Of a stretch of 64,000 nucleotides of DNA, positions 1 through 64,000 are shown piece after piece. A program made the translations under genes and the position numbers. Under the pieces are notes generated by a model that was not told where the DNA came from, made no database searches, and saw only the letters and a program-made list of their open reading frames with translations. Every line of letters begins with the position of its first letter. Within the stretch, counting starts at the first letter, position 1. The stretch spans positions 2,279,001 through 2,343,000 of the forward strand of contig NZ_CP032152.1 of the NCBI RefSeq assembly GCF_003555505.1, given 5' to 3'. Source of the stretch: Thermosynechococcus sichuanensis E542 (GTDB taxonomy: Bacteria; Cyanobacteriota; Cyanobacteriia; Thermosynechococcales; Thermosynechococcaceae).

Positions 1-1
1 G

Positions 2-490
2 AGTGCAACGGGGCAGCTTCAAGGGCCTGCCAGTCGCTGGTTGGTGGATGGTCTCGGCTTTGTTGCCCCCTTGGGTAGCTATCAGGCCAGTGCCCTGAAG
101 CCAATGCCCCCCCTCCAGTTACAGGGGTATTTTGTCCCCGTCAAGGATCCGCCGCGTCCACAAACATTGGCCGTGGATGGCGATCGCCAGCAGCAGTGGC
201 AGCAAATTCACCAGATTCTACAGCAGCAGGATTTACCCATTACGGGTTTAGATTGGCGCAATGAACAAAATCTGATTGTCCAAACTCCCCTCGCACCGGT
301 TCACCTGGGGGTCGTGCAGTGGAATAGTCCTACATTCAGGAAACAACTCAGTGCCCTAGCCAGCCTCAAGCAGTTACCCCAGTATCTGGATCCGCAGCAA
401 ATTGTCTTCGTTGATCTGGTGAACCCGGATGAACCCTTGGTGCAACTGCGGCAACAACCCAGCCAGCAACCACTTCCCCGCAGCAATTAA
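2..490 (+). CDS. FtsQ/DivIB-like cell-division protein, C-terminal part (5' end outside window)
   Basis: The reading frame is open from base 2, so the gene begins before the window and about 163 C-terminal residues are visible. The pattern [11 protein letters not shown], then a conserved PPLQLQG step, an alpha/beta stretch, LGVVQW, and the ending [16 protein letters not shown] resembles the C-terminal beta domain of FtsQ/DivIB. That is a bitopic divisome protein acting in the periplasm with FtsB and FtsL. In many cyanobacteria ftsQ precedes ftsZ, but here a cyclophilin follows, so the assignment rests on the protein pattern alone. The next gene starts 50 bases downstream on the same strand. 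The upstream half, with the membrane helix and POTRA domain, would settle identity. Confidence 0.55.
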
Positions 491-539
491 GGGGCAAGGG
501 CACGGCATAATAGAACGGTTAGCTTGGAGTGGCTGGTCA

Positions 540-1271
540 ATGAAATCCCTGAAGTTCGGCACGAGATTGCCCCAATTTCTGCCACGGTTGGTGATGGTGC
601 TCAGTGTCCTTCTGCTGGTGAGTTGCGCGTCACTCTCGTCGGTGGCTGACACTAGTTCAATTCCAGGAGCACAAAGCCCAACCCCTATGGCCAATTTACC
701 TCGACTCAATGGCGATGCAACGGTCGTGCTGACGGTCAACGATCGCCCGATTACGATTCAAGTGAAGGGGGATGCTGCCCCGATTACCGCTGGCAATTTT
801 GTGGATTTAGTCAATCGCGGGGTCTATGATGGCACCATTTTTCACCGCGTGGTGCGTGAACCGCGACCCTTTGTGGTTCAAGGGGGGGATCCCCAAACCA
901 AAGACCCCAGCGTGTCGCCGCAACTCTACGGCACCGGTTCATTTATTGACCCAGCAACGAATCGCCCCCGCTACATTCCCCTAGAAATTTTGGGGCAGGG
1001 TAGTGACACCCCCACCTATAGCCAGGCAGGCAAAGTCTCACCCGTCTTGACTCATACGCGCGGTGCCGTGGCCATGGCGCGATCGCAACTCCCCGATTCG
1101 GCCTCAGCCCAGTTTTACATTGCCCTTGATCAACTGGATTTCCTCGATGGCAATTATGCTGTCTTTGGCTATGTCACCGATGGCATGGATGTGGTGGACA
1201 CAATCCAGCAGGGCGATCGCCTGCAATCCGCTAAGGTTGTGGCCGGTTTAGAAAACTTACAGCAGCCATAG
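540..1271 (+). CDS. Cyclophilin-type peptidyl-prolyl cis-trans isomerase, predicted lipoprotein
   Basis: A 243-residue cyclophilin that isomerises prolyl peptide bonds, probably outside the cytoplasmic membrane. The ATG at 540 is chosen over an in-frame upstream start at 429 because it gives a classical lipoprotein signal: positive N-terminus, hydrophobic core, and lipobox LVSC with Cys29. The upstream start would overlap the preceding gene. Cyclophilin hallmarks follow: GTIFHRV around residues 98-104 and VQGGDPQ around 113-119, then the [19 protein letters not shown] block. It lies 50 bases after the FtsQ-like gene. Its 3' end overlaps the convergent DUF2062 gene by 41 bases. Family assignment is secure; the lipoprotein location is inference from the signal. 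Confidence 0.88.
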
Positions 1272-1767
1272 CAGAGCGCCGCCGAAAGCGTTGCCGCAGG
1301 GTGGGTAGCAGCCGCAAGCACAGAGCGTAAGTGAGGAGTCCGGCAATCACGCCCACCCAAACACTGCCAAAAATTAGAATCATGGCCATTTGCCCCCCCT
1401 GTGCGAGAAGCTTTTCCCAAGATTGCCATTCGCCAAAGGACAGGGAGGGTTGTCCCATCAGCCACCAGCCCACCTGAAAGTTAAACCAAAACAAGGGCAC
1501 ATAGGTAAAGGGATTGCTCACCCAAGTGGCAAGGGCAGCCAAGGGTTTATTTCCGCGCACGAGGAGCGCTACTGTGACGGCAATGAGCATCTGACCACCA
1601 AAGAGGGGGAGCATCCCCGCAAAGACCCCTGCCCCGAGACCACGGGCAATACTCTCGGTACTACTGTGGGAGCGCATCAGGCGTAAATAGTGATAGCGGA
1701 GCGATCGTCGCCAAGAATGGAGCCAACGGGGCTGTCGAGAAGGCTGAGGAAAAGACAACCGCATCAT
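1231..1767 (-). CDS. DUF2062 family membrane protein
   Basis: A 178-residue protein with the DUF2062 pattern: a basic N-terminus, then [20 protein letters not shown], a helix ending in [21 protein letters not shown], and a last hydrophobic segment. About three membrane helices are expected. The family's function is unknown; members are short integral membrane proteins, sometimes fused to glycosyltransferases. Two adjacent ATG codons (1767 and 1764) could start translation. The 3' end overlaps the convergent cyclophilin gene by 41 bases, longer than the usual 4-base overlaps in this window, so the last residues of one gene may be mis-assigned. An MFS gene lies upstream on the same strand with a gap of 77 bases. 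Confidence 0.8.
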
Positions 1768-1844
1768 AGGTGAGCTTCGAGAGTGTCCAAAGGTTGCAAA
1801 AATGGGTGAATGAAGGTCTTTGCTTAGCAGTTTGACATATTTTG

Positions 1845-3056
1845 TTAGAGAGTGCTAGGGGTCGCATCCTTGGGCTTGCCCAATCCCAGCGCCAAAAAGC
1901 CAAGGGCGATCGCCATCATCACACTACTTTGCCAAGCGGGTGCCACCCCCCCCCAGCGATCAAAGACCCATCCTGCCCATGCTGGGCCAGCAATGCCGGC
2001 CACACTTTGCAGCGATTGGCTAGCGCCAATAATTTTCCCCTGATCCTGATCCCGCACGCGATTGGAGATCACCCCCCGCAGGGAGGGCAACATAATCCCC
2101 ACGCCAAAGGCCAAGCCGACGACACAACCATACAGGAGCGGCACACTGAAGCTACCCACACTGGGGACAGCGGCAATCCCCAACAAAGCCAAGGCCACGA
2201 GGAGAAGTCCCCCCCAGCTCAACCGCTGCTCACCAAAGCGAGGAATTAACGAGCGAATCAAGCCCGCCTGCACAATCGTACTCACCACGCCAATTATCAC
2301 AAAAATGATTCCCGCTTGGGCAGGTCCCCAGCTCAATTGCCGCTTCAAGAAAAGGACGAAGATACTGGTAAAGCCAGCAAAGGCAAAGTTGAAGATAAAA
2401 AAGGCCATGAGTAAGGCCTGGAGGGTACGTTGATTGAATAGCGCCAACCACTGCTGCTGCAAAGCAAAGCTCTTGAGGGTCAGGGGCGATCGCTGGGCTG
2501 CGGGCAAGGACTCCGGCAAGATGAAGTAGGCCAAAACTCCATTGACCAGTGCCAAGGCGGCGGCAAACCAAATCGGTAACTTGAGATTAATGGCTGCTAG
2601 ACTACCGCCAATGGCCGGCCCAAAGATGAAGCCAATCCCAAAGGCCGCCCCCGTTAAACCAAAGTTCTTTGCTCGATCCGCTGGCGCTGAGGTGTCGGCA
2701 ATATAGGCCTGAGCCGTTGAAACCACCCCCCCCGTAAGGCCGTCAATAATTCGCGAAACAAAAAGCAGCCAAGGTGCCGTCGCCACAGCAAAAAGGATGT
2801 AGGAAAGAGCAGTGCCGGCAATGCAAATCAGCAACACTGGGCGACGCCCCCAGTGATCCGAGAGAGCACCCAGGAGGGGAGCAGCAATAAATTGCGCAGC
2901 GGCAAAGGCAGAAAATAACAGTGTCAGGCTCAACGCATCAAAGTTAAATCGCTCCACGAGGAAGGGCAAAATGGGGAAAATGAGACTCTCACCCAAACGG
3001 TCGATGACAATTGTGAGTAAAACAATGAATAATGGTGAGCGTAGGTTTATCCCCAT
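1845..3056 (-). CDS. MFS efflux transporter (TetA/Bcr-like, 12 TM)
   Basis: A 403-residue major facilitator superfamily protein, nearly all hydrophobic, with about 12 predicted membrane helices. Motif A between helices 2 and 3 reads GALSDHWGRRP (about residues 63-73). A motif C-like stretch, LTGAAFGIGFIFGPAIGG, in helix 5 is typical of drug/proton antiporters. The substrate cannot be read from sequence; cyanobacterial members are usually annotated as TetA- or bicyclomycin-type exporters. The ATG at 3056 begins directly before the hydrophobic first helix. DUF2062 follows after 77 bases and may share the transcript. Confidence 0.85.
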   Translation of the reverse strand: MGINLRSPLFIVLLTIVIDRLGESLIFPILPFLVERFNFDALSLTLLFSAFAAAQFIAAPLLGALSDHWGRRPVLLICIAGTALSYILFAVATAPWLLFVSRIIDGLTGGVVSTAQAYIADTSAPADRAKNFGLTGAAFGIGFIFGPAIGGSLAAINLKLPIWFAAALALVNGVLAYFILPESLPAAQRSPLTLKSFALQQQWLALFNQRTLQALLMAFFIFNFAFAGFTSIFVLFLKRQLSWGPAQAGIIFVIIGVVSTIVQAGLIRSLIPRFGEQRLSWGGLLLVALALLGIAAVPSVGSFSVPLLYGCVVGLAFGVGIMLPSLRGVISNRVRDQDQGKIIGASQSLQSVAGIAGPAWAGWVFDRWGGVAPAWQSSVMMAIALGFLALGLGKPKDATPSTL

Positions 3057-3167
3057 TGATTTGATACGTCCTCAAGTGATGGATGTGCGCCGTGTAGGGG
3101 CTTGCCCCTAAAAAAGGCAGTACAATAAAAGACTACAACTTAACACCATACAGCTCTTTTCCCATTG

Positions 3168-3308
3168 ATGGGACACAACACAAAACACCCTACGGATGAG
3201 GTGATGCAACCTATGTCTGCTTATATGGAATCGTTGAAGCGATCGCTCTTTTTGACATTCATTGCCCTCGTTGTATCCTTGACGATTTCCTTCTTGATGG
3301 CAATCTAA
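3168..3308 (+). CDS. Small single-helix membrane protein (46 aa, or 31 aa from an internal start)
   Basis: A short open frame with no recognised family. From the ATG at 3168 it encodes 46 residues; from an internal ATG at 3213, preceded by GAGG about 11 bases upstream, it encodes 31. The shorter form is a polar and basic stub (SAYMESLKRS) followed by one hydrophobic helix of about 21 residues, ending MAI. This is the size and layout of small subunits of cyanobacterial thylakoid complexes such as PsbX, PetL, NdhP and NdhQ. I do not recognise it as any of these, but NdhQ would be worth testing. It is 55 bases upstream of the PucC-like gene on the same strand and contains an HIP1-like site, so it may be transcribed with that gene. 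Confidence 0.4.
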   Translation: MGHNTKHPTDEVMQPMSAYMESLKRSLFLTFIALVVSLTISFLMAI

Positions 3309-3363
3309 ATTTGTCCTGAAATTCATTTATCATCCTCTATCAGTGATGTGAGTTGAGTGAGGT

Positions 3364-4767
3364 ATGGCCACTCGTTCTGCCGCTGCACCCCCGCCGCTGC
3401 CCCTGTGGGTCATGTTTCGCTTGGGTCTCTTTCAGATGGGACTGGGCATGATGTCAATTCTGGTGTTGGGGGTGCTCAACCGCATCCTGATTAAGGAATT
3501 GGCGGTACCAGCCACACTGGTGACCCTGACGATCGCCATGCATCAATTTGTCTCACCGGTACGGGTGTGGTTTGGTCAACTCTCCGATGCCCATCCCATT
3601 GGGGGCTATCATCGCACGGGGTATGTTTGGGGTGGGGCTTTGGCCTTTACTTTGGTCACCTACGCCATCGTGCAAGTGATCTGGCAGGTGGGGCAAAGTT
3701 TAGATCAAGCGGGCTGGAGTCTGGTTACCCAAGGGTGGATTGGCCTGTTGGGATTGCTCTTTGCCGCCTACGGCATTTGTGTCAGTAGTAGCTCCACCCC
3801 CTTTGCGGCTCTGCTGGTGGATGTCTCCGAAGAGGAAGATCGGGGCAAATTGGTGGGGATTGTCTGGTCTATGTTGACCGTGGGCATTGTTGTCGGTGCC
3901 ATTCTTAGCAGTGTGCTGCTGCGGCAGTTGGAGCTAGACACCCCGATTGAACTCCTACAACAAAGTGTCAATCGTCTCTTTTTAGTGGTCTTGACGGTGG
4001 TTTTCGCGCTAGCGATCGCCAGCACCTGGGGCGTTGAAGCCAAGTATTCCCGCTACCATGTGCGCAGTCGTACCTGTGACAACCCCGAAAACATTACCCT
4101 TGGTCGCGCCCTAAAAATTCTCACCGCCAACTCGCAAACGTGGCGCTTTTTTCTTTTCCTTGTCCTGATGACCCTGAGTTTGTTTATTCAGGAACCGATT
4201 CTCGAACCCTTTGGCGGCGAAGTCTTTGGCATGACCATTGCCGAAACCACCCGCTTGAATGCCTACTGGGGCATGGGCACCCTTGTGGGTTTAAGTCTCA
4301 CGGGATTTTTGATTGTGCCCCGCCTCGGCAAGATCCGCACCACCACCTATGGCTGTTGGGGGGTGGCCTTGATGTTCTTGCTTCTGATCATCTCGGGTGT
4401 GACGCAGCAAGTGTGGCTCTTTCAGTTGCAACTCTTTCTCTTCGGCATTGCCGCCGGGGTAACGACCACAGGTGCCCTCAGCCTCATGCTGGACTTAACA
4501 GCGGCAGAAACAGCGGGGACATTTATTGGTGCTTGGGGCTTAGCGCAGGCCATTGCCCGGGGATCAGCGACTGTTGTCGGCGGCACCGCTCTTGATATTG
4601 GGCGTCAGTTGTTTGGCGTGCCGATCCTCGCCTATGGGTTTGTCTTTTGTCTGCCAATGCTGGGAATGCTGGCCGCTGTCTTGCTGCTGAAACGAGTGGA
4701 TGTAAGCCAATTTCGCCAACAATCTCAGGTGGCGATCGCCAAAGTCTTGGCGGAGGACTTGGAATAA
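3364..4767 (+). CDS. PucC/LhaA-family (BCD) chlorophyll-related MFS transporter
   Basis: A 467-residue membrane protein with about 12 helices and the PucC-family signature: LFQMGLGMMSILVLGVLNRILI at the N-terminus, FGQLSDAHPIGGYHRTGYVWGG in the loop after helix 2 (a divergent motif A), and GALSLMLDLTAAETAGTFIGAWGLAQA near the end. PucC and LhaA assist light-harvesting complex assembly in purple bacteria. Cyanobacterial homologues are thought to handle chlorophyll or pigment-protein assembly, but the substrate is unproven. GAGTGAGG just before the ATG at 3364 is a plausible ribosome site. The small membrane protein ends 55 bases upstream. The 3' end is 6 bases from the convergent unknown gene. 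Confidence 0.85.
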   Translation: MATRSAAAPPPLPLWVMFRLGLFQMGLGMMSILVLGVLNRILIKELAVPATLVTLTIAMHQFVSPVRVWFGQLSDAHPIGGYHRTGYVWGGALAFTLVTYAIVQVIWQVGQSLDQAGWSLVTQGWIGLLGLLFAAYGICVSSSSTPFAALLVDVSEEEDRGKLVGIVWSMLTVGIVVGAILSSVLLRQLELDTPIELLQQSVNRLFLVVLTVVFALAIASTWGVEAKYSRYHVRSRTCDNPENITLGRALKILTANSQTWRFFLFLVLMTLSLFIQEPILEPFGGEVFGMTIAETTRLNAYWGMGTLVGLSLTGFLIVPRLGKIRTTTYGCWGVALMFLLLIISGVTQQVWLFQLQLFLFGIAAGVTTTGALSLMLDLTAAETAGTFIGAWGLAQAIARGSATVVGGTALDIGRQLFGVPILAYGFVFCLPMLGMLAAVLLLKRVDVSQFRQQSQVAIAKVLAEDLE

Positions 4768-4773
4768 AGTCGC

Positions 4774-6024
4774 CTACCAGCGGGCAAAGAAGGAAAAATC
4801 CAACTTACCAAAGTGGGTGACATGGGCGATATTAAAATGCTCTAGGCAATTCACCAGCCAACGAACCTTGCCGCGACTAAAGGATTGATAGTGGTTAAAC
4901 AGGATGGCAAAGCGTTTTTCAAGGTAGGGTTTGACTTTCTTGCTCAGAAGTACAACCTTGAGCAATAGACCAATCGTTGCCGCCGTACCAATGTTATTGA
5001 GCAAGTCAACAAAAACCAGATGGTTAGGATTTTGGGCACTATCCACCACTAAGTAGTTGAGGGTCTGGCTACAGGTGCGCACAATGGTAAATTCATTCAG
5101 AGGTTGTGGCTGCTGGAAGAGGGGTAGCGTTTCCAAATACTGGTAAAAGCGCTGGCGAAAGCGACCCCGCCCCAAATCCGCTGTAGTATCTGTCAAGTAG
5201 TGGAAGAAGGCATCCCGAAAGTCGCGGGTGGATTTCAGGCGTTGCAGCCGCTGCTGAAATTGACTGGCCAAGTCGCGATAGGTGTGGCGGCCATCCACCT
5301 TACCGACAAAATGTTGAATCGAAGTTCTGACTTCCTCAGCAGAGAGCAAGGTGGGATTTTTCACCAGTGGGATATTGTGATGCCCCTGAGCACGGCGAAA
5401 CTCGCTGGTCAGGTATTGACTTAGGTTCATTTCAAACTGCTGAGTTGCCTTTTGCTGAAAGTCTTGAATGTAGCGCAGGTCTTCGGGTGTTGTGTCCTCT
5501 CCCACGAGGCAGTGGTTATAGAGATAGGGGTAGCGGCGAATCAAGGTGGCAAGGGGGCGATCGCCATTTTGCTGAATTTGTGCCGGATCTTGAGCATCCT
5601 CTTGAAAGAACTGCACAAGCCGCTGGAGTTTTTGAAAGGCTTCGCTCTCTAAATAATCCTTGAGGAGCAGCCGCAGCTTACGCACAATTGGTGCCCGGCT
5701 CAGCCCCCCGGCAGGCATGGTCAGAGGGGTTTGCAGCATGGCCAAAAATTCAGGAACAGCGTCTTGGAGCAAGGGACGCGACTGCCAGCGGTTAATCAAA
5801 ATGTGGCAGCAGCGGTTCATAAAGGGACGGAAATTGTCCGCCACCCGTGCCCCCGTCACAATGCGATCCATGGCCTCCTGAATCTGGCGATCGGGATAAG
5901 TGTAGCCCATGAGAAAAAGGGCACGAAACCGCTCAATGACTTGCTGCGGACTCTCATGCTGCACACATTCCAGCAAGTGATCGTAAATGAGCTGGTAGTC
6001 GTTTGCTTTGATCCAAGTATTCAT
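4774..6024 (-). CDS. Conserved cyanobacterial protein of unknown function (416 aa)
   Basis: A 416-residue, soluble, probably all-helical protein with no motif I recognise. Features visible: an N-terminal helical region (NDYQLIYDHLLECVQ), a segment RCCHILINRWQ around residues 71-81, many aromatic and arginine residues, and a hydrophobic stretch near residues 345-370 (IGTAATIGLLLKVVLLS) that could be buried or one membrane helix. There is no signal peptide. The ATG at 6024 is the first in frame. Upstream lies a gap of about 296 bases with two CRP-like palindromes and a matching -10 box, suggesting cAMP-receptor-type control. The even codon use and HIP1 sites argue for a resident gene, not a recent arrival. 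Confidence 0.75.
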   Translation of the reverse strand: MNTWIKANDYQLIYDHLLECVQHESPQQVIERFRALFLMGYTYPDRQIQEAMDRIVTGARVADNFRPFMNRCCHILINRWQSRPLLQDAVPEFLAMLQTPLTMPAGGLSRAPIVRKLRLLLKDYLESEAFQKLQRLVQFFQEDAQDPAQIQQNGDRPLATLIRRYPYLYNHCLVGEDTTPEDLRYIQDFQQKATQQFEMNLSQYLTSEFRRAQGHHNIPLVKNPTLLSAEEVRTSIQHFVGKVDGRHTYRDLASQFQQRLQRLKSTRDFRDAFFHYLTDTTADLGRGRFRQRFYQYLETLPLFQQPQPLNEFTIVRTCSQTLNYLVVDSAQNPNHLVFVDLLNNIGTAATIGLLLKVVLLSKKVKPYLEKRFAILFNHYQSFSRGKVRWLVNCLEHFNIAHVTHFGKLDFSFFARW

Positions 6025-6107
6025 AGGGCTTAATGCGCTCCTAAGCCACGCTGCTACCGACCGTGCTGGAATTCAGGGGTACAACTGAGAGCTTTTAACA
6101 TACCCGT

Positions 6108-6113
6108 ATCATA
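6108..6113 (-). promoter_or_regulatory. Candidate -10 box of the 416-aa gene
   Basis: Read on the minus strand, TATGAT lies 84 bases before the ATG at 6024. If this is the -10 hexamer, transcription would start near 6101. The two CRP-like sites upstream would then be centred at about -41.5 and -64.5. The assignment is inferred from spacing only. Confidence 0.35.
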
Positions 6114-6134
6114 AAAGGCCATGTATCGTTAACT

Positions 6135-6150
6135 TGTGATCGAAACCACG
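6135..6150 (-). promoter_or_regulatory. CRP-like half-consensus site (proximal)
   Basis: TGTGATCGAAACCACG on the plus strand matches one half of the CRP consensus TGTGA-N6-TCACA exactly (TGTGA). The other half is weaker (CCACG). Its centre is 23 bases, roughly two helical turns, from the stronger site, and it would cover about -41.5 from the inferred start, the class II activator position. Confidence 0.35.
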
Positions 6151-6157
6151 TTTTTTT

Positions 6158-6173
6158 CGTGATCCTAATCACA
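6158..6173 (-). promoter_or_regulatory. CRP-like palindrome (distal, near-perfect)
   Basis: CGTGATCCTAATCACA fits TGTGA-N6-TCACA with a single mismatch at the first base, with dyad symmetry GTGAT/ATCAC. Cyanobacterial SyCRP1-type cAMP receptors bind this consensus. The site lies upstream of the unknown gene starting at 6024 and 3' of the thioredoxin-fold gene, so the former is the likely target. Regulator and effector are inferred. Confidence 0.5.
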
Positions 6174-6320
6174 AGAAGGACTTCGGTACCTTTGATCGCT
6201 GCCTAGCGCAAACGCCCTACTACTTTCTGATGATAAACAACAGAACAATCAATTGGGAACCGACGATAAAAATTGGTGCTCAGTTCTCTTCTCATAAAGA
6301 GTGTTTAGGGTTCGCGAGCA

Positions 6321-6725
6321 TTAGCGCCCCCGATACCCCGAAAGCTGAGCTAAGCCCTCTAGGGGATAGACCCCCTCATAGCGTTTACCCTTGATTTCCC
6401 ATGTAGGGTAGGCACGAATATTGGCCTGTTTGCACAGTTCTGGCTGGCCATTGGTACCGCGCGGATCGCACTCAATATAGTTGATGCTTTTGAAGGCGCT
6501 GCCAAAGAGTTCTTTTTGCTTCATGCAGGCGGGACACCAGTAGGCACCGTACATCTTGGCATTGATTTTCTTCAGGTGGTTCGCCAGCCCTTGAGGGGAA
6601 ATCGTCTGACTGGTTCCCTGCGCCATGACCCTATCGGGAGATTGCAAGATGGGTAAATGGGGTACAAGGGCGATCGCTAAGCCCACACCCAAGCCAAATA
6701 GGAGATAGCGCAAGGAGTTTTTCAT
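6321..6725 (-). CDS. Membrane-anchored thioredoxin-fold protein, like the Trx domain of VKOR fusions
   Basis: A 134-residue protein with an N-terminal hydrophobic signal/anchor (residues about 5-25) followed by a small thioredoxin-like domain. The active site is WCPAC (Cys64, Cys67), with two more cysteines at 86 and 98 in the pattern YIECDPRGTNGQPELC, then AYPTWEIKGKRYEGV. This matches the thioredoxin domain that cyanobacteria and plants (LTO1) carry fused to vitamin K epoxide reductase. Here it stands alone, with no VKOR gene in the window. A lumenal or periplasmic disulfide role is inferred. The ATG at 6725 is preceded by an unrelated region; the divergent DUF29 gene starts 150 bases away. 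Confidence 0.8.
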   Translation of the reverse strand: MKNSLRYLLFGLGVGLAIALVPHLPILQSPDRVMAQGTSQTISPQGLANHLKKINAKMYGAYWCPACMKQKELFGSAFKSINYIECDPRGTNGQPELCKQANIRAYPTWEIKGKRYEGVYPLEGLAQLSGYRGR

Positions 6726-6874
6726 CGAGAACCATCCACTAAACCAATACAGCGTACTGCATTCTCCACAGTGCTAGAGCTAAAGACCGCGAGTACCGTC
6801 TTGTAGTTCCGCTATTCTGGAAATTGAATATAAGAATAATACTGGCACGCCTTATCTAGCAACATTTAGCGACA

Positions 6875-7315
6875 ATGAAGCAGCAGTACGACCAAGACTA
6901 CAGTGCGTGGATTGCAGAAACAGTGGCATTATTGCGAGAAGGACGATGGCAAGAGTTGGATCTGCCCCATCTCATTGCTGAGGTAGAGGACTTGGGCAAA
7001 AGTGAACGGCGTGCCATCAATAGCCAGTTAACTCGTCTGCTGCTACACCTCTTAAAGTGGCAATATCAACCCCAACGCCGCTCCGATAGTTGTTTGGATT
7101 CGATCACGGATGCCCGCACTCAAATTGAGCTAACCATAGCTGATAGTCCTAGCTTGCGGGATTATCCAGCCAGCCAACTTTCCACAAGCTATGAACGTGC
7201 TCGCCGCCAAGCAGCAGAGCAAACGGGTTTACCACTGAGCACCTTTCCTGACACCTGTCCTTATTCCCCAGAGATGGTTTTGACCCAGAATTGGCTCCCT
7301 GCAACCGACACTTAG
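6875..7315 (+). CDS. DUF29 family protein
   Basis: A 146-residue soluble protein with the DUF29 signature: YDQDYSAWIAETVALLREGRWQELDLPHLIAEVEDLGKSERRA near the N-terminus and a central LLLHLLKWQYQPQRRSDSW-like block (here DSC in place of DSW). The last third reads YERARRQAAEQTGLP and FPDTCPYSPEMVL, also typical. DUF29 proteins are abundant and often multi-copy in cyanobacteria, with no established function. The ATG at 6875 follows AACATTTAGCGACA, without a clear Shine-Dalgarno sequence. The next gene starts 89 bases downstream. Confidence 0.85.
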   Translation: MKQQYDQDYSAWIAETVALLREGRWQELDLPHLIAEVEDLGKSERRAINSQLTRLLLHLLKWQYQPQRRSDSCLDSITDARTQIELTIADSPSLRDYPASQLSTSYERARRQAAEQTGLPLSTFPDTCPYSPEMVLTQNWLPATDT

Positions 7316-7404
7316 CTCCACATATGAGATAAAGTGCATTCGCCCATGTTATTCCCGTTAAACTAAAACTACGTTATGGGGGCAGTGCCCTCGCGGATTT
7401 TTGA

Positions 7405-8046
7405 ATGGCAGCGATTTTTGAACTTCATCCTGTTAACCCCCAACCCCGCACGATCGCCCAAATTGTGGAGGCTCTCAAAGAAGGGGCAATCATGCTCTAC
7501 CCCACCGATACGGTCTATGCCATTGGCTGCGACATGAACCACAAAGGGGCGGTGCAACGGGTACGCCAACTCAAGCAGCTCTCCAACGATAAACCTGTCA
7601 CCTTCTTGTGCTCTTCCCTCTCCAATATTGCCCAGTATGCCTATGTCAGCGATTCCGCTTATCGCCTCATGCGTCGCCTGATTCCGGGACCTTACACCTT
7701 TTTGCTGCCGGCAACAAAACTGGTGCCTCGCCTTGTCCAAAATCCCAAACGCAAAACTACAGGGATTCGCGTACCTGACCACGTTGTGAGCCAAGCGCTG
7801 TTGACCGCCTTAGCTAATCCGATTATTTCCACCTCAGCACGACTGCCCGACGACGAGACCTATTATGTGAATACCGCAGATCTCTTCGATGCCTTTGACA
7901 AACGGGTGGATTTAATTATTGATACCGGGGAACCCCCTGGACAGCAAATGTCGAGTATCCTTGATCTCACCGTTGAACCCCCGCTACTAGTCCGCAAGGG
8001 ACAAGGGTGGGAAGCGCTACCAGCAGAACTGGTGACTGTTGATTGA
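7405..8046 (+). CDS. YrdC-domain protein, YciO-like (Sua5/YciO/YrdC family)
   Basis: A 213-residue single YrdC domain. The family includes TsaC/Sua5, which makes threonylcarbamoyl-AMP for the t6A modification of ANN-decoding tRNAs. The N-terminal LYPTDTVYAIGCD loop is present. The region GPYTFLLPATKLVPR followed by NPKRKTTGIRVPD resembles the YciO branch more than TsaC, and there is no C-terminal Sua5 domain. It may be the organism's threonylcarbamoyladenylate synthase or an accessory paralogue; a search for a second YrdC gene elsewhere in the genome would decide. cobA follows after 51 bases on the same strand. Confidence 0.85.
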   Translation: MAAIFELHPVNPQPRTIAQIVEALKEGAIMLYPTDTVYAIGCDMNHKGAVQRVRQLKQLSNDKPVTFLCSSLSNIAQYAYVSDSAYRLMRRLIPGPYTFLLPATKLVPRLVQNPKRKTTGIRVPDHVVSQALLTALANPIISTSARLPDDETYYVNTADLFDAFDKRVDLIIDTGEPPGQQMSSILDLTVEPPLLVRKGQGWEALPAELVTVD

Positions 8047-8097
8047 ACGTTTCGGATCCCATTGGTAGATAAGAAATTCCCCACAAAGGATTAAGGC

Positions 8098-8859
8098 ATG
8101 AGTTCACCGCAATTAATTGGCAAAGTATATCTAGTGGGCGCAGGCCCTGGAGATGTGGGGTTACTGACGGTGCGTGCCAAGACGCTGCTGGAGTGGGCGG
8201 ATGTGGTGCTCTACGATGCACTGATTAGCCCCGAAATTCTTAGCTTGATCAACCCCCAAGCGGAAAAAATTTATGTGGGCAAGCGGCGGGGCAACCATAC
8301 CCTCTCCCAAGCGGAGATTTGCCGCCTGTTGATTGACTTGGCACAGCGCCATGCTGTGATCGTGCGCCTTAAGGGGGGTGATCCCTTTGTCTTTGGCCGA
8401 GGGGGTGAGGAGTGTCTTGCCCTTGTCGAGGCTGGCATTACTGTCGAAGTGGTGCCGGGGGTTACCAGTGGGGTGGCTGCACCTGCCTATGCGCACATTC
8501 CCCTCACCCATCGGGATTTTAGTTCTTCGGTGGTTTTTGTCACTGGTCATGAGGCCGCTGGTCGCTATCAACCACGTGTGAATTGGTCGGCTCTGGCTAC
8601 GGCGGTGGATACGATTGTGATTTACATGGGACTCCACCATCTGGGGGAAATTGTGCCGCAACTGCTGGCAGGGGGGCGATCGCCCCAGACCCCCTTGGCC
8701 TTTATTGAATCGGGAACAACACCGCAACAACGGGTGGTGGTGACAACCCTAGAGCGAGCGATCGCCACCTATGACGAGGCACAAATTCAAACCCCCGCCT
8801 TGATTGTCATTGGTGAGGTCATTCACCTGCGCTCCCAGTTAGGGGGAAGTCTCCACTAG
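8098..8859 (+). CDS. cobA: Uroporphyrinogen-III C-methyltransferase
   Basis: A 253-residue S-adenosylmethionine-dependent methyltransferase that converts uroporphyrinogen III to precorrin-2, the branch from haem and chlorophyll to sirohaem and cobalamin. The glycine-rich GAGPGD motif is at residues 14-19, LKGGDPFVFGRGGEE at 91-105, and VVPGVTSG at about 118-125, all diagnostic of SUMT. It lacks the dehydrogenase/chelatase half of CysG, so it is the stand-alone CobA/SirA type. The ATG at 8098 follows AAAGGATTAAGGC. The 3' end overlaps the convergent ClC gene by 21 bases. No cobalamin riboswitch is visible upstream. Confidence 0.93.
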   Translation: MSSPQLIGKVYLVGAGPGDVGLLTVRAKTLLEWADVVLYDALISPEILSLINPQAEKIYVGKRRGNHTLSQAEICRLLIDLAQRHAVIVRLKGGDPFVFGRGGEECLALVEAGITVEVVPGVTSGVAAPAYAHIPLTHRDFSSSVVFVTGHEAAGRYQPRVNWSALATAVDTIVIYMGLHHLGEIVPQLLAGGRSPQTPLAFIESGTTPQQRVVVTTLERAIATYDEAQIQTPALIVIGEVIHLRSQLGGSLH

Positions 8860-10776
8860 GTCTGAAGAAATAGGTTCAGGTTCTAGGGGCAGCGAGAGCA
8901 TCGCCTGCTCCAAATAGGGCAGTAGCTTACGTCGCGTTTGATCGAGAGAATAGGCAAGGCGGATATTCTCTCTGGTGAGTAGGCCTAACACCCGTTGCGG
9001 GTTGTGGCGATCCACCACAGGCAACTGCCTTAAATCCCGTGCTGCCATGCGATCAAGGGCATCCCTCAAGGGTTCATCCCCATAGGCCAGTAACAAGTTG
9101 CGCGTACAGACACTCCCCACCGTTTGCCCTTGATTGGCGGTTGTTTCTTGGTCAGCCTCCCAGCGAGTGATTACTCGGTTAATATCTCCTAAAGTCACAA
9201 GGCCAATCAATTGCTGCTGACCATCTATGACAAAGGCGCAGTAGGCTTTTCTTTCAATGAGTTGTAGCCCTGCCACCACAAGAGGAATGGTTTCATTGAG
9301 CAACAGCACATCAGACTGCATGGCTTCAGCAACCGAAAGATTGGGAAGACTCTCTTCCTGTTCCTCTTGTTGCGGTTGAATACTAGGGGATAATGCAGGC
9401 ACTTCACGCCGTTTTGGCAAACTAAAGCTGTTCACCAGCCAGACACTCAACCCCACCGCTGCCATAAGGGGCAAAATAATGCGATAGTCCCGCGTCATTT
9501 CAAAGAGCAGTAAAATGGCGGTTAAGGGGGCATTGACACTGGCGGCAAGGACGGCGGCCATTCCCACGGTTGCGTAGGCGGCAGGAGCAGCAATACTGTT
9601 GGCAAACATGGGTAGCAAGATGGGCAATACCTTACCATAGGCGGCACCAAGGGAAGCACCCAAAAAGAGTGCCGGTGCAAAGATGCCCCCCACTAGACCA
9701 CTGCCTAGACTCACTGCCGTCAACACCATCTTGGCGACGAGCAATATCAACAGCAAGCCGAGGGAAAAGTTCACATCCCTGAGAATCGCCTCCACCGTTT
9801 CATAGCCAATGCCCAGCACTTGCGGTAAATACAGGGCAACAAGGCCAACGCAGAGGCCACCCACAAGGGGACGCAGTGGTAGGGGAAGGCGACCTAAAAA
9901 CTGCATGGGTGGAATCTTCCCCTGAAAGGCTTGGGGGAGCCACTGGAGTAACTGAGTATAGGCAATGGCCACACCGTAGGCCAACAGTCCCAAGCCCAAA
10001 TACAAGGGCAACTCAAGGGAACTGCGCACCTCATAGGCTGGCAGATCAAAGGCAGGTTGGGACCCCAAGCCAATTTGGGTAATCAGGGCAGAAATCACAG
10101 CCGCTAAAAGTACGACACTCACAGCCGTGGTTTCAAAGGTGGTGCCCAGTACCACCTCAAGGGCAAAGAACACGCCGGCGATCGGGGCATTGAAACCTGC
10201 TGCCAAACCGGCTGCTGCCCCTGCACCAAGGAGCAACTTTTGCCGTTCTCGGGAGACCTTCAGTGCTTGACCAAGGAGAATGCCGATGTTAGCGCCCACT
10301 TCCACACTGGGGCCTTCTGGACCAAGGGAGGCACCTGTACCAAGGGAAATCGCTGCGGCAAGGGTTTTGGCAATAGGGCGAAGCCAAGGAATTTCCTTGC
10401 CGGCTTCTACCACTCCCATGAGAGCGGTAAGATTTGGGCTGAACTCCTGTACGCCCCAACGAATTAACCCCACCCATAGCCCTCCAAGCATCGGCACACA
10501 GGCCAGTGTCCAAGCGCCCCATCGACCAATCAGCCCCATTAAGTCTTCAAGGGCAATGTGATGAATTGTCTCAATCAGATAACGGAACAGCAGCACACTT
10601 AACCCCGCACTGCCGCCAATGAGTACTGCCAAGACTAGTACGACGGTTTCCGGGGGCGGTTGCAATTGATTGAAAAGACGAGTGAGGCGAGATTCAGCGG
10701 CAAAAAGGGGGGAAGGGGAGGACACGGGTGGAAAAACTTGCCTGAAACGGGATAGCTCTAACCTAATTATGCGCAA
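8839..10776 (-). CDS. ClC-family chloride channel or Cl-/H+ antiporter with C-terminal CBS pair
   Basis: A 645-residue ClC protein. The membrane part covers about residues 40-450, with the gating motif GPEGP at 152-156 (gating glutamate E154) and GGIFAPALFLGASLG about residue 365. A CBS domain pair, probably regulatory nucleotide binding, occupies about 490-610 (VAEAMQSDVLLLNE and GSVCTRNLLLAYGDEPL). The first selectivity motif, GSGIP in E. coli ClC, reads GKEIP here, so the key serine is replaced. The most upstream start is a TTG at 10776; an internal GTG near residue 18 is an alternative, since the N-terminus has no ATG. The gene overlaps cobA at its 3' end by 21 bases. Confidence 0.9.
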   Translation of the reverse strand: MRIIRLELSRFRQVFPPVSSPSPLFAAESRLTRLFNQLQPPPETVVLVLAVLIGGSAGLSVLLFRYLIETIHHIALEDLMGLIGRWGAWTLACVPMLGGLWVGLIRWGVQEFSPNLTALMGVVEAGKEIPWLRPIAKTLAAAISLGTGASLGPEGPSVEVGANIGILLGQALKVSRERQKLLLGAGAAAGLAAGFNAPIAGVFFALEVVLGTTFETTAVSVVLLAAVISALITQIGLGSQPAFDLPAYEVRSSLELPLYLGLGLLAYGVAIAYTQLLQWLPQAFQGKIPPMQFLGRLPLPLRPLVGGLCVGLVALYLPQVLGIGYETVEAILRDVNFSLGLLLILLVAKMVLTAVSLGSGLVGGIFAPALFLGASLGAAYGKVLPILLPMFANSIAAPAAYATVGMAAVLAASVNAPLTAILLLFEMTRDYRIILPLMAAVGLSVWLVNSFSLPKRREVPALSPSIQPQQEEQEESLPNLSVAEAMQSDVLLLNETIPLVVAGLQLIERKAYCAFVIDGQQQLIGLVTLGDINRVITRWEADQETTANQGQTVGSVCTRNLLLAYGDEPLRDALDRMAARDLRQLPVVDRHNPQRVLGLLTRENIRLAYSLDQTRRKLLPYLEQAMLSLPLEPEPISSDLVETSP

Positions 10777-10791
10777 TTTCCACAGGAGACG

Positions 10792-11511
10792 CTAAAAGGG
10801 CAAGATTTCAGGGGTGACACGGTAAAAGTAGGGGTGCAGCCACCACAGCAAAGCGACAAAGATCGCCACTCCCCCATAGGCGGGGCGCAAAAATTCCTGC
10901 CACACCAGTTGTTGCTTGCCCTCCCAAATGGCTTTGAAGGGAATGATGGAGGTGCGAGCCTTCAGGGCAGTAAATGCTTCTCCATGCCGTGCGTACCAGC
11001 GGCGATCGCCATGCCAAACCCCAAAGCAGTGATGGGCAATCAGACCAAGGGAAGTTAGCAGTGTAAAGGACGTGCCCAACCACAGCGTATGCGCTACACA
11101 CCAGATCACCTGTCCCCATAACTGCGGGTGGCGGGTAATGCGAATAATGCCCGTTTCGTAGAGGTGCACTTCTGGCTTTTGCACAGCGGCAATTTCTAGC
11201 AGGTTAAATGTGGCCGGATAAAGAAAGAGAAACGAGATCGCCGATAGCCCCCACACGAGCGCACCCATCCCCGGTGCCCCTTGGAGTTGCCACAGTTGCA
11301 CGCCGTCGTAGCGGTGGGCCAAAAAGTAGAGAATCAAGATTGTCGCTAAGGGCAGACTCACTAGGGCGAAAAAAATGCGATAGAGACGGGCACCCACGCG
11401 CTTTTCTGCCCAAGGACGTAAGCTTGCCAATCCACTGTGGGCGATCGCAAACAAGAGCAATAGCCCCACCATGATCCACTGCGAACTGGTTTGCCAACTG
11501 TGGTGATCCAC
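10792..11511 (-). CDS. NnrU-family membrane protein, probable 15-cis-zeta-carotene isomerase-like
   Basis: A 239-residue membrane protein with about six helices. The core motif IRITRHPQLWGQVIWCVAHTL and the following HHCFGVWHGDRRWYARHGEAF are the NnrU/Z-ISO signature, including histidines that bind haem in plant Z-ISO. Z-ISO isomerises 9,15,9'-tri-cis-zeta-carotene in carotenoid synthesis; bacterial NnrU proteins are linked to nitrite metabolism, but that neighbourhood is absent here. A carotenoid role is inferred from similarity of the motif region to plant Z-ISO. The start is a GTG at 11511. The ClC gene follows after 15 bases on the same strand. Confidence 0.75.
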   Translation of the reverse strand: MDHHSWQTSSQWIMVGLLLLFAIAHSGLASLRPWAEKRVGARLYRIFFALVSLPLATILILYFLAHRYDGVQLWQLQGAPGMGALVWGLSAISFLFLYPATFNLLEIAAVQKPEVHLYETGIIRITRHPQLWGQVIWCVAHTLWLGTSFTLLTSLGLIAHHCFGVWHGDRRWYARHGEAFTALKARTSIIPFKAIWEGKQQLVWQEFLRPAYGGVAIFVALLWWLHPYFYRVTPEILPF

Positions 11512-11649
11512 GTCTATCTACTCCCTACATCCCTACAATGGAAACCCCTTCCCATGATCCCAAAGGACGGTTTGTAAAGCAATGTAACTGAGCCGAAAAA
11601 CGCAGCCTATAGGCTATAGTCAAGGCGTTGAGGGCATCCGAATCAATCT

Positions 11650-12696
11650 ATGTTCAATTGGCTTGATCGCCTCGAAAACCGTCGCCTACTGCGCCTGCTG
11701 CTGCTCTTTGCTCTTGGCTGGATTGGTGTGCAACTTTTGCACTACTTTGCCTACGTCTTACTGATCTTTCTTTTTTCGGCCATTCTGGCGTTTTTACTCA
11801 ACTATCCCGTGAGCTGGCTCAAGGGTTACTTGCCCCATGGCTTTGCGGTTACCATTGTGTTTCTCGGGACATTGGCACTGTTGCTCGGCTTGGGGATTAC
11901 CCTTGGCTTGGCGATCATTGGCCAGTTGCAGGACTTAATCACCAATTTGCCCAGCCAAATTGATCTGTGGATTGACTCCCTTGAGAGGATGCAGCAATTT
12001 CTAGCGCGATGGAATTTAGACATCAATTTTCAGCAACTGGAGTCAGAATTACGTAATTTTGCCCTTGCTGGCATTCAGTTTGGCTTTGGTAAGCTCCAGT
12101 CCATCTTTGCCCTCTTCCTAAGCGGCATTATTGTTGCTGTGATTACCTTCTTTATGCTGCTAGAGGGGAAAAGGCTATGGCAGTACCTACTGAGTTTTTT
12201 GCCCGACCCATGGCGCGATCGCGTGCCTCAAGCCTTGGAGCGGAACTTTTTGGGCTTCTTTAGTGGCCGTTTGCTGCTGTCTCTCTTCTTTGGTACCGCC
12301 ACATTCATTGTCCTGCTGGTGTTACGTGCCCCCTACGCCCTTGCCCTTGGGGCGATCGCCGGCGGTTTGGATCTGATTCCAGGGATTGGCTCAACGATGG
12401 GCATTGCCCTAGTGTGCTTGATCCTACTGCCCAAGGGTATTGCTCTGAGTGTACAAGTGCTAATTAGCTGTATTCTGCTACAACAGGTGGAGGAAAATAT
12501 CCTCATGCCGCGTGTGATGCGCAACTCCGTCAACCTCAATCCGGTGGTTTTATTTTTTTCCCTCTTGGTGGGAGCAACGGTGGCAGGCATTGTCGGCATT
12601 TTCCTTGCTATTCCCATTACGGGGACAATTGTCAGTTTGCTAGATCTCAAAGCCTTGCAGGCCAGCAGTGAGGCTGTCCCGAAATCCTCGTCCTAG
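11650..12696 (+). CDS. AI-2E family (PerM-like) transporter
   Basis: A 348-residue integral membrane protein of the AI-2E exporter/PerM family. It has an N-terminal pair of helices (YVLLIFLFSAILAFLLNYP), a soluble helical segment (LPSQIDLWIDSLERMQQFL), and the conserved block IAGGLDLIPGIGSTMGIALVCL, then LISCILLQQVEENILMPRVMRNSVNLNPVVL, which is the family's best-conserved stretch. Substrates are known for only a few members (autoinducer-2, sodium/proton exchange), so none is assigned. A hairpin with a T-run lies 40 bases after the stop, which may terminate this transcript before rpsD. Confidence 0.87.
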   Translation: MFNWLDRLENRRLLRLLLLFALGWIGVQLLHYFAYVLLIFLFSAILAFLLNYPVSWLKGYLPHGFAVTIVFLGTLALLLGLGITLGLAIIGQLQDLITNLPSQIDLWIDSLERMQQFLARWNLDINFQQLESELRNFALAGIQFGFGKLQSIFALFLSGIIVAVITFFMLLEGKRLWQYLLSFLPDPWRDRVPQALERNFLGFFSGRLLLSLFFGTATFIVLLVLRAPYALALGAIAGGLDLIPGIGSTMGIALVCLILLPKGIALSVQVLISCILLQQVEENILMPRVMRNSVNLNPVVLFFSLLVGATVAGIVGIFLAIPITGTIVSLLDLKALQASSEAVPKSSS

Positions 12697-12735
12697 GGTT
12701 GCGATCGCCCCCATCCCCTTGATATACTAGGCAAG

Positions 12736-12772
12736 CTGATTAAGTTGCCCTCGGCAAATCAGTCTATTTTTT
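12736..12772 (+). terminator. Hairpin plus T-run between the AI-2E gene and rpsD
   Basis: The arms TTGCC and GGCAA (12745-12749, 12753-12757) enclose CTC, and CTGAT with ATCAG (12736-12740, 12758-12762) extend the stem past a short bulge. A T-rich tract, TCTATTTTTT, follows. This is the form of an intrinsic terminator. It could also act as an attenuator in an rpsD leader, as the rpsD ATG is only 50 bases on. Confidence 0.6.
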
Positions 12773-12821
12773 GCACATTTTTGGTTGGACACCATCATCA
12801 CTGTAGGTTGGGTATAGTTGC

Positions 12822-13430
12822 ATGGCTCGATATCGTGGCCCTCGTTTGAGAATTGTCCGTCGTCTGGGTGAACTAGCTGGTCTCACCCGCAAAGCCCCCA
12901 AGCGGAGCTATCCTCCCGGTCAACACGGCCAAGCCCGCAAAAAGCGTTCGGAATATGCCCTGCGCCTTGACGAGAAGCAAAAACTGCGCTTCAACTACGG
13001 GGTCTCGGAGCGGCAACTCGTGCGCTATGTGCGCAAAGCCCGTCGCGTGAGTGGTTCCACTGGGCAAACCCTCCTACAGTTGTTGGAAATGCGGCTGGAT
13101 AATACCGTTTTCCGCCTCGGTATGGCACCAACGATTCCAGCAGCTCGCCAACTGGTGAATCATGGCCATATTTTGGTCAATGGTCGCAGTGTGTCTATTC
13201 CCAGCTATCAGTGCCGTCCAGGGGATGTGATTACTGTCCGCGATAATGAGCGATCGCGCCGCTTGGTGGAAACTAACCTACAAAATCCCGGTCTTGCCAA
13301 TCTCCCCAGCCACTTGGAACTGGATAAAAGCACCCTCACCGGTAGAGTGACGGGTATTGTCGAACGGCAATGGGTTGCTCTCCAAGTCAATGAACTCCTC
13401 GTGGTTGAGTACTACTCCCGCAAAGTCTAG
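12822..13430 (+). CDS. rpsD: 30S ribosomal protein S4
   Basis: A 202-residue primary-binding small-subunit protein. The N-terminus [21 protein letters not shown] is typical of cyanobacterial and plastid S4. The S4 RNA-binding domain lies at about residues 90-155, with [33 protein letters not shown]4 nucleates 16S rRNA folding and in many bacteria represses its own operon. No alpha-operon partners (rpsM, rpsK, rpoA) are next to it; prfA follows after 18 bases, suggesting a translation-themed operon. The hairpin at 12736-12772 sits in its upstream region. Confidence 0.97.
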
Positions 13431-14543
<1,113 letters not shown>

Positions 14544-14552
14544 GAGGATGAA

Positions 14553-14822
14553 ATGACCAAATTTGTGGCTTGGGGACGCTACTGTGAGGATGTCCTCGAA
14601 CGGCGTGCCCCTCACCGCCAAGCCCACCTCGACGGCCTTGCGGCTCAAAAAGCCCAAGGGGTACTTGTGACCATTGGCCCCACCAAAGACCTGCGCTACT
14701 TTTTTGCGATTTACGAGGCGGATAGCGAAGAGACCGTGCGCCAATTGATTGAAAACGATCCCTACTGGCAGCATCAAGTGTGGACAGAGTACAGCATTCA
14801 TGAGTGGATCCAAGCCCTCTAA
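14553..14822 (+). CDS. YCII-domain (YciI-like) small protein
   Basis: An 89-residue ferredoxin-like protein with the YCII pattern: an N-terminal FVAWGRYCEDVLERRAPHRQAHLDGL, where the H-x-x-H-L helix carries the conserved histidine, then GVLVTIGPTKD and a C-terminal DPYWQHQVWTEYSIHEW. Members include YciI and dehalogenase-like domains; most have no proven role. A strong AGGAGG lies 7 bases before the ATG at 14553. It follows prfA by 9 bases, so it is probably co-transcribed with rpsD-prfA. A second, distinct YCII protein is encoded at 39574-39846. Confidence 0.85.
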   Translation: MTKFVAWGRYCEDVLERRAPHRQAHLDGLAAQKAQGVLVTIGPTKDLRYFFAIYEADSEETVRQLIENDPYWQHQVWTEYSIHEWIQAL

Positions 14823-14847
14823 GGGCGAGGGCGGATCCGAAACTCCT

Positions 14848-16056
14848 TTAGGGCGCAAGGGCATTGCCCCGCATCAAGCTCCCAAGGGTTTTTGCCGTAA
14901 TTTTCAACTGCACTAAGGGATTAGCCGGCACCACGGTCTTGTAGAGGTAGCTATCGAAGGTGAGCTTCTGCACATCAATATCGCTACACATCTCCACAAA
15001 AGCCTCACGGGTGGCATCGGAGCGATAAAAGACCCGTTGCAGCAGATCCAACACTAGGTAGGTCATGCCATAGGCTTTGTCCCAGCGCTTCAGGTAGAGC
15101 TTGAGATCGGCTTCCGTGGGGATACGACGACCACCGTTGGAGGTCTCGACAATGGTTTCAGCGCACATGCGGGCTGACTTGGCGGCAAAGTAAATGCCTT
15201 CTCCAGAGGACTTGGTGACGGTACCCGCAGCATCCCCTACAAGGGCGACACGACCCACCACTCGCCGAGGCCGAGGATGTTCAGGAATGGGGTGGGCTTC
15301 GACTTTAATAATTTGCCCCCCTTCCAGTTTGGTAGCAGCGCGGGCACGGATTCCCGCTTGCAACTCCCGAATCCGATCTTTGTTGACTTTCATAGTGCCG
15401 GTGCCCACGGCGACATGGTCATATTTGGGGAAAACCCACGCATAAAAGTCAGGGGATACATCATCCCCGACGTACATTTCTGCCAACTCGTTGTAGTAGG
15501 CCATTTTGTCTTCAGGCAAACGGATGCGCTCCTGATAGGCAATGGCGTAGTTGTAATCGCCGGCATCAATTTCCTTGGCAATGCGGGAATTTGCCCCATC
15601 GGCACCAATCACCACATCCACTTCAAGGGTTTGAGCGGTGCCATCCTCTTGCACATAGTGGAGCGTGTAGGGCTGATCGCTGGTGGTGGGCTGCTCCAGC
15701 TTAAAGACAGTGCCATTGATCAAATTGGCGCCTAAATCTGCCGCCCGATTGCGCATAAAGCTATCGAGGACTTCGCGGCGGCACATACCGATATACTCGT
15801 GGTCTTTGAGGGTATGGCCAATGTTCACCTCGATATTAGAGGGGGAAATCATTTTCATTTTCCGCACGCGGCGGTCAATAATTTCCGGGGGTAAGTCAAA
15901 TTCACTGACCATGCACAGGGGGATCGCACCGCCACAGGGCTTGGCATTGTCTAGTTTACGTTCAAAAAGATAAGTCTGGATTCCGGCTTTGGCTAAGGTT
16001 TCGGCGGCTGAGGAACCCGCTGGACCACCACCGACCACTGCTACCCGAAGTGACAA
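14848..16056 (-). CDS. chlP: Geranylgeranyl diphosphate/chlorophyll reductase
   Basis: A flavoprotein that reduces the geranylgeranyl tail to phytyl for chlorophyll, tocopherol and phylloquinone. The N-terminal dinucleotide-binding motif VAVVGGGPAGSSAAE is followed by LFERKLDNAKPCGGAIP, diagnostic of ChlP/BchP. A second conserved motif, RVALVGDAAGTVTKSSGEGI, binds FAD in the middle. No ATG is available. A TTG at 16056 gives the usual start MSLRVAVVG and 402 residues; a TTG at 16083 would add nine residues. The gene ends 25 bases from the convergent YCII gene. The 280-base gap upstream is shared with divergent gpmI. Confidence 0.95.
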   Translation of the reverse strand: MSLRVAVVGGGPAGSSAAETLAKAGIQTYLFERKLDNAKPCGGAIPLCMVSEFDLPPEIIDRRVRKMKMISPSNIEVNIGHTLKDHEYIGMCRREVLDSFMRNRAADLGANLINGTVFKLEQPTTSDQPYTLHYVQEDGTAQTLEVDVVIGADGANSRIAKEIDAGDYNYAIAYQERIRLPEDKMAYYNELAEMYVGDDVSPDFYAWVFPKYDHVAVGTGTMKVNKDRIRELQAGIRARAATKLEGGQIIKVEAHPIPEHPRPRRVVGRVALVGDAAGTVTKSSGEGIYFAAKSARMCAETIVETSNGGRRIPTEADLKLYLKRWDKAYGMTYLVLDLLQRVFYRSDATREAFVEMCSDIDVQKLTFDSYLYKTVVPANPLVQLKITAKTLGSLMRGNALAP

Positions 16057-16339
16057 CGGACGACTCCCAATTTTGGCTAACAAACAACAGTTTGGATACT
16101 ATCACGGCAATTTTTTGTCTTCAAGGATTTAATCCCGAAAAGCCGCATCTGTAACAGTTTTCAACATTTGGCCCTCTCTGATCCGCTAGGATAGATCCAA
16201 CTATTGATTCAGAATTGATCCAGGGGGCGGACGGTAGCGAAAGTTACTCATATTTGTCTCTCGCGGTCGAGAATGGTATTATTTGCGAGGTTGTACAATT
16301 TACACGATTTCCCAGAGAAGTTTAAGGTAGGGCATTCAC

Positions 16340-17935
16340 ATGGCATCGTCTCCTGTTGCGCCCGTTGTTTTGATGATTTTGGATGGCTGGGGCTATCGCG
16401 AAGAGACCTACGGTAATGCGATCGCCAGCGCCAATACGCCAGTCATGGACAGTTTGTGGCAGGCCTACCCCCACACATTGATTTACACCTCTGGGAAGGC
16501 AGTGGGACTCCCCAAGGGACAAATGGGTAACTCCGAGGTGGGGCACTTAAATATCGGTGCTGGGCGCATTGTTCCCCAGGAGTTGGTGCGCATTTCCGAT
16601 GCCGTCGAAGATGGCAGCCTCTTTAGTAATCCTGTCCTTGTGAAGCTCTGCCAAACCGTAAAGGAGCGTAAGGGCAAGCTGCATTTTATTGGCCTGTGTT
16701 CTGCTGGCGGGGTGCATTCCCACATTGACCATCTCTATGGTTTGGTGGAACTGGCGAGGCGTCATGAATTGCCCGCCTGTATTCATGCCATTACCGATGG
16801 TCGCGATACGCCCCCCCGCGATGCAGCAGGTGTCCTTGAGGAATTGGAGCAACGCCTGCAAACCATGGGCTGCGCACGAATTGTGACGGTGAGTGGTCGC
16901 TACTATGCCATGGATCGCGATCGCCGTTGGGATCGTACCGAGGCGGCCTACCGCGTCATGACCAGCAATGAGAATATACAACCCCTACGGGCGGTGGATG
17001 TGGCCAGTAAGTCCTATGCTCAGGATATTGGCGATGAATTCATTGTCCCCACACGCATTGCAGAAGGCGCCGTTGAACCCGGCGATGGTGTGGTGTTCTT
17101 TAATTTCCGACCCGATCGCGCCCGCCAACTCACCCAAGCTTTTATTGACCCGGACTTTAGCGGCTTTGAACGGGCAATAATTACGCCCTTGGAATACGTG
17201 ACCTTTACCCAATACGATGCCAACTTTAACTGTGGTGTCGCCTTCCCGCCCCAAAACCTCAATCATATCCTTGGGGAAGTGATTGCCGAACATGGCCTGA
17301 AGCAACTGCGGGCAGCGGAAACGGAAAAGTATGCCCACGTCACTTATTTTTTCAATGGTGGTCTCGAGGAACCTTTCCGCGGTGAAGATCGCATTCTCAT
17401 CCCCAGTCCAATGGTGGCCACCTACGATCAAGCACCAGCTATGTCTGCCCTCGCCGTCACAGAAGCGGTCAAAGAAGCCATTGAGAAACAGGAATATGCT
17501 CTAGTTGTGGTGAACTTTGCTAACCCCGATATGGTGGGGCACACGGGGCAATTGGCCGCGACCATTCAAGCTATTGAAACTGTGGATCGCTGTGTCGGCG
17601 TCTTGGTGGAAGCGACAACAAAAGTGGGGGGCACGCTGCTGATTACCGCTGATCACGGCAACGCTGAGTACATGATTGATGAGGACGGTAACCCTTGGAC
17701 GGCTCACACCACCAACCCCGTTCCCTTTATCTTGGTGGAAGGGGAGAAACGCAAAATCCCCGGCCATGGTGGAGATGTCACCTTGCGCCAAGACGGCTGC
17801 CTTGCGGATATTGCACCGACGATTCTGGAAATTTTGGGGCTGCCGCAACCCCCTGAGATGACGGGGCGATCGCTGATTGTCAGTGCCCCCTATGAAACGC
17901 GCCTCAATCGCACCCCCGTCTCTGTGAAGGTCTAA
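16340..17935 (+). CDS. gpmI: 2,3-bisphosphoglycerate-independent phosphoglycerate mutase
   Basis: A 531-residue glycolytic enzyme interconverting 3- and 2-phosphoglycerate through a phosphoserine intermediate with two metal ions. The metal site DGWGYREE begins at Asp15, and the nucleophile Ser65 lies in QMGNSEVGHLNIGAG. Later motifs GRYYAMDRDRRWDR, FNFRPDRARQL, ANPDMVGHTG and TADHGNAE carry the rest of the metal and substrate ligands. The length and every motif are normal. The gene diverges from chlP; the gap of about 280 bases holds no clear gene. Confidence 0.97.
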   Translation: MASSPVAPVVLMILDGWGYREETYGNAIASANTPVMDSLWQAYPHTLIYTSGKAVGLPKGQMGNSEVGHLNIGAGRIVPQELVRISDAVEDGSLFSNPVLVKLCQTVKERKGKLHFIGLCSAGGVHSHIDHLYGLVELARRHELPACIHAITDGRDTPPRDAAGVLEELEQRLQTMGCARIVTVSGRYYAMDRDRRWDRTEAAYRVMTSNENIQPLRAVDVASKSYAQDIGDEFIVPTRIAEGAVEPGDGVVFFNFRPDRARQLTQAFIDPDFSGFERAIITPLEYVTFTQYDANFNCGVAFPPQNLNHILGEVIAEHGLKQLRAAETEKYAHVTYFFNGGLEEPFRGEDRILIPSPMVATYDQAPAMSALAVTEAVKEAIEKQEYALVVVNFANPDMVGHTGQLAATIQAIETVDRCVGVLVEATTKVGGTLLITADHGNAEYMIDEDGNPWTAHTTNPVPFILVEGEKRKIPGHGGDVTLRQDGCLADIAPTILEILGLPQPPEMTGRSLIVSAPYETRLNRTPVSVKV

Positions 17936-17966
17936 AGCGTTCTCTACCCAAGAGCGACGGCAGAAA

Positions 17967-17986
17967 ATTTTAAGATTTCTTAAAAT
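17967..17986 (+). repeat. A/T-rich inverted repeat upstream of the ABC exporter
   Basis: ATTTTAAG and CTTAAAAT form a perfect 8-base inverted repeat with a four-base loop, 25 bases before the ATG at 18011 and 32 bases after gpmI. It could be a protein-binding site or a weak gpmI terminator. A second weak stem (AGGAACA with TTGTCCT) and GTTTTT follow immediately before the ATG. Confidence 0.4.
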
Positions 17987-18010
17987 AGGAACAGTGCTTG
18001 TCCTGTTTTT

Positions 18011-19816
18011 ATGGCCACGTTTCGCTCCATTCTGGGTTACTATCGCGCCTATCGGTGGACAGCGATCGCCAGTATTACCGCAGCCAGTCTCTGCGAACTG
18101 GTGGATTTGCTCGTACCCTATGCCATTGGCCAAATTCTCAACCTGCTCTCGCAACAACCCCTTGATCCGCCGGTGGTGGCGATCGCCCATACGCTGCAAA
18201 CATGGACGGGCTGGAACAATACCTTTGGGGTCAATCTCACCGTTCTCGGCAGTATTGTCTTTTTGGCCACTGTGGTGCGTGCCCCAATTCAACCGTGGCT
18301 GGGGGTATGGTTCCACTGGTGGATTGCCTTGGCTGCCCGCCGCGATCACACTCGCAAAGCCGTCGAGAAAATCCTAACGCTGCCCCTAGAATTTTTTGAT
18401 GAAAACAACCCCGGTCGCATTGCCAACCGTGTCAACAAAGGTATTTCCAACCATACCTGGAGCTATCCTGAAATTGCTGGCCAACTGATTCCCAAACTGG
18501 TACGGGTGCTCGGAATTGGTGTGATTGTCTGGTGGCTTGATTGGCTGATCGCCCTTGGGCTGTTGATCTCCTTTACAGTGATCTTGGTGCTGACCCTGCG
18601 CACCCTACGCCGCATTATTCAAAAAGAAGAAATCCTCGACAGCCACATCGAAAGCACCGAAAGCCGCACCTCAGAAATCATTACCAATATCAAAACCGTC
18701 AAAGCCTTTGCTACCGAAGCCCGCGAATTGGCTCGGCAAAAGCAGCGCCTCGATCGCGAGTTCAAGATGGTCATTGACCGCATCCATCGCGGCTATATGC
18801 ACCTGATTACTTGGCAGGGAACCGTCGTCCAGTTCTGTCTTTTTAGTTTGCTGGGGTTCTCCCTCGCAGCCACGATCGCCGGACGGGTCTCCATTGGCCA
18901 CTTTATTACGATTTACACCCTTGCCAGTATGGCCTATGCCGAAATTACACCCCTCTCGCAGGTGTCGGAGGTGTTTGCGCGCCGCTATGCCTCCATTTTG
19001 CGTTTCCATGAATTTATGGAATTGCCCCCTGGTCGCGATGCCATTGATCTTGAGCAACAGGAGATTCCTAGCCTGAAGTTTTCCGGCAAAGTGGATTTTC
19101 AGCACGTCTGGTTTAGCTACACGCCGGGGCGTCCTATTCTGCGGGATATTAATTTGCTCATTGAACCCTGCCAAACGGTGGCCTTGGTGGGGCGATCGGG
19201 TTCGGGAAAATCCACTCTCATCAAGCTCCTCTTTCGCTACTTCCAGCCGGATCAGGGGCAAATTCTCATTGACGGCCAAGATATTCAAACCCTCGATGTC
19301 CGCGCCTATCGCCGCCGCTTGGCCATTGTCCACCAGGAGGTAGATGTCTTTAACGGTACCCTCTGGGATAACCTCACCTATGCCAACCCTGAGGTTAGTG
19401 CCGACGCGGTTTATGAAGCCTGTGCTATTGCACGGGTAGATGAATTTGTACATCAATTGCCCTTGGGCTATCGCACGATTGTGGGTGAACGGGGGTTGCG
19501 GCTTTCCGGGGGACAACGGCAGCGGTTAGGGATTGCCCGTGCCCTCTTGGCGGATCCCGATGTACTGATTTTTGATGAAGCTACCTCAAGTCTCGACTAT
19601 GAATCAGAGCGGGAAATTCAACTTGCCCTGCGCTCCATTACGGGTACTCGCACAATGATTGTGATTGCCCACCGCCTCAGTACAGTACGGGATGCCCATC
19701 AAATTGTGGTGTTGGATCAAGGCACAATTCGTGAGCAGGGAGACCACGAGACGCTCCTCGCCCAAGGAGGCTTGTATGCCCATCTTTATTCCATTCAGCG
19801 CGATCGCGCCCCCTAA
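18011..19816 (+). CDS. ABC-type exporter, fused membrane and ATPase domains
   Basis: A 601-residue half-transporter of the MsbA/multidrug type. The N-terminal membrane domain (about residues 15-330, six helices) is followed by a nucleotide-binding domain. Walker A GRSGSGKST is near residue 394, the signature LSGGQRQRLGIARAL near 497, and Walker B VLIFDEATSSLD near 519, with the H-loop IVIAHRLS after it. The protein presumably works as a homodimer; the exported substrate cannot be told. It starts 75 bases after gpmI. Its TAA stop shares a four-base overlap, CTAA, with the stop of the convergent P-type ATPase. Confidence 0.93.
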   Translation: MATFRSILGYYRAYRWTAIASITAASLCELVDLLVPYAIGQILNLLSQQPLDPPVVAIAHTLQTWTGWNNTFGVNLTVLGSIVFLATVVRAPIQPWLGVWFHWWIALAARRDHTRKAVEKILTLPLEFFDENNPGRIANRVNKGISNHTWSYPEIAGQLIPKLVRVLGIGVIVWWLDWLIALGLLISFTVILVLTLRTLRRIIQKEEILDSHIESTESRTSEIITNIKTVKAFATEARELARQKQRLDREFKMVIDRIHRGYMHLITWQGTVVQFCLFSLLGFSLAATIAGRVSIGHFITIYTLASMAYAEITPLSQVSEVFARRYASILRFHEFMELPPGRDAIDLEQQEIPSLKFSGKVDFQHVWFSYTPGRPILRDINLLIEPCQTVALVGRSGSGKSTLIKLLFRYFQPDQGQILIDGQDIQTLDVRAYRRRLAIVHQEVDVFNGTLWDNLTYANPEVSADAVYEACAIARVDEFVHQLPLGYRTIVGERGLRLSGGQRQRLGIARALLADPDVLIFDEATSSLDYESEREIQLALRSITGTRTMIVIAHRLSTVRDAHQIVVLDQGTIREQGDHETLLAQGGLYAHLYSIQRDRAP

Positions 19817-22293
19817 CTGAGATCAACACCAAGGAAGCGATCCAAGAGCCGATAGCGCCAGAACGTGCGTAGCAAGATTACCCAGAGGAACACAATTAAA
19901 ACAATCAATCCCCACAGCCACCCCGAAAGGGGTTCCAACTCCGCCACTGCCCGTAGGGTCGGCGAGAAGCTGATGATTAGGAAGGCAGCCAGCAGGACTA
20001 AAACCACTGCCACATAACGCCAGTTACCCACTAAAGGTGCACCGCCAACCCATGTTGGATGGGGAGGTTTGAGAAACAGGACTAAACAAAGAGAGGCCAG
20101 CATCAGAGTAGTCACCAAGGCTGTGCGGGCGATCGCCACACTCTGACCCAATTCTGAGAGCACCTCGCGACCATTTAGCAGCGTTGGATCAAAGCGTCCT
20201 TGGAAGAATTCCAGCAGGGGCGTCAGTTCCCGTGCCAAGACCCCCAGATACATGAAAATGGCCAAGAGGGCGAGGCTTAGGGTAGCGGGGATCACAAAGT
20301 GCAGTAATGAACGAATGAGGGATCGATGGGGACGCGGTCCGGGTACCGCCCAAAAAGCCACCGCAAGGGTGGGCAAACCGACCCCCCACAGGGTGAGCAG
20401 GCTATTGTGCTTAATCAGTAGCGGAAACGCCCGCCCTGCCATGACCGTGACTAGACAGAGCAAACTAAAGCTAAACACCCGCACCAAAAAGAGCTTCGTG
20501 ACATCTTGAATGCCGTTGTAGATGCGCTGCCCCTCACGAAAGGCTTCTGGTAAGGCGGCAAAGGAATCGGCAAGCAATACAATATCAGCCACATTACGGG
20601 TAATGGCACTGCCACTTTCCATGGCAATTCCCACATTGGCCTGCTTTAGGGACAGAACATCATTCACACCATCGCCAATCATGGCCACCTGATGCCCAAG
20701 GGCACGGAGTCGAGTCACAAGTTTCGCCTTTTGCTCTGGGGTGATGCGACCAAAGACTGTGGCTTTCTCGGCCATTTGATCAAAGCTGGGATCATCCATG
20801 GCAGCCAATTCTGCTCCGGAGATGGCGATCGCCCCCGCGTCGAGGCCGACTTGTTTACCAAGGGCAACCACCGTTTCCGCATGGTCACCGGAGAGAATTT
20901 TGATTTGAATCCCGGCTTGTTGAAAGCGTTCCAAAACATCGCGGGATTGGGGGCGCAAGCGATCGCCCACCCAAATAACCGCCAAAGGTTCTAAGTTTGG
21001 GGGCAACAGGGGAGTCTCCTGCCGCTCATCCCATTGCGGATCACTACGACTACGGGCAAAGAGAAGCACCCGCAATCCCTGCTGCCGTCCCCGCTGGAGC
21101 AATTCAGCCACCGCAGGCGAGAGGTCTTCACTCTTGAAAAGGACATCCGGTGCCCCCAAAATAAACACTTCTGAGTCCTGCCACGCTGCGGCACTCCACT
21201 TGTAGGTGGAGGAAAAGGGAATTTCGAGGCGGAGGGGTTGGGGACTGCCGCCAAAGGCCTCACTCAAAGCAACAATGGTACGGTTCGGCGCACTAACACT
21301 GGCGGTAAACGTAGCTAGGGCTGCTTTTGTCTTCTCCTCAGTATCGGTGAGGGCATACCAGCTATGGAGTTCAAGGGCATTGGCCGTCAGCGTGCCCGTT
21401 TTATCAAGGCAAAGAATATCCACGCCACTGAGGGACTCAATGGCATTGACCTGCTGCACCAAGACATTGGCACGGGAGATGCGCAGTGCCCCCAAGGCAT
21501 AGGTGAGGGTAATGGTCAGATACAATCCCACCGGCACTAGACCCGCCACCACGGCTGCCGTTTGCACACTCATTTGTAGGGTGGTCAGACGTACCAACAG
21601 CGAGAGCAGCACCAAGAGCCACAGGAAAACCGCGAGCGCCAAAATGACGCGAATAATCAGGTTAATTTCCCGTTGCAGGGGAGTGAGTTTATGGTGGTGG
21701 GTTTTGGCAGCAGCGGTCAGTTGCTGGGCGGTACTTTCTTCCCCCACCTGTTCGGCGACATAGGCGGCAGCGCCCCGCACACAAAAGCTACCAGAGTACA
21801 GGCGATCGCCCGCGTGTTTGGAGATGAGATCCGACTCCCCTGTGAGTAGGGATTCATCCACTTGGATCTGTCCATCACCAACGACGGTGCCATCGGCAAC
21901 GATTTGATCCCCCGGCTCCAAAAGGAGAATATCCCCTTCTACGACTTCCGCAGGATCAAGAATGACCTCTTGGCGATCGCGCAGCACCTTGACCCGGGGA
22001 CGGGTGAGGAGACTAATTTCATCCAACTGCCGTTTGGCGCGAATTTCTTGAACGATACTGATGATGGCATTGAGAAACACCACCACAATGATGGCGGCCA
22101 CATCCCCGGGACGGCCTAAAAAGAGCAAAATGACGCTAATAAAAGCAAAAACCCCATTGATAAACGTGAAGAGGTTTTCCCGCAAAATGTCGCCATAGGT
22201 GCGATTGCTTTCACTTATTTGACGGTTAATGCGACCTCTGGCTTGCCGCTCCGCCACTTCCGCCGCTGTTAAACCCGTCAATGGTGCTGCCAT
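19813..22293 (-). CDS. Cation-translocating P-type ATPase (CtpE-like P2/P3 group)
   Basis: An 826-residue P-type ATPase. The actuator motif TGES is at residues 151-154, the phosphorylation motif DKTGTLT at 297-303 (Asp297), and the hinge GDGVND near residue 560. The fourth helix reads GLVPVGLYLTITL, where Ca2+ pumps normally have PEGL. This VPVGL form and the VQQVNAIESLSGVD segment resemble mycobacterial CtpE, reported to transport Ca2+. No heavy-metal CXXC domain is present. The ion is therefore uncertain; Ca2+ is a guess. The universal stress protein gene ends three bases upstream, implying co-transcription. The 3' end overlaps the ABC exporter stop. Confidence 0.92.
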   Translation of the reverse strand: MAAPLTGLTAAEVAERQARGRINRQISESNRTYGDILRENLFTFINGVFAFISVILLFLGRPGDVAAIIVVVFLNAIISIVQEIRAKRQLDEISLLTRPRVKVLRDRQEVILDPAEVVEGDILLLEPGDQIVADGTVVGDGQIQVDESLLTGESDLISKHAGDRLYSGSFCVRGAAAYVAEQVGEESTAQQLTAAAKTHHHKLTPLQREINLIIRVILALAVFLWLLVLLSLLVRLTTLQMSVQTAAVVAGLVPVGLYLTITLTYALGALRISRANVLVQQVNAIESLSGVDILCLDKTGTLTANALELHSWYALTDTEEKTKAALATFTASVSAPNRTIVALSEAFGGSPQPLRLEIPFSSTYKWSAAAWQDSEVFILGAPDVLFKSEDLSPAVAELLQRGRQQGLRVLLFARSRSDPQWDERQETPLLPPNLEPLAVIWVGDRLRPQSRDVLERFQQAGIQIKILSGDHAETVVALGKQVGLDAGAIAISGAELAAMDDPSFDQMAEKATVFGRITPEQKAKLVTRLRALGHQVAMIGDGVNDVLSLKQANVGIAMESGSAITRNVADIVLLADSFAALPEAFREGQRIYNGIQDVTKLFLVRVFSFSLLCLVTVMAGRAFPLLIKHNSLLTLWGVGLPTLAVAFWAVPGPRPHRSLIRSLLHFVIPATLSLALLAIFMYLGVLARELTPLLEFFQGRFDPTLLNGREVLSELGQSVAIARTALVTTLMLASLCLVLFLKPPHPTWVGGAPLVGNWRYVAVVLVLLAAFLIISFSPTLRAVAELEPLSGWLWGLIVLIVFLWVILLRTFWRYRLLDRFLGVDLS

Positions 22294-22296
22294 ACC

Positions 22297-22728
22297 TTAG
22301 GTTTCCGCTGACTTCACCACAAACACTGAACAGGGGGCATCAGCCACAACAGCGCCACTCACCGAGCCTTGCACAACTCGCTCAACCCCTGTGAGACCGC
22401 GACTCCCCAGCACAATCAGGTCTGCTCCATAGATATTGGCCAAGCGTAAAATTTCCTCGACGGGGTCACCAGTAACAATTTCAATTTCCGAGTCACAGGG
22501 GAGGTGGCTTTGGAACTGTTGTAAATGCTGTTCAATACTACGGTAGGTGCCCATTTGCGGATGCAGCGAGGGGCGATCGGCACTGACCCCAAACCCCGAC
22601 TCCACCGGTGAAATCACATGACTGAGAATCACTTGGGCATCTGGGTCAAGATTTAACTGGGTCACCGCTGCCATCACCCGTGCCGATAACTCACTGGTAT
22701 CGAGTGCCACTAAAATTGTTTTGAACAT
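22297..22728 (-). CDS. Universal stress protein (UspA family)
   Basis: A 143-residue single USP domain. The nucleotide-binding motif G-x2-G-x9-G-S is visible as GSRGLTGVERVVQGSVS near residues 109-125, so ATP binding is likely. The N-terminus MFKTILVALDTSELS is classical. Translation starts at the ATG at 22728, and three bases separate its stop from the P-type ATPase ATG, so the two genes are probably one transcript. Co-location suggests a stress-sensing or regulatory link to the pump, which is inference. The divergent pntA gene is 319 bases away. Confidence 0.93.
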   Translation of the reverse strand: MFKTILVALDTSELSARVMAAVTQLNLDPDAQVILSHVISPVESGFGVSADRPSLHPQMGTYRSIEQHLQQFQSHLPCDSEIEIVTGDPVEEILRLANIYGADLIVLGSRGLTGVERVVQGSVSGAVVADAPCSVFVVKSAET

Positions 22729-23047
22729 GCCTGTGACTCTGTACTTGCAATCTCCTAGTCTGCCACAAGGGCGCTAAGATTGATATTTTCTAGATTCAGT
22801 AAGTAAAAGTACTCAGTGACATTGTCAACATTTGTTACAAACGTTGCTGGGGATCATAAGACTTGTGGAGAACCCCCACGAAATGCTGACATTTCCTCGC
22901 ATTCCCAAGGGGATCGCAGTAGCTTGAGGATCAGTACAGGACAGCAGGCGAATATGTTGTAACGGTGTCGGGCGGTTATAGAAGTGCCCTGATGATTACA
23001 CCAAGGAATTGTTCTGTAAAGACTGCAAACCCTATCCAAGAGTGCCT
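22729..23047. other. Intergenic region between usp-ATPase and pnt operons (319 bases)
   Basis: This gap separates two divergent operons. I see no convincing gene: the short frames are unlike proteins. An HLR1-like element is at 22824-22841. TTATAG near 22976 is a weak -10-like box for pntA. Nothing else stands out. Confidence 0.5.
22824..22841. promoter_or_regulatory. HLR1-like direct repeat (possible RpaB site)
   Basis: GTCAACATTTGTTACAAA has the layout of the HLR1 element, two GTTACA-type hexamers ten bases apart, each followed by two A/T bases. The second hexamer is exact; the first matches only three of six positions. HLR1 is bound by RpaB in cyanobacteria. The site lies between the usp and pnt start regions. 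Weak evidence. Confidence 0.25.
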
Positions 23048-24202
23048 ATGAAAGTTGGGGTCGTTAAGGAACGCGAAGTGGGTGAACAACGGGTTGCCCT
23101 GATTCCCGAAGTCGTTGCCAAGCTGGTGCAGCAGGGGTATCACCTCTGTGTAGAGTCCGGGGCAGGGGATATGGCGCACTTCAGCGATGATGACTACCGT
23201 GCCGCAGGTGCGGAAATTGGTTACTCGATTGAAGAGGTCTGGGGCGGTGTGGATGTGCTGCTCAAGGTTGCCCCGCTGCGCGATCGCGAGGTGGAGTGGA
23301 TTCGCCCCGGCACCACTTTAATTAGTTTTCTCAATCCCTTGGGCAATCCATGGCAGATGCAACACTTGGCCGAGCGGCATATTACGGCCTTTGCCCTCGA
23401 GTGTATTCCTCGCACCAGTCGCGCCCAGAGCATGGATGCCCTTTCTTCCCAAGCAGCGGTGGCGGGCTATGCAGCGGTGTTATTGGCCGCTTCCAATTTG
23501 CCGCGCTTTTTCCCAATGTTGACGACGGCAGCGGGTACAATTCCCCCCGCCAAGGTGTTTGTGATTGGGGCAGGGGTGGCTGGCTTGCAGGCGATCGCCA
23601 CCGCGCGGCGTTTGGGTGCTGTGGTTGAAGCCTTTGATATTCGCCCAGCGGTCAAAGAAGAAGTGCAAAGCCTCGGTGCTAAATTTGTCGAAGTCAACCT
23701 TGAGGAGGACACCGTGGCTGCTGGCGGCTATGCCAAAGAGGTCTCTGAGGCCGCGAAGCATAAAACCCAAGAGGCGATCGCTGCCCATGTCCACAGTGCC
23801 GATGTGGTCATTACCACGGCCCAAGTTCCCGGTAAACCTGCCCCGCTTTTGGTGACAGAACGTATGGTGGCCAGCATGAAACCGGGTTCAGTCATTGTGG
23901 ATTTAGCCGCTGAACAGGGGGGCAACTGTGCCTGCACAGAACCCGGACGCTCCATTTGTCATCAGCGAGTTACGATTATTGGCCCGATTAATCTGCCCTC
24001 AACCATGGCGGTACATGCCAGTCAGATGTATGCCAAAAATATTTCAACGCTTCTGAAGTACCTCGCTCCCAAGGGGGAATTGGTGTTGAACTTTGGCGAT
24101 GACATTGTGGATGCTGCCTGTATCACCCATGAAGGGCAGGTTCGCAACCCACGGGTACTGCAACTGCTGCATCCTGCCCAAACCTTGGCAACAACGGTTT
24201 AG
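23048..24202 (+). CDS. pntA: NAD(P) transhydrogenase, alpha subunit part 1
   Basis: A 384-residue NAD(H)-binding domain (dI) of proton-translocating transhydrogenase. The start MKVGVVKEREVGEQRVALIPEVV is typical; the ATG at 23048 is chosen because a GTG-like start at 23009 adds 13 residues with no family resemblance. The NAD-binding Rossmann motif is FVIGAGVAGLQAIATARRLGA near residues 172-192, and the RQD-loop sequences EVVEAFDIRP are present. It is followed by separate small and beta genes, so the alpha subunit is split as in Rhodospirillum. The enzyme balances NADPH and NADH using the proton gradient. Confidence 0.95.
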   Translation: MKVGVVKEREVGEQRVALIPEVVAKLVQQGYHLCVESGAGDMAHFSDDDYRAAGAEIGYSIEEVWGGVDVLLKVAPLRDREVEWIRPGTTLISFLNPLGNPWQMQHLAERHITAFALECIPRTSRAQSMDALSSQAAVAGYAAVLLAASNLPRFFPMLTTAAGTIPPAKVFVIGAGVAGLQAIATARRLGAVVEAFDIRPAVKEEVQSLGAKFVEVNLEEDTVAAGGYAKEVSEAAKHKTQEAIAAHVHSADVVITTAQVPGKPAPLLVTERMVASMKPGSVIVDLAAEQGGNCACTEPGRSICHQRVTIIGPINLPSTMAVHASQMYAKNISTLLKYLAPKGELVLNFGDDIVDAACITHEGQVRNPRVLQLLHPAQTLATTV

Positions 24203-24226
24203 AGATGTCCCTAGAGGGTTGGTGCG

Positions 24227-24505
24227 ATGACAGATCCCATTCTTGTCGGTCTGATTATTTTTGTGCTGGCCAGTTTCATTGGCTTTGAGGTGATTAGCAA
24301 AGTCCCCCCCACGCTGCATACGCCCCTCATGTCTGGCTCCAATGCTATTTCGGGGATTGCCGTGATTGGTGCCCTACTGATGGCGGGAAGTGGGCACACT
24401 ACCTTAACGGTGGTCTTGGGATTTATTGCGACGGTGCTAGCCACGATTAATGTGGTGGGCGGTTTTTTGGTCACGGATCGCATGTTGCAGATGTTTAAGC
24501 GGTAG
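24227..24505 (+). CDS. pntA2: NAD(P) transhydrogenase, alpha subunit part 2 (membrane)
   Basis: A 92-residue membrane piece of the transhydrogenase dII domain with three hydrophobic helices, including FIGFEVISKVPPTLHTPLMSGSNAISGI, the highly conserved first-helix and loop region. It corresponds to the C-terminal membrane part of E. coli PntA, encoded separately in cyanobacteria. GAGGG lies before the ATG at 24227. It is 24 bases after pntA and 5 before pntB, a tight operon. Confidence 0.95.
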   Translation: MTDPILVGLIIFVLASFIGFEVISKVPPTLHTPLMSGSNAISGIAVIGALLMAGSGHTTLTVVLGFIATVLATINVVGGFLVTDRMLQMFKR

Positions 24506-24510
24506 GAACC

Positions 24511-25911
24511 ATGGATTGGCTAACACGCATTGAAGAATTGAGCTATCTGGGCGCTGCGGCGCTCTTTATCCTCGGTTTGAAAAAATTGGGGTCTCCGGCC
24601 ACGGCTCGTCAAGGAAATCGCCTTGCCGCCTTGGGGATGTTGATTGCAATTGTGGTCACGCTCCTCGATCGCCAGATTATTAGTTACACGGGCATCCTAG
24701 CGGCCATTGGCCTTGGCAGTGTCATTGGCGCGATCGCTGCCTACAAAGTGGAAATGACGGCTATGCCCCAGATGGTGGGGTTGCTCAATGGCTTAGGAGG
24801 GGCGGCCTCTGCCTTGGTGGGCATTGGTGAATTTTGCCGCCTTGTGGCCGTGGGTGAACCCCTGACCGCCAGTACGCTAATCACGATTATTTTGGGGGTG
24901 CTCATTGGTGGCGTCACCCTCACCGGTAGCCTTGTTGCCTTTGGTAAACTGCAGGGACTGATTTCGGGAACTCCAATCATTTTCCCAAGGCAGCAGGTGA
25001 TTAACCTCGGCTTACTGGTGGCTTTCTTAGTGGCCAGTGGTTTGGTGGGGTTGGATCCAAGTCAGTTGCCGATGTTCTGGAGCTTGGTGGCGATCGCCAG
25101 CATTTTGGGAGTGCTCTTTGTCCTGCCCATTGGCGGTGCCGATATGCCGGTGGTGATTTCCCTCTTGAACTCCCTCTCAGGGTTGGCTGCCAGTGCGGCT
25201 GGCTTTATTGTTGGCAACAGTATGCTTATTATCGCTGGTGCCTTGGTGGGGGCTTCGGGGCTGATTCTCACCCAAATCATGTGCAAAGCCATGAATCGCT
25301 CCTTGGCCAATGTCCTCTTTAGTGGTTTTGGCAGTGCGACCACTGGCAACGCAGAGGGGACGGCTCACACCACGGCGAAGTCGGTACGCACAATTGATCC
25401 TGAAGAAAGTGCGATGATGCTCGGCTATGCCAAGTCAGTTGTCATTGTCCCCGGCTATGGAATGGCAGTCGCGCAAGCGCAGCACAGTGTCAAAGAACTG
25501 GCGGATCAACTGGAACGGCTCGGTGTCGATGTCAAATACGCAATTCACCCTGTTGCCGGTCGCATGCCGGGGCACATGAATGTGCTGCTGGCGGAAGCGA
25601 ATGTTCCCTATCCCCAACTTAAGGATATGGAGGACATCAATCCAGAGTTTGAGCATGTGGATGTAGCACTGGTGATTGGCGCCAATGATGTTGTTAATCC
25701 TGCTGCCCGCACCAACCCCGGTAGCCCTGTCTATGGCATGCCCATCCTCGATGTGGATCGGGCACGGCACACGATTGTGATCAAGCGCAGCCTCAATCCG
25801 GGCTTTGCCGGTATTGACAATGAGTTGTTCTACAAAGACAAAACCTTCATGCTCTTTGGCAATGCCAAGGACGTGCTCAATCAACTCATTGCTGAGGTCA
25901 AACACCTCTAG
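24511..25911 (+). CDS. pntB: NAD(P) transhydrogenase, beta subunit
   Basis: A 466-residue protein combining membrane helices (residues about 10-260) and the C-terminal NADP(H)-binding domain dIII. The dIII motif VPGYGMAVAQAQHSVKELAD (near 313-332) and HPVAGRMPGHMNVLLAEANVPY (near 348-369) are hallmark loops over NADP. The GANDVVNPAAR motif near residue 390 also fits. The start is the ATG at 24511, preceded by AGGAA. The stop shares a CTAG overlap with the convergent HAD gene, so both stops lie in the same four bases. Confidence 0.96.
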   Translation: MDWLTRIEELSYLGAAALFILGLKKLGSPATARQGNRLAALGMLIAIVVTLLDRQIISYTGILAAIGLGSVIGAIAAYKVEMTAMPQMVGLLNGLGGAASALVGIGEFCRLVAVGEPLTASTLITIILGVLIGGVTLTGSLVAFGKLQGLISGTPIIFPRQQVINLGLLVAFLVASGLVGLDPSQLPMFWSLVAIASILGVLFVLPIGGADMPVVISLLNSLSGLAASAAGFIVGNSMLIIAGALVGASGLILTQIMCKAMNRSLANVLFSGFGSATTGNAEGTAHTTAKSVRTIDPEESAMMLGYAKSVVIVPGYGMAVAQAQHSVKELADQLERLGVDVKYAIHPVAGRMPGHMNVLLAEANVPYPQLKDMEDINPEFEHVDVALVIGANDVVNPAARTNPGSPVYGMPILDVDRARHTIVIKRSLNPGFAGIDNELFYKDKTFMLFGNAKDVLNQLIAEVKHL

Positions 25912-26621
25912 GAGGGGGTGGCGGCCACGCTGCGGTCAAACACTCGGGCAATTTCCGCAAGGTCAAACTGATCAAGGCGATCCAGTACCCAATGGCAGCG
26001 ACGCTGGAGCATATGGAAGGGATAGGTGTGGGCTACTCCCAAAACTTTGACACCGGCTTCGCGGGCGGATTGCACCCCCACCAACGTGTCCTCGATCGCC
26101 AGACAATCAGCGGCTGTCAGGTCAGCCTCTAGGGTTTGCAACTGTTGAACAGCACGCAGATAGGGATCAGGGTAGGGTTTGCTGCGTTCGACGCTTTCGG
26201 CACTGATAATGCAATCCACAATGGGAGTCAAGTTGCCTCGCTCAAGGGCTAAGTCCACATCGGATCGCAGGGCACCGGTGACAATGGCAATTTTCAATTG
26301 CGCGGCATGGAGTTGCTCCAGCAGGGCGATCGCTCCCCCAAAGAAGGGAAACGGTTCGAGACTGGCCAAGCGTGCGCGGTAGGTGGCGGCCTTTTGTGCC
26401 ACCAGTTTATCCAAATAAGCGGGGGTGACAGCCCGTCCTCGGCGGCTGAGGAGATTATCTAAACAGGCGCGATCGCTCCGTCCTAAGCAAAAAAGGTCAT
26501 ACTCGCCCCGCTGCGGTCGCAGATTTTCTTGCAGCAGGATTTCATCAATGAGGGCAGCATGGATCGCCTCATCGTCGAGGATGACACCATTGAAATCAAA
26601 CAAAACTGCCTTCAGGGGCAT
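25908..26621 (-). CDS. HAD-superfamily hydrolase, beta-phosphoglucomutase-like, with DxN motif
   Basis: A 237-residue HAD protein with a cap domain inserted after motif I. Motif I reads FDFNGVILDD, so the nucleophile Asp9 is followed by Asn11 where phosphatases and phosphomutases normally have Asp. Motif II is VTGAL, motif III lysine lies in SKPYPDPYL, and motif IV is AIEDTLVG. The change at position +2 removes the usual general acid/base and may lower or alter phosphatase activity. It begins two bases after trpC on the same strand, so it is likely expressed with it. Substrate unknown. Confidence 0.85.
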   Translation of the reverse strand: MPLKAVLFDFNGVILDDEAIHAALIDEILLQENLRPQRGEYDLFCLGRSDRACLDNLLSRRGRAVTPAYLDKLVAQKAATYRARLASLEPFPFFGGAIALLEQLHAAQLKIAIVTGALRSDVDLALERGNLTPIVDCIISAESVERSKPYPDPYLRAVQQLQTLEADLTAADCLAIEDTLVGVQSAREAGVKVLGVAHTYPFHMLQRRCHWVLDRLDQFDLAEIARVFDRSVAATPS

Positions 26622-26623
26622 AC

Positions 26624-27547
26624 CTAGCGTGCTAACTCTGGGAATAACTGCTGAATCCGTGCTTGGAGTTGCTCCGCCTCGCTCAAGTGCGCCATCTCTG
26701 CTGGGGGTCGCATTAGAGATTCTCCCACTAAAATCGCTTGGGCACCGGCTTGGGTCACCCGTTCAACATCGGCACGCTGATGAATGCCGGATTCACTGAC
26801 CACAAGGATGTCGCGATCGCGCAATTGCGCCCCATAGGTGGCCAAAAGCTTTTCAGTGGTGGCCAGATCAACACTAAAGTCCGTCAAATTGCGATTATTG
26901 ATGCCCACGAGGCGTACCTCCTCAAGGCCTAAAACCCGCTCCATCTCCTCGGCAGTGTGTACTTCCACCAGTGCCGTCAGTCCCAATCCTTGGGCAATGC
27001 GCAGGAAATAGCGCAAATCACGATCCGAGAGAATAGCGGCAATCAGGAGCACAGCATCGGCGCCCCGCAGCCGTGCCAGAAACATCTGATAAGGGTAGAT
27101 GATAAAGTCCTTGCACAGCAGGGGCACTTCCACCACTTGGCGAATTTGGGCAAGGTACTCAAAACTCCCTTGAAAAAACTCACTGTCCGTCAGCACAGAA
27201 AGACAGGTCGCGCCAGCGGCAACATAGGCTTGGGCGATCGCCACCGGCTCAAAGTTGGGGCGAATAATCCCTTTACTGGGAGAGGCCTTCTTCACCTCAG
27301 CAATCAGTGCCGGCTGGGTGACAGGGTTTTGCAGTGCGGCGAAAAAGGAGCGCACAGGTGGCGCATCGAGCACCTGACGTTGCAAGTCCGGCAAGGGCAG
27401 TACCTCCCGCAGTTGCTCCACCTCCTGTTCCTTGTGCCAAACAATTTTCTCGAGGATATTGCGGGGGGCATCATCGGCTACGGGAACTTGGTAGTGAAGG
27501 TTACGAACAGTGACAGGAGGATTCGGGGGACGCCGGCGAATTTGCAT
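26624..27547 (-). CDS. trpC: Indole-3-glycerol phosphate synthase
   Basis: A 307-residue TIM-barrel enzyme that closes the indole ring in tryptophan synthesis. Motifs: [15 protein letters not shown] (catalytic lysine region), [42 protein letters not shown] and [13 protein letters not shown], all in family order. The N-terminal extension of about 45 residues before the catalytic barrel is usual in cyanobacterial TrpC. The ATG at 27547 is the first in frame. The photolyase gene diverges 100 bases away. HAD follows at two bases. Confidence 0.96.
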
Positions 27548-27647
27548 GATGAGTTTCGTAGGAGTTGCAACAGTTGACCATTAAGATAAACCACAACGAC
27601 CATTTCAAACTACCCTCCCCCGCATTCTTCTCAGCATGTGAATCAAC

Positions 27648-29147
27648 ATGACCATTGGCGTTTGGGTTTTAGGCGATCAACTGTGGCAAGAGCAAGCAGC
27701 CCTGCAAAGCTGTCCAACCCCTGTGCCTGTCATCCTCATTGAGTCCCACCAATGGGTCAAACAACGCCGCTACCATGCTCAAAAATTGGTGCTGGTCTGG
27801 TCAGCCATGCGGCATTTTGCCCAAGAACTCGAAGCAGCCGGTTGGCCAGTCACCTATGCGATCGCCCCCGACTTTGTCACTCCCCTGCGACAGTGGATTG
27901 CAGCCCACCATATCCACGAACTGCGGATCATGGAACCCAGCGATCGCCCCTTTCGGGAGCTGATTGCGACCCTCGATCTGCCCTGTGCCCTCAAATTCTT
28001 GCCCAACAATCACTTTCTCTGGTCAGAAACAGAGTTTCAGGACTGGGCTAGGGGTCGCAAAACGCTGCTTTTGGAGTATTTCTACCGAGCCGGTCGCCAA
28101 CGGTTTCAAATCCTCATGAACGGCAAAATCCCCCTAGGGGGCAAGTGGAACTACGATGCCGCAAATCGCCAACCACCGCCAACGCACCTTAAACCCCCAC
28201 CACCACTGCGCTTTTCTGCCGATCAGATCACCCAAGCGGTCATTGAGACAGTGCGCCAAGGGAACTTTGACACCTACGGCCACATCGAACCCTTTTACTG
28301 GGGGGTCACCCGCGCCCAAGCCCTGCAAGTCTTGGAAAACTTTATTGAATACCGCTTGCCCCAGTTTGGCCCCTACCAAGATGCCATGGTGGCAGGAGAA
28401 GAGACCCTCTGGCACAGTTTACTGTCCCCCTATTTGAATTTAGGCCTGCTGCACCCCCAAGAAGTCATCAATGCAGCGTTGGTGGCCTACAGTGAACGCT
28501 CACTCCCCCTGAATAGCGTTGAGGGGTTTATTCGCCAAATCTTGGGTTGGCGGGAGTATATGTATGGTCTCTATCACTACCTTGGTCCCGACTACTGCCA
28601 GCACAATTTCTTTCACCACACTGAACCCTTACCCACGTTCTTTTGGCAGAGCGATCGCACCTCCATGAACTGTCTGCGCCACGTTCTCAATCAAATTGAG
28701 CGCACAGGCTATGCCCACCATATTCAACGGTTGATGATCCTTGCCAACTTTGCCCTCATTGCTGGCCTCTCTCCCCAAGAGGTGGAAAACTGGTTCCACA
28801 GCGTCTTTATTGATGCCTACGATTGGGTGATGCAAACCAATGTCTTGGGAATGGGCTTATTTGCCGATGGCGGACGGTTGGCCTCCAAGCCCTATGCGGC
28901 GTCTGCCAACTACATTCAACGCATGAGTAATTATTGCCAAGGGTGCGCCTATGATCCCAAGCAACGAGTGGGCGATCGCGCCTGTCCCTTTAACTTTTTC
29001 TATTGGCATTTTCTCGCACGTCACCGTGACGTTCTCAGTCACCAAGGACGCATGAGCATGATTCTCAAACATCTCGATAAATTTAGCCCCACGGAAACAG
29101 CGGCAATTCAACAGCAGGTGGCGCAATGGTATGCCCAAAATTCGTAG
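27648..29147 (+). CDS. Iron-sulfur cryptochrome/photolyase (FeS-BCP, PhrB-like)
   Basis: A 499-residue protein of the prokaryotic (6-4) photolyase/cryptochrome group. The N-terminal alpha/beta domain starts IGVWVLGDQLW; the FAD domain contains VEGFIRQILGWREYMYGLYH and MQTNVLGMGLFADGG. Four cysteines, Cys342, Cys430, Cys433 and Cys446 (MNC, then YCQGC and DRACPF), match the [4Fe-4S] ligands of Agrobacterium PhrB. Repair of (6-4) photoproducts is therefore the most likely activity; a light-signalling role is possible. The ATG at 27648 diverges from trpC. A hairpin lies downstream at 29216-29231. Confidence 0.92.
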   Translation: MTIGVWVLGDQLWQEQAALQSCPTPVPVILIESHQWVKQRRYHAQKLVLVWSAMRHFAQELEAAGWPVTYAIAPDFVTPLRQWIAAHHIHELRIMEPSDRPFRELIATLDLPCALKFLPNNHFLWSETEFQDWARGRKTLLLEYFYRAGRQRFQILMNGKIPLGGKWNYDAANRQPPPTHLKPPPPLRFSADQITQAVIETVRQGNFDTYGHIEPFYWGVTRAQALQVLENFIEYRLPQFGPYQDAMVAGEETLWHSLLSPYLNLGLLHPQEVINAALVAYSERSLPLNSVEGFIRQILGWREYMYGLYHYLGPDYCQHNFFHHTEPLPTFFWQSDRTSMNCLRHVLNQIERTGYAHHIQRLMILANFALIAGLSPQEVENWFHSVFIDAYDWVMQTNVLGMGLFADGGRLASKPYAASANYIQRMSNYCQGCAYDPKQRVGDRACPFNFFYWHFLARHRDVLSHQGRMSMILKHLDKFSPTETAAIQQQVAQWYAQNS

Positions 29148-29215
29148 TTTTGCAACCTGAGGCGTGTATCGCCAATCACATATATTTCTTAAATTTAAGC
29201 AACGCTAGCGACTCT

Positions 29216-29231
29216 GCTGCTCTCTAGCAGC
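29216..29231 (+). repeat. Perfect hairpin downstream of the photolyase gene
   Basis: GCTGCT and AGCAGC form a six-base stem around CTCT, followed by TTCAGGCATTTT. There is no clean T-run, so terminator status is uncertain. It sits 69 bases past the photolyase stop and 156 before the next gene. Confidence 0.4.
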
Positions 29232-29386
29232 TTCAGGCATTTTGCCACCTGTTGCCAATAAAGCTTAACCAAAAGATAACTAAAAAATAAATTCCTCCTA
29301 CTCTCAAGTCGAGATAATTTAACTGAGGTAAAGCGAAAGTACAGTTTTCACCCTAAAATTCAATACTCATTCCGGGGGACAATCAA

Positions 29387-30538
29387 ATGAATGAGACAGT
29401 CAATGCCCAACTGTCCGCCGCCGCTACCTTGGCTGACCTACCCTATTTTTCCTATCAGGTTTCCCCTGAGACCATCTCTGAAGAAGTCGCTGATGAATTT
29501 CAACGTCACCCTGAGCTACCTGGAGTACTCGTGGTGGCGGGCGATCGCGTAATCGGCATGATTTCCAAGGTCAAATTTTTTGAGCGCATGAGTCAACAGT
29601 TTGGCCGCGATCTCTACTTGCCGCGCCCGATCAAATTGATTCCAGAAATTGCCGCCCCCCAAGTGCTGCCCCTTGTGCTGATGGCACGCACCCCCGTTGA
29701 AGAAGCCGTAGAACAGGCCTTGAGTCGCCCCCCCGCCTTTGTCTATGAACCGGTGGTCGTGCGTAAGGGCAAGCAACTGGTGTTGGTGGATATGCGGGTA
29801 ATCCTGATTGCCCAAGCGCAAGTGCTGAGCAAGAAAAATCTCTTCATTCAGCAGCAGCACCTCCACACCCAACAACTCCTTGAGAAGTTAAAGGTGGAAA
29901 AAGAGCGCAACCAAGACTACGCCAAGCGCCTTGAAAGCGAGCTAACCCGCACCCAACAGATGAACGAAGCCCTAGAGCAGCAGGAGCGTTCTGTCCGCGA
30001 GCAAGCAGAACGGATTGCCCAACTCAACCAGCGGTTCATCTCCATCAGCCAAGTGCTTTCCCAGCGCGGCCAAAAAGCCTTTCAGGAAACCTTTATGGGC
30101 GTTAACCAAATCACCCGCCACACGGCAGAGGTCTATCGCCTCAGCGAACGCCTGAAACAGGACGTGGAAATTATTGACCAAGCCACCCATCAAATTGCCG
30201 AGATTACCCGTCAGGTGAAGCACCTTGCGGTACAAGCAGGGCTAATTGCCAGTCGCAGTGGTCAGCAGATGGCTGGTTTTGACTTCATCAGTGAAGCTAT
30301 TAACAAACTGGCCAACCAAGTGGTGTTTGCCAACCAACAGGTGGAGGAAATGGCCAATCATTTTCGCCATCACATCCGCGAAGTAGTACAGTCCACCGCC
30401 TCTGGGGAAAAAATCGCGCGATCGCTCCTCAATCAAGTGGAAGATACGCAGCAAGCCATCCAAGAACTGCAAGCGCTCCTAGATACTGAGGAAGCCACCA
30501 CGGAGTATGAGGCCATGCCAACGGCTGCCGTTGCCTAG
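29387..30538 (+). CDS. Soluble CBS plus chemoreceptor-like coiled-coil protein
   Basis: A 383-residue protein with no membrane helix. The first 150 residues look like a CBS-type pair (VSPETISEEVADEFQRHP, VVAGDRVIGMISKVKFFERM, then VRKGKQLVLVDMRVILIAQ). A long coiled coil follows (about 155-215). Residues about 230-350 resemble a degenerate methyl-accepting chemotaxis signalling domain: IDQATHQIAEITRQ, then HLAVQAGLIASRSGQQMAGFDF, where a receptor tip reads IA-x-QTNLLALNAAIEAARAGE. Conserved tip residues differ, so CheA/CheW binding is doubtful. The tail is acidic. No chemotaxis genes are nearby. The role is unknown; a scaffold or cytoplasmic sensor is a guess. Confidence 0.7.
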   Translation: MNETVNAQLSAAATLADLPYFSYQVSPETISEEVADEFQRHPELPGVLVVAGDRVIGMISKVKFFERMSQQFGRDLYLPRPIKLIPEIAAPQVLPLVLMARTPVEEAVEQALSRPPAFVYEPVVVRKGKQLVLVDMRVILIAQAQVLSKKNLFIQQQHLHTQQLLEKLKVEKERNQDYAKRLESELTRTQQMNEALEQQERSVREQAERIAQLNQRFISISQVLSQRGQKAFQETFMGVNQITRHTAEVYRLSERLKQDVEIIDQATHQIAEITRQVKHLAVQAGLIASRSGQQMAGFDFISEAINKLANQVVFANQQVEEMANHFRHHIREVVQSTASGEKIARSLLNQVEDTQQAIQELQALLDTEEATTEYEAMPTAAVA

Positions 30539-30577
30539 GGCAGTGGACTTGAGCCATCGCCCCAAAGTATTGTGGAG

Positions 30578-30599
30578 CTAGAATACCGTTCATTTCTAG
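30578..30599 (+). repeat. Short inverted repeat before the asparaginase gene
   Basis: CTAGAA and TTCTAG are inverted with a ten-base spacer, ending 10 bases before the ATG at 30610. It may affect translation start or be chance. Confidence 0.25.
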
Positions 30600-30609
30600 T
30601 ATTTAGAGG

Positions 30610-31545
30610 ATGCCTCAACCCACTGTTATTCTCCATGGCGGCGCCGGCAGTTCGCTCCAAGACAAAGGTGGTCTCATTCCCGTCCGCCAATCCCTGCATA
30701 CCATTGTTAGCCAAGTGGTTCAGGCCCTTAAGGAGGGGGCAACGGCCATTGAAGCAGTGGTTTTGGGGTGTCGGCTCCTAGAGGATGAACCGCGCTTTAA
30801 TGCAGGCACGGGGTCTGTGCTGCAATCCGACGGTCAAATTCGTATGAGTGCCTCGCTCATGGATGGGCAGCGCCAGAGCCTTAGCGGTGTGATCAATGTC
30901 TCACGGGTCAAAAATCCCATTGATCTGGCTCATTGGTTGCAACAGTGCCCGGATCGCATCCTGTCCGATGTCGGGGCAGCAGAACTCGCTCGTGAATTGC
31001 AGCTTCCGGTGTATCAACCCCTCACGGATCAGCGACTCTACGAGTGGCTCGAGGAACGCAAGGGCAATTTCCAAAAATCCATGGCCGGGGTTGTGGCCGA
31101 AGAGGCAAGGCGGGGCACAATTGGCGTGGTGGTTTTAGATCAGCAGGGGCACTTGGCCGTGGGCACCTCCACCGGCGGTAAAGGCTTTGAGCGCATTGGG
31201 CGAGTGAGTGATTCCGCAACCCCAGCCGGTAACTATGCCAACAGCTTAGCAGCGGTCAGTTGTACAGGCATTGGCGAAGATATTCTCGATGAGGCACTGG
31301 CGACGCGGATTGTGGTGCGGGTTACCGATGGCTTGTCCCTTGAAGCGGCCTTTGAAAAGTCCTTCCGGGAAGCCGCGAGTCGGCAGCGGGATTTTGGTGC
31401 TATTGGCCTCGATCACCGCGGGGCGATCGCCTGGGGCAAAACCTGTGATGTCCTGCTTGCTGCCTACTGGGATGGCACGACCATTGGCGATACCTTGGAA
31501 TTACCACCGGGGCTACAGGTGGGCAGTCAAGATCCTTTATCTTGA
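30610..31545 (+). CDS. Isoaspartyl peptidase / plant-type L-asparaginase
   Basis: A 311-residue N-terminal nucleophile hydrolase. It should self-cleave before Thr170 (ARRGTIGVVVLD), generating alpha and beta subunits; the threonine then hydrolyses isoaspartyl dipeptides and asparagine. Other markers: HGGAGS at residues 9-14, FNAGTGSVL at about 63-71, and STGGKGFERIGRVSDSATPAGNYA around residues 188-211. This family clears damaged isoaspartate and releases ammonia. The ATG at 30610 follows TAGAGG-like sequence. Its own stop forms one arm of a hairpin that may terminate transcription. Confidence 0.94.
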   Translation: MPQPTVILHGGAGSSLQDKGGLIPVRQSLHTIVSQVVQALKEGATAIEAVVLGCRLLEDEPRFNAGTGSVLQSDGQIRMSASLMDGQRQSLSGVINVSRVKNPIDLAHWLQQCPDRILSDVGAAELARELQLPVYQPLTDQRLYEWLEERKGNFQKSMAGVVAEEARRGTIGVVVLDQQGHLAVGTSTGGKGFERIGRVSDSATPAGNYANSLAAVSCTGIGEDILDEALATRIVVRVTDGLSLEAAFEKSFREAASRQRDFGAIGLDHRGAIAWGKTCDVLLAAYWDGTTIGDTLELPPGLQVGSQDPLS

Positions 31546-31560
31546 ATGTCAATTTTTTTT
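31527..31560 (+). terminator. Terminator-like hairpin overlapping the asparaginase stop
   Basis: TCAAGAT (31527-31533) and ATCTTGA (31539-31545) form a seven-base stem with loop CCTTT, and a run of eight T lies at 31553-31560. The 3' arm contains the TGA stop codon. The spacing of seven bases between stem and T-run is longer than in a canonical intrinsic terminator. Confidence 0.45.
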
Positions 31561-31605
31561 ATTGCTCGTGCTATCCAATTGAGTGCATCTATGGGGAGAA
31601 ACCCC

Positions 31606-31611
31606 TATAAT
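31606..31611 (+). promoter_or_regulatory. Candidate -10 box for ndhK
   Basis: TATAAT lies 44 bases before the ndhK ATG within CCCCTATAATTTTAAG. A TTGAGT lies 21 bases upstream, too far for a good -35 box. Position and sequence are suggestive only. Confidence 0.4.
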
Positions 31612-31655
31612 TTTAAGTGTTTTTACATTTGGCCGATGTCCCTTGAGGGAACCCT

Positions 31656-32369
31656 ATGACCAATACGACCTCGCCTGCCATTCTCAATCCGATCGCACGT
31701 CCTGAAGTTCCCCAAGAACTTGCTGAAAATATCATCCTCACTTCCCTCAATGATGTCTATGACTGGGCGCGGCTATCGAGCCTCTGGCCACTCATGTATG
31801 GCACCGCCTGCTGCTTCATTGAGTTTGCCGCCATGATTGGCTCGCGTTTCGATTTCGACCGTTTTGGCTTGGTGCCCCGCAACAGCCCCCGTCAGGCCGA
31901 TTTGATCATCACCTCTGGCACCATCACGATGAAAATGGCACCGGCCTTAGTGCGTCTTTACGATCAAATGCCCAACCCCAAATACGTGATTGCCATGGGT
32001 GCCTGCACGATTACAGGGGGAATGTTTAGCTCTGACTCCTATTCTGCTGTGCGCGGTGTGGACAAGCTGATTCCCGTGGATGTCTATTTGCCCGGCTGTC
32101 CGCCTCGGCCAGAGGCGATCATGGATGCGATTGTCAAGCTGCGCAAGAAAATTGCCAACGAGCATCTCAGTGAGCGCGACAACCTTGCCCAAACCCACCG
32201 CCTCTTTACTGCTAAGCACAAGATGAAGCCGGTGCCCCCCATTTTGACAGGGCAATATCTCAATGCCCCCAGTCGCCAAGCCCCGCCCCCAGCTCTTGCC
32301 CAAGCAATGGGAATGGCAGTTCCTGCCCTTGGGGAACCCGTGAGCGAAACCAGCACCGTTGCAGAGTAG
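31656..32369 (+). CDS. ndhK: NDH-1 subunit K (NdhK)
   Basis: A 237-residue peripheral subunit of the photosynthetic NDH-1 complex carrying the terminal [4Fe-4S] cluster N2. Ligands are visible: adjacent Cys52 and Cys53 in [10 protein letters not shown], Cys117 in MGACTITGG, and Cys148 in PGCPPRPE. The C-terminal 35 residues are a proline/alanine-rich tail. In most cyanobacteria ndhK sits in ndhC-ndhK-ndhJ. Here the gene before it is an asparaginase and the gene after it is ndhL, so the cluster is broken up. SD GAGGG precedes the ATG at 31656. Confidence 0.97.
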
Positions 32370-32399
32370 TTGGGTCATTGTTGGTAAGAGGTAGGAATC

Positions 32400-32630
32400 A
32401 TGGCAGTTTCAACGGAACTTTTGGTACTGGGGGTCTATGGCGCCTTGGCAGGGCTGTATCTGCTGGTGGTACCGGCGATCGTCTATGCCTATTTGAATGC
32501 CCGCTGGTATGTGGCTGGTTCCTTTGAGCGGGCGTTTATGTACTTTCTCGTTACCTTTTTCTTCCCTGGATTACTTCTGTTGGCTCCCTTTATTAACTTT
32601 CGTCCGCAGCCGCGCTCGCTCGATTCTTAG
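32400..32630 (+). CDS. ndhL: NDH-1 subunit L (NdhL)
   Basis: A 76-residue membrane subunit specific to oxygenic NDH-1. Two hydrophobic segments ([25 protein letters not shown] and [18 protein letters not shown]) are separated by the conserved [16 protein letters not shown] loop. Deletion of NdhL in cyanobacteria impairs inorganic carbon uptake. It begins 30 bases after ndhK with AGGTAGGA upstream. Its stop TAG overlaps the possible GTG start of the DUF3007 gene by one base. Confidence 0.93.
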
Positions 32631-32968
32631 TGGCTATGCGCCGCATTGATGTTCTTGGGATTGGTATTGGTGTTTTTTTTGCAGGTGGCTTGGTTTATGG
32701 CCTGTTGCGAGCCGTGGGAGTTGAGCCACTCCAAGCGGGCATTTGGAGTCAAGCCATTTTTGTCTTGGGGGTTCTGGGTTGGCTCTCGACGTATCTGCTG
32801 CGGGTCTTTACAGGACGGATGACCTACCATCAGCAGCTCAAGGACTATGAAGAAGCGGTGATTAGCGATCGCCTTGCACGAATGTCGCCAGAGGAGCTAG
32901 CCGCCCTTGAAGCAGAAATTCTTGCGGAATCAAATGAAATTGCCGATCCAGAATTGGGCGATAATTAG
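32630..32968 (+). CDS. DUF3007 family two-helix membrane protein
   Basis: A 112-residue protein with two hydrophobic helices (about residues 8-28 and 42-58) and an acidic C-terminal tail ending in LAALEAEILAESNEIADPELG. The segment YHQQLKDYEEAVISDRLARMSPEELAALEAE is the conserved DUF3007 region found only in oxygenic phototrophs. Genomic linkage to ndhL is common, which hints at an NDH-1 or thylakoid role; no function is established. The start may be GTG at 32630, overlapping the ndhL stop, or ATG at 32636; coupling to ndhL is likely either way. Confidence 0.88.
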   Translation: MAMRRIDVLGIGIGVFFAGGLVYGLLRAVGVEPLQAGIWSQAIFVLGVLGWLSTYLLRVFTGRMTYHQQLKDYEEAVISDRLARMSPEELAALEAEILAESNEIADPELGDN

Positions 32969-32991
32969 CTCAAGTTTCCCATGGCTTGATA

Positions 32992-34548
32992 ATGCACTTT
33001 CCTCGCTCCTGTGGTTTACTGCTTCATCCCACGTCCCTGCCCGGTGGTCACGGCATTGGTGACTTGGGTGCGGCGGCGCGTGAGTTCCTTGAATTTTTGG
33101 TTGCCAGTGATCAGCAGTACTGGCAAGTGTTGCCCCTAGGACCGACGGGCTTTGGCAATTCCCCCTATATGTGCTACTCCGCCATGGCCGGCAACCCACT
33201 GCTGATTAGCCTTGATGAACTGGTCAAAAAGGGCTGGTTAACGGCGGCGGATTTGGCAGGACTTAAGTTTGAGAATGGCGATCGCGTTGATTTCGAGGCC
33301 GTCATTAGCCAAAAACTGCCCCTGCTCCGCCTTGCTGCTCAACGCTTTCAGAGTCAAGCCACCCCAGAAGACTGGCAGGCCTTCCGCGACTTTCAATCCC
33401 TTGCCCACTACTGGCTGCCCACCTATGCCCTCTTTATGGCGCTTAAGGATCACCACGAGGGACAGCCGTGGTATGAATGGCCTGCTCCGTTGCGCGATCG
33501 CGAGCCGACTGCCCTTGCCGCGATCCAAGCCCTTCTCAAAGAGCGCATTTTTGAGTACGAGTTTCAGCAATTTCTCTTTTACCAGCAGTGGCACGCCCTC
33601 AAGGAAGCCGCCAATCAACAGGGGATTCAAATTATCGGTGATATTCCCATTTATGTGGCCCACGACAGTGCCGATGTCTGGGCCTTTCCGCAGTTTTTTG
33701 AACTGAATCCAGAAACGGGTGCGGCTGCCCTTATGGCCGGTGTGCCCCCCGACTACTTCAGTGCCACCGGTCAACTCTGGGGTAACCCCATTTACAACTG
33801 GAAAGCCCTTGCTGCCGATGGCTACTCCTGGTGGATTGAACGCTTCCGTGCCCTGCTCTCCTACATGGACATTATTCGTGTCGATCACTTTCGCGGCTTT
33901 CAGAGCTACTGGCAAGTGCCTGAAGGAGAGGAAACAGCCGTCAACGGTGAGTGGCAACCAGGTCCCGGTGCTGCTTTCTTTGAAGCACTACAAGCTGCCT
34001 TGGGACAACTGCCCATTCTCGCTGAGGACTTAGGGGATATTACCCCCGATGTCATTGCCCTGCGGGATCAGTTTCAATTTCCGGGGATGAAAATTCTCCA
34101 GTTTGCCTTTGGCGGCGGCTCGGATAATCCCTTTTTGCCCTTTAATCAGGAGCGCAACTGTGTGGTGTACACCGGCACCCACGACAATGACACAACTGTG
34201 GGTTGGTACCGCACCCTGAGTGACTGGGAACGGCAGCGCCTCATTGACTATCTAGGCTATACCCCCAGCGAACCCCACTGGGCATTGATTCGTATGGCCT
34301 TGGGAACCGTTGCCAATCAAGCCATTATTCCCGTTCAAGATTTGCTCGGCCTTGATAGCCATGCCCGCATGAATTTTCCCGGTACTGGCGCAGGCAACTG
34401 GACATGGCGGCTGACTGCTGGCCAACTCACGCCTGAACTCGCCGCTCATTTGAAGCACTTAGTCCATCTCTTTGGCCGTCAAGCGCCACCGCGACCCCAG
34501 CCCGTTGAAGCTGCTGAAGAAGCCGTTCCCGAAAAAGACCCCGCCTAA
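32992..34548 (+). CDS. malQ: 4-alpha-glucanotransferase
   Basis: A 518-residue GH77 amylomaltase that transfers alpha-1,4-glucan segments during glycogen turnover. Motifs: GLLLHPTSLPGGHGIGDLG at the N-terminus, IIGDIPIYVAHDSADVW, IIRVDHFRGFQSYW with the nucleophile aspartate in RVDHFRGF, and LAEDLGDITPDV carrying the acid/base glutamate; later GTHDNDTTVGWY. The ATG at 32992 starts the usual MHFPR; a TTG at 32986 adds two residues. Its stop overlaps that of the convergent pentapeptide gene in CTAA. Confidence 0.95.
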   Translation: MHFPRSCGLLLHPTSLPGGHGIGDLGAAAREFLEFLVASDQQYWQVLPLGPTGFGNSPYMCYSAMAGNPLLISLDELVKKGWLTAADLAGLKFENGDRVDFEAVISQKLPLLRLAAQRFQSQATPEDWQAFRDFQSLAHYWLPTYALFMALKDHHEGQPWYEWPAPLRDREPTALAAIQALLKERIFEYEFQQFLFYQQWHALKEAANQQGIQIIGDIPIYVAHDSADVWAFPQFFELNPETGAAALMAGVPPDYFSATGQLWGNPIYNWKALAADGYSWWIERFRALLSYMDIIRVDHFRGFQSYWQVPEGEETAVNGEWQPGPGAAFFEALQAALGQLPILAEDLGDITPDVIALRDQFQFPGMKILQFAFGGGSDNPFLPFNQERNCVVYTGTHDNDTTVGWYRTLSDWERQRLIDYLGYTPSEPHWALIRMALGTVANQAIIPVQDLLGLDSHARMNFPGTGAGNWTWRLTAGQLTPELAAHLKHLVHLFGRQAPPRPQPVEAAEEAVPEKDPA

Positions 34549-35894
34549 GCTCGCCGCCGACCATCGGGCATAATCGTGCCCCGCAAATCCACTTCACTGA
34601 GGTTGGCACCACTCATATCCGCAGCGGTTAAATTGACCCGCGTCAAATCCGCCCGCGACAGGTTAGAGCCTGAGAGGTTGGCATCCCCTAAGTCTGCCCC
34701 ACTTAAGTTAACGCCACTGAGATCCACCGTTGCCAGTAAGCTGCCGCTAAAGGTGGCGCGGCTCAGGGTGGCTCCACTGAGGGTGGCGCGGCTCAGATTC
34801 GCTTCTGAGAGGGTGGCGCGACTCAAGTTAGCGCCCACCAAGCGGGCACGGCTGAGATTCGCTTCTACCAAGTCGGCACGGCTAAAGTTGGCTTCCGTTA
34901 ACTCCACTTCGCGGAGATTGGCACCACTGAGATTGGCACCCCGCAGCTTCACGCCATTAAAGACGAGGCCACTGAGATTGGCACTGCGTAGATCCGTTTG
35001 ACTCAAATCCGCATTGTCCAGCAATGCCCCCTGCAAGTTTGCCCCTTGGAGATTCGCCCCCCGCAGATTGGTGCCCACCAGTTTGGCATGGCTGAGATTG
35101 GCGCCCCGTAAATTCGCCCCACTGAGATCTGCACGGCTAAGGTTGGTATGACTCAGGTTCGCGCCACTGAGATTGGCACCACTGAGGTTGACATCTGATA
35201 GTTCTAGGGAGGACAGATCTGCCTTTGCCAGTTCAGCGCCGACAAGGTTGGCCTTGGCAAGGTTGGCTTCACTGAGCTTGACTTCCGTAAGATCAACGCG
35301 GCTGAGGTTGGCACCCGTGAGGTTCGCCGCCGTTAAGTTCGCGCCACTCAGGTTGGCACCGCTGAGGTTCGCACCACTGAGATCGGCATTGCTGACATCC
35401 GCCTGAATTAAGTCCACACGGGTCAGGTTCGCCTGCTTTAGATCCGTGCCATGCAAATTCGCGCCCTGTAAATTTGCTCCTGAAAGGTTAATGCCGTCGA
35501 GCGTCAATCCCCGTAGATCCGCATTGGCCAAATCCACACGGGAGAGATTTGCACCCTGAAGCACGGTTCCCCGCAGTGTGGTTTCACTGAGTTCAGCGCG
35601 GCTGAGATTCGCTCGCGTCAGGTTTGCCCAACTGAGATCACTGCGGCTGAGGTTTGCGCCAGCGAGATTGGCATCCACCAATTCTGCCTTGATGAGCATG
35701 GCATTAACAATTTCGGCGCCACACAGCACTGCACCGCTGAGATTGGCCCCGCTCAGGTTGACCCACTCCATGTCGGCACGGGAGAGAATAATCCCCCGCA
35801 GATCAGCGTTGATAAACTCGCCATTTGTCAAACTGGCACGATTAAAGTCCCGTTCACCGCTGGCATAGCGTTTTAACAACTCTTGGGGATTCAT
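34545..35894 (-). CDS. Very long pentapeptide-repeat protein
   Basis: A 449-residue protein starting at the ATG at 35894 that is almost entirely pentapeptide repeats with the pattern A(N/D)LSxx, from about residue 20 to the end. That is roughly 85 repeats, or about 21 coils of the right-handed square beta-helix formed by this fold. Only a short N-terminal helix (NPQELLKRYASGERDFN) precedes it, and a GTIMPDGRRRA tail closes it. There is no signal peptide, so it is probably cytoplasmic. Functions are rarely known; a few members mimic DNA. The repeats also make a strong DNA-level repeat here. Confidence 0.9.
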   Translation of the reverse strand: MNPQELLKRYASGERDFNRASLTNGEFINADLRGIILSRADMEWVNLSGANLSGAVLCGAEIVNAMLIKAELVDANLAGANLSRSDLSWANLTRANLSRAELSETTLRGTVLQGANLSRVDLANADLRGLTLDGINLSGANLQGANLHGTDLKQANLTRVDLIQADVSNADLSGANLSGANLSGANLTAANLTGANLSRVDLTEVKLSEANLAKANLVGAELAKADLSSLELSDVNLSGANLSGANLSHTNLSRADLSGANLRGANLSHAKLVGTNLRGANLQGANLQGALLDNADLSQTDLRSANLSGLVFNGVKLRGANLSGANLREVELTEANFSRADLVEANLSRARLVGANLSRATLSEANLSRATLSGATLSRATFSGSLLATVDLSGVNLSGADLGDANLSGSNLSRADLTRVNLTAADMSGANLSEVDLRGTIMPDGRRRA

Positions 35895-36018
35895 CAAAAA
35901 AAACGGGTCTGGAACCCCGCCCTTGAGAGCGGCTCTACACTCTAAGCCTAGCTTAATTCGCTAAAACCACACTACGCTCGTGAGAGGATGATAATAAAGA
36001 CTTGCGCTCGATGCTCTC

Positions 36019-37173
36019 ATGGATACCATCCCTATTCTTGATCTCAAAGCCCAATATCAATCGCTGCAAGCAGACATCGATCGCGCAGTTGCCCGCGTAC
36101 TGGCATCCGGTCAGTTCATTCTAGGGCCAGAGGTACAGGCTTTCGAGGCAGAGGTGGCTGCCTATTTAGGAGTGCGCCATGCGGTGGCGGTGAATTCAGG
36201 GACAGATGCCTTGGTGATTTCCCTGCGCAGTTTGGGGGTGGGGGCTGGGGATGAGGTGATTACCACCCCCTTTTCGTTTTTTGCGACGGCAGAGGCGATT
36301 AGTTTGGTCGGTGCCCGCCCGGTCTTTGTGGATGTCGAACTGGACTCTTTTAACCTTGATCCCAGTAAAGTTGCGGCAGCCATTACCCCCCGCACCAAGG
36401 CGATTTTACCGGTGCATTTATTTGGGCGGCCGGCAGCAATGGGAGCGATTGTGGAACTGGCTCAAGCTCATGGGTTAGCGATTCTTGAGGATTGTGCCCA
36501 GTCCTTTGGTGCTCGCTACTGCCCACCCTGTGAAAATTGTCAATGTACAGTGGTGACTCAAAAGACCTTAGCCCATCAATTCACGGGGGCGATCGGTAGC
36601 ATGGGTGCCTTTTCTTTTTTCCCGACAAAGAACTTGGGTGCCTATGGGGATGGGGGGCTGATTACGACTAATGATGATGACCTTGCGGAGCGATCGCGCA
36701 TGCTGCGGGTGCACGGCTCCCGTCAACGCTACCACCACGAAATGATTGGCTACAATTCTCGCTTGGACAGCCTACAGGCGGCGATTCTGCGGGTGAAGCT
36801 GCCCCATATTGATCGCTGGAATCAAGAGCGACGGCGAGTCGCCCAAACCTATAATCAAGCCTTAGCGGGTCTTGAGGCAGTAGTGACCCCGGCAGTGTCT
36901 GCGGGGCATGTGTTTCATCAATATACCATTCGGGTGCTCAATGGCCAGCGGGATGCGCTTGCGGCTTACTTGAAGGCGGCTGGCATTAGTTCAATGATTT
37001 ACTACCCGATTCCCCAAGATCATTGTCCGATGTACAAGGGGCAATCTCCCCCTAATCCGGTGAGCGATCGCCTTGCCCGCGAGGTACTGAGCTTACCCAT
37101 TTGGCCTGAATTGAGCGATGCCACCATTGAGTATATTGCCGCAACCATTCGCCAGTTTTTTCAGACGCTCTAG
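36019..37173 (+). CDS. DegT/DnrJ/EryC1/StrS-type sugar aminotransferase with a cysteine cluster
   Basis: A 384-residue PLP enzyme of the family that transfers amino groups to nucleotide sugars for polysaccharide synthesis. The cofactor lysine is Lys204 in FSFFPTKNLGAYGDGG, and the phosphate-binding serine lies in NSGTDALV near residue 60-67. After the conserved ILEDCAQSFGARY, the chain carries a cysteine cluster CPPCENCQC (Cys168, 171, 174, 176) and about 15 more residues before GSMGAFSF. In most members this loop is shorter. Such a cluster could bind zinc or iron-sulfur. The partner sugar is unknown, as no sugar genes are nearby. Confidence 0.9.
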   Translation: MDTIPILDLKAQYQSLQADIDRAVARVLASGQFILGPEVQAFEAEVAAYLGVRHAVAVNSGTDALVISLRSLGVGAGDEVITTPFSFFATAEAISLVGARPVFVDVELDSFNLDPSKVAAAITPRTKAILPVHLFGRPAAMGAIVELAQAHGLAILEDCAQSFGARYCPPCENCQCTVVTQKTLAHQFTGAIGSMGAFSFFPTKNLGAYGDGGLITTNDDDLAERSRMLRVHGSRQRYHHEMIGYNSRLDSLQAAILRVKLPHIDRWNQERRRVAQTYNQALAGLEAVVTPAVSAGHVFHQYTIRVLNGQRDALAAYLKAAGISSMIYYPIPQDHCPMYKGQSPPNPVSDRLAREVLSLPIWPELSDATIEYIAATIRQFFQTL

Positions 37174-37287
37174 GGACATCGCCTAACTATTTGTCCTCAC
37201 TTAACACATCCTTAATATCTCACTCGCTAAGCTAGCAACAGCTCTTTTCTCAAACCGGTACTGTCGCTAGGTCAGGAGTGCAATGCC

Positions 37288-38286
37288 ATGAAGGTTGCTG
37301 TTTTCAGTGCTAAATCCTACGATCGTGAGTTTTTGAACGCTGCCAATGCTGCCCAAGGCTACCCCCACTACCTGAGCTACTACGACGTGCGCTTGCGCTC
37401 TAAAACTGCCTCCCTTGCCAAGGGGCATGATGCCGTCTGTGTATTTGTCAATGATGAGCTGGGGGCAGAGACCCTAAAACGGCTGGCAGAGTTGGGAGTG
37501 CGTCTGGTGACGCTGCGCTGTACGGGCTTTAACAATGTGGATTTGGCGACGGCGGCCAGCTTAGGGATAACGGTTACCCGCGTGAGTACGTATTCTCCCT
37601 ATTCAGTAGCGGAGCATACAGTAGGACTGATCCTGATGCTAAACCGCAAACTTCACCGTGCCTACAACCGCGTGCGCGATGACAATTTTTCCCTAGAGGG
37701 GCTGATGGGCTTTGATCTGCACGGCTGTACGGTTGGTATTATTGGCACAGGTAAAATTGGCCGTATTGTAGGTCAGATTATGCGGGGTTTTGGCTGCCAC
37801 CTCTACGGCTATGATCCCTACCCTAGTGAAACCTTTAGGGAGATTGGTACCTATACAACCCTAGAGACCCTACTGGCAGAATCCGATATTGTCACGCTCC
37901 ACTGCCCCTTGGTGCCCGAAAATGAACACCTGATCAACGCCACCACGATCGCCCAAATGAAGCGAGGCGTGATGTTAATCAATACGAGCCGCGGCAAACT
38001 GGTGGACACTAAAGCAGTGATTGAGGGCATTAAAAGCGGCCAAATTGGTTATCTGGGCATTGATGTCTATGAAGAGGAAGACTCCCTCTTTTTCCAAGAC
38101 CTCTCGGATACCATCATCCAAGACGATACCTTCCAACTCCTGCAATCTTTCCCCAATGTGGTGATTACTGCCCACCAAGCCTTCTTTACCCGCAATGCCC
38201 TCACGGATATTGCCCGTACCACGATTGAAAATTTGACCTGTTTTGAGCAAGGCCTGCCCCTAGCGAACGAAGTGAAACAGATGTGA
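37288..38286 (+). CDS. ddh: D-lactate dehydrogenase / 2-hydroxyacid dehydrogenase
   Basis: A 332-residue NAD-dependent D-2-hydroxyacid dehydrogenase that reduces pyruvate to D-lactate. The nucleotide-binding motif GIIGTGKIGR lies at about residues 150-159. The catalytic triad is visible: Arg235 in NTSRGKLVD, Glu264 in DVYEEE, and His296 in TAHQAFF. The loop TLRCTGFNNVDL and the FGFDL-like substrate region fit D-LDH. It is close in length to cyanobacterial Ddh enzymes. An inverted repeat follows the stop at 38296-38320. Confidence 0.93.
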   Translation: MKVAVFSAKSYDREFLNAANAAQGYPHYLSYYDVRLRSKTASLAKGHDAVCVFVNDELGAETLKRLAELGVRLVTLRCTGFNNVDLATAASLGITVTRVSTYSPYSVAEHTVGLILMLNRKLHRAYNRVRDDNFSLEGLMGFDLHGCTVGIIGTGKIGRIVGQIMRGFGCHLYGYDPYPSETFREIGTYTTLETLLAESDIVTLHCPLVPENEHLINATTIAQMKRGVMLINTSRGKLVDTKAVIEGIKSGQIGYLGIDVYEEEDSLFFQDLSDTIIQDDTFQLLQSFPNVVITAHQAFFTRNALTDIARTTIENLTCFEQGLPLANEVKQM

Positions 38287-38295
38287 GGCTTCGAC

Positions 38296-38320
38296 GAAAC
38301 GGTTATTGCTATAACGTTTC
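38296..38320 (+). repeat. Inverted repeat upstream of argG
   Basis: GAAAC-G-GTTA and TAAC-GTTTC form a nine-base stem with one bulged base and a six-base loop, between ddh and argG. It is not followed by a T-run. It may be an operator for argG or a weak terminator. A TATAGT -10-like box sits at 38337-38342. Confidence 0.4.
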
Positions 38321-38336
38321 TGGCAAACAGATCCGC

Positions 38337-38342
38337 TATAGT
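38337..38342 (+). promoter_or_regulatory. Candidate -10 box for argG
   Basis: TATAGT is 29 bases before the argG ATG at 38372, within GCTATAGTAGCG. No good -35 hexamer is seen 17 bases upstream. The inverted repeat just before it could be the site of a regulator. Confidence 0.35.
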
Positions 38343-38371
38343 AGCGATCGCGTTTATTTCAGGAAATAATC

Positions 38372-39577
38372 ATGGGGCGTGCAGAAAAAGTCATCTTGGC
38401 CTATTCAGGGGGAGTGGATACTTCTGTGTGTATTCCCTATCTCAAGCACGAGTGGGGAGTGAAGGAGGTCATTACCCTTGCGGCTGATTTGGGACAGGGG
38501 GATGAACTAGAGCCGATTCGCCAAAAAGCCCTTGATTCTGGTGCCAGTGCCTCGTTGGTGGTGGATGCCAAGGAAGACTTTATCCGCAACTACGCTTTTC
38601 CAGCGATTCAGGCCAACGCCCTCTACGAAAATCGCTATCCCCTCTCGACGGCCCTTGCTCGCCCCTTGATTGCCAAGCTCTTGGTGGATGCAGCTACCGA
38701 GTACGGTGCTGATGCTGTTGCCCATGGCTGTACAGGAAAAGGGAATGATCAAGTCCGCTTCGATGTGGCGATCGCTGCTCTGAATCCTCACCTCAAGGTC
38801 TTGGCACCCGCTCGCGAATGGGGCATGAGCCGTGAAGAAACCATTGCCTACGGCGAACGCTTTGGCATTCCCGCCCCCGTGAAAAAATCCTCGCCTTACA
38901 GTATTGACCGCAATCTTTTGGGACGCAGTATTGAAGCAGGTCCCCTTGAGGATCCGTGGATTGAACCCCTTGAGGAAATCTATTTGATGACCCAAGCCAT
39001 TGAAAATACCCCCAACTCTCCGGAGTATGTGGATATTGGCTTTGAAGCTGGGATTCCTGTCAGCCTCGATGGTCGCTCCCTCGATCCCGTGACCCTTGTC
39101 AGCGAACTGAATGAGCGGGTAGGTCGCCACGGCTTTGGTCGCATTGACATGATTGAAAATCGCCTTGTCGGCATTAAGTCCCGCGAAATTTATGAAGCGC
39201 CTGCTCTTTTGGTACTGATTGACGCCCACCGCGATTTGGAAAGTTTAACTCTGACTGCTGATGTGACGCAGTACAAGCGGGGAATTGAAGAGACCTACAG
39301 CCGCCTCGTCTATAACGGCCTCTGGTACAGCCCCCTCAAGGAAGCCCTTGATGCCTTTATTCAACAGACCCAAAAACGGGTGACGGGTACCGTGCGCGTC
39401 AAGCTCTTTAAGGGAACCGCACGAGTGGTGGGGCGGCAATCTCCCTACTCCCTCTATACGCCAGACTTGGCCACCTATGGCGCTGAGGATCAGTTTGACC
39501 ACAAAGCGGCTGAGGGCTTTATCTATGTCTGGGGGCTACCCACCCGTGTCTGGGCAGAGAAACTGCGCCAAGGCTAA
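38372..39577 (+). CDS. argG: Argininosuccinate synthase
   Basis: A 401-residue ATP-pyrophosphatase enzyme that joins citrulline and aspartate in arginine synthesis. The P-loop-like motif [10 protein letters not shown] spans residues 10-19, and [14 protein letters not shown] (about 124-137), [13 protein letters not shown] and [21 protein letters not shown] are conserved. AGGAAATAATC precedes the ATG at 38372. The stop shares the overlap CTAA with the convergent YCII gene. All key motifs are intact and length is normal. Confidence 0.97.
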
Positions 39578-39846
39578 TCGGGTGCTTCGACAATACACCA
39601 CTCGTGAAGTTCGTACTGGACACACTGGTGTTGGACAAGGGGGTCACGGGCAACGATTTCCTCAGCCGCCTTACGGGAATCCGCCTGAAACAACAACATG
39701 CCACCCCCGCGCTCAGCCCAGTATCCCGTGCGGGCTTGATGTCCTGCGGCAATGAGGGAGCGGACATAGGCGCGATGAGCAGGAACGTGTTGATCAAATG
39801 TCCCTTTGTCCACAATGCCGCGTTCAATTTTGACAAACCATGGCAT
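39574..39846 (-). CDS. YCII-domain protein (second)
   Basis: A 90-residue small protein with a YCII-like fold: [24 protein letters not shown] carries the conserved histidine helix and gly-rich strand, and [18 protein letters not shown] is the typical C-terminus, echoing the DPYWQHQVWTEYSIHEW of the YCII protein near 14.7 kb. The two share that end but differ elsewhere, so they are paralogues. ATG at 39846; the 3' end overlaps argG in CTAA. Role unknown. Confidence 0.8.
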
Positions 39847-39929
39847 CGGTGCTTAGCTCCTGCGGATTTGAATCAACACCTAGAATAGCTATAGCAGTGT
39901 GCCCTAGTCACTCTTCTCTTGTGCCCTGA

Positions 39930-41261
39930 ATGCGAGCAGCTATGAGCAAAGCCATTACCCTTGAAACCTTGTTAAGTGAATTTGCCCGTGGCGTGCGGAA
40001 TTTCCGTGGCGTCAATTTGGCGGGCAGTGTGTTTCCCTTGGTGCAACTCAGCCATATTGATCTGGCGGGAGCCAATCTACAGGGTATCAATTGGAGTGGG
40101 GCAGATCTGATCAAGGCTAACCTTGCCAATGCCAATCTGCGGGGGGCTAATCTGATTGGTGCGGATCTGAGTGGTGCAAACCTCACCGATGCGGATTTGC
40201 AGGAGGCGATGCTCAGTGGCGCAATTTTGGTGGGTGCCTATCTATCGCGAGCCAATTTGCAGCGGGCGGTGCTGAGTGGGGCAATCCTCAAGGGAGCAGT
40301 TCTCCACGACAGTAACCTCAAGGAAACCAATGTGGTGGGGGCGGATCTTTCGGAGGCAGATTTGACTGGGGCGATCGCCCGCCGCCAAGACTTGGAGGAA
40401 GCAAAGCTCTCTGGTGCCACCCTCCCCAATGGGGAAGTGGTCTTTGATGAAGGGGACATTGAAGAGGTACCGTTGCCCACTACGCCACCAATTGCTGAGC
40501 CAATGGCAACGGCTAACGAAACCACTGTAATTGAGTGGACCAACGAGCAGGTGATTCAAATGCTGATCCTGCAACAGCATCCGTTGCCCAGTACTTATCA
40601 AAGTGCTGACTTGAAGGTGGTGGATCTGGGCAATCACTGCTATCAATTGCGAACAGTGACCGAAACGGTGGTGGCGGTGGTTGAGGGGGCGAGTGTGGCC
40701 GATGAAAGAGTGACCCTTTTTGTGGAGGCTCCCTTTGCAGATTTGGTGGCTAGTGTGCTCCAAGCCCATTCCTTCTTACCCACCCAATACCTCAGTGACC
40801 CTGTGCCGGCATGGCAGTACGAGCAGGTGCCGATTCTTGAGGGGGGCGAAGTTCGTCAAGGAACCGCACGGCAACTATGGAAAACCTGGTGGTTACTCTT
40901 GAAGTCCACCGCCACAGGGCAGGAGCCAGCACAGCTACAACTGTTGGTGGGCAAGAGTTGGCAGCCCATTCGCGATATTGCCTTTTCCCCCTCGGCCAGT
41001 GGTGGCGTGATTATTAAAACCGCCGCGGGCGATCGCCACTATCCTGCGGATGCGTCGCTGATTTGGCTAGAAAGTGTCCCGTCTGGATCACCGACAACCA
41101 CTACCCCAGCGCCCACCCCCCCAACCTCTCTCTGGAACGGCGTGCTGAAGTTTGAAAATAACTGCTTGACGATCCAAACGGCGGTAGGACCCGTCTGTGT
41201 GCGGGGTGAAAATTTGACGGTCACCCTTGGTGGTCAGGCGATCGCTCTGAACCAGCTCTAA
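39930..41261 (+). CDS. Pentapeptide-repeat protein with a large unknown C-terminal domain
   Basis: A 443-residue hybrid. Residues about 15-165 hold about 28 pentapeptide repeats (ANLRGANLIGADLSGANL and similar). From about residue 190 a non-repeat, beta-rich region of roughly 250 residues follows, with the marks EWTNEQVIQMLILQQHPLPS, then WKTWWLLLKSTATGQEP, and a late GVLKFENNCLTIQTAVGPVC. I do not recognise this domain. The start may be ATG at 39930 or 39942. The gene ends with its stop one base into the start of the tRNA nucleotidyltransferase gene, suggesting translational coupling. Confidence 0.75.
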   Translation: MRAAMSKAITLETLLSEFARGVRNFRGVNLAGSVFPLVQLSHIDLAGANLQGINWSGADLIKANLANANLRGANLIGADLSGANLTDADLQEAMLSGAILVGAYLSRANLQRAVLSGAILKGAVLHDSNLKETNVVGADLSEADLTGAIARRQDLEEAKLSGATLPNGEVVFDEGDIEEVPLPTTPPIAEPMATANETTVIEWTNEQVIQMLILQQHPLPSTYQSADLKVVDLGNHCYQLRTVTETVVAVVEGASVADERVTLFVEAPFADLVASVLQAHSFLPTQYLSDPVPAWQYEQVPILEGGEVRQGTARQLWKTWWLLLKSTATGQEPAQLQLLVGKSWQPIRDIAFSPSASGGVIIKTAAGDRHYPADASLIWLESVPSGSPTTTTPAPTPPTSLWNGVLKFENNCLTIQTAVGPVCVRGENLTVTLGGQAIALNQL

Positions 41262-42541
41262 TGGTCGTCATTCAGCCTTTTGATTTTAGTCGCTGGCCGA
41301 TTGCCGTCAGTGATTTACCTGCCGATACCTACCTTGTGGGCGGAGCGGTGCGGGATGCCCTCCTCGGTCGGACAACGTTATACCCCGACTTGGATTTTAT
41401 TGTGCCGGCGGATGCCATTGCCCTGACCAAAAAACTGGCGGATAAGTACAAGGCTGGCTTAGTGGTGTTGGATCGGCAGCGACAGATTGCCCGCTTGGTC
41501 TTTGCCAATACCACTGTGGATATTGCGCAGCGCCATGGTGAGACGCTCTTGACGGATTTGAGCGATCGCGATTTTCGCCTCAATGCCATTGCCTACGACA
41601 TTCACCACCACCACCTTGTCGATCCCCTCGGTGGCCTTTTGGATTTGCAACGCCGCCAAATTCACTATGTAGCCCCGGCAAATCTTGCTGCTGATCCGCT
41701 GCGACTCCTACGTGCCTATCGCCAAGCCGCCCAACTACAATTTACAATTACCCCCGAAACGCGGCAGGTGATCCAAACCCTTGCCCCCCAACTGCGGCGA
41801 GTGGCAGCAGAACGGGTACGGGTGGAACTCAGCTATCTCCTCAGTGCTGTTGAGGGTGCAGCTCAAGTAACCCTCGCCTTTCGAGATGGGGTGTTGGCGG
41901 TGTGGTTACCTTCGGTCACCGAGGAGCGGATTACCCACTACCATGCCCTTGAATCCACCCTAGCGAATTTTCCCTTCCCTGCCCTTTGGCCGGCGCTAAC
42001 GACATCCATTGCGGCAACGACTGCCCCCGGCGAACCCCAACGGCGAACCCTAGCGGCTTTGGCTAAGCTCACCTGCCTCGTGAATGCCAGCGATCGCCAA
42101 GCGGCTGAGGAACTCACCGCCTTGACCTACACCACCGATGAAATTCGCATTGTCCAAGTCCTGTGCCGACTGCTCAGCCACTGGCTAGTTCCCCTTGAAC
42201 AACCCCTGAACCGCGAGCAAGCCTTCTATCTCTTCCGCGCAGCAGGGAGCTATTTTCCAGCCTTTGTAGCCCTTGCCCTTAGTCGTGGTGTGGCCAAAGA
42301 GCATCTCGTACCGCTGGTGAAGGCATGGCTAGACCCTAGGAATCCCATTGCCCATCCCCCCCAATTGGTGCGGGGTGCGGATCTAGTGGAAGCGTTTCAG
42401 GTCTCGCCGGGGCCGCGTGTGGGTGAATTGTTGCGAGCAGTGGAAGCAGCCCAAGCGCGGGGAGAAATTAGCGATCGCCCCCAAGCCCTTGCCTATGTGG
42501 CACAACTCCTTAACAGTTCAGCCGAATCAAGGCACCCTTAG
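41261..42541 (+). CDS. tRNA nucleotidyltransferase (CCA-adding or CC-/A-adding family)
   Basis: A 426-residue class II nucleotidyltransferase. The head-domain motif YLVGGAVRDALLGR, then the metal-binding DLDFIVP, and RDFRLNAIAYD plus HHHLVDPLGGLLDLQRR, the usual motif B area, are present. The neck motif DPLRLLRAYRQAAQLQFTI follows. Some cyanobacteria split CC and A addition between two related enzymes, and these motifs alone cannot tell which this one is. The ATG overlaps the previous stop (TAATG), so translation is probably coupled. Its own stop overlaps that of the solute-binding gene in TTAG. Confidence 0.92.
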   Translation: MVVIQPFDFSRWPIAVSDLPADTYLVGGAVRDALLGRTTLYPDLDFIVPADAIALTKKLADKYKAGLVVLDRQRQIARLVFANTTVDIAQRHGETLLTDLSDRDFRLNAIAYDIHHHHLVDPLGGLLDLQRRQIHYVAPANLAADPLRLLRAYRQAAQLQFTITPETRQVIQTLAPQLRRVAAERVRVELSYLLSAVEGAAQVTLAFRDGVLAVWLPSVTEERITHYHALESTLANFPFPALWPALTTSIAATTAPGEPQRRTLAALAKLTCLVNASDRQAAEELTALTYTTDEIRIVQVLCRLLSHWLVPLEQPLNREQAFYLFRAAGSYFPAFVALALSRGVAKEHLVPLVKAWLDPRNPIAHPPQLVRGADLVEAFQVSPGPRVGELLRAVEAAQARGEISDRPQALAYVAQLLNSSAESRHP

Positions 42542-43596
42542 GAACTCGTGAGGAAAATCTCTTGCCAAAGGGTGTCATAGGCCTTTTGGGTCGCCGCATC
42601 AAGGGGTAGCAATACCTCACTTTTGGTAAAGGCAGTGGGGTGAGCGAGGGGAATATAGCGCTGAAAGAGGGTGCCCCTTAGATCGCTGACGCGGGGGGAG
42701 GGCGCATCACTAAATTGACTGAGTTGCTCAGCCACCTCTGGCTGCCACCAGTAGTTTAACCAATCCAGGGTGGGGCGATCGGGGGCTTGGCCACAAACCC
42801 ACAAATCCAGCCAAAGCGCCGTGCCACTGGCGGGAAAGACTGCGCCATAGGTCTGCGGATCCCGCTTCAGCAGCGGCAGTAGATCCGTTGACCAACCCAC
42901 TGCCAATTGCGTACTCCCCAACATTAATGGTTGTAAGTAGGCATCGGAACTAAAGAAACGGCAGCCTTGACGCAGGCGAGACAAGCGTTCCCGTAATTGC
43001 GGGTGGGTGGGTGGGGCATTGTAGGACAGCCCCAAGGATTTCAGGGTTAAGCCAATCACTTCGCGGGGAGCATTCAAGAGGCTATAGTGACCCTGCACTG
43101 CGGGGTGCCATAGGGCATCCCAATCTTTGGGTTCCCAACCCAACTCGGCAAAGAAATCGCGGCGATAAATGAGGGTGGTGGCTCCCCAGCGATAGGGCAG
43201 ACCCCAGAGGGCATCCTCTTTGCTAATCAAGTGGAGCAAGGGTTGCCATGGTTTAGGCCAGTCAAACTCGTGTTGAATAAGTTGTTTCGGGATAAGGGCA
43301 ATCTGCCGCTTTGCCACTGCCTCTGGTAACCAAGCATCTCCGAGACTGAGGACGGCAGCTCCTAGGGTACCTTCAGCAAGGGTATCGGCTAAGGCTTGGG
43401 GAGTTTCCTGAAGGCGCAAACGAACTGCCACGCCTGCCTGTTGACGAAATCGCTGGATGAGTTGGGGGGGAAGGGATTTACGTAGCAGATGAACCGTTAG
43501 CCCTGTATTGGCACTGGCTTGACAACCACTAAGGGCGATCGCCCCTAGGGCAAACAAACCCTGACAAAATTGCCGCCGCTGCATCAGCGTTGCCAC
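42538..43596 (-). CDS. PotD-like periplasmic solute-binding lipoprotein (Tat signal)
   Basis: A 352-residue binding protein of the polyamine/thiamine/iron type. The N-terminus [19 protein letters not shown] combines a twin-arginine motif with a lipobox (LSGC), so export through Tat and lipid anchoring are predicted. The mature part has [24 protein letters not shown] and [21 protein letters not shown], typical of spermidine/putrescine-binding folds. No permease or ATPase gene lies nearby, so the partner must be elsewhere. The start overlaps the end of pgi by 13 bases, and the first methionine may be 43596 or 43584. Confidence 0.82.
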
Positions 43597-45173
43597 CGAA
43601 ACTGCAATTGACTCGGCTGCGCCGGATCCCCTAGTTGCTCAATGCCGCGATCGTTGGCCACAAGGTGCCGCAGGATCAGGTAAATCCGCTCCAATTGATC
43701 TGGCGCATTCACGGCCTTAGCGATCGCCCCCAAGTCAAGGGGTGCATCACTTTGCTCTAGGACTTTGACAATCTGCCGTTGCAGCGCCAAATTCGCCGCC
43801 GCTGCTTTCTTGCCAGCCTCCACTCCTGGTTGATGGTAGGCATTGATATTCACCAAGAAGCCATAGAGGCCCACTGCTCGCTCGTAGAGGGCAATCAAAG
43901 CACCCACCGTTTTGGGCGTCACCTCTGGAATTGTGACCGTGAGGGAGGGGCGATTCTTTTCATAGAGGGCTTGGCGCGTGCCGAGGAGCAGGCCACTAAG
44001 GTAATCCCCAGACGTAATCCCCGGCTCGACATCAATGCCGGGTTCTTGGCCATCCCGCAACACTTCAATAAACGTGACAAAAAAGTTGGGTAGGCCATCC
44101 CGCAACTGCTGCACATAGGCGTGCTGATCGGTGGTTCCCTTGTTGCCATAGACCGCAATTCCTTGGTGGACAATGTTGCCGTCGAGGTCTTTTTCTTTGC
44201 CGAGGGACTCCATCACTAACTGCTGCAAGTAACGGCTAAACAGTAGCAGACTGTCTTTGTAGGGGAGGACAACCATATCTTTTTCCCCCCGACCATTGCC
44301 CGCATGGTACCAAGCCAAGGCGAGGAGGGCGGCGGGATTTTGGCGGATCTTCGGCACCCGGGTCGCCTGATCCATGAGCTTTGCTCCCGCGAGCAGGGCA
44401 TCAATGTCAATCCCTTGCAGGGCAGCGGGCAATAGACCCACCGTTGAGAATTCGGAGGTGCGTCCCCCCACCCAGTCAAACATCGGGAAAATGGCGAGCC
44501 AACCGTTGGACTCTGCCACTTGGGCAAGGCCACTACCGGGCATGGTGACGGCTACAGCGTGATCAGCAAAGACTAGACCAGCGCGTTGGAAGCGGGCTTG
44601 GGTCTCTAGCATGCCATTGCGGGTTTCCGGCGTCCCCCCCGATTTGGAAATGACAATCACCAAGGTCGTCCGCAGGCGATCGCCCAGCTCAGCAAAGAGG
44701 CGCTCAAATCCCGCAGGGTCAGTATTGTCCAAAAAATGAATGTTCAGGGGCGGATTCACAGGCGCAAGGGCAGCCGCCACAAACTGCGGGCCAAGGGCAG
44801 ACCCCCCAATGCCAATGGAGAGAATATCTGTAAAACGCCCCCCTTGGGGTGGAGCGATCGCCCCACGATGAACTTGCTGACTAAACTGCTTGACTTGGGC
44901 AATGGCATCGCGAATTTCGGCACGCAATTCCGGAGTCGGTGCCAAATCGGCATCCCGCAGCCAGTAGTGCCCCACCATACGGCCTTCATCGGGGTTGGCG
45001 ATCGCCCCTGCTTCCAATTCCTGCATTTGCTGAAAAGCGCGCTCAAAGGCTGGCTCTAGGCGCTGCACGACCGCTGGGGTCAGCCCCATCCGACTGACAT
45101 CCACATAGAACTCCAACTCAGGGTGGTAGTACAACCAGTCTTGGTAATGCTGCCAAAGAGCCAAAGCATCCAT
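43584..45173 (-). CDS. pgi: Glucose-6-phosphate isomerase
   Basis: A 529-residue isomerase linking glucose-6-phosphate and fructose-6-phosphate. Signatures: [31 protein letters not shown], the PGI motif [20 protein letters not shown], and [18 protein letters not shown] with the catalytic histidine. The length is shorter than the ~550 of E. coli but normal for cyanobacteria. The gene overlaps the binding-protein gene by 13 bases. The ATG at 45173 follows an 83-base gap after the alpha/beta hydrolase gene. Confidence 0.96.
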
Positions 45174-45256
45174 AAAAAATACTCTCGCGCTACGATCTCA
45201 GCGTACCTCAACAACTGTCCGTTACTGGGAATATCAGCTTTCCCTTAATAAACACC

Positions 45257-46078
45257 CTAGGCAGATTGCGCCTTCAGAAAAGTGGCAAATTCCTGCAAGG
45301 CTGTCCGCAGGCGATCGCCCGCCACCTCAACAAAATCATTGTGATCGGCACCTTCCACCCAGAGGGAAAATTTTGGCTCACGGGCAATGGCAAAAAGGTG
45401 TTGGCCATGACGAAAGGGCACGATGCTGTCGGCAGTACCGTGGAGAATCAACAGCGGCACCTTGACTTGGGGCAGTTTATCTCGGTTGATAAAGCGATCG
45501 AAGGGAAACAGGGGAAAAGGCACCACCACCCGAAAGATAGAAGTAAACGTACTTTCTAAGACCAACCCCGCAATTGCAACCTGTGTCGCCAGTTCCGTCG
45601 CTACCCCACCGCCAAGGGAACGGCCATAGAGAATCACCCGCTCTGGGGGGACTCGCAGTTCCTCTGTGAGATAGGTATAGGCCGCCAAAGCATCTGCGTA
45701 GGCATGACGCTCACTGGGGCGACCCGAACTTAAGCCATAGCCACGATAGTCGTAGGCAAGGACGGAAAACCCCCACTGCCGCAACGTCTGGAGAAAAGGT
45801 TCCACCATGCCAAGGTCTTCACCGTTACCGTGACTAAACAGCAGCGTAAAGTGAGCGTCTGGGTTGGCGACATACCGCGCCGCAAGGCGATCGCTCTGAC
45901 CCACTGGAATCAGCCTGATCTCCTCAGAAAGGGAATAGGTAGGACGGGGGGGATGGAAAATGAGGGCATCGGCGCCAAAGTAGAGATAGACCGCAACAAT
46001 CAGGTAAATCAGAAGTGCCGATCGCCCCAAGCGCAGCCAACTCCACTCCCCCAGTACCCAATCTTGCAGCCAACTCAT
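45257..46078 (-). CDS. Alpha/beta hydrolase, membrane-anchored (Bem46/ABHD13-like)
   Basis: A 273-residue protein with an N-terminal hydrophobic anchor ([20 protein letters not shown]) and an alpha/beta-hydrolase domain. The nucleophile elbow is YGRSLGGG (serine in G-x-S-x-G), the acid lies in [10 protein letters not shown], and the histidine in [10 protein letters not shown]. The [11 protein letters not shown]-like loop ([14 protein letters not shown]) marks the Bem46/ABHD13-type family. The ATG at 46078 overlaps the ndhD1 stop by four bases, so translation is likely coupled to ndhF1-ndhD1. Substrate unknown. Confidence 0.88.
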
Positions 46079-47658
46079 TTAGAGGTAGAATTCAGGCTCG
46101 GTGCCACTAGCATTCCTAAGGGTTGATCCACCTGCTGAGCCAGTGTGGGGACTACTTCCCGCACGCGGGCAATCACCTGTCCTGTGGTGGCATCGTAAAT
46201 TTGCGTCAATAGCTTGGGATAGAGGCCAATACCAATAATCGGCACCAACAGGCAGGCAATGATAAACACCTCACGGGGTTCGGCATCCACAAGGGCTTCA
46301 TGCTCGACCAGTTCCTTATTTTCAGGGCCGTAGAAAATTTCCCGCAGCATCGAGAGCAGATAAATCGGTGTCAGAATCACCCCCACTGCCGCCAAAAAGA
46401 CGACAATCACGCGGAAGGGCAAAGAATAGGCATCACTGGTGGCAAAGCCAATAAAGACCATGAGTTCAGCCACAAAGCCACTCATCCCCGGCAGAGCAAG
46501 GGAGGCCAAGGAGCAGGCCGTAAACATGGCAAAGATCTTCTTCATTTTCTGGCCGACACCGCCCATTTCCTCCAGAATCAGCGTGTGGGTACGGTCATAG
46601 GTGGCTCCCACCAAGAAGAAGAGGCTCGCCCCAATTAAGCCGTGGGAAACCATTTGCAGCACTGCCCCACTCATGCCCAAATTGGTAAACGAAGCAATAC
46701 CAATTAGCACAAAGCCCATGTGGGAAATCGAGGAGTAGGCAATTTTGCGCTTGAGATTACGCTGCGCATAGGAGGTCAGCGCCGCATAGATGATATTAAC
46801 CACCCCCAAAATCACCAAAACGGGGGCAAACTTGGCATGGGCTGCCGGCAGCATATCCACATTCATACGAATCAGGGCGTAGCCGCCCATTTTCAAGAGA
46901 ATCCCCGCCAGCAGCATGTGTACTGGGGCTGTTGCTTCACCGTGGGCATCGGGCAGCCACGTGTGCAGGGGGACAATCGGCAGCTTGACGCCATAGGCCA
47001 CCAAAAAGCCCGCATAAACCAGCAGTTGAAAACCAATGGCATAGTCCTTGGCCGCCAAGGTCTGCATATCAAAGCTAATTGTGTCGCCATAGAAGGCCAT
47101 GGCCAAGCCCGCCACCAAAATAAAGAGGGAGCTACCCGCCGTGTAGAGAATGAACTTTGTGGCCGCGTATTGACGCTTGTGGCCACCCCAAATTGCCAAA
47201 AGCAGGTACACCGGAATCAGTTCCAGTTCCCACGCCAAGAAAAAGACCAGCATATCCTGCACGGCAAAAACGGCAATCTGACCACCGTACATTGCCAGCA
47301 TTAGGAAATAAAACAACCGTGGCTTCAGGGTCACTGGCCAAGCCGCCAAAATTGCCAAGGTGGTAATAAAGCCGGTGAGTAAAATCAGCGGCATTGCGAG
47401 GCCATCTGCCCCCACTGACCAGCGCAGACCAATTTCGGGAATCCAGTCATAGCTTTCCCACAGTTGCATGCCGGGGGTATTCAGGTCATAAAAATTTGTG
47501 AAGGCATAGACCATCAAGGCAAAGTCAATCAAGCCCACCGTCAGAGCATACCAGCGGATTGGGCGCCCTTTACCCGTGGGATCAGGGATGAAGGGAATCG
47601 CCAAGGCGGCCACAATCGGGAACAGGATAATTGTTGTCAGCCAAGGAAACGTACTCAT
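46075..47658 (-). CDS. ndhD1: NDH-1 subunit 4, NdhD1
   Basis: A 527-residue membrane subunit of the respiratory/cyclic NDH-1L complex, an antiporter-like proton channel of about 14 helices. The ATG at 47658 ([22 protein letters not shown]) is chosen because an upstream frame of 33 residues is unrelated to the family. Conserved lysine/histidine segments [43 protein letters not shown] fit D1. The gene lies 49 bases after ndhF1 and its stop overlaps the hydrolase ATG. It follows the canonical ndhF1-ndhD1 arrangement. Confidence 0.95.
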
Positions 47659-47707
47659 GGCAATCGTGTTTACTCCTCCAGCAGTTGGGAAAGAACCATG
47701 ACCGGGG

Positions 47708-49687
47708 TTAGGCTTGCACCGAGAAGATGACAAATCCCAACACCGCCAGCAGCACAATCAGGGCGTAGAATTGGGCACGGCCATTCTGGAAGTATTTCAG
47801 CCCTTCACCCGTGACCATCGTGACAAAGCCCGTAAGGTTGACCACACCATCCACCACGTTGTAGTCCACTTCCAAGACCTGACGCGCCAAGCGACGACAG
47901 CCTTTGATGAAGACGGCTTCATAGAGTTCATCGAAGTACCACTTATGCAGTGAGAACTGGTACAGCGGTTGAATGGCTTTGGCGATCGCCTGCGGACTAG
48001 GAGTGCCCTTGAGATACATCAGGGAGGCCACAGTGATGCCCATCAGGCCAATGCCCACAGAGCTACCGCCAAGGATGAGAAACTCCGTCAAATCCACCGC
48101 GTGCTCCGCCACCATCTCCTCACTAGGAGCATGGATAAAGCCCTCAAAGAGATTGTTGAAGGGGGTGCCGACAAAGCCAATCAACGTCGAGGGAATCGCT
48201 AGCACCACCAAGGGCAGGGTCATTGTCCAAGGAGATTCATGGGGTTCAGCAGCATGGTGATCGTGGTGGGCATCGTGATCAGGGTGCTCCTGTAACTCTG
48301 GGGGCACATTGCGGAACTTGCCCTCAAAGGTCATGAAGTACATACGGAACATGTAAAAGGCGGTTAAGCCAGCCGTCAGCCACGTCAGCAGCCACATAGC
48401 TGGGTTGGCGTGAAAGACCGCACCTAAAATTTCATCCTTTGACCAAAAGCCCGCAAAGGGAGGCACGCCGGAAATGGCTAAGCACCCCACTAGAAACGTT
48501 GCCCCCGTAATGGGCATATACTTGCGCAGACCGCCCATGTAGCGCATATCTTGAGCCAAGTCGGGGTTATGGCCAACCACCCCTTCCATACCGTGAATCA
48601 CTGACCCCGATCCCAGAAAAAGCATTGCTTTGAAGTAAGCATGGGTCATTAGGTGAAAAAGACCGGCACTGTAGGCACCTACCCCCATTCCCATAACCAT
48701 ATAGCCCAGTTGAGAAATGGTTGAATAGGCCAAGCTCTTTTTGATGTCGTTTTGGGTGATGGCAATGGTTGCCCCCATAAACGCCGTAAAGGCTCCTGTC
48801 CAGGCAATAATCGTCATGACTGGGGGCAATTGCTCAAACACAGGGAACATCCGCGCAATCAGGAAAACCCCAGCAGCCACCATCGTTGCCGCGTGAATGA
48901 GAGCAGAAATGGGGGTGGGACCTTCCATGGCATCGGGCAGCCACACATGCAGGGGAAACTGGGCAGATTTGGCCACAGGACCGAGAAAAACCAAGATGGC
49001 AAGAATCGCAGCCAGACTGGGGGAAAGTAGCCCGCTATTCACCAGCTCCGTCAGGCGATCGCCCATGCCGCCAAAGTCAAAGGTACCCGTCGCCCAAAAT
49101 AGCCCCACCATGCCCAACAAAAGGCCAAAATCCCCGACACGGTTGGTGACAAATGCCTTCTGTGCTGCTTCCGCCGCGCTTTTGCGGTCATACCAGAAGC
49201 CAATCAGCAGGTAGGAGCACATCCCCACCAGTTCCCAAAAGATATAGACTTGCACCAAGTTGGGACTGACGACCAACCCCAGCATCGAGGAGCCAAATAG
49301 GCTCAGATAGGCAAAAAAGCGAACATAGCCCGCATCATGAGCCATATAGCCATCGCTGTAGAGCATGACTAAAAAGGCCACTGTTGTGACGATGACCAAC
49401 ATCAATGCCGCTAAGGGGTCAATCACGTATCCCATGGCAATGTGGAGATTGCCCGCTGCTGCCCATTCAATCATTTGCGTGTAGGGAGCGTGGCCTTGGA
49501 CTTGGCTCCAGAACAGGCTCAGAGAATGCACCATGGCGATCGCCATCAACACCATGATGAAAATGGCACTGGGTCGCCGCAGTTTCGAGGTGGTTTCTGA
49601 GAAGGCAATCAAGCCAAAGCCAACAATCAGCGCGCCCAACAGGGGTAAAACGGGAATCAGCCAAGCGTATTGATACAGGGGTTCCAT
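47708..49687 (-). CDS. ndhF1: NDH-1 subunit 5, NdhF1
   Basis: A membrane subunit of 659 residues from the ATG at 49687 (662 from an upstream GTG at 49696). It is the antiporter-like subunit at the distal end of the membrane arm, with the family mark [40 protein letters not shown] and the helix [33 protein letters not shown] histidine-rich soluble loop ([16 protein letters not shown]) is in the second half. It heads the ndhF1-ndhD1-hydrolase run. The SYLF gene diverges 236 bases away. Confidence 0.95.
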
Positions 49688-49938
49688 GCGTGCCACCTAA
49701 CTTTCCATGAGAGCTGCCTGCCTAGAAAACCCAATAGGTATGAATCGCTAGTGTAGGCAAAACCCTCTACATTCTGCCATATCCCTTTTAGCAAGCGACG
49801 AGGGCTACCAGTTACAGAAAATTAAAAAACGGATTTTCTTTAGCTTTGCCGCTCCTCAGAAGTCATGATGGGTGATGGAACAAGCCAGAAAGGTTCGCCC
49901 GTCAACGATATATTGATGCATCGATGAGGGAGATCGCG

Positions 49939-50658
49939 ATGGAATTGGGTTTTGTGATGGGACGCTTATACCAAGTGGGGTCTGTCATGGGTGGGGCGAT
50001 CGCCTTGGTTTTCATCCCCTATGCCACCCTTGCCCAAAATACCCCTGATTCTCGCATGGTGCAGCGGGTCGAAAATGCCACATTTGTCCTTGGCGAGTTT
50101 ACCTTTAACAGCAACAATCGCATTCCACCGAAGATTATCCAGCGTGCCCAAGGCATTGCCATTATTCCCAACGTGGTTCAAGCCGGCTTTATTTTTGGTG
50201 GCCGCCGCGGTGCTGGCATTCTCCTTGTGCGCAATGAAAATAATGAATGGAGTAAGCCCGCCTTTATCACCATGACCGGCGGGAGCTTTGGCCTGCAAAT
50301 TGGTGCCCAATCCACGGATGTGGTGCTGGCTTTCATGGACAAATCCGTAGTCATGCGCAGCTTGGCGCAGTCGTTTCGCCTAGGGGGTAATGTCTCCGTT
50401 GCCGCAGGCCCTGTAGGTGGCGAAGTTGTGAGTCCCACCGACCCTAGTCCCCAAGTCTTTTCCTACACGCGCAGTGCCGGTCTGTTTGCTGGCGTTGCCC
50501 TCGAGGGTGCCAACATTAGTTTTGACCGTAGTGCCAGCACCCGTTTCTATGGCCGCCGCAATTTGACCCCCACGCAAATTTTCGAGAACTCGCCCCCCCT
50601 CCCTTCCCCTCCCGTCCTCAATGGTCTCTACAATGCCCTTGCCCGTGCGGCGCGCTAG
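49939..50658 (+). CDS. SYLF-domain (Ysc84/DUF500) lipid-binding protein, secreted
   Basis: A protein of 239 residues from the ATG at 49939 (244 from an upstream ATG at 49924). A signal peptide (GGAIALVFIPYATLAQN, cleavage after TLA) leads to a SYLF domain with NRIPPKIIQRAQGIAIIPNVVQAGFIFGGRRGAG, then FITMTGGSFGLQIGAQSTDVVL. In eukaryotes this domain binds phosphoinositides; in bacteria the role is unknown. A proline-rich tail ends the protein. Being exported, it may bind thylakoid-lumen or outer-membrane lipids. Confidence 0.87.
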   Translation: MELGFVMGRLYQVGSVMGGAIALVFIPYATLAQNTPDSRMVQRVENATFVLGEFTFNSNNRIPPKIIQRAQGIAIIPNVVQAGFIFGGRRGAGILLVRNENNEWSKPAFITMTGGSFGLQIGAQSTDVVLAFMDKSVVMRSLAQSFRLGGNVSVAAGPVGGEVVSPTDPSPQVFSYTRSAGLFAGVALEGANISFDRSASTRFYGRRNLTPTQIFENSPPLPSPPVLNGLYNALARAAR

Positions 50659-50719
50659 TTCCTCATCAAGACAGTGATAAGATAGCAGTCAATAGTCCGC
50701 ACTGTATAGAAGGAACACT

Positions 50720-51067
50720 ATGGCACAGGGACAGGGTTTTGGCTTCGGTCTTGGCAAAATGAAGGAGTTGGCCGCAGCCATCCAAAAAGCGCAGCAAGTT
50801 CAAGAAGGCGCCAAGAAGCTGCAAGAAGACCTCGAAAAAATGGACATTGAGGGTCAAGCAGCGGGGGGTGCCGTCAAGGTGATTATGAGTGGTACCCAAG
50901 AACCCCGCCGCGTCGAAATCAGCCCAGATCTTCTCAGTGAGGGGGCAGAAGTGCTCTCTGACTTGGTGACCGCCGCCATGCGCGATGCCTACCAAAAATC
51001 CACCGCCACCATGCGGGAGCGGATGGAAGAGTTGACAAGTGGCTTGAACGTGCCGGGTCTCGGTTAA
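50720..51067 (+). CDS. Nucleoid-associated protein EbfC/YbaB
   Basis: A 115-residue DNA-binding protein. The N-terminal [23 protein letters not shown] and a central [22 protein letters not shown], then [23 protein letters not shown], match YbaB/EbfC. The family forms homodimers that bend or coat DNA and may regulate genes. SD GGAACA precedes the ATG at 50720. It is 18 bases before the response-regulator gene, suggesting co-transcription. Confidence 0.92.
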
Positions 51068-51085
51068 TGCACTTCCCCGCCCACC

Positions 51086-51715
51086 ATGGCACCCAAGCTG
51101 CGGCTCCTGATTGTTGAAGATGATCCAATGATGCAACTGGGGCTAGGACAAGCCCTAGGGGAGCAATTTGCTGTGGTGGGTTATGCTGAAGACGGGTATG
51201 GTGCCATTGACTTGACACGGCAATTGCAGCCGCAAGTGATCATTATGGACATTGGCCTCCCAAGGCTAGATGGAATTGCCGCCACCCAACGGCTTAAGCA
51301 GGAGTTTCCCGACATTCATGTGGTGATGCTCACCTCCCACCAATCAGCCCTTGAGGCCATTGCTGCCCTGTCTAGTGGTGCCGATGCCTACTGTATCAAG
51401 GGAGAAACCGTTGAGCGATTACTGATGGCGATCGCCGCTGCCCAAGAGGGAGCCACCTACCTCGATCCCCAGATTGCCCGCCATGTGATCCAGCACCTGC
51501 ATCCGCCCCAACCGACCATGGACTACCACCTTTCGCAGCGGGAACTGGATGTCCTGAAGCTGATGGTGGAAGGTTACAGTAACCCTGAAATTGCCAGTAA
51601 GTTGTTTTTAAGCCCAAACACCATCAAGACCCATGTGCGCGGTATTTTGAACAAGTTGGCGGTAGATGACCGCGTGCAGGCGGCAGTTGTTGCACTTCGT
51701 AACGGTTTAGTCTAA
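51086..51715 (+). CDS. NarL/FixJ-type response regulator
   Basis: A 209-residue regulator with an N-terminal receiver domain and a C-terminal LuxR-type helix-turn-helix. The phosphoacceptor is Asp55 in IIMDIGLPRLDG; acidic pocket residues EDDP (11-14), Thr83 in MLTSH and Lys105 in YCIKGE are all present, so it should be phosphorylated. The HTH (LSQRELDVLKLMVEGYSNPEIASKLFLSPNTIKTHV) spans about 148-182. No histidine kinase is nearby. It lies between ebfC and the FHA-ABC gene, which it could regulate; this is inference. Confidence 0.94.
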   Translation: MAPKLRLLIVEDDPMMQLGLGQALGEQFAVVGYAEDGYGAIDLTRQLQPQVIIMDIGLPRLDGIAATQRLKQEFPDIHVVMLTSHQSALEAIAALSSGADAYCIKGETVERLLMAIAAAQEGATYLDPQIARHVIQHLHPPQPTMDYHLSQRELDVLKLMVEGYSNPEIASKLFLSPNTIKTHVRGILNKLAVDDRVQAAVVALRNGLV

Positions 51716-51784
51716 TCCTTCCACAGGACTCAAGGGCACTTGTTATCGTGAAGGGGAACCGTCGGTGTGTAGAACCTGTATCCC

Positions 51785-54412
51785 ATGGCATCCCATAGTA
51801 ATGAGGCAACGGTTTTAGCCTCCGATCAAGACTCATCTCCCTTTCTGCAAATTAGTACGCCCGCTTCCGTCGAGGAGTTTCCACTTTTGCAAGCGATGGT
51901 ACGGGTAGGGCGATCGCCCCACAACGAGATTGTGATCTCCTATCCGACCATTTCGCGGCATCACTTTGAAATTGTTAAGACGGATACAGGCTATCACATC
52001 CGTGACTTGGACAGTAAGCTCGGTCTGGTTTATGGCGATCGCCCCATCAAAGAAAAAGACCTTAAGGACGGGGATACCTTCTACATTGGTGCCAACGTTA
52101 AGATTACCTTCCGTGAAGGCCAAGCTCAGTTTCTGCAAAAAGCAATTAGCTTTCAGGGCAAGACCGTTCTGCGCATTGGCCGGGGTGACGACAATGACAT
52201 TCAAATCGATCACCCCCAAATCTCGCGCCACCATGCCAAGATTGAACGTCAAGGCACCTCCATTGTTATTACAGACCTCAACTCCTCCAATGGTGTCTTT
52301 TGCAACGGCAAGCGGCTCACCAAACCCCATGCCCTACGAATTGGCGACAAAATTCGCATCGGCCCTTATCTACTGCAAATCAATGTTGATGAAACAATCA
52401 CCGTTGACAATGAAACGGGCAGTATCCGCCTTGATGCTTTTGGCCTAGAGAAAGTTGTCAAAGGAAATAAAAAACTGCTCCACGATGTCTCTCTATCCAT
52501 TTTGCCCCGTGAATTTGTGGTCATTGCCGGCGTCAGTGGGTGTGGTAAATCCACCCTATTGCGGGCGCTGACGGGATTTAACCCCGCCTCCAGTGGCACC
52601 GTCTTGGTGAATGGCAACGATCTGTACCACAACTTTGATGCCTACCGCTCGCAGTTTGCCTATGTACCTCAGGAAGATATCGTCCACAAGGAACTTACCG
52701 TTGAGGAAGCCCTCGACTTTGCCGCCCAATTGCGTATGCCTGCTGACATCACACCCACTGAACGCCACAGCCGCGTGGAAGAGGTGATGCAGATTTTGGG
52801 TTTGAGCCAACGGCGGGATGTGCCAATCAAAAATCTCAGTGGCGGTCAACTGAAGCGGGTCTCCATTGGTGTTGAGTTAATTACCAAACCCAGTTTGTTC
52901 TTTCTCGATGAGGCCACTTCGGGTCTGGATCCGGGTACCGAGGCAGATGTCATGACCCTATTGCGGCGCTTGGCCAATGGGGGTTGTACTGTGGTGCTGA
53001 TCACCCATGTCACAGAAAATATCAAGCTATGTAATTTGGTCTTGTTTCTCGCCGCTGGCGGTCGCATTGCCTATTTTGGCCCACCCCATGAAGCCCCTGA
53101 ATACTTTGGTGTCAAGTCCTTTAATGACATTTATCCCTTGGTTGAGCGCGAACGTAGCCCCGAGGAGTGGCAGCAGTTATATTTGCAGTCAAAGCAGTAC
53201 AAAACCTATGTTCTCGATCGCCAGAAGTCAGTGGTTTGCCACTTGGATCATGGACGCACCCCAGATGCCCAAGGTAAACGTGCCAGTAAAATCCCCCAGT
53301 ACCACCCCGTCTCAGGCTTACGACAGTACCTGATCTTGCTACAACGGGAAGCGGCGGTTTTGCTGCGCGATCGCGTCAGTTTAATTTTGAATTTCTCGAT
53401 CCCTTTCTTTATTGGTTTACTGGACTTAATTGTTTGGGATCGTCATCTGTTTGATATTCGCAAGGGGGATGCCGCCTCAGCGATTACGATGCTCTTTGCC
53501 ACAGCCTTGGTGGCGGTGATGGTAGGTAATTTAACTACGATGCGCGAAATCGCCAAGGAACGAGAGATTTACCGCCGCGAACACCTCGTGGGGCTGAAAA
53601 TTGGTGCTTATGTCTTTTCCAAGACAACGGTGGCGCTATTGCTGGCACTTTATCAGGCCTCGGCCTTTCTCCTATTCAAAAACATTGCCATTGATTTTCC
53701 CGGCGATAGCCTCACCCAATTGCAGTTGTGGCTGACAATGTTCTTGGCCTCCTTCAGTGGCATGATGATGGGGCTATTGGTGTCGGCACTGTCACCCAAT
53801 ACCGCGATCGCCCCCCTGCTATTGATTCTCTTTCTCATTCCCCAAGTAACCTTTGGCGGCGGGATTATTGCCCCCTCCCAGATGAATCCCATTGGCCAAG
53901 TCATGAACGTCTTTACCCTAACCAAGTGGCCCTTTGAAGCCTTTGTCACGATTACAAAAGTGGGCAAGGATGTGGCCTTGGATCCCTGCTGGACGAAACC
54001 CAATGAAACCCATCCCCCCGAAAGTTGTCGCTGCACGGGTGCTCAACTCTTTAAGACCTGCTACTTTCCGGGGGTTCGTAGCTACTACACCCCAGCCCTT
54101 GATGAGGCAGAACCGCAAAAGCCCACGGAACCAGCAACGCCAACCACCCCAGCGGCCTTTGCCACCTTCCAAGAGGAGATGGCCAACTACAAGGATGATT
54201 TGGAGATTTGGCAGGATCAGTATTCCAATTGGATGCTGAAGCGGGAAAAAGCCATTGGCCAAGCGGAGGGGATCATTGACCGCCTCTACGGCATTTATGG
54301 TGAAATCTTTGACGTGAATGTGGCGGGGCACTGGCTGATCATTAGCTTGTTTATTGTCCTCATGTTTGCCATGATTGTCGGCATTCAGATCTATTTTGAT
54401 ACCCTCCACTAG
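51785..54412 (+). CDS. Double-FHA-domain ABC transporter (ABCG/White type half-size fusion)
   Basis: An 875-residue multi-domain protein. Two FHA domains lead: the first has VGRSPHNE and SRHH at residues about 41-60 but lacks the NG loop; the second has IGRGDDNDI, SRHH and NSSNGVF (about 131-172), complete. An ABC ATPase follows with Walker A GVSGCGKST at 249-257, signature NLSGGQLKR, and Walker B LFFLDEATSGLD. An ABC2-type membrane domain with about six helices comes last, and a charged proline-rich, coiled insert lies near the end before the final helix. FHA domains bind phosphothreonine, so a Ser/Thr kinase may govern it. The transported substrate is unknown. The WD40 gene follows after 11 bases. 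Confidence 0.93.
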   Translation: MASHSNEATVLASDQDSSPFLQISTPASVEEFPLLQAMVRVGRSPHNEIVISYPTISRHHFEIVKTDTGYHIRDLDSKLGLVYGDRPIKEKDLKDGDTFYIGANVKITFREGQAQFLQKAISFQGKTVLRIGRGDDNDIQIDHPQISRHHAKIERQGTSIVITDLNSSNGVFCNGKRLTKPHALRIGDKIRIGPYLLQINVDETITVDNETGSIRLDAFGLEKVVKGNKKLLHDVSLSILPREFVVIAGVSGCGKSTLLRALTGFNPASSGTVLVNGNDLYHNFDAYRSQFAYVPQEDIVHKELTVEEALDFAAQLRMPADITPTERHSRVEEVMQILGLSQRRDVPIKNLSGGQLKRVSIGVELITKPSLFFLDEATSGLDPGTEADVMTLLRRLANGGCTVVLITHVTENIKLCNLVLFLAAGGRIAYFGPPHEAPEYFGVKSFNDIYPLVERERSPEEWQQLYLQSKQYKTYVLDRQKSVVCHLDHGRTPDAQGKRASKIPQYHPVSGLRQYLILLQREAAVLLRDRVSLILNFSIPFFIGLLDLIVWDRHLFDIRKGDAASAITMLFATALVAVMVGNLTTMREIAKEREIYRREHLVGLKIGAYVFSKTTVALLLALYQASAFLLFKNIAIDFPGDSLTQLQLWLTMFLASFSGMMMGLLVSALSPNTAIAPLLLILFLIPQVTFGGGIIAPSQMNPIGQVMNVFTLTKWPFEAFVTITKVGKDVALDPCWTKPNETHPPESCRCTGAQLFKTCYFPGVRSYYTPALDEAEPQKPTEPATPTTPAAFATFQEEMANYKDDLEIWQDQYSNWMLKREKAIGQAEGIIDRLYGIYGEIFDVNVAGHWLIISLFIVLMFAMIVGIQIYFDTLH

Positions 54413-54423
54413 GGACGTGACTG

Positions 54424-55431
54424 GTGAATTCCCTCATCCCGCTAGCACAAACCCAACTTCAAGAGTACGTCACTGCCTTGGCGTGGGGCGATCGCCATCT
54501 GTTGGCTGCTTCAGCCGCAGGCGAGGTCTATCACATTAATCCAGAGGTGGGTGAGCAGCTCATCCTGCAAACGGCGACCGATCAAAGCTTAACGATCCTC
54601 GCAGTGGCGAGCGATCGCCAGTGGTGGGCAGCGGCTGGAGAGCAGGGACGGGTGCTGATTGGTTCCTTAGCTCACCCTGAAAATCTGCAGGTGCTCCACT
54701 ACGGTTCCCACTGGATTGATCAACTGGCTTGGCATCCCACATTGCCTTGGGTTGCTTTTAGTCTTGGTCACTACGTCCAGATTTGGGATGCAGCTCAAGC
54801 CGATGTTATTGCCACCCTTGATTTTGCGGCCTCGTCAGTTCTCGCTTTGGCTTGGCAACCCACCGGTGACGCTTTGGCCGTTGCCGGTTATGGCGGTGTA
54901 CGGGTGTGGTCGGCTAAAGATTGGGATGCCGATCCCCAAGAATTAGGATTTATGTCTGCGGCAGTGGGCGTAGCTTGGTCCGCCACAGGGGAATATTTCG
55001 CGGCCAGCAACATGGATCACACCCTTTTTGTCTGGCGTTGGGGCGATCAGTATCCGTGGCAGATGCAGGGCTTTCCCGGTAAAGTTCGGAATCTTCACTG
55101 GTTAGAAACCGCCAACCAAGCCCCCCAACTCCTCAGCAGTTCCCAAGAGGGGATTATCCTCTGGCACCTCAGTGAGGACGAAAGCGGCTGGCAACCCCAA
55201 GTGCTTGATCTGCACCGTGGCACTGTGCGTGCGCTCTCTATTCATCCTCGCGGTCAAGGATTTGTATCCAGTGGCGATGAGGGATGGCTCTGTTATTGGC
55301 AGCAGACCCAGCCGCAGCAATTACTTCAAGGCGCCCAAGAATACTTCACAACCCTTGCTTGGCACCCCAAGGGAGCCTATTTGGCCGCCGGGGGCACCCA
55401 AGGGGAACTCTGGGTTTGGCAAACCAGTTAA
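54424..55431 (+). CDS. WD40-repeat protein
   Basis: A 335-residue beta-propeller. About seven repeats of 40 residues run through the whole chain, with WD/WG/WH-like ends such as AAGEVYHI, VQIWDAAQA, VRVWSAKDWD, LFVWRWGD, IILWHLSEDESG, WLCYWQQ and LWVWQTS. No other domain is present. Such proteins scaffold complexes, often with Ser/Thr kinases. The start is a GTG at 54424, 11 bases after the FHA-ABC stop, so it is probably co-expressed with it. Its target is unknown. Confidence 0.9.
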   Translation: MNSLIPLAQTQLQEYVTALAWGDRHLLAASAAGEVYHINPEVGEQLILQTATDQSLTILAVASDRQWWAAAGEQGRVLIGSLAHPENLQVLHYGSHWIDQLAWHPTLPWVAFSLGHYVQIWDAAQADVIATLDFAASSVLALAWQPTGDALAVAGYGGVRVWSAKDWDADPQELGFMSAAVGVAWSATGEYFAASNMDHTLFVWRWGDQYPWQMQGFPGKVRNLHWLETANQAPQLLSSSQEGIILWHLSEDESGWQPQVLDLHRGTVRALSIHPRGQGFVSSGDEGWLCYWQQTQPQQLLQGAQEYFTTLAWHPKGAYLAAGGTQGELWVWQTS

Positions 55432-55480
55432 AGAGTATGTGCATGGTAGGATGTTGCTGCGGGTTTAAGCTAGAGTGCCG

Positions 55481-55999
55481 ATGAAACTCATTGATCGCTA
55501 TGGTCGTCTTTTTGGCAAGCTGAGTCTTTTAGACCTTGGGGCAGGGGTTGTTCTGCTGTGCGTCTTGGCGGGATTATTTCTCCTACCGGGGCGATCGGGC
55601 ACCTCGTTGGCACAAATGACCGCTGCCCAACCCATTGAAGTGGATATTTTGGTTCTTGGTTTGAGTACCCCTAGTCCCCAAGACCTCATTCCCAAGGGCA
55701 GTACTGCCAACTTTATTATTCGCAACCAGCCCTATGGCCAAGTGACTGTAAAAAATGTCCAAGTACTGCCACGCACGGTTACTGTTTCCCAGCCCGATGG
55801 GTCGGTTAAAGCCCTGCCAGATCCCCGCCCAGAGATGGCCTTTAGCAGTAACTTACTCCTAACCCTCGAAGGCCGAGGTCAAGTCACTAATAATGGGCCT
55901 GTGTTGGGGAATACTGGCATCAAAGTAGGGACGCCCGTAGAATTAGAGGGCAAAGAGTATAATTTTCGCGCCTCAGTGATTGCCGTTAGGCCGTTGTAG
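55481..55999 (+). CDS. DUF4330 domain membrane protein
   Basis: A protein of 172 residues from the ATG at 55481 (174 from an upstream GTG at 55475). It has one N-terminal membrane helix ([22 protein letters not shown]) and a soluble beta-rich domain. The start [22 protein letters not shown] and the ending [21 protein letters not shown] are the DUF4330 signatures in cyanobacteria. Function unknown. It is 49 bases after the WD40 gene. The 3' end overlaps the convergent RidA gene by 14 bases. Confidence 0.82.
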
Positions 56000-56384
56000 G
56001 ACAGTAGGCAATGCAGTCAATTTCAACCTTGACTCCCTTCGGCAGTCGCGAGACCTCTACACAGGCACGAGCAGGCGCTGTCTCGGCATCCATGTACTGA
56101 GCATAGATTTCATTCATGGCAGCGAAGTCATTGAGGTCTGCGAGATAAACGGTTGTCTTTACCACCTGTGACCAATCGCTGCCGGCGGCCTTGAGGACAG
56201 CACTGAGGTTGTCCATCACTTGGCGGGTTTGCGCCTTGACATCTTCACCACCGACAATCTCACCCGTTTTGGGATCAAGGGCAATTTGCCCTGCGAGAAA
56301 GACCCATTCCCCTTGCCGCACGGCTTGGCTATAGGGGCCAACAGGCATAGGCGCATCAGTGGTATAAATAATCACTTTTGTCAT
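55986..56384 (-). CDS. ridA: RidA family reactive-imine deaminase
   Basis: A 132-residue trimer-forming protein that hydrolyses reactive 2-aminoacrylate and similar imines. The motif [31 protein letters not shown] is at the N-terminus, the catalytic arginine lies in [25 protein letters not shown]. The ATG at 56384 is chosen since a GTG-like upstream start adds seven residues not matched by the family. The gene converges on DUF4330. The psaA leader is divergently adjacent. Confidence 0.95.
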
Positions 56385-56536
56385 AAAACTTAAAACAATT
56401 ACCAATGAGGGCGCGATCGCCCCAAACGCTCATTCTACAGGGGATTGAGCCACATCTACCTGTGTTAAATCAATGGATATGATAGCCCATATATTATGCA
56501 TTTATACCCCCACAATCATGTCAAGAATTCAAGCAT

Positions 56537-56554
56537 CTTAAATAATGTTAATTA
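56537..56554 (+). promoter_or_regulatory. HLR1-like element (possible RpaB site) of psaA
   Basis: CTTAAATAATGTTAATTA has two GTTACA-like hexamers (four of six matches each) exactly ten bases apart, each followed by two A/T bases, the HLR1 layout. It lies just upstream of where a -35 box for the TATAAT at 56579 would be. In other cyanobacteria RpaB bound here activates photosystem I genes in low light. Sequence match is imperfect. Confidence 0.4.
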
Positions 56555-56578
56555 TCGGCAAAGTCTGTACTGCCCTTC

Positions 56579-56584
56579 TATAAT
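56579..56584 (+). promoter_or_regulatory. Candidate psaA -10 box
   Basis: TATAAT with consensus sequence, 155 bases before the psaA ATG. The expected -35 position carries no good TTGACA match, as in many activator-dependent photosystem promoters. Confidence 0.5.
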
Positions 56585-56634
56585 GCTGAATTGAGCATTC
56601 GCCTCCTGAACGGGCTTTATCGTTCCATTCTGGG

Positions 56635-56674
56635 TCTTTAGATTCACGATTCTTCACAATCATTGATCTAAAGA
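56635..56674 (+). repeat. Inverted repeat in the psaA leader
   Basis: TCTTTAGAT (56635-56643) and ATCTAAAGA (56666-56674) are perfect inverted arms around a 22-base spacer. If transcribed, they would fold into a stem-loop roughly 45-85 bases into the mRNA. Role in stability or regulation is inference. Confidence 0.45.
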
Positions 56675-56738
56675 TCTTTCTATATTGCTGAGGTGAATGC
56701 CCTCGTTCCTTCCTTGCCTAAGAGAGAGGAGAGACTCG

Positions 56739-59006
56739 ATGACCATCAGTCCACCGGAGCGAGAGCCAAAGGTCAGAGTCGTGGTTGACAATGACCCGGT
56801 GCCCACATCGTTTGAAAAATGGGCAAAACCCGGGCATTTTGACCGCACCTTGGCCAGAGGACCCCAAACCACCACATGGATTTGGAACCTCCACGCTCTT
56901 GCCCACGATTTTGATACACACACGAGCGACCTTGAAGATATTTCCCGCAAAATTTTCAGTGCACACTTCGGCCATCTGGCTGTGGTGTTCATCTGGCTGA
57001 GTGGGATGTACTTCCACGGTGCAAAATTCTCAAACTATGAGGCTTGGCTGGCCGATCCCACCGGTATCAAGCCCAGTGCTCAAGTGGTCTGGCCCATTGT
57101 GGGTCAAGGCATTCTCAATGGTGATGTCGGCGGTGGTTTCCACGGCATCCAAATCACCTCGGGGCTATTCCAACTGTGGCGTGCCTCTGGGATCACCAAT
57201 GAGTTCCAGCTTTACTGCACCGCAATCGGTGGCTTGGTCATGGCTGGCTTAATGCTCTTTGCAGGCTGGTTCCACTATCACAAGCGCGCTCCTAAGCTGG
57301 AATGGTTCCAAAACGTGGAATCCATGCTCAACCACCACCTTGCCGGGTTACTTGGCTTAGGGTCTTTGGCTTGGGCAGGTCACCAGATCCACGTGTCCCT
57401 ACCCATCAACAAACTCTTGGATGCAGGGGTCGCTGCCAAGGATATTCCCTTGCCCCACGAGTTTATCCTCAACCCCAGCTTGATGGCCGAGCTGTATCCC
57501 AAAGTGGATTGGGGCTTTTTCAGCGGCGTCATTCCCTTCTTCACCTTTAACTGGGCTGCCTACTCGGATTTCCTGACCTTTAATGGTGGCTTGAATCCCG
57601 TTACAGGTGGCCTGTGGCTGTCGGATACCGCCCACCATCACGTGGCGATCGCTGTCCTCTTTATCATTGCCGGTCACATGTACCGCACCAACTGGGGGAT
57701 CGGCCACAGCCTTAAAGAGATTCTTGAAGCCCACAAAGGTCCCTTCACCGGCGCTGGCCATAAAGGTCTCTACGAAGTGCTGACCACCTCTTGGCATGCC
57801 CAACTGGCCATCAACCTAGCCATGATGGGTTCGCTGAGCATTATTGTGGCGCAGCACATGTATGCAATGCCCCCCTATCCTTACTTGGCCACCGACTATC
57901 CTACCCAACTGTCGCTGTTTACCCACCACATGTGGATTGGCGGCTTCCTGATTGTTGGTGGTGCGGCCCACGGTGCCATCTTCATGGTGCGTGACTATGA
58001 TCCAGCAGTGAACCAAAACAACGTTCTGGATCGGGTACTGCGCCATCGCGATGCCATCATTTCTCACCTCAACTGGGTGTGCATCTTCTTGGGCTTCCAC
58101 AGCTTCGGCCTGTACGTCCACAACGACACGATGCGCGCCTTTGGTCGTCCCCAAGATATGTTCTCGGATACGGGGATTCAGCTTCAGCCCGTGTTTGCCC
58201 AATGGGTACAACACCTGCACACCCTAGCCCCCGGTGGCACTGCTCCCAATGCAGCAGCGACCGCTAGTGTTGCCTTTGGTGGTGATGTGGTTGCTGTCGG
58301 TGGCAAAGTCGCCATGATGCCCATTGTTCTGGGAACTGCCGACTTCATGGTGCACCATATTCACGCTTTCACGATCCACGTGACAGTGCTGATTCTGCTG
58401 AAGGGCGTACTCTTTGCCCGCAGCTCTCGCCTCATTCCCGATAAAGCCAACTTGGGCTTCCGCTTCCCCTGCGATGGTCCCGGTCGTGGCGGTACCTGCC
58501 AAGTCTCCGGTTGGGATCACGTCTTCTTGGGTCTGTTCTGGATGTACAACTGCATCTCTGTTGTGATTTTCCACTTCAGTTGGAAGATGCAGTCGGATGT
58601 CTGGGGTACTGTTGCTCCCGATGGCACGGTATCTCACATCACGGGCGGTAACTTTGCCCAGAGTGCCATCACCATCAATGGCTGGCTACGGGACTTCCTG
58701 TGGGCACAAGCTTCTCAGGTGATTGGCTCCTATGGTTCAGCCCTATCCGCCTATGGTTTGTTGTTCTTGGGTGCTCACTTCATTTGGGCCTTCAGCCTCA
58801 TGTTCCTCTTCAGTGGTCGTGGCTACTGGCAAGAGCTGATTGAGTCCATTGTTTGGGCCCACAACAAGCTGAAAGTTGCACCGGCCATTCAACCCCGTGC
58901 CCTGAGCATTATTCAAGGCCGTGCTGTCGGTGTAGCCCATTACCTCCTAGGGGGGATTGCCACTACTTGGGCATTCTTCCTAGCTCGGATTATTTCTGTA
59001 GGATAG
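56739..59006 (+). CDS. psaA: Photosystem I P700 chlorophyll a apoprotein A1
   Basis: A 755-residue core subunit with 11 membrane helices that, with PsaB, binds P700, the antenna chlorophylls, phylloquinones and the FX cluster. The start [16 protein letters not shown] matches Thermosynechococcus PsaA; an in-frame start at 56697 adds 14 unrelated residues. The FX-binding loop [20 protein letters not shown] contributes two of the four FX cysteines, and the P700 axial histidine lies in the C-terminal helices. AGAGGAG precedes the ATG. psaB starts 24 bases after the stop, forming the conserved psaAB operon. Confidence 0.99.
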
Positions 59007-59029
59007 GGGCGAGGAGGATATAACCAACT

Positions 59030-61255
59030 ATGGCAACTAAATTTCCGAAGTTTAGCCAAGACCTCGCACAGGATCCGACCACACGCCGGATTTGGTACGC
59101 CATCGCCATGGCTCACGACTTTGAAAGCCACGATGGCATGACCGAGGAAAATCTTTACCAGAAGATTTTTGCCTCCCACTTTGGGCATCTGGCCATCATC
59201 TTCCTGTGGGTGTCTGGTAGCCTATTCCACGTTGCGTGGCAGGGGAACTTTGAGCAATGGATTCAAGACCCTGTCAACACCCGTCCCATCGCCCATGCGA
59301 TCTGGGATCCTCAATTTGGCAAAGCCGCAGTGGATGCCTTCACCCAAGCGGGGGCGTCTAACCCTGTGGATATTGCTTACTCCGGTGTCTATCACTGGTG
59401 GTACACCATCGGTATGCGCACCAATGGTGACCTTTACCAAGGTGCCATCTTCCTGCTGATTCTGGCTTCGCTGGCTCTCTTTGCCGGCTGGCTGCACCTA
59501 CAACCCAAATTCCGTCCGAGCCTTTCTTGGTTCAAAAATGCCGAATCGCGGTTGAACCACCACTTGGCGGGGCTATTTGGGGTTAGCTCCTTGGCCTGGG
59601 CGGGTCACTTGATTCACGTGGCCATTCCAGAGTCCCGTGGTCAGCACGTGGGCTGGGATAACTTCCTGAGCACCATGCCTCACCCCGCTGGTCTGGCGCC
59701 CTTCTTTACGGGCAACTGGGGTGTCTATGCCCAAAATCCTGATACGGCTAGCCACGTCTTTGGCACAGCAGAGGGTGCTGGAACCGCGATTCTCACCTTC
59801 TTGGGTGGGTTCCATCCCCAAACGGAGTCCCTGTGGCTCACGGATATGGCGCACCACCACCTTGCGATCGCTGTTCTCTTTATTGTGGCGGGTCACATGT
59901 ACCGCACCCAATTTGGAATTGGCCACAGCATTAAAGAGATGATGGATGCCAAGGACTTCTTTGGCACGAAGGTGGAAGGTCCTTTCAATATGCCTCACCA
60001 AGGCATCTATGAAACCTACAACAACTCGCTGCACTTCCAGTTGGGTTGGCACTTGGCCTGCTTGGGCGTGATCACTTCCTTGGTGGCACAGCACATGTAC
60101 TCGCTGCCGCCCTATGCCTTCATTGCCCAAGACCACACCACGATGGCTGCCCTCTATACCCATCACCAGTACATTGCTGGCTTCTTGATGGTGGGTGCCT
60201 TTGCCCATGGTGCGATCTTCTTGGTGCGCGACTATGATCCAGCGCAAAACAAAGGCAACGTGTTGGATCGGGTGCTGCAACACAAAGAGGCGATTATTTC
60301 CCACCTGAGCTGGGTGTCCCTCTTCTTGGGCTTCCACACGTTGGGTCTCTATGTCCACAACGATGTCGTGGTGGCCTTTGGCACTCCTGAAAAACAAATT
60401 CTCATTGAGCCAGTGTTTGCTCAGTTCATTCAAGCGGCTCATGGCAAACTGCTCTATGGCTTTGATACGCTGCTGTCGAATCCCGATAGCATTGCTAGTA
60501 CCGCTTGGCCAAACTACGGCAATGTCTGGCTACCCGGCTGGCTCGATGCCATCAACAGTGGCACCAACTCTCTCTTCTTGACGATTGGCCCCGGTGACTT
60601 CTTGGTGCACCACGCCATTGCCTTGGGTCTGCACACCACCACCTTGATTTTGGTCAAAGGTGCGTTGGATGCCCGTGGCTCCAAACTGATGCCAGATAAG
60701 AAAGACTTTGGCTATGCCTTCCCCTGCGATGGTCCTGGCCGTGGCGGTACCTGCGATATTTCTGCATGGGATGCCTTCTATCTGGCCATGTTCTGGATGC
60801 TGAACACCATTGGCTGGGTCACCTTCTACTGGCACTGGAAACACCTTGGTGTCTGGGAAGGCAATGTGGCTCAGTTCAACGAAAACTCCACCTACCTCAT
60901 GGGTTGGCTGCGGGATTACCTCTGGTTGAACTCCTCCCAGCTCATCAATGGCTACAACCCCTTCGGCACCAATAACCTGTCGGTGTGGGCATGGATGTTC
61001 CTGTTTGGTCACCTTGTGTGGGCAACGGGCTTCATGTTCCTGATTAGCTGGCGTGGTTACTGGCAAGAGCTGATTGAAACCTTGGTCTGGGCCCATGAGC
61101 GCACTCCCTTGGCCAACTTGGTACGTTGGAAAGACAAGCCCGTGGCGCTGTCGATTGTTCAGGCTCGTTTGGTGGGTCTGGCACACTTCAGCGTTGGTTA
61201 TGTCTTGACCTATGCGGCCTTTCTGATTGCCTCAACCGCAGCCAAGTTCGGTTGA
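59030..61255 (+). CDS. psaB: Photosystem I P700 chlorophyll a apoprotein A2
   Basis: A 741-residue partner of PsaA with the matching 11-helix layout. The N-terminus [24 protein letters not shown] is characteristic. The FX loop [23 protein letters not shown] supplies the other two cysteines. The C-terminus ends [30 protein letters not shown] precedes the ATG. A strong terminator follows 33 bases after the stop. Complete and intact. Confidence 0.99.
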
Positions 61256-61287
61256 TCGAGTTGAGATAAATTTCAGCTAGTCCCCTG

Positions 61288-61309
61288 CCCCCGTGGTGGG
61301 GGATTTTTT
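61288..61309 (+). terminator. Rho-independent terminator of psaAB
   Basis: CCCCC (61288-61292), loop GTGGT, GGGGG (61298-61302), then A and six T. The stem is fully G-C and starts 33 bases after the psaB stop. It closes the psaAB transcript. Confidence 0.88.
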
Positions 61310-61313
61310 ATAC

Positions 61314-61511
61314 CTACTCATTCAAAAAATCTATGCGCAGCGAATTACGGATAACTGTGGGAATGTGGCGATCGTGAGCTTTGGACTGCCCGCAACGGGC
61401 ACAATAGTATCGGTTTATCGGATGCCCAATGGCACTGTTTGTGAGGCTGTCTATGTTGACCCACCTCACAGGAGAGATCCGAATAGACCCCTGCCTTGGG
61501 GCTATCAGCAC
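61314..61511 (-). pseudogene. Possible decayed IS200/IS605-type TnpB 3' fragment
   Basis: A 65-residue minus-strand frame whose end, RYYCARCGQSKAHDRHI followed by RNSLRI, resembles the last zinc-ribbon and HDRD-x-NAA-x-NI segment of TnpB proteins, with only one CxxC visible and the NAA motif lost. The upstream IDSLTNSAIG piece has the place of the VLDSLPLS stretch. There is no N-terminal part or catalytic DED set. It is either a transposon remnant or chance; I cannot decide without a search. Confidence 0.25.
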
Positions 61512-61692
61512 TGTTGCCTCTAGTCGCGTAGCCTATCGCTTAGCAAAGGACGGTGTTTTACGAAAAGTTAGCAATTTGTGACGTAATCTTAATATTCTAG
61601 AAACTTAAAAATTATTTTCATTAGGATTACTCTATCCCTCAGGTATAGTGAGACTGAATTTCGCTGCTGATTTGGTTTGGTCTTGACTGAGG

Positions 61693-63357
61693 ATGGTTGT
61701 GATGCAGGATCAATTTGCCTTTTTTATATCTCTTTACACCAAGGGTATTGGCTGGTCATTGGCACAACTGATGACTGAGGAACCCTCCCCGATCGCCAGC
61801 CCTAATCAAGGGATTCCAGCCTTTGACATTGACAATTTGGGTACAGTCTTAACCCAGGTGATCATTGCCGTTGTTCTGTTGATCATCGGCTGGATTATTG
61901 CCACCATTTTGGCGAAGGTGACACAATCCCTACTTAAGCGGACACGATTTGATGAACGGTTGGCTCAATTTTTGGGGGGTAACGAATCTATCCGTGGTCT
62001 ATCCATGACCAGAATTCTTTCAGGGGTCGTCTTTTGGGTGATCTTTTTGCTGGCAGTGGTGGCCTTTTTGGATGCCCTGCGGCTGACGACGGTTTCCCAG
62101 CCCCTCAATGCCTTTCTCAATCAAGTTTTTAGTTTTCTGCCAAAATTGGGGGCGGCTATTCTATTGGCGGCGGTGGCTTGGGTCGTGGCTACACTGGCCA
62201 AAATCATGGTGGTACAGTCTGCCCGCTCTCTGAATTTGGATCAACCGCTGCAACAGGTATCTGCTGAAGAAGGTTCCCAAGAGGCGACGCCGCCAATCCT
62301 CGTCAGCGAAATGCTAGGGAATGCCCTCTACTGGTTTGTCTTTCTCTTTTTCTTGCCCTTGATTTTGGGGGTGCTTGACCTCCAAGGGCCGCTCCAGCCA
62401 GTGCAAAATCTCCTCAATGATATTTTGGGGGCGCTGCCTTTTGTGCTGAAGGCGGGGATTATTGCGGTTGTCGGTTGGTTTATTGCCCGCATTGTGCGTG
62501 GATTGGTTATCAACCTGATGACGGCCATGGGAATACAGCGTATTGGTCAGCGCTTAGGGATTGGACAAACCAGTTTAGGCCAGTCCTTGGCAACAGTTAT
62601 CGGTACGATTGTCTATGTTTTGATTTTGATTCCGACGGCGATCGCCAGCCTCGATGCGTTGCAAATTATGGCGATCACGGCACCCGCCACGGCAATGCTA
62701 AACCAAGTGCTGACCGCCCTACCACAGATTTTTACAGCCGTAATTATCTTGATCTTGGCCTATGTGGTAGGTCGTTTTGTGGCTGAAGCTGTGCAGAGCT
62801 TCTTGCAAACGATTGGTTTTGATCAGGTATTGGTTTGGTTGGGGATCGAAACTACTCCTGCTGAGCAACCCCAAGACAGTCCCGCTGCAGAGCGTCGCTG
62901 GCGGCAGCCTTCGGAAGTCGTGGGAATCGTTGTTTTGGTGGGCATTATCCTCTTTGGAGCGATCGCGGCGGTGGGGGTGCTGAATATCCCTGCTCTCAGT
63001 GCCTTTGTGAGTGCCCTTGTGGTTATTCTCGGTCGAGTCCTCGTCGGTATCCTCATCTTGGCAGTGGGTCTATATTTTGCGAACTTGGTGTTTCGGATTC
63101 TGGCCAGTTCGGGAACGGCTCAAGCCCGTTTTCTAGCCCAAGCAGCACGGATTGCGATTATGACGTTTGTGGGCGCCATGGCACTGCAACACATGGGCAT
63201 TGCCGCTAGTATTGTCAATCTGGCTTTTGGTTTGCTCTTTGGCTCAATTGCGGTGGCGATCGCCCTTGCCTTTGGCTTGGGATGTCAAGCGATCGCCGCA
63301 GACCAAGTCAAGGAGTGGATCGGCTTGCTCAAAGGTAAAAACTCCAACCCACAGTAA
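61693..63357 (+). CDS. Mechanosensitive-channel-related membrane protein with repeated TM modules
   Basis: A 554-residue membrane protein built of about five repeats of the 'conserved TM helix' module (PF05552-like): GTVLTQVIIAVVLLIIGWIIATILA, then PKLGAAILLAAVAWVVATLA, PFVLKAGIIAVVGWFIARIVRG, PQIFTAVIILILAYVVGRFVAE, and VILGRVLVGILILAVGLYFANL. A coil-like loop links the modules. It has no clear MscS beta domain. Members are annotated as mechanosensitive ion channels; activity is unproven. The ATG at 61693 may be the start, with a later ATG at 61702 also possible. Confidence 0.8.
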   Translation: MVVMQDQFAFFISLYTKGIGWSLAQLMTEEPSPIASPNQGIPAFDIDNLGTVLTQVIIAVVLLIIGWIIATILAKVTQSLLKRTRFDERLAQFLGGNESIRGLSMTRILSGVVFWVIFLLAVVAFLDALRLTTVSQPLNAFLNQVFSFLPKLGAAILLAAVAWVVATLAKIMVVQSARSLNLDQPLQQVSAEEGSQEATPPILVSEMLGNALYWFVFLFFLPLILGVLDLQGPLQPVQNLLNDILGALPFVLKAGIIAVVGWFIARIVRGLVINLMTAMGIQRIGQRLGIGQTSLGQSLATVIGTIVYVLILIPTAIASLDALQIMAITAPATAMLNQVLTALPQIFTAVIILILAYVVGRFVAEAVQSFLQTIGFDQVLVWLGIETTPAEQPQDSPAAERRWRQPSEVVGIVVLVGIILFGAIAAVGVLNIPALSAFVSALVVILGRVLVGILILAVGLYFANLVFRILASSGTAQARFLAQAARIAIMTFVGAMALQHMGIAASIVNLAFGLLFGSIAVAIALAFGLGCQAIAADQVKEWIGLLKGKNSNPQ

Positions 63358-63372
63358 AATAACACCATTTAA

Positions 63373-63430
63373 CTACAGCCCTTTTCTAAAACCTCCCTAT
63401 GGCGAGTTATTCCCTTGAAGAGGGCTGTAG
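63373..63430. repeat. 14-base imperfect inverted repeat between convergent genes
   Basis: CTACAGCCCTTTTC (63373-63386) and GAAGAGGGCTGTAG (63417-63430) match as inverted arms in 13 of 14 positions, around a 30-base spacer. It fills the 77-base gap between two convergent genes. It may be a two-way terminator, though T-runs are lacking, or the ends of a small element. Confidence 0.5.
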
Positions 63431-63434
63431 GCAA

Positions 63435-64000
63435 TCAATAGCGGATAACACACTGCTTAAGGTAATTACTCCCCGGCTGATAAAGGACGTAACTGGCAAT
63501 GCCCAACTGTCGCCCTACTGAGCCAACACCAATGAGTCGCCGCTGAGGTAGTTCAAAGGCTTGCTGTTCTGTGCCGTCGAGGGTTCTGACTTCAGCGGTT
63601 AAGCCCTCTGCGCTGATCCAGCAGTCAAATAGCTCTCCAGAGCGTCCACAAAACAACTGATTGGCATCAGCTCGAATGAGGCGATCGCACAACAGGGCAG
63701 GCGATGTAGCTGGCGTTAAAACTTCTGAGGCACTGACTGGACTGCCATGAACCAAAAGACAATCTAGCTCATGGAATCCAAAGGGGAGCGATCGCAACCA
63801 CTGCACCGAAGATCGTGAAATAGACTCCCACAACTGGCCAACTGCCGCTTCCCCCTGTTCAGCAATTAACTCTGGTACTTCCCCTGACATTCCTACCCCA
63901 AATAAATTAAAGCACTGCTCCTCCCACCAACCAATGCAAATCTGTGGCTCTAGGGGTTCGAGGTCAGGCATTTGTAAACGTTGCACAACAGCGTCATTTT
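63435..64000 (-). CDS. Metallophosphoesterase-like protein with altered metal site, C-terminal part (5' end outside window)
   Basis: The frame is open to the window edge, so the gene starts beyond it; about 188 residues are seen, beginning NDAVVQRLQ. Calcineurin-like phosphoesterases have GNHDA at this place, so the histidine may be replaced by asparagine. The later histidine LLVHGSP is kept. Where GHTH is expected, the chain reads FCGRSGELFDCW. Both changes remove metal ligands, so catalysis may be lost. A GTG at 63986 could also begin a shorter protein. Family assignment is tentative. Confidence 0.5.
   Translation of the reverse strand, partial: NDAVVQRLQMPDLEPLEPQICIGWWEEQCFNLFGVGMSGEVPELIAEQGEAAVGQLWESISRSSVQWLRSLPFGFHELDCLLVHGSPVSASEVLTPATSPALLCDRLIRADANQLFCGRSGELFDCWISAEGLTAEVRTLDGTEQQAFELPQRRLIGVGSVGRQLGIASYVLYQPGSNYLKQCVIRY

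What the first reader, a model, noticed from the sequence alone, without database searches (positions are those of the whole stretch)
56537..56674. psaA leader with HLR1-like site, distant TATAAT and an inverted repeat
Seen: two imperfect GTTACA-type hexamers ten bases apart (56537-56554) directly upstream of the -35 place of TATAAT (56579-56584), and nine-base arms TCTTTAGAT/ATCTAAAGA (56635-56674) in the inferred mRNA leader. Established: RpaB binds HLR1 and controls photosystem I genes in other cyanobacteria. Inference: light control at the promoter plus a leader stem-loop.
Basis: partly seen in the sequence, partly recalled or inferred. Interest (0 to 1): 0.5.

Follow-up and report, generated by a model that had tools for sequence, protein, structure and literature searches.

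The report
Conserved psaA promoter and folded leader
In front of a photosystem I core gene of this cyanobacterium lies a promoter box shared by most cyanobacteria sampled, and the start of the messenger RNA appears to pair with a stretch just before the gene begins, a folded design until now catalogued in only one other group of cyanobacteria.

Summary
The HLR1 label is weak: 56537-56554 has 4 mismatches in 16 to KTTACAWW-N2-KTTACAWW; 67 places in the window are as good or better. But the site is real: it is this genus's form of a box (about TTKAATTATTGTTAA, 25-29 nt before TATAAT) found in 166 of 181 distinct psaA loci sampled (exact dinucleotide shuffles: 13 of 181; at a stricter score 159 against 0.2). 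So the TATAAT is very probably the psaA -10, giving a leader of about 148 nt. The inverted repeat folds but is one arm, intact in 8 of 11 aligned leaders. Across 74 non-redundant leaders the mRNA 5' end pairs with the segment about 66-34 nt before the start codon far better in its own species than when swapped (0 of 5000); control segments show nothing. Rfam's psaA RNA (RF01752), which does not match here, has the same outer helix. Best reading: an OmpR-type (probably RpaB) low-light promoter plus a divergent psaA-RNA-type leader affecting mRNA stability or translation. Architecture shown by comparison; function inferred.

The parts
   Evidence: matrix score 22.9, next in window 9.7; related box plus TATAAT in 166 of 181 loci; identical in 9 other same-genus genomes and in G012
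56579..56584 (+). TATAAT, -10 element; start site inferred near 56591
   Evidence: box-to-TATAAT spacing 25 here, 25-29 in 165 of 166 loci; start site not measured
56595..56605 (+). 5' arm of the leader-closing helix (GCATTCGCCTC)
   Evidence: fold; in 11 aligned leaders 109 of 110 cells of the 10 consensus pairs are standard, the window's 11th pair is outside the consensus; cross-species swap tests
56690..56700 (+). 3' arm of the leader-closing helix (GAGGTGAATGC)
   Evidence: as for the 5' arm
56608..56625 (+). inner hairpin A
   Evidence: fold; of 11 leaders 2 break one pair and 1 breaks another
   Evidence: fold; arms intact in 8 of 11 leaders, reshaped or lost in 3
56702..56715 (+). pyrimidine element CTCGTTCC plus TTCCTT (can pair with codons 6-9 and with the SD)
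   Evidence: widely conserved but changed to CTCATTCC in Nostocales-type and absent in Trichodesmium/Okeania-type leaders such as L049, L076, L109; P1 swap test z -2.6, 12 of 3000; local fold no better than shuffles, z -0.3
56726..56731 (+). Shine-Dalgarno GAGGAG, predicted mostly paired from 25 to 65 C
   Evidence: a hairpin around the SD is supported by swap tests in relatives, in this genus that hairpin is only 3 pairs (L001 row)
56756..56763 (+). GGAGCGAG in psaA codons 6-9, synonymously constrained
   Evidence: codon 7 GAG in 152 of 155, codon 8 CGA in 94 of 155, against 329 of 768 other Glu and 42 of 718 other Arg codons; ranks 12 and 2 of 305 codon columns
56739..59006 (+). psaA (psaB follows at 59030)
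   Evidence: TIGR01335 and TIGR01336

Best explanation
This is the psaAB control region in two layers. (1) An old, widely shared promoter: an AT-rich direct-repeat box at about -56 to -36, no clear -35 hexamer, and TATAAT. Most likely an OmpR-type regulator, RpaB first, binds the box and raises psaA transcription in low light (inferred). (2) A leader of about 148 nt whose first bases pair with a segment ending about 39 nt before the start codon, closing the 5' leader into one folded domain that holds two hairpins here. Just after it come a pyrimidine element, the SD and the first codons, which can pair among themselves. The closing helix is supported by comparison across cyanobacteria and has the same place as the outer helix of the psaA RNA motif RF01752. 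Its job is inferred: protecting the mRNA 5' end from decay and throttling or presenting the translation start of a very abundant protein.
For: Box plus TATAAT in 166 of 181 distinct psaA loci against 13.3 of 181 in exact shuffles; at score 18 or more 159 against 0.2. Closing helix: native -15.5 against swapped -11.8 kcal/mol (sd 0.36), 0 of 5000 permutations, in 74 leaders with at most 60% identity; controls null (5' with leader middle 3978 of 5000, 5' with coding 2548, upstream stretch with 3' segment 2162, upstream with middle 540). Sliding windows give z about -10 only at -62..-38 and -54..-30. It holds outside the window's clade and Nostocales-type leaders (0 of 5000, 91 leaders, looser redundancy filter). 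Window leader z -5.2, three relatives -3.7, -5.6, -2.5. RF01752 consensus has its outer helix in the same place. Codons 7-8 constrained. RpaB and psaA in other species: passages. Increased ribosome footprints in psaA/psaB 5' UTRs and lower translation efficiency in the cold in PCC 6803 (PMC8651088 passages).
Against: No measured start site, binding or expression here. The site is a poor HLR1 (4 of 16 mismatches) and its full form is unique to psaA in this genome. In 23 of 74 leaders the native pairing is not better than both partner means, and 27 of 74 pass z < -1.65 against shuffles; in a wider set of 127, the native partner is in the top tenth in 45. Nostocales-type leaders alone are weaker (50 of 5000, 25 leaders) and so is the window's own clade (145 of 5000, 5 leaders). 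RNAalifold's covariation term in the 11 close leaders is small (-0.28). The translation-start fold is not more stable than shuffles in the window or two relatives (z -0.3 to -0.8); UUGUC-GACAA pairing (P2) is not supported (z +2.3). Some psaA codons far from the start are as constrained as codons 7-8.
Confidence: 0.6

Rival explanations
1. The box is bound not by RpaB but by another factor, or is an AT-rich upstream element contacted directly by RNA polymerase; psaA is then a special strong promoter rather than an HLR1 gene.
For: Matrix differs from HLR1: GTTAA in place of GTTACA. Full form once in this genome; 23 matches at 3 or fewer mismatches against 16 for the reversed control. psaD and psaL lack it, psaF has a weak form at 8.2 bits.
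Against: A 10-base direct repeat next to the -35 place fits OmpR-type regulators (recalled), and RpaB acts on psaAB through sites upstream of the core promoter in PCC 6803 (passages).
Confidence: 0.3
2. RNA thermometer: the leader hides the SD at low temperature and melts with warming, as in the Chlamydomonas chloroplast psaA leader.
For: SD paired with UUCCUU in the fold. Chlamydomonas psaA thermometer, and that paper's Discussion reports a similar structure predicted for Synechococcus PCC 7002 (PMC10639063 passages). Lower psaA translation efficiency in the cold in PCC 6803 (passages).
Against: Modelled SD opening is only 0.08 at 25 C, 0.09 at 37, 0.14 at 55 and 0.19 at 65, no melting step; of 8 leaders modelled locally, two hold the SD open at every temperature (L016, L030).
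Confidence: 0.12
3. The inverted repeat and the leader fold are only composition; conservation is at DNA level for transcription.
For: Inverted arms of this size are no rarer in shuffled windows (7 against mean 11.5), and hairpin B decays in G003, G010 and G012.
Against: Leader z -5.2 with 0 of 200 shuffles as stable; the swap test with its null controls is hard to get from composition.
Confidence: 0.08

Closest known systems
psaA RNA motif, Rfam RF01752 (Weinberg 2010, PMC2864571; passages read)
   Same: Upstream of psaA, starts at a -10-like TATGCT, outermost helix from about the transcript start to about 40 nt before the start codon, several hairpins inside.
   Different: No model match here. 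In 116 genomes the model hits 3 (2 over its cut-off), all in one family, f2; that these are marine picocyanobacteria is recalled. Inner hairpins differ; no UNCG loops here.
HLR1 sites of psaAB in Synechocystis PCC 6803, bound by RpaB (passages; Takahashi 2010 seen only as a title in a reference list)
   Same: AT-rich 10-base direct repeat just upstream of the core promoter of psaA.
   Different: 4 of 16 mismatches to the consensus; sequence fits its own psaA matrix instead; binding untested.
Chlamydomonas chloroplast psaA RNA thermometer (PMC10639063; abstract and passages)
   Same: psaA leader structure that hides the SD.
   Different: Minimal single hairpin at the SD; here the SD pairing is modelled as stable to 65 C and the helix with the strongest comparative support is elsewhere in the leader.
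5'-terminal stem stabilisers such as the E. coli ompA leader (recalled, no call)
   Same: Helix within a few bases of the mRNA 5' end.
   Different: Long-range closing helix that encloses the leader rather than a local hairpin; stability effect untested.

Membership tests
HLR1 (RpaB site) | KTTACAWW-N2-KTTACAWW consensus | tested here: not met
   4 of 16 mismatches; 67 places in the window as good or better; consensus
HLR1 (RpaB site) | position about -66 to -45 for activation | tested here: inconclusive
   about -54 to -37 from an inferred start site
HLR1 (RpaB site) | binding by RpaB | not testable with these tools
   needs EMSA or ChIP
psaA RNA motif RF01752 | match to the Rfam covariance model | tested here: not met
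   no match at gathering in the window or at E up to 10 in 56400-56800; own genome 0 matches
psaA RNA motif RF01752 | outer helix joining the transcript start to just before the translation start | tested here: met
   predicted fold; swap tests; consensus structure
psaA RNA motif RF01752 | three hairpins, often with UNCG loops | tested here: not met
   two inner hairpins predicted, loops not UNCG; description
RNA thermometer | SD hidden when cool, opened by warming | tested here: not met
   in the energy model only; SD unpaired 0.09 at 37 C, 0.14 at 55 C

The most novel reading that the evidence does not exclude
Most cyanobacteria carry one ancestral psaA riboregulator: a leader whose 5' end is tied to the edge of the translation start, with a conserved pyrimidine element and pairing into codons 6-9. 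RF01752 would be one branch of it. It may adjust PsaA synthesis to light, temperature or photosystem I assembly.
Probability: 0.3. Interest if true: 0.72.

Novelty: new variant of a known kind. Interest (0 to 1): 0.5.

Why it matters
psaA encodes one of the most abundant proteins in phototrophs, and the papers I saw treat its light control mainly at the promoter in two strains. A promoter box and an mRNA-closing helix kept across the class would turn a motif catalogued in one group into a general feature of photosystem I synthesis, with two exact arms to mutate and a clear prediction (compensating changes restore function).

Tried and rejected
Rfam search of the whole window and a permissive search of 56400-56800 found no known RNA above threshold; 20 of the relatives' loci at gathering score gave only a 5_ureB_sRNA and a tRNA match. 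RF01752 was looked for in 116 genomes, 3 hits. UUGUC-GACAA pairing across the start codon looked attractive by eye but failed the swap test. RNAalifold on 88 representatives of the start region gave a weak consensus (-8.7 kcal/mol). The thermometer idea was modelled and not supported for this leader. HLR1 at psaD, psaL, psaF: none with 2 or fewer mismatches nearby; best within 400 nt upstream 3, 6 and 4 mismatches. Reading the 3' leader block as an N-terminal PsaA extension (in-frame ATG at 56697) was rejected because the distance from CTCGTTCC to the start codon varies between genomes by steps that are not multiples of three. Paper searches on psaA leaders or promoters in cyanobacteria (in one search only 15 of 82 papers were listed) turned up the 2010 motif paper, the Chlamydomonas paper and the PCC 6803 footprint paper; most subscription journals are not held, so absence there proves little. 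Whether other photosynthesis genes have a closing helix was not tested.

Full report
Identity and setting. The window lies in a 2.65-Mb single-contig genome (G000) whose psaA and psaB are at 56739 and 59030 on + (TIGR01335, TIGR01336). Divergent from psaA lies a Rid-family gene on - (from 56387 or 56405 down to 55986). Two genomes that it places in the same family, G013 and G020, have contigs of the same length and range as records titled Thermosynechococcaceae cyanobacterium MS004 and Thermosynechococcus sp. WC_1.

The observation. The site as HLR1 has 4 of 16 mismatches, and 67 places in the window are as good or better. One better HLR1-like stretch (3 mismatches) lies in the loop of the inverted repeat, 56643-56660; its first half is not kept in G003 or G010 and I regard it as chance.

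The promoter. After placement 181 distinct psaA start regions remained. A box with at least 11 of 16 matches to TTAATTATTGTTAATT, followed at 20-31 nt by a -10 with at least 5 of 6 matches, is found in 166 of 181, with spacing 25-29 in 165. In ten exact dinucleotide shuffles of the same upstream regions 13.3 of 181 pass on average; at score 18 or more it is 159 against 0.2. The seed was chosen after seeing some of these sequences; the shuffles use the same seed. Of the 15 misses, 8 (L050, L167, L173, L174, L182, L187, L189, L221) are from genomes with two or more psaA matches and have a different leader; L053 resembles L050. That these are far-red-light paralogues is recalled, not tested. The other misses are L041, L098, L112, L124, L179 and L207. 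In the window the box scores 22.9 bits against 9.7 for the next place. In the own genome its full form occurs once.

RpaB. Published work read in passages says that RpaB binds HLR1, activates from about -66 to -45 and has psaA among its targets in PCC 7942/6803, and that psaAB of PCC 6803 has three HLR1 motifs and two promoters. The 7942 ChIP paper itself does not mention psaA in its main text (term search). In S. elongatus UTEX 2973 psaA has a mapped start site and falls in high light (log2 -2.23; table passage). This makes light control at this promoter likely. The sequence itself does not prove RpaB: the conserved psaA box is not the HLR1 consensus, and psaD and psaL here have neither the box nor an HLR1 with 2 or fewer mismatches.

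The leader. Leader 56591-56703 folds at -38.5 kcal/mol, z -5.2; the same region of G003, G010 and G012 gives z -3.7, -5.6 and -2.5. In 11 aligned leaders (own included) 109 of 110 cells of the closing helix's 10 consensus pairs are standard, one pair changing from G-U to G-C and to U-A; hairpin B loses pairs in G003, G010 and G012. RNAalifold's covariation term on these close relatives is small (-0.28).

Closing helix across cyanobacteria. I took the first 30 nt after the inferred start and the segment -66 to -34 from the start codon in 74 leaders (of 147 at least 110 nt long) with at most 60% identity to each other. Native pairs average -15.5 kcal/mol; swapped between species -11.8 (sd 0.36), never as low in 5000 permutations. 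The same test with the leader middle, with the coding region, or with a stretch upstream of the start site gives nothing significant (3978, 2548, 2162 and 540 of 5000). Sliding the second segment shows the signal at about -70 to -22, with z near -10 at -62..-38 and -54..-30. It holds without the window's clade and Nostocales-type leaders (0 of 5000 in 91, with a looser redundancy filter), is weaker in Nostocales-type leaders (50 of 5000 in 25) and in the window's own clade (145 of 5000 in 5). By locus, 51 of 74 are better than both partner means and 34 are in the top tenth one way or the other; 23 show no advantage. RF01752, the Rfam psaA RNA, has its outermost helix in the same place, although it does not match this leader. 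So the window's leader looks like a relative in design, not a member by the Rfam model.

The translation start. CTCGTTCCTT..., AGAGAGGAG and the first codons are widely conserved, with exceptions (CTCATTCC in Nostocales-type, lost in Trichodesmium/Okeania-type leaders). Codon 7 is GAG in 152 of 155 and codon 8 CGA in 94 of 155, against 329 of 768 and 42 of 718 elsewhere; they rank 12th and 2nd of 305 columns in 98 genes, although columns far from the start also rank high. Pairing of the leader element with codons 6-9 has modest swap support (12 of 3000; its control 581 of 3000), a hairpin around the SD has more (1 of 3000; 94 flank combinations gave native -1.94 against -1.64, sd 0.09, the best of 200 permutations being as low), and pairing across the start codon has none. 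In the window the predicted structure pairs the SD with UUCCUU and stays closed to 65 C in the model, so I do not support a thermometer here, though cold-reduced psaA translation efficiency in PCC 6803 and the Chlamydomonas thermometer keep translational control in play.

Verdict. Supported by comparison: a conserved psaA promoter box and a conserved leader-closing helix. Inferred: the start site, RpaB as binder, and the leader's function in stability or translation. Known kind, new and wider variant.

Noticed in passing
window 11571-11588 (-): A perfect HLR1 match (0 mismatches) between an NnrU-family membrane protein gene (10792-11511, -) and an AI-2E-type transporter gene (11650, +); NnrU-like proteins in cyanobacteria include zeta-carotene isomerase (recalled)..
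   Followed up: partly
   Followed up: yes
L050, L167, L173, L174, L182, L187, L189, L221 (and L053, similar): psaA-like genes, 8 of them from genomes with two or more psaA matches, that lack the conserved box and the CTCGTTCCTTG leader element; possibly far-red-light paralogues (recalled) with other control.
   Followed up: no
L277 (psaF, own genome), about 130 nt upstream of the start: A weak form of the psaA box (8.2 bits, CTCGTAAAAATTATTAACCTT) with TAAAAT further downstream.
   Followed up: no
window 56697: An in-frame ATG 14 codons upstream of the psaA start that would extend PsaA; judged non-coding because the spacing is not kept in frame among relatives.
   Followed up: partly
L030 2339-2638 (-): Strong match (110 bits) to the Rfam family 5_ureB_sRNA in a cyanobacterial locus beside psaA, perhaps reflecting a urease gene rather than an sRNA (not checked).
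   Followed up: no
window 17967-17987: An AT-rich palindromic stretch that scores second on both strands with the psaA box matrix (9.5 and 9.7 bits).
   Followed up: no
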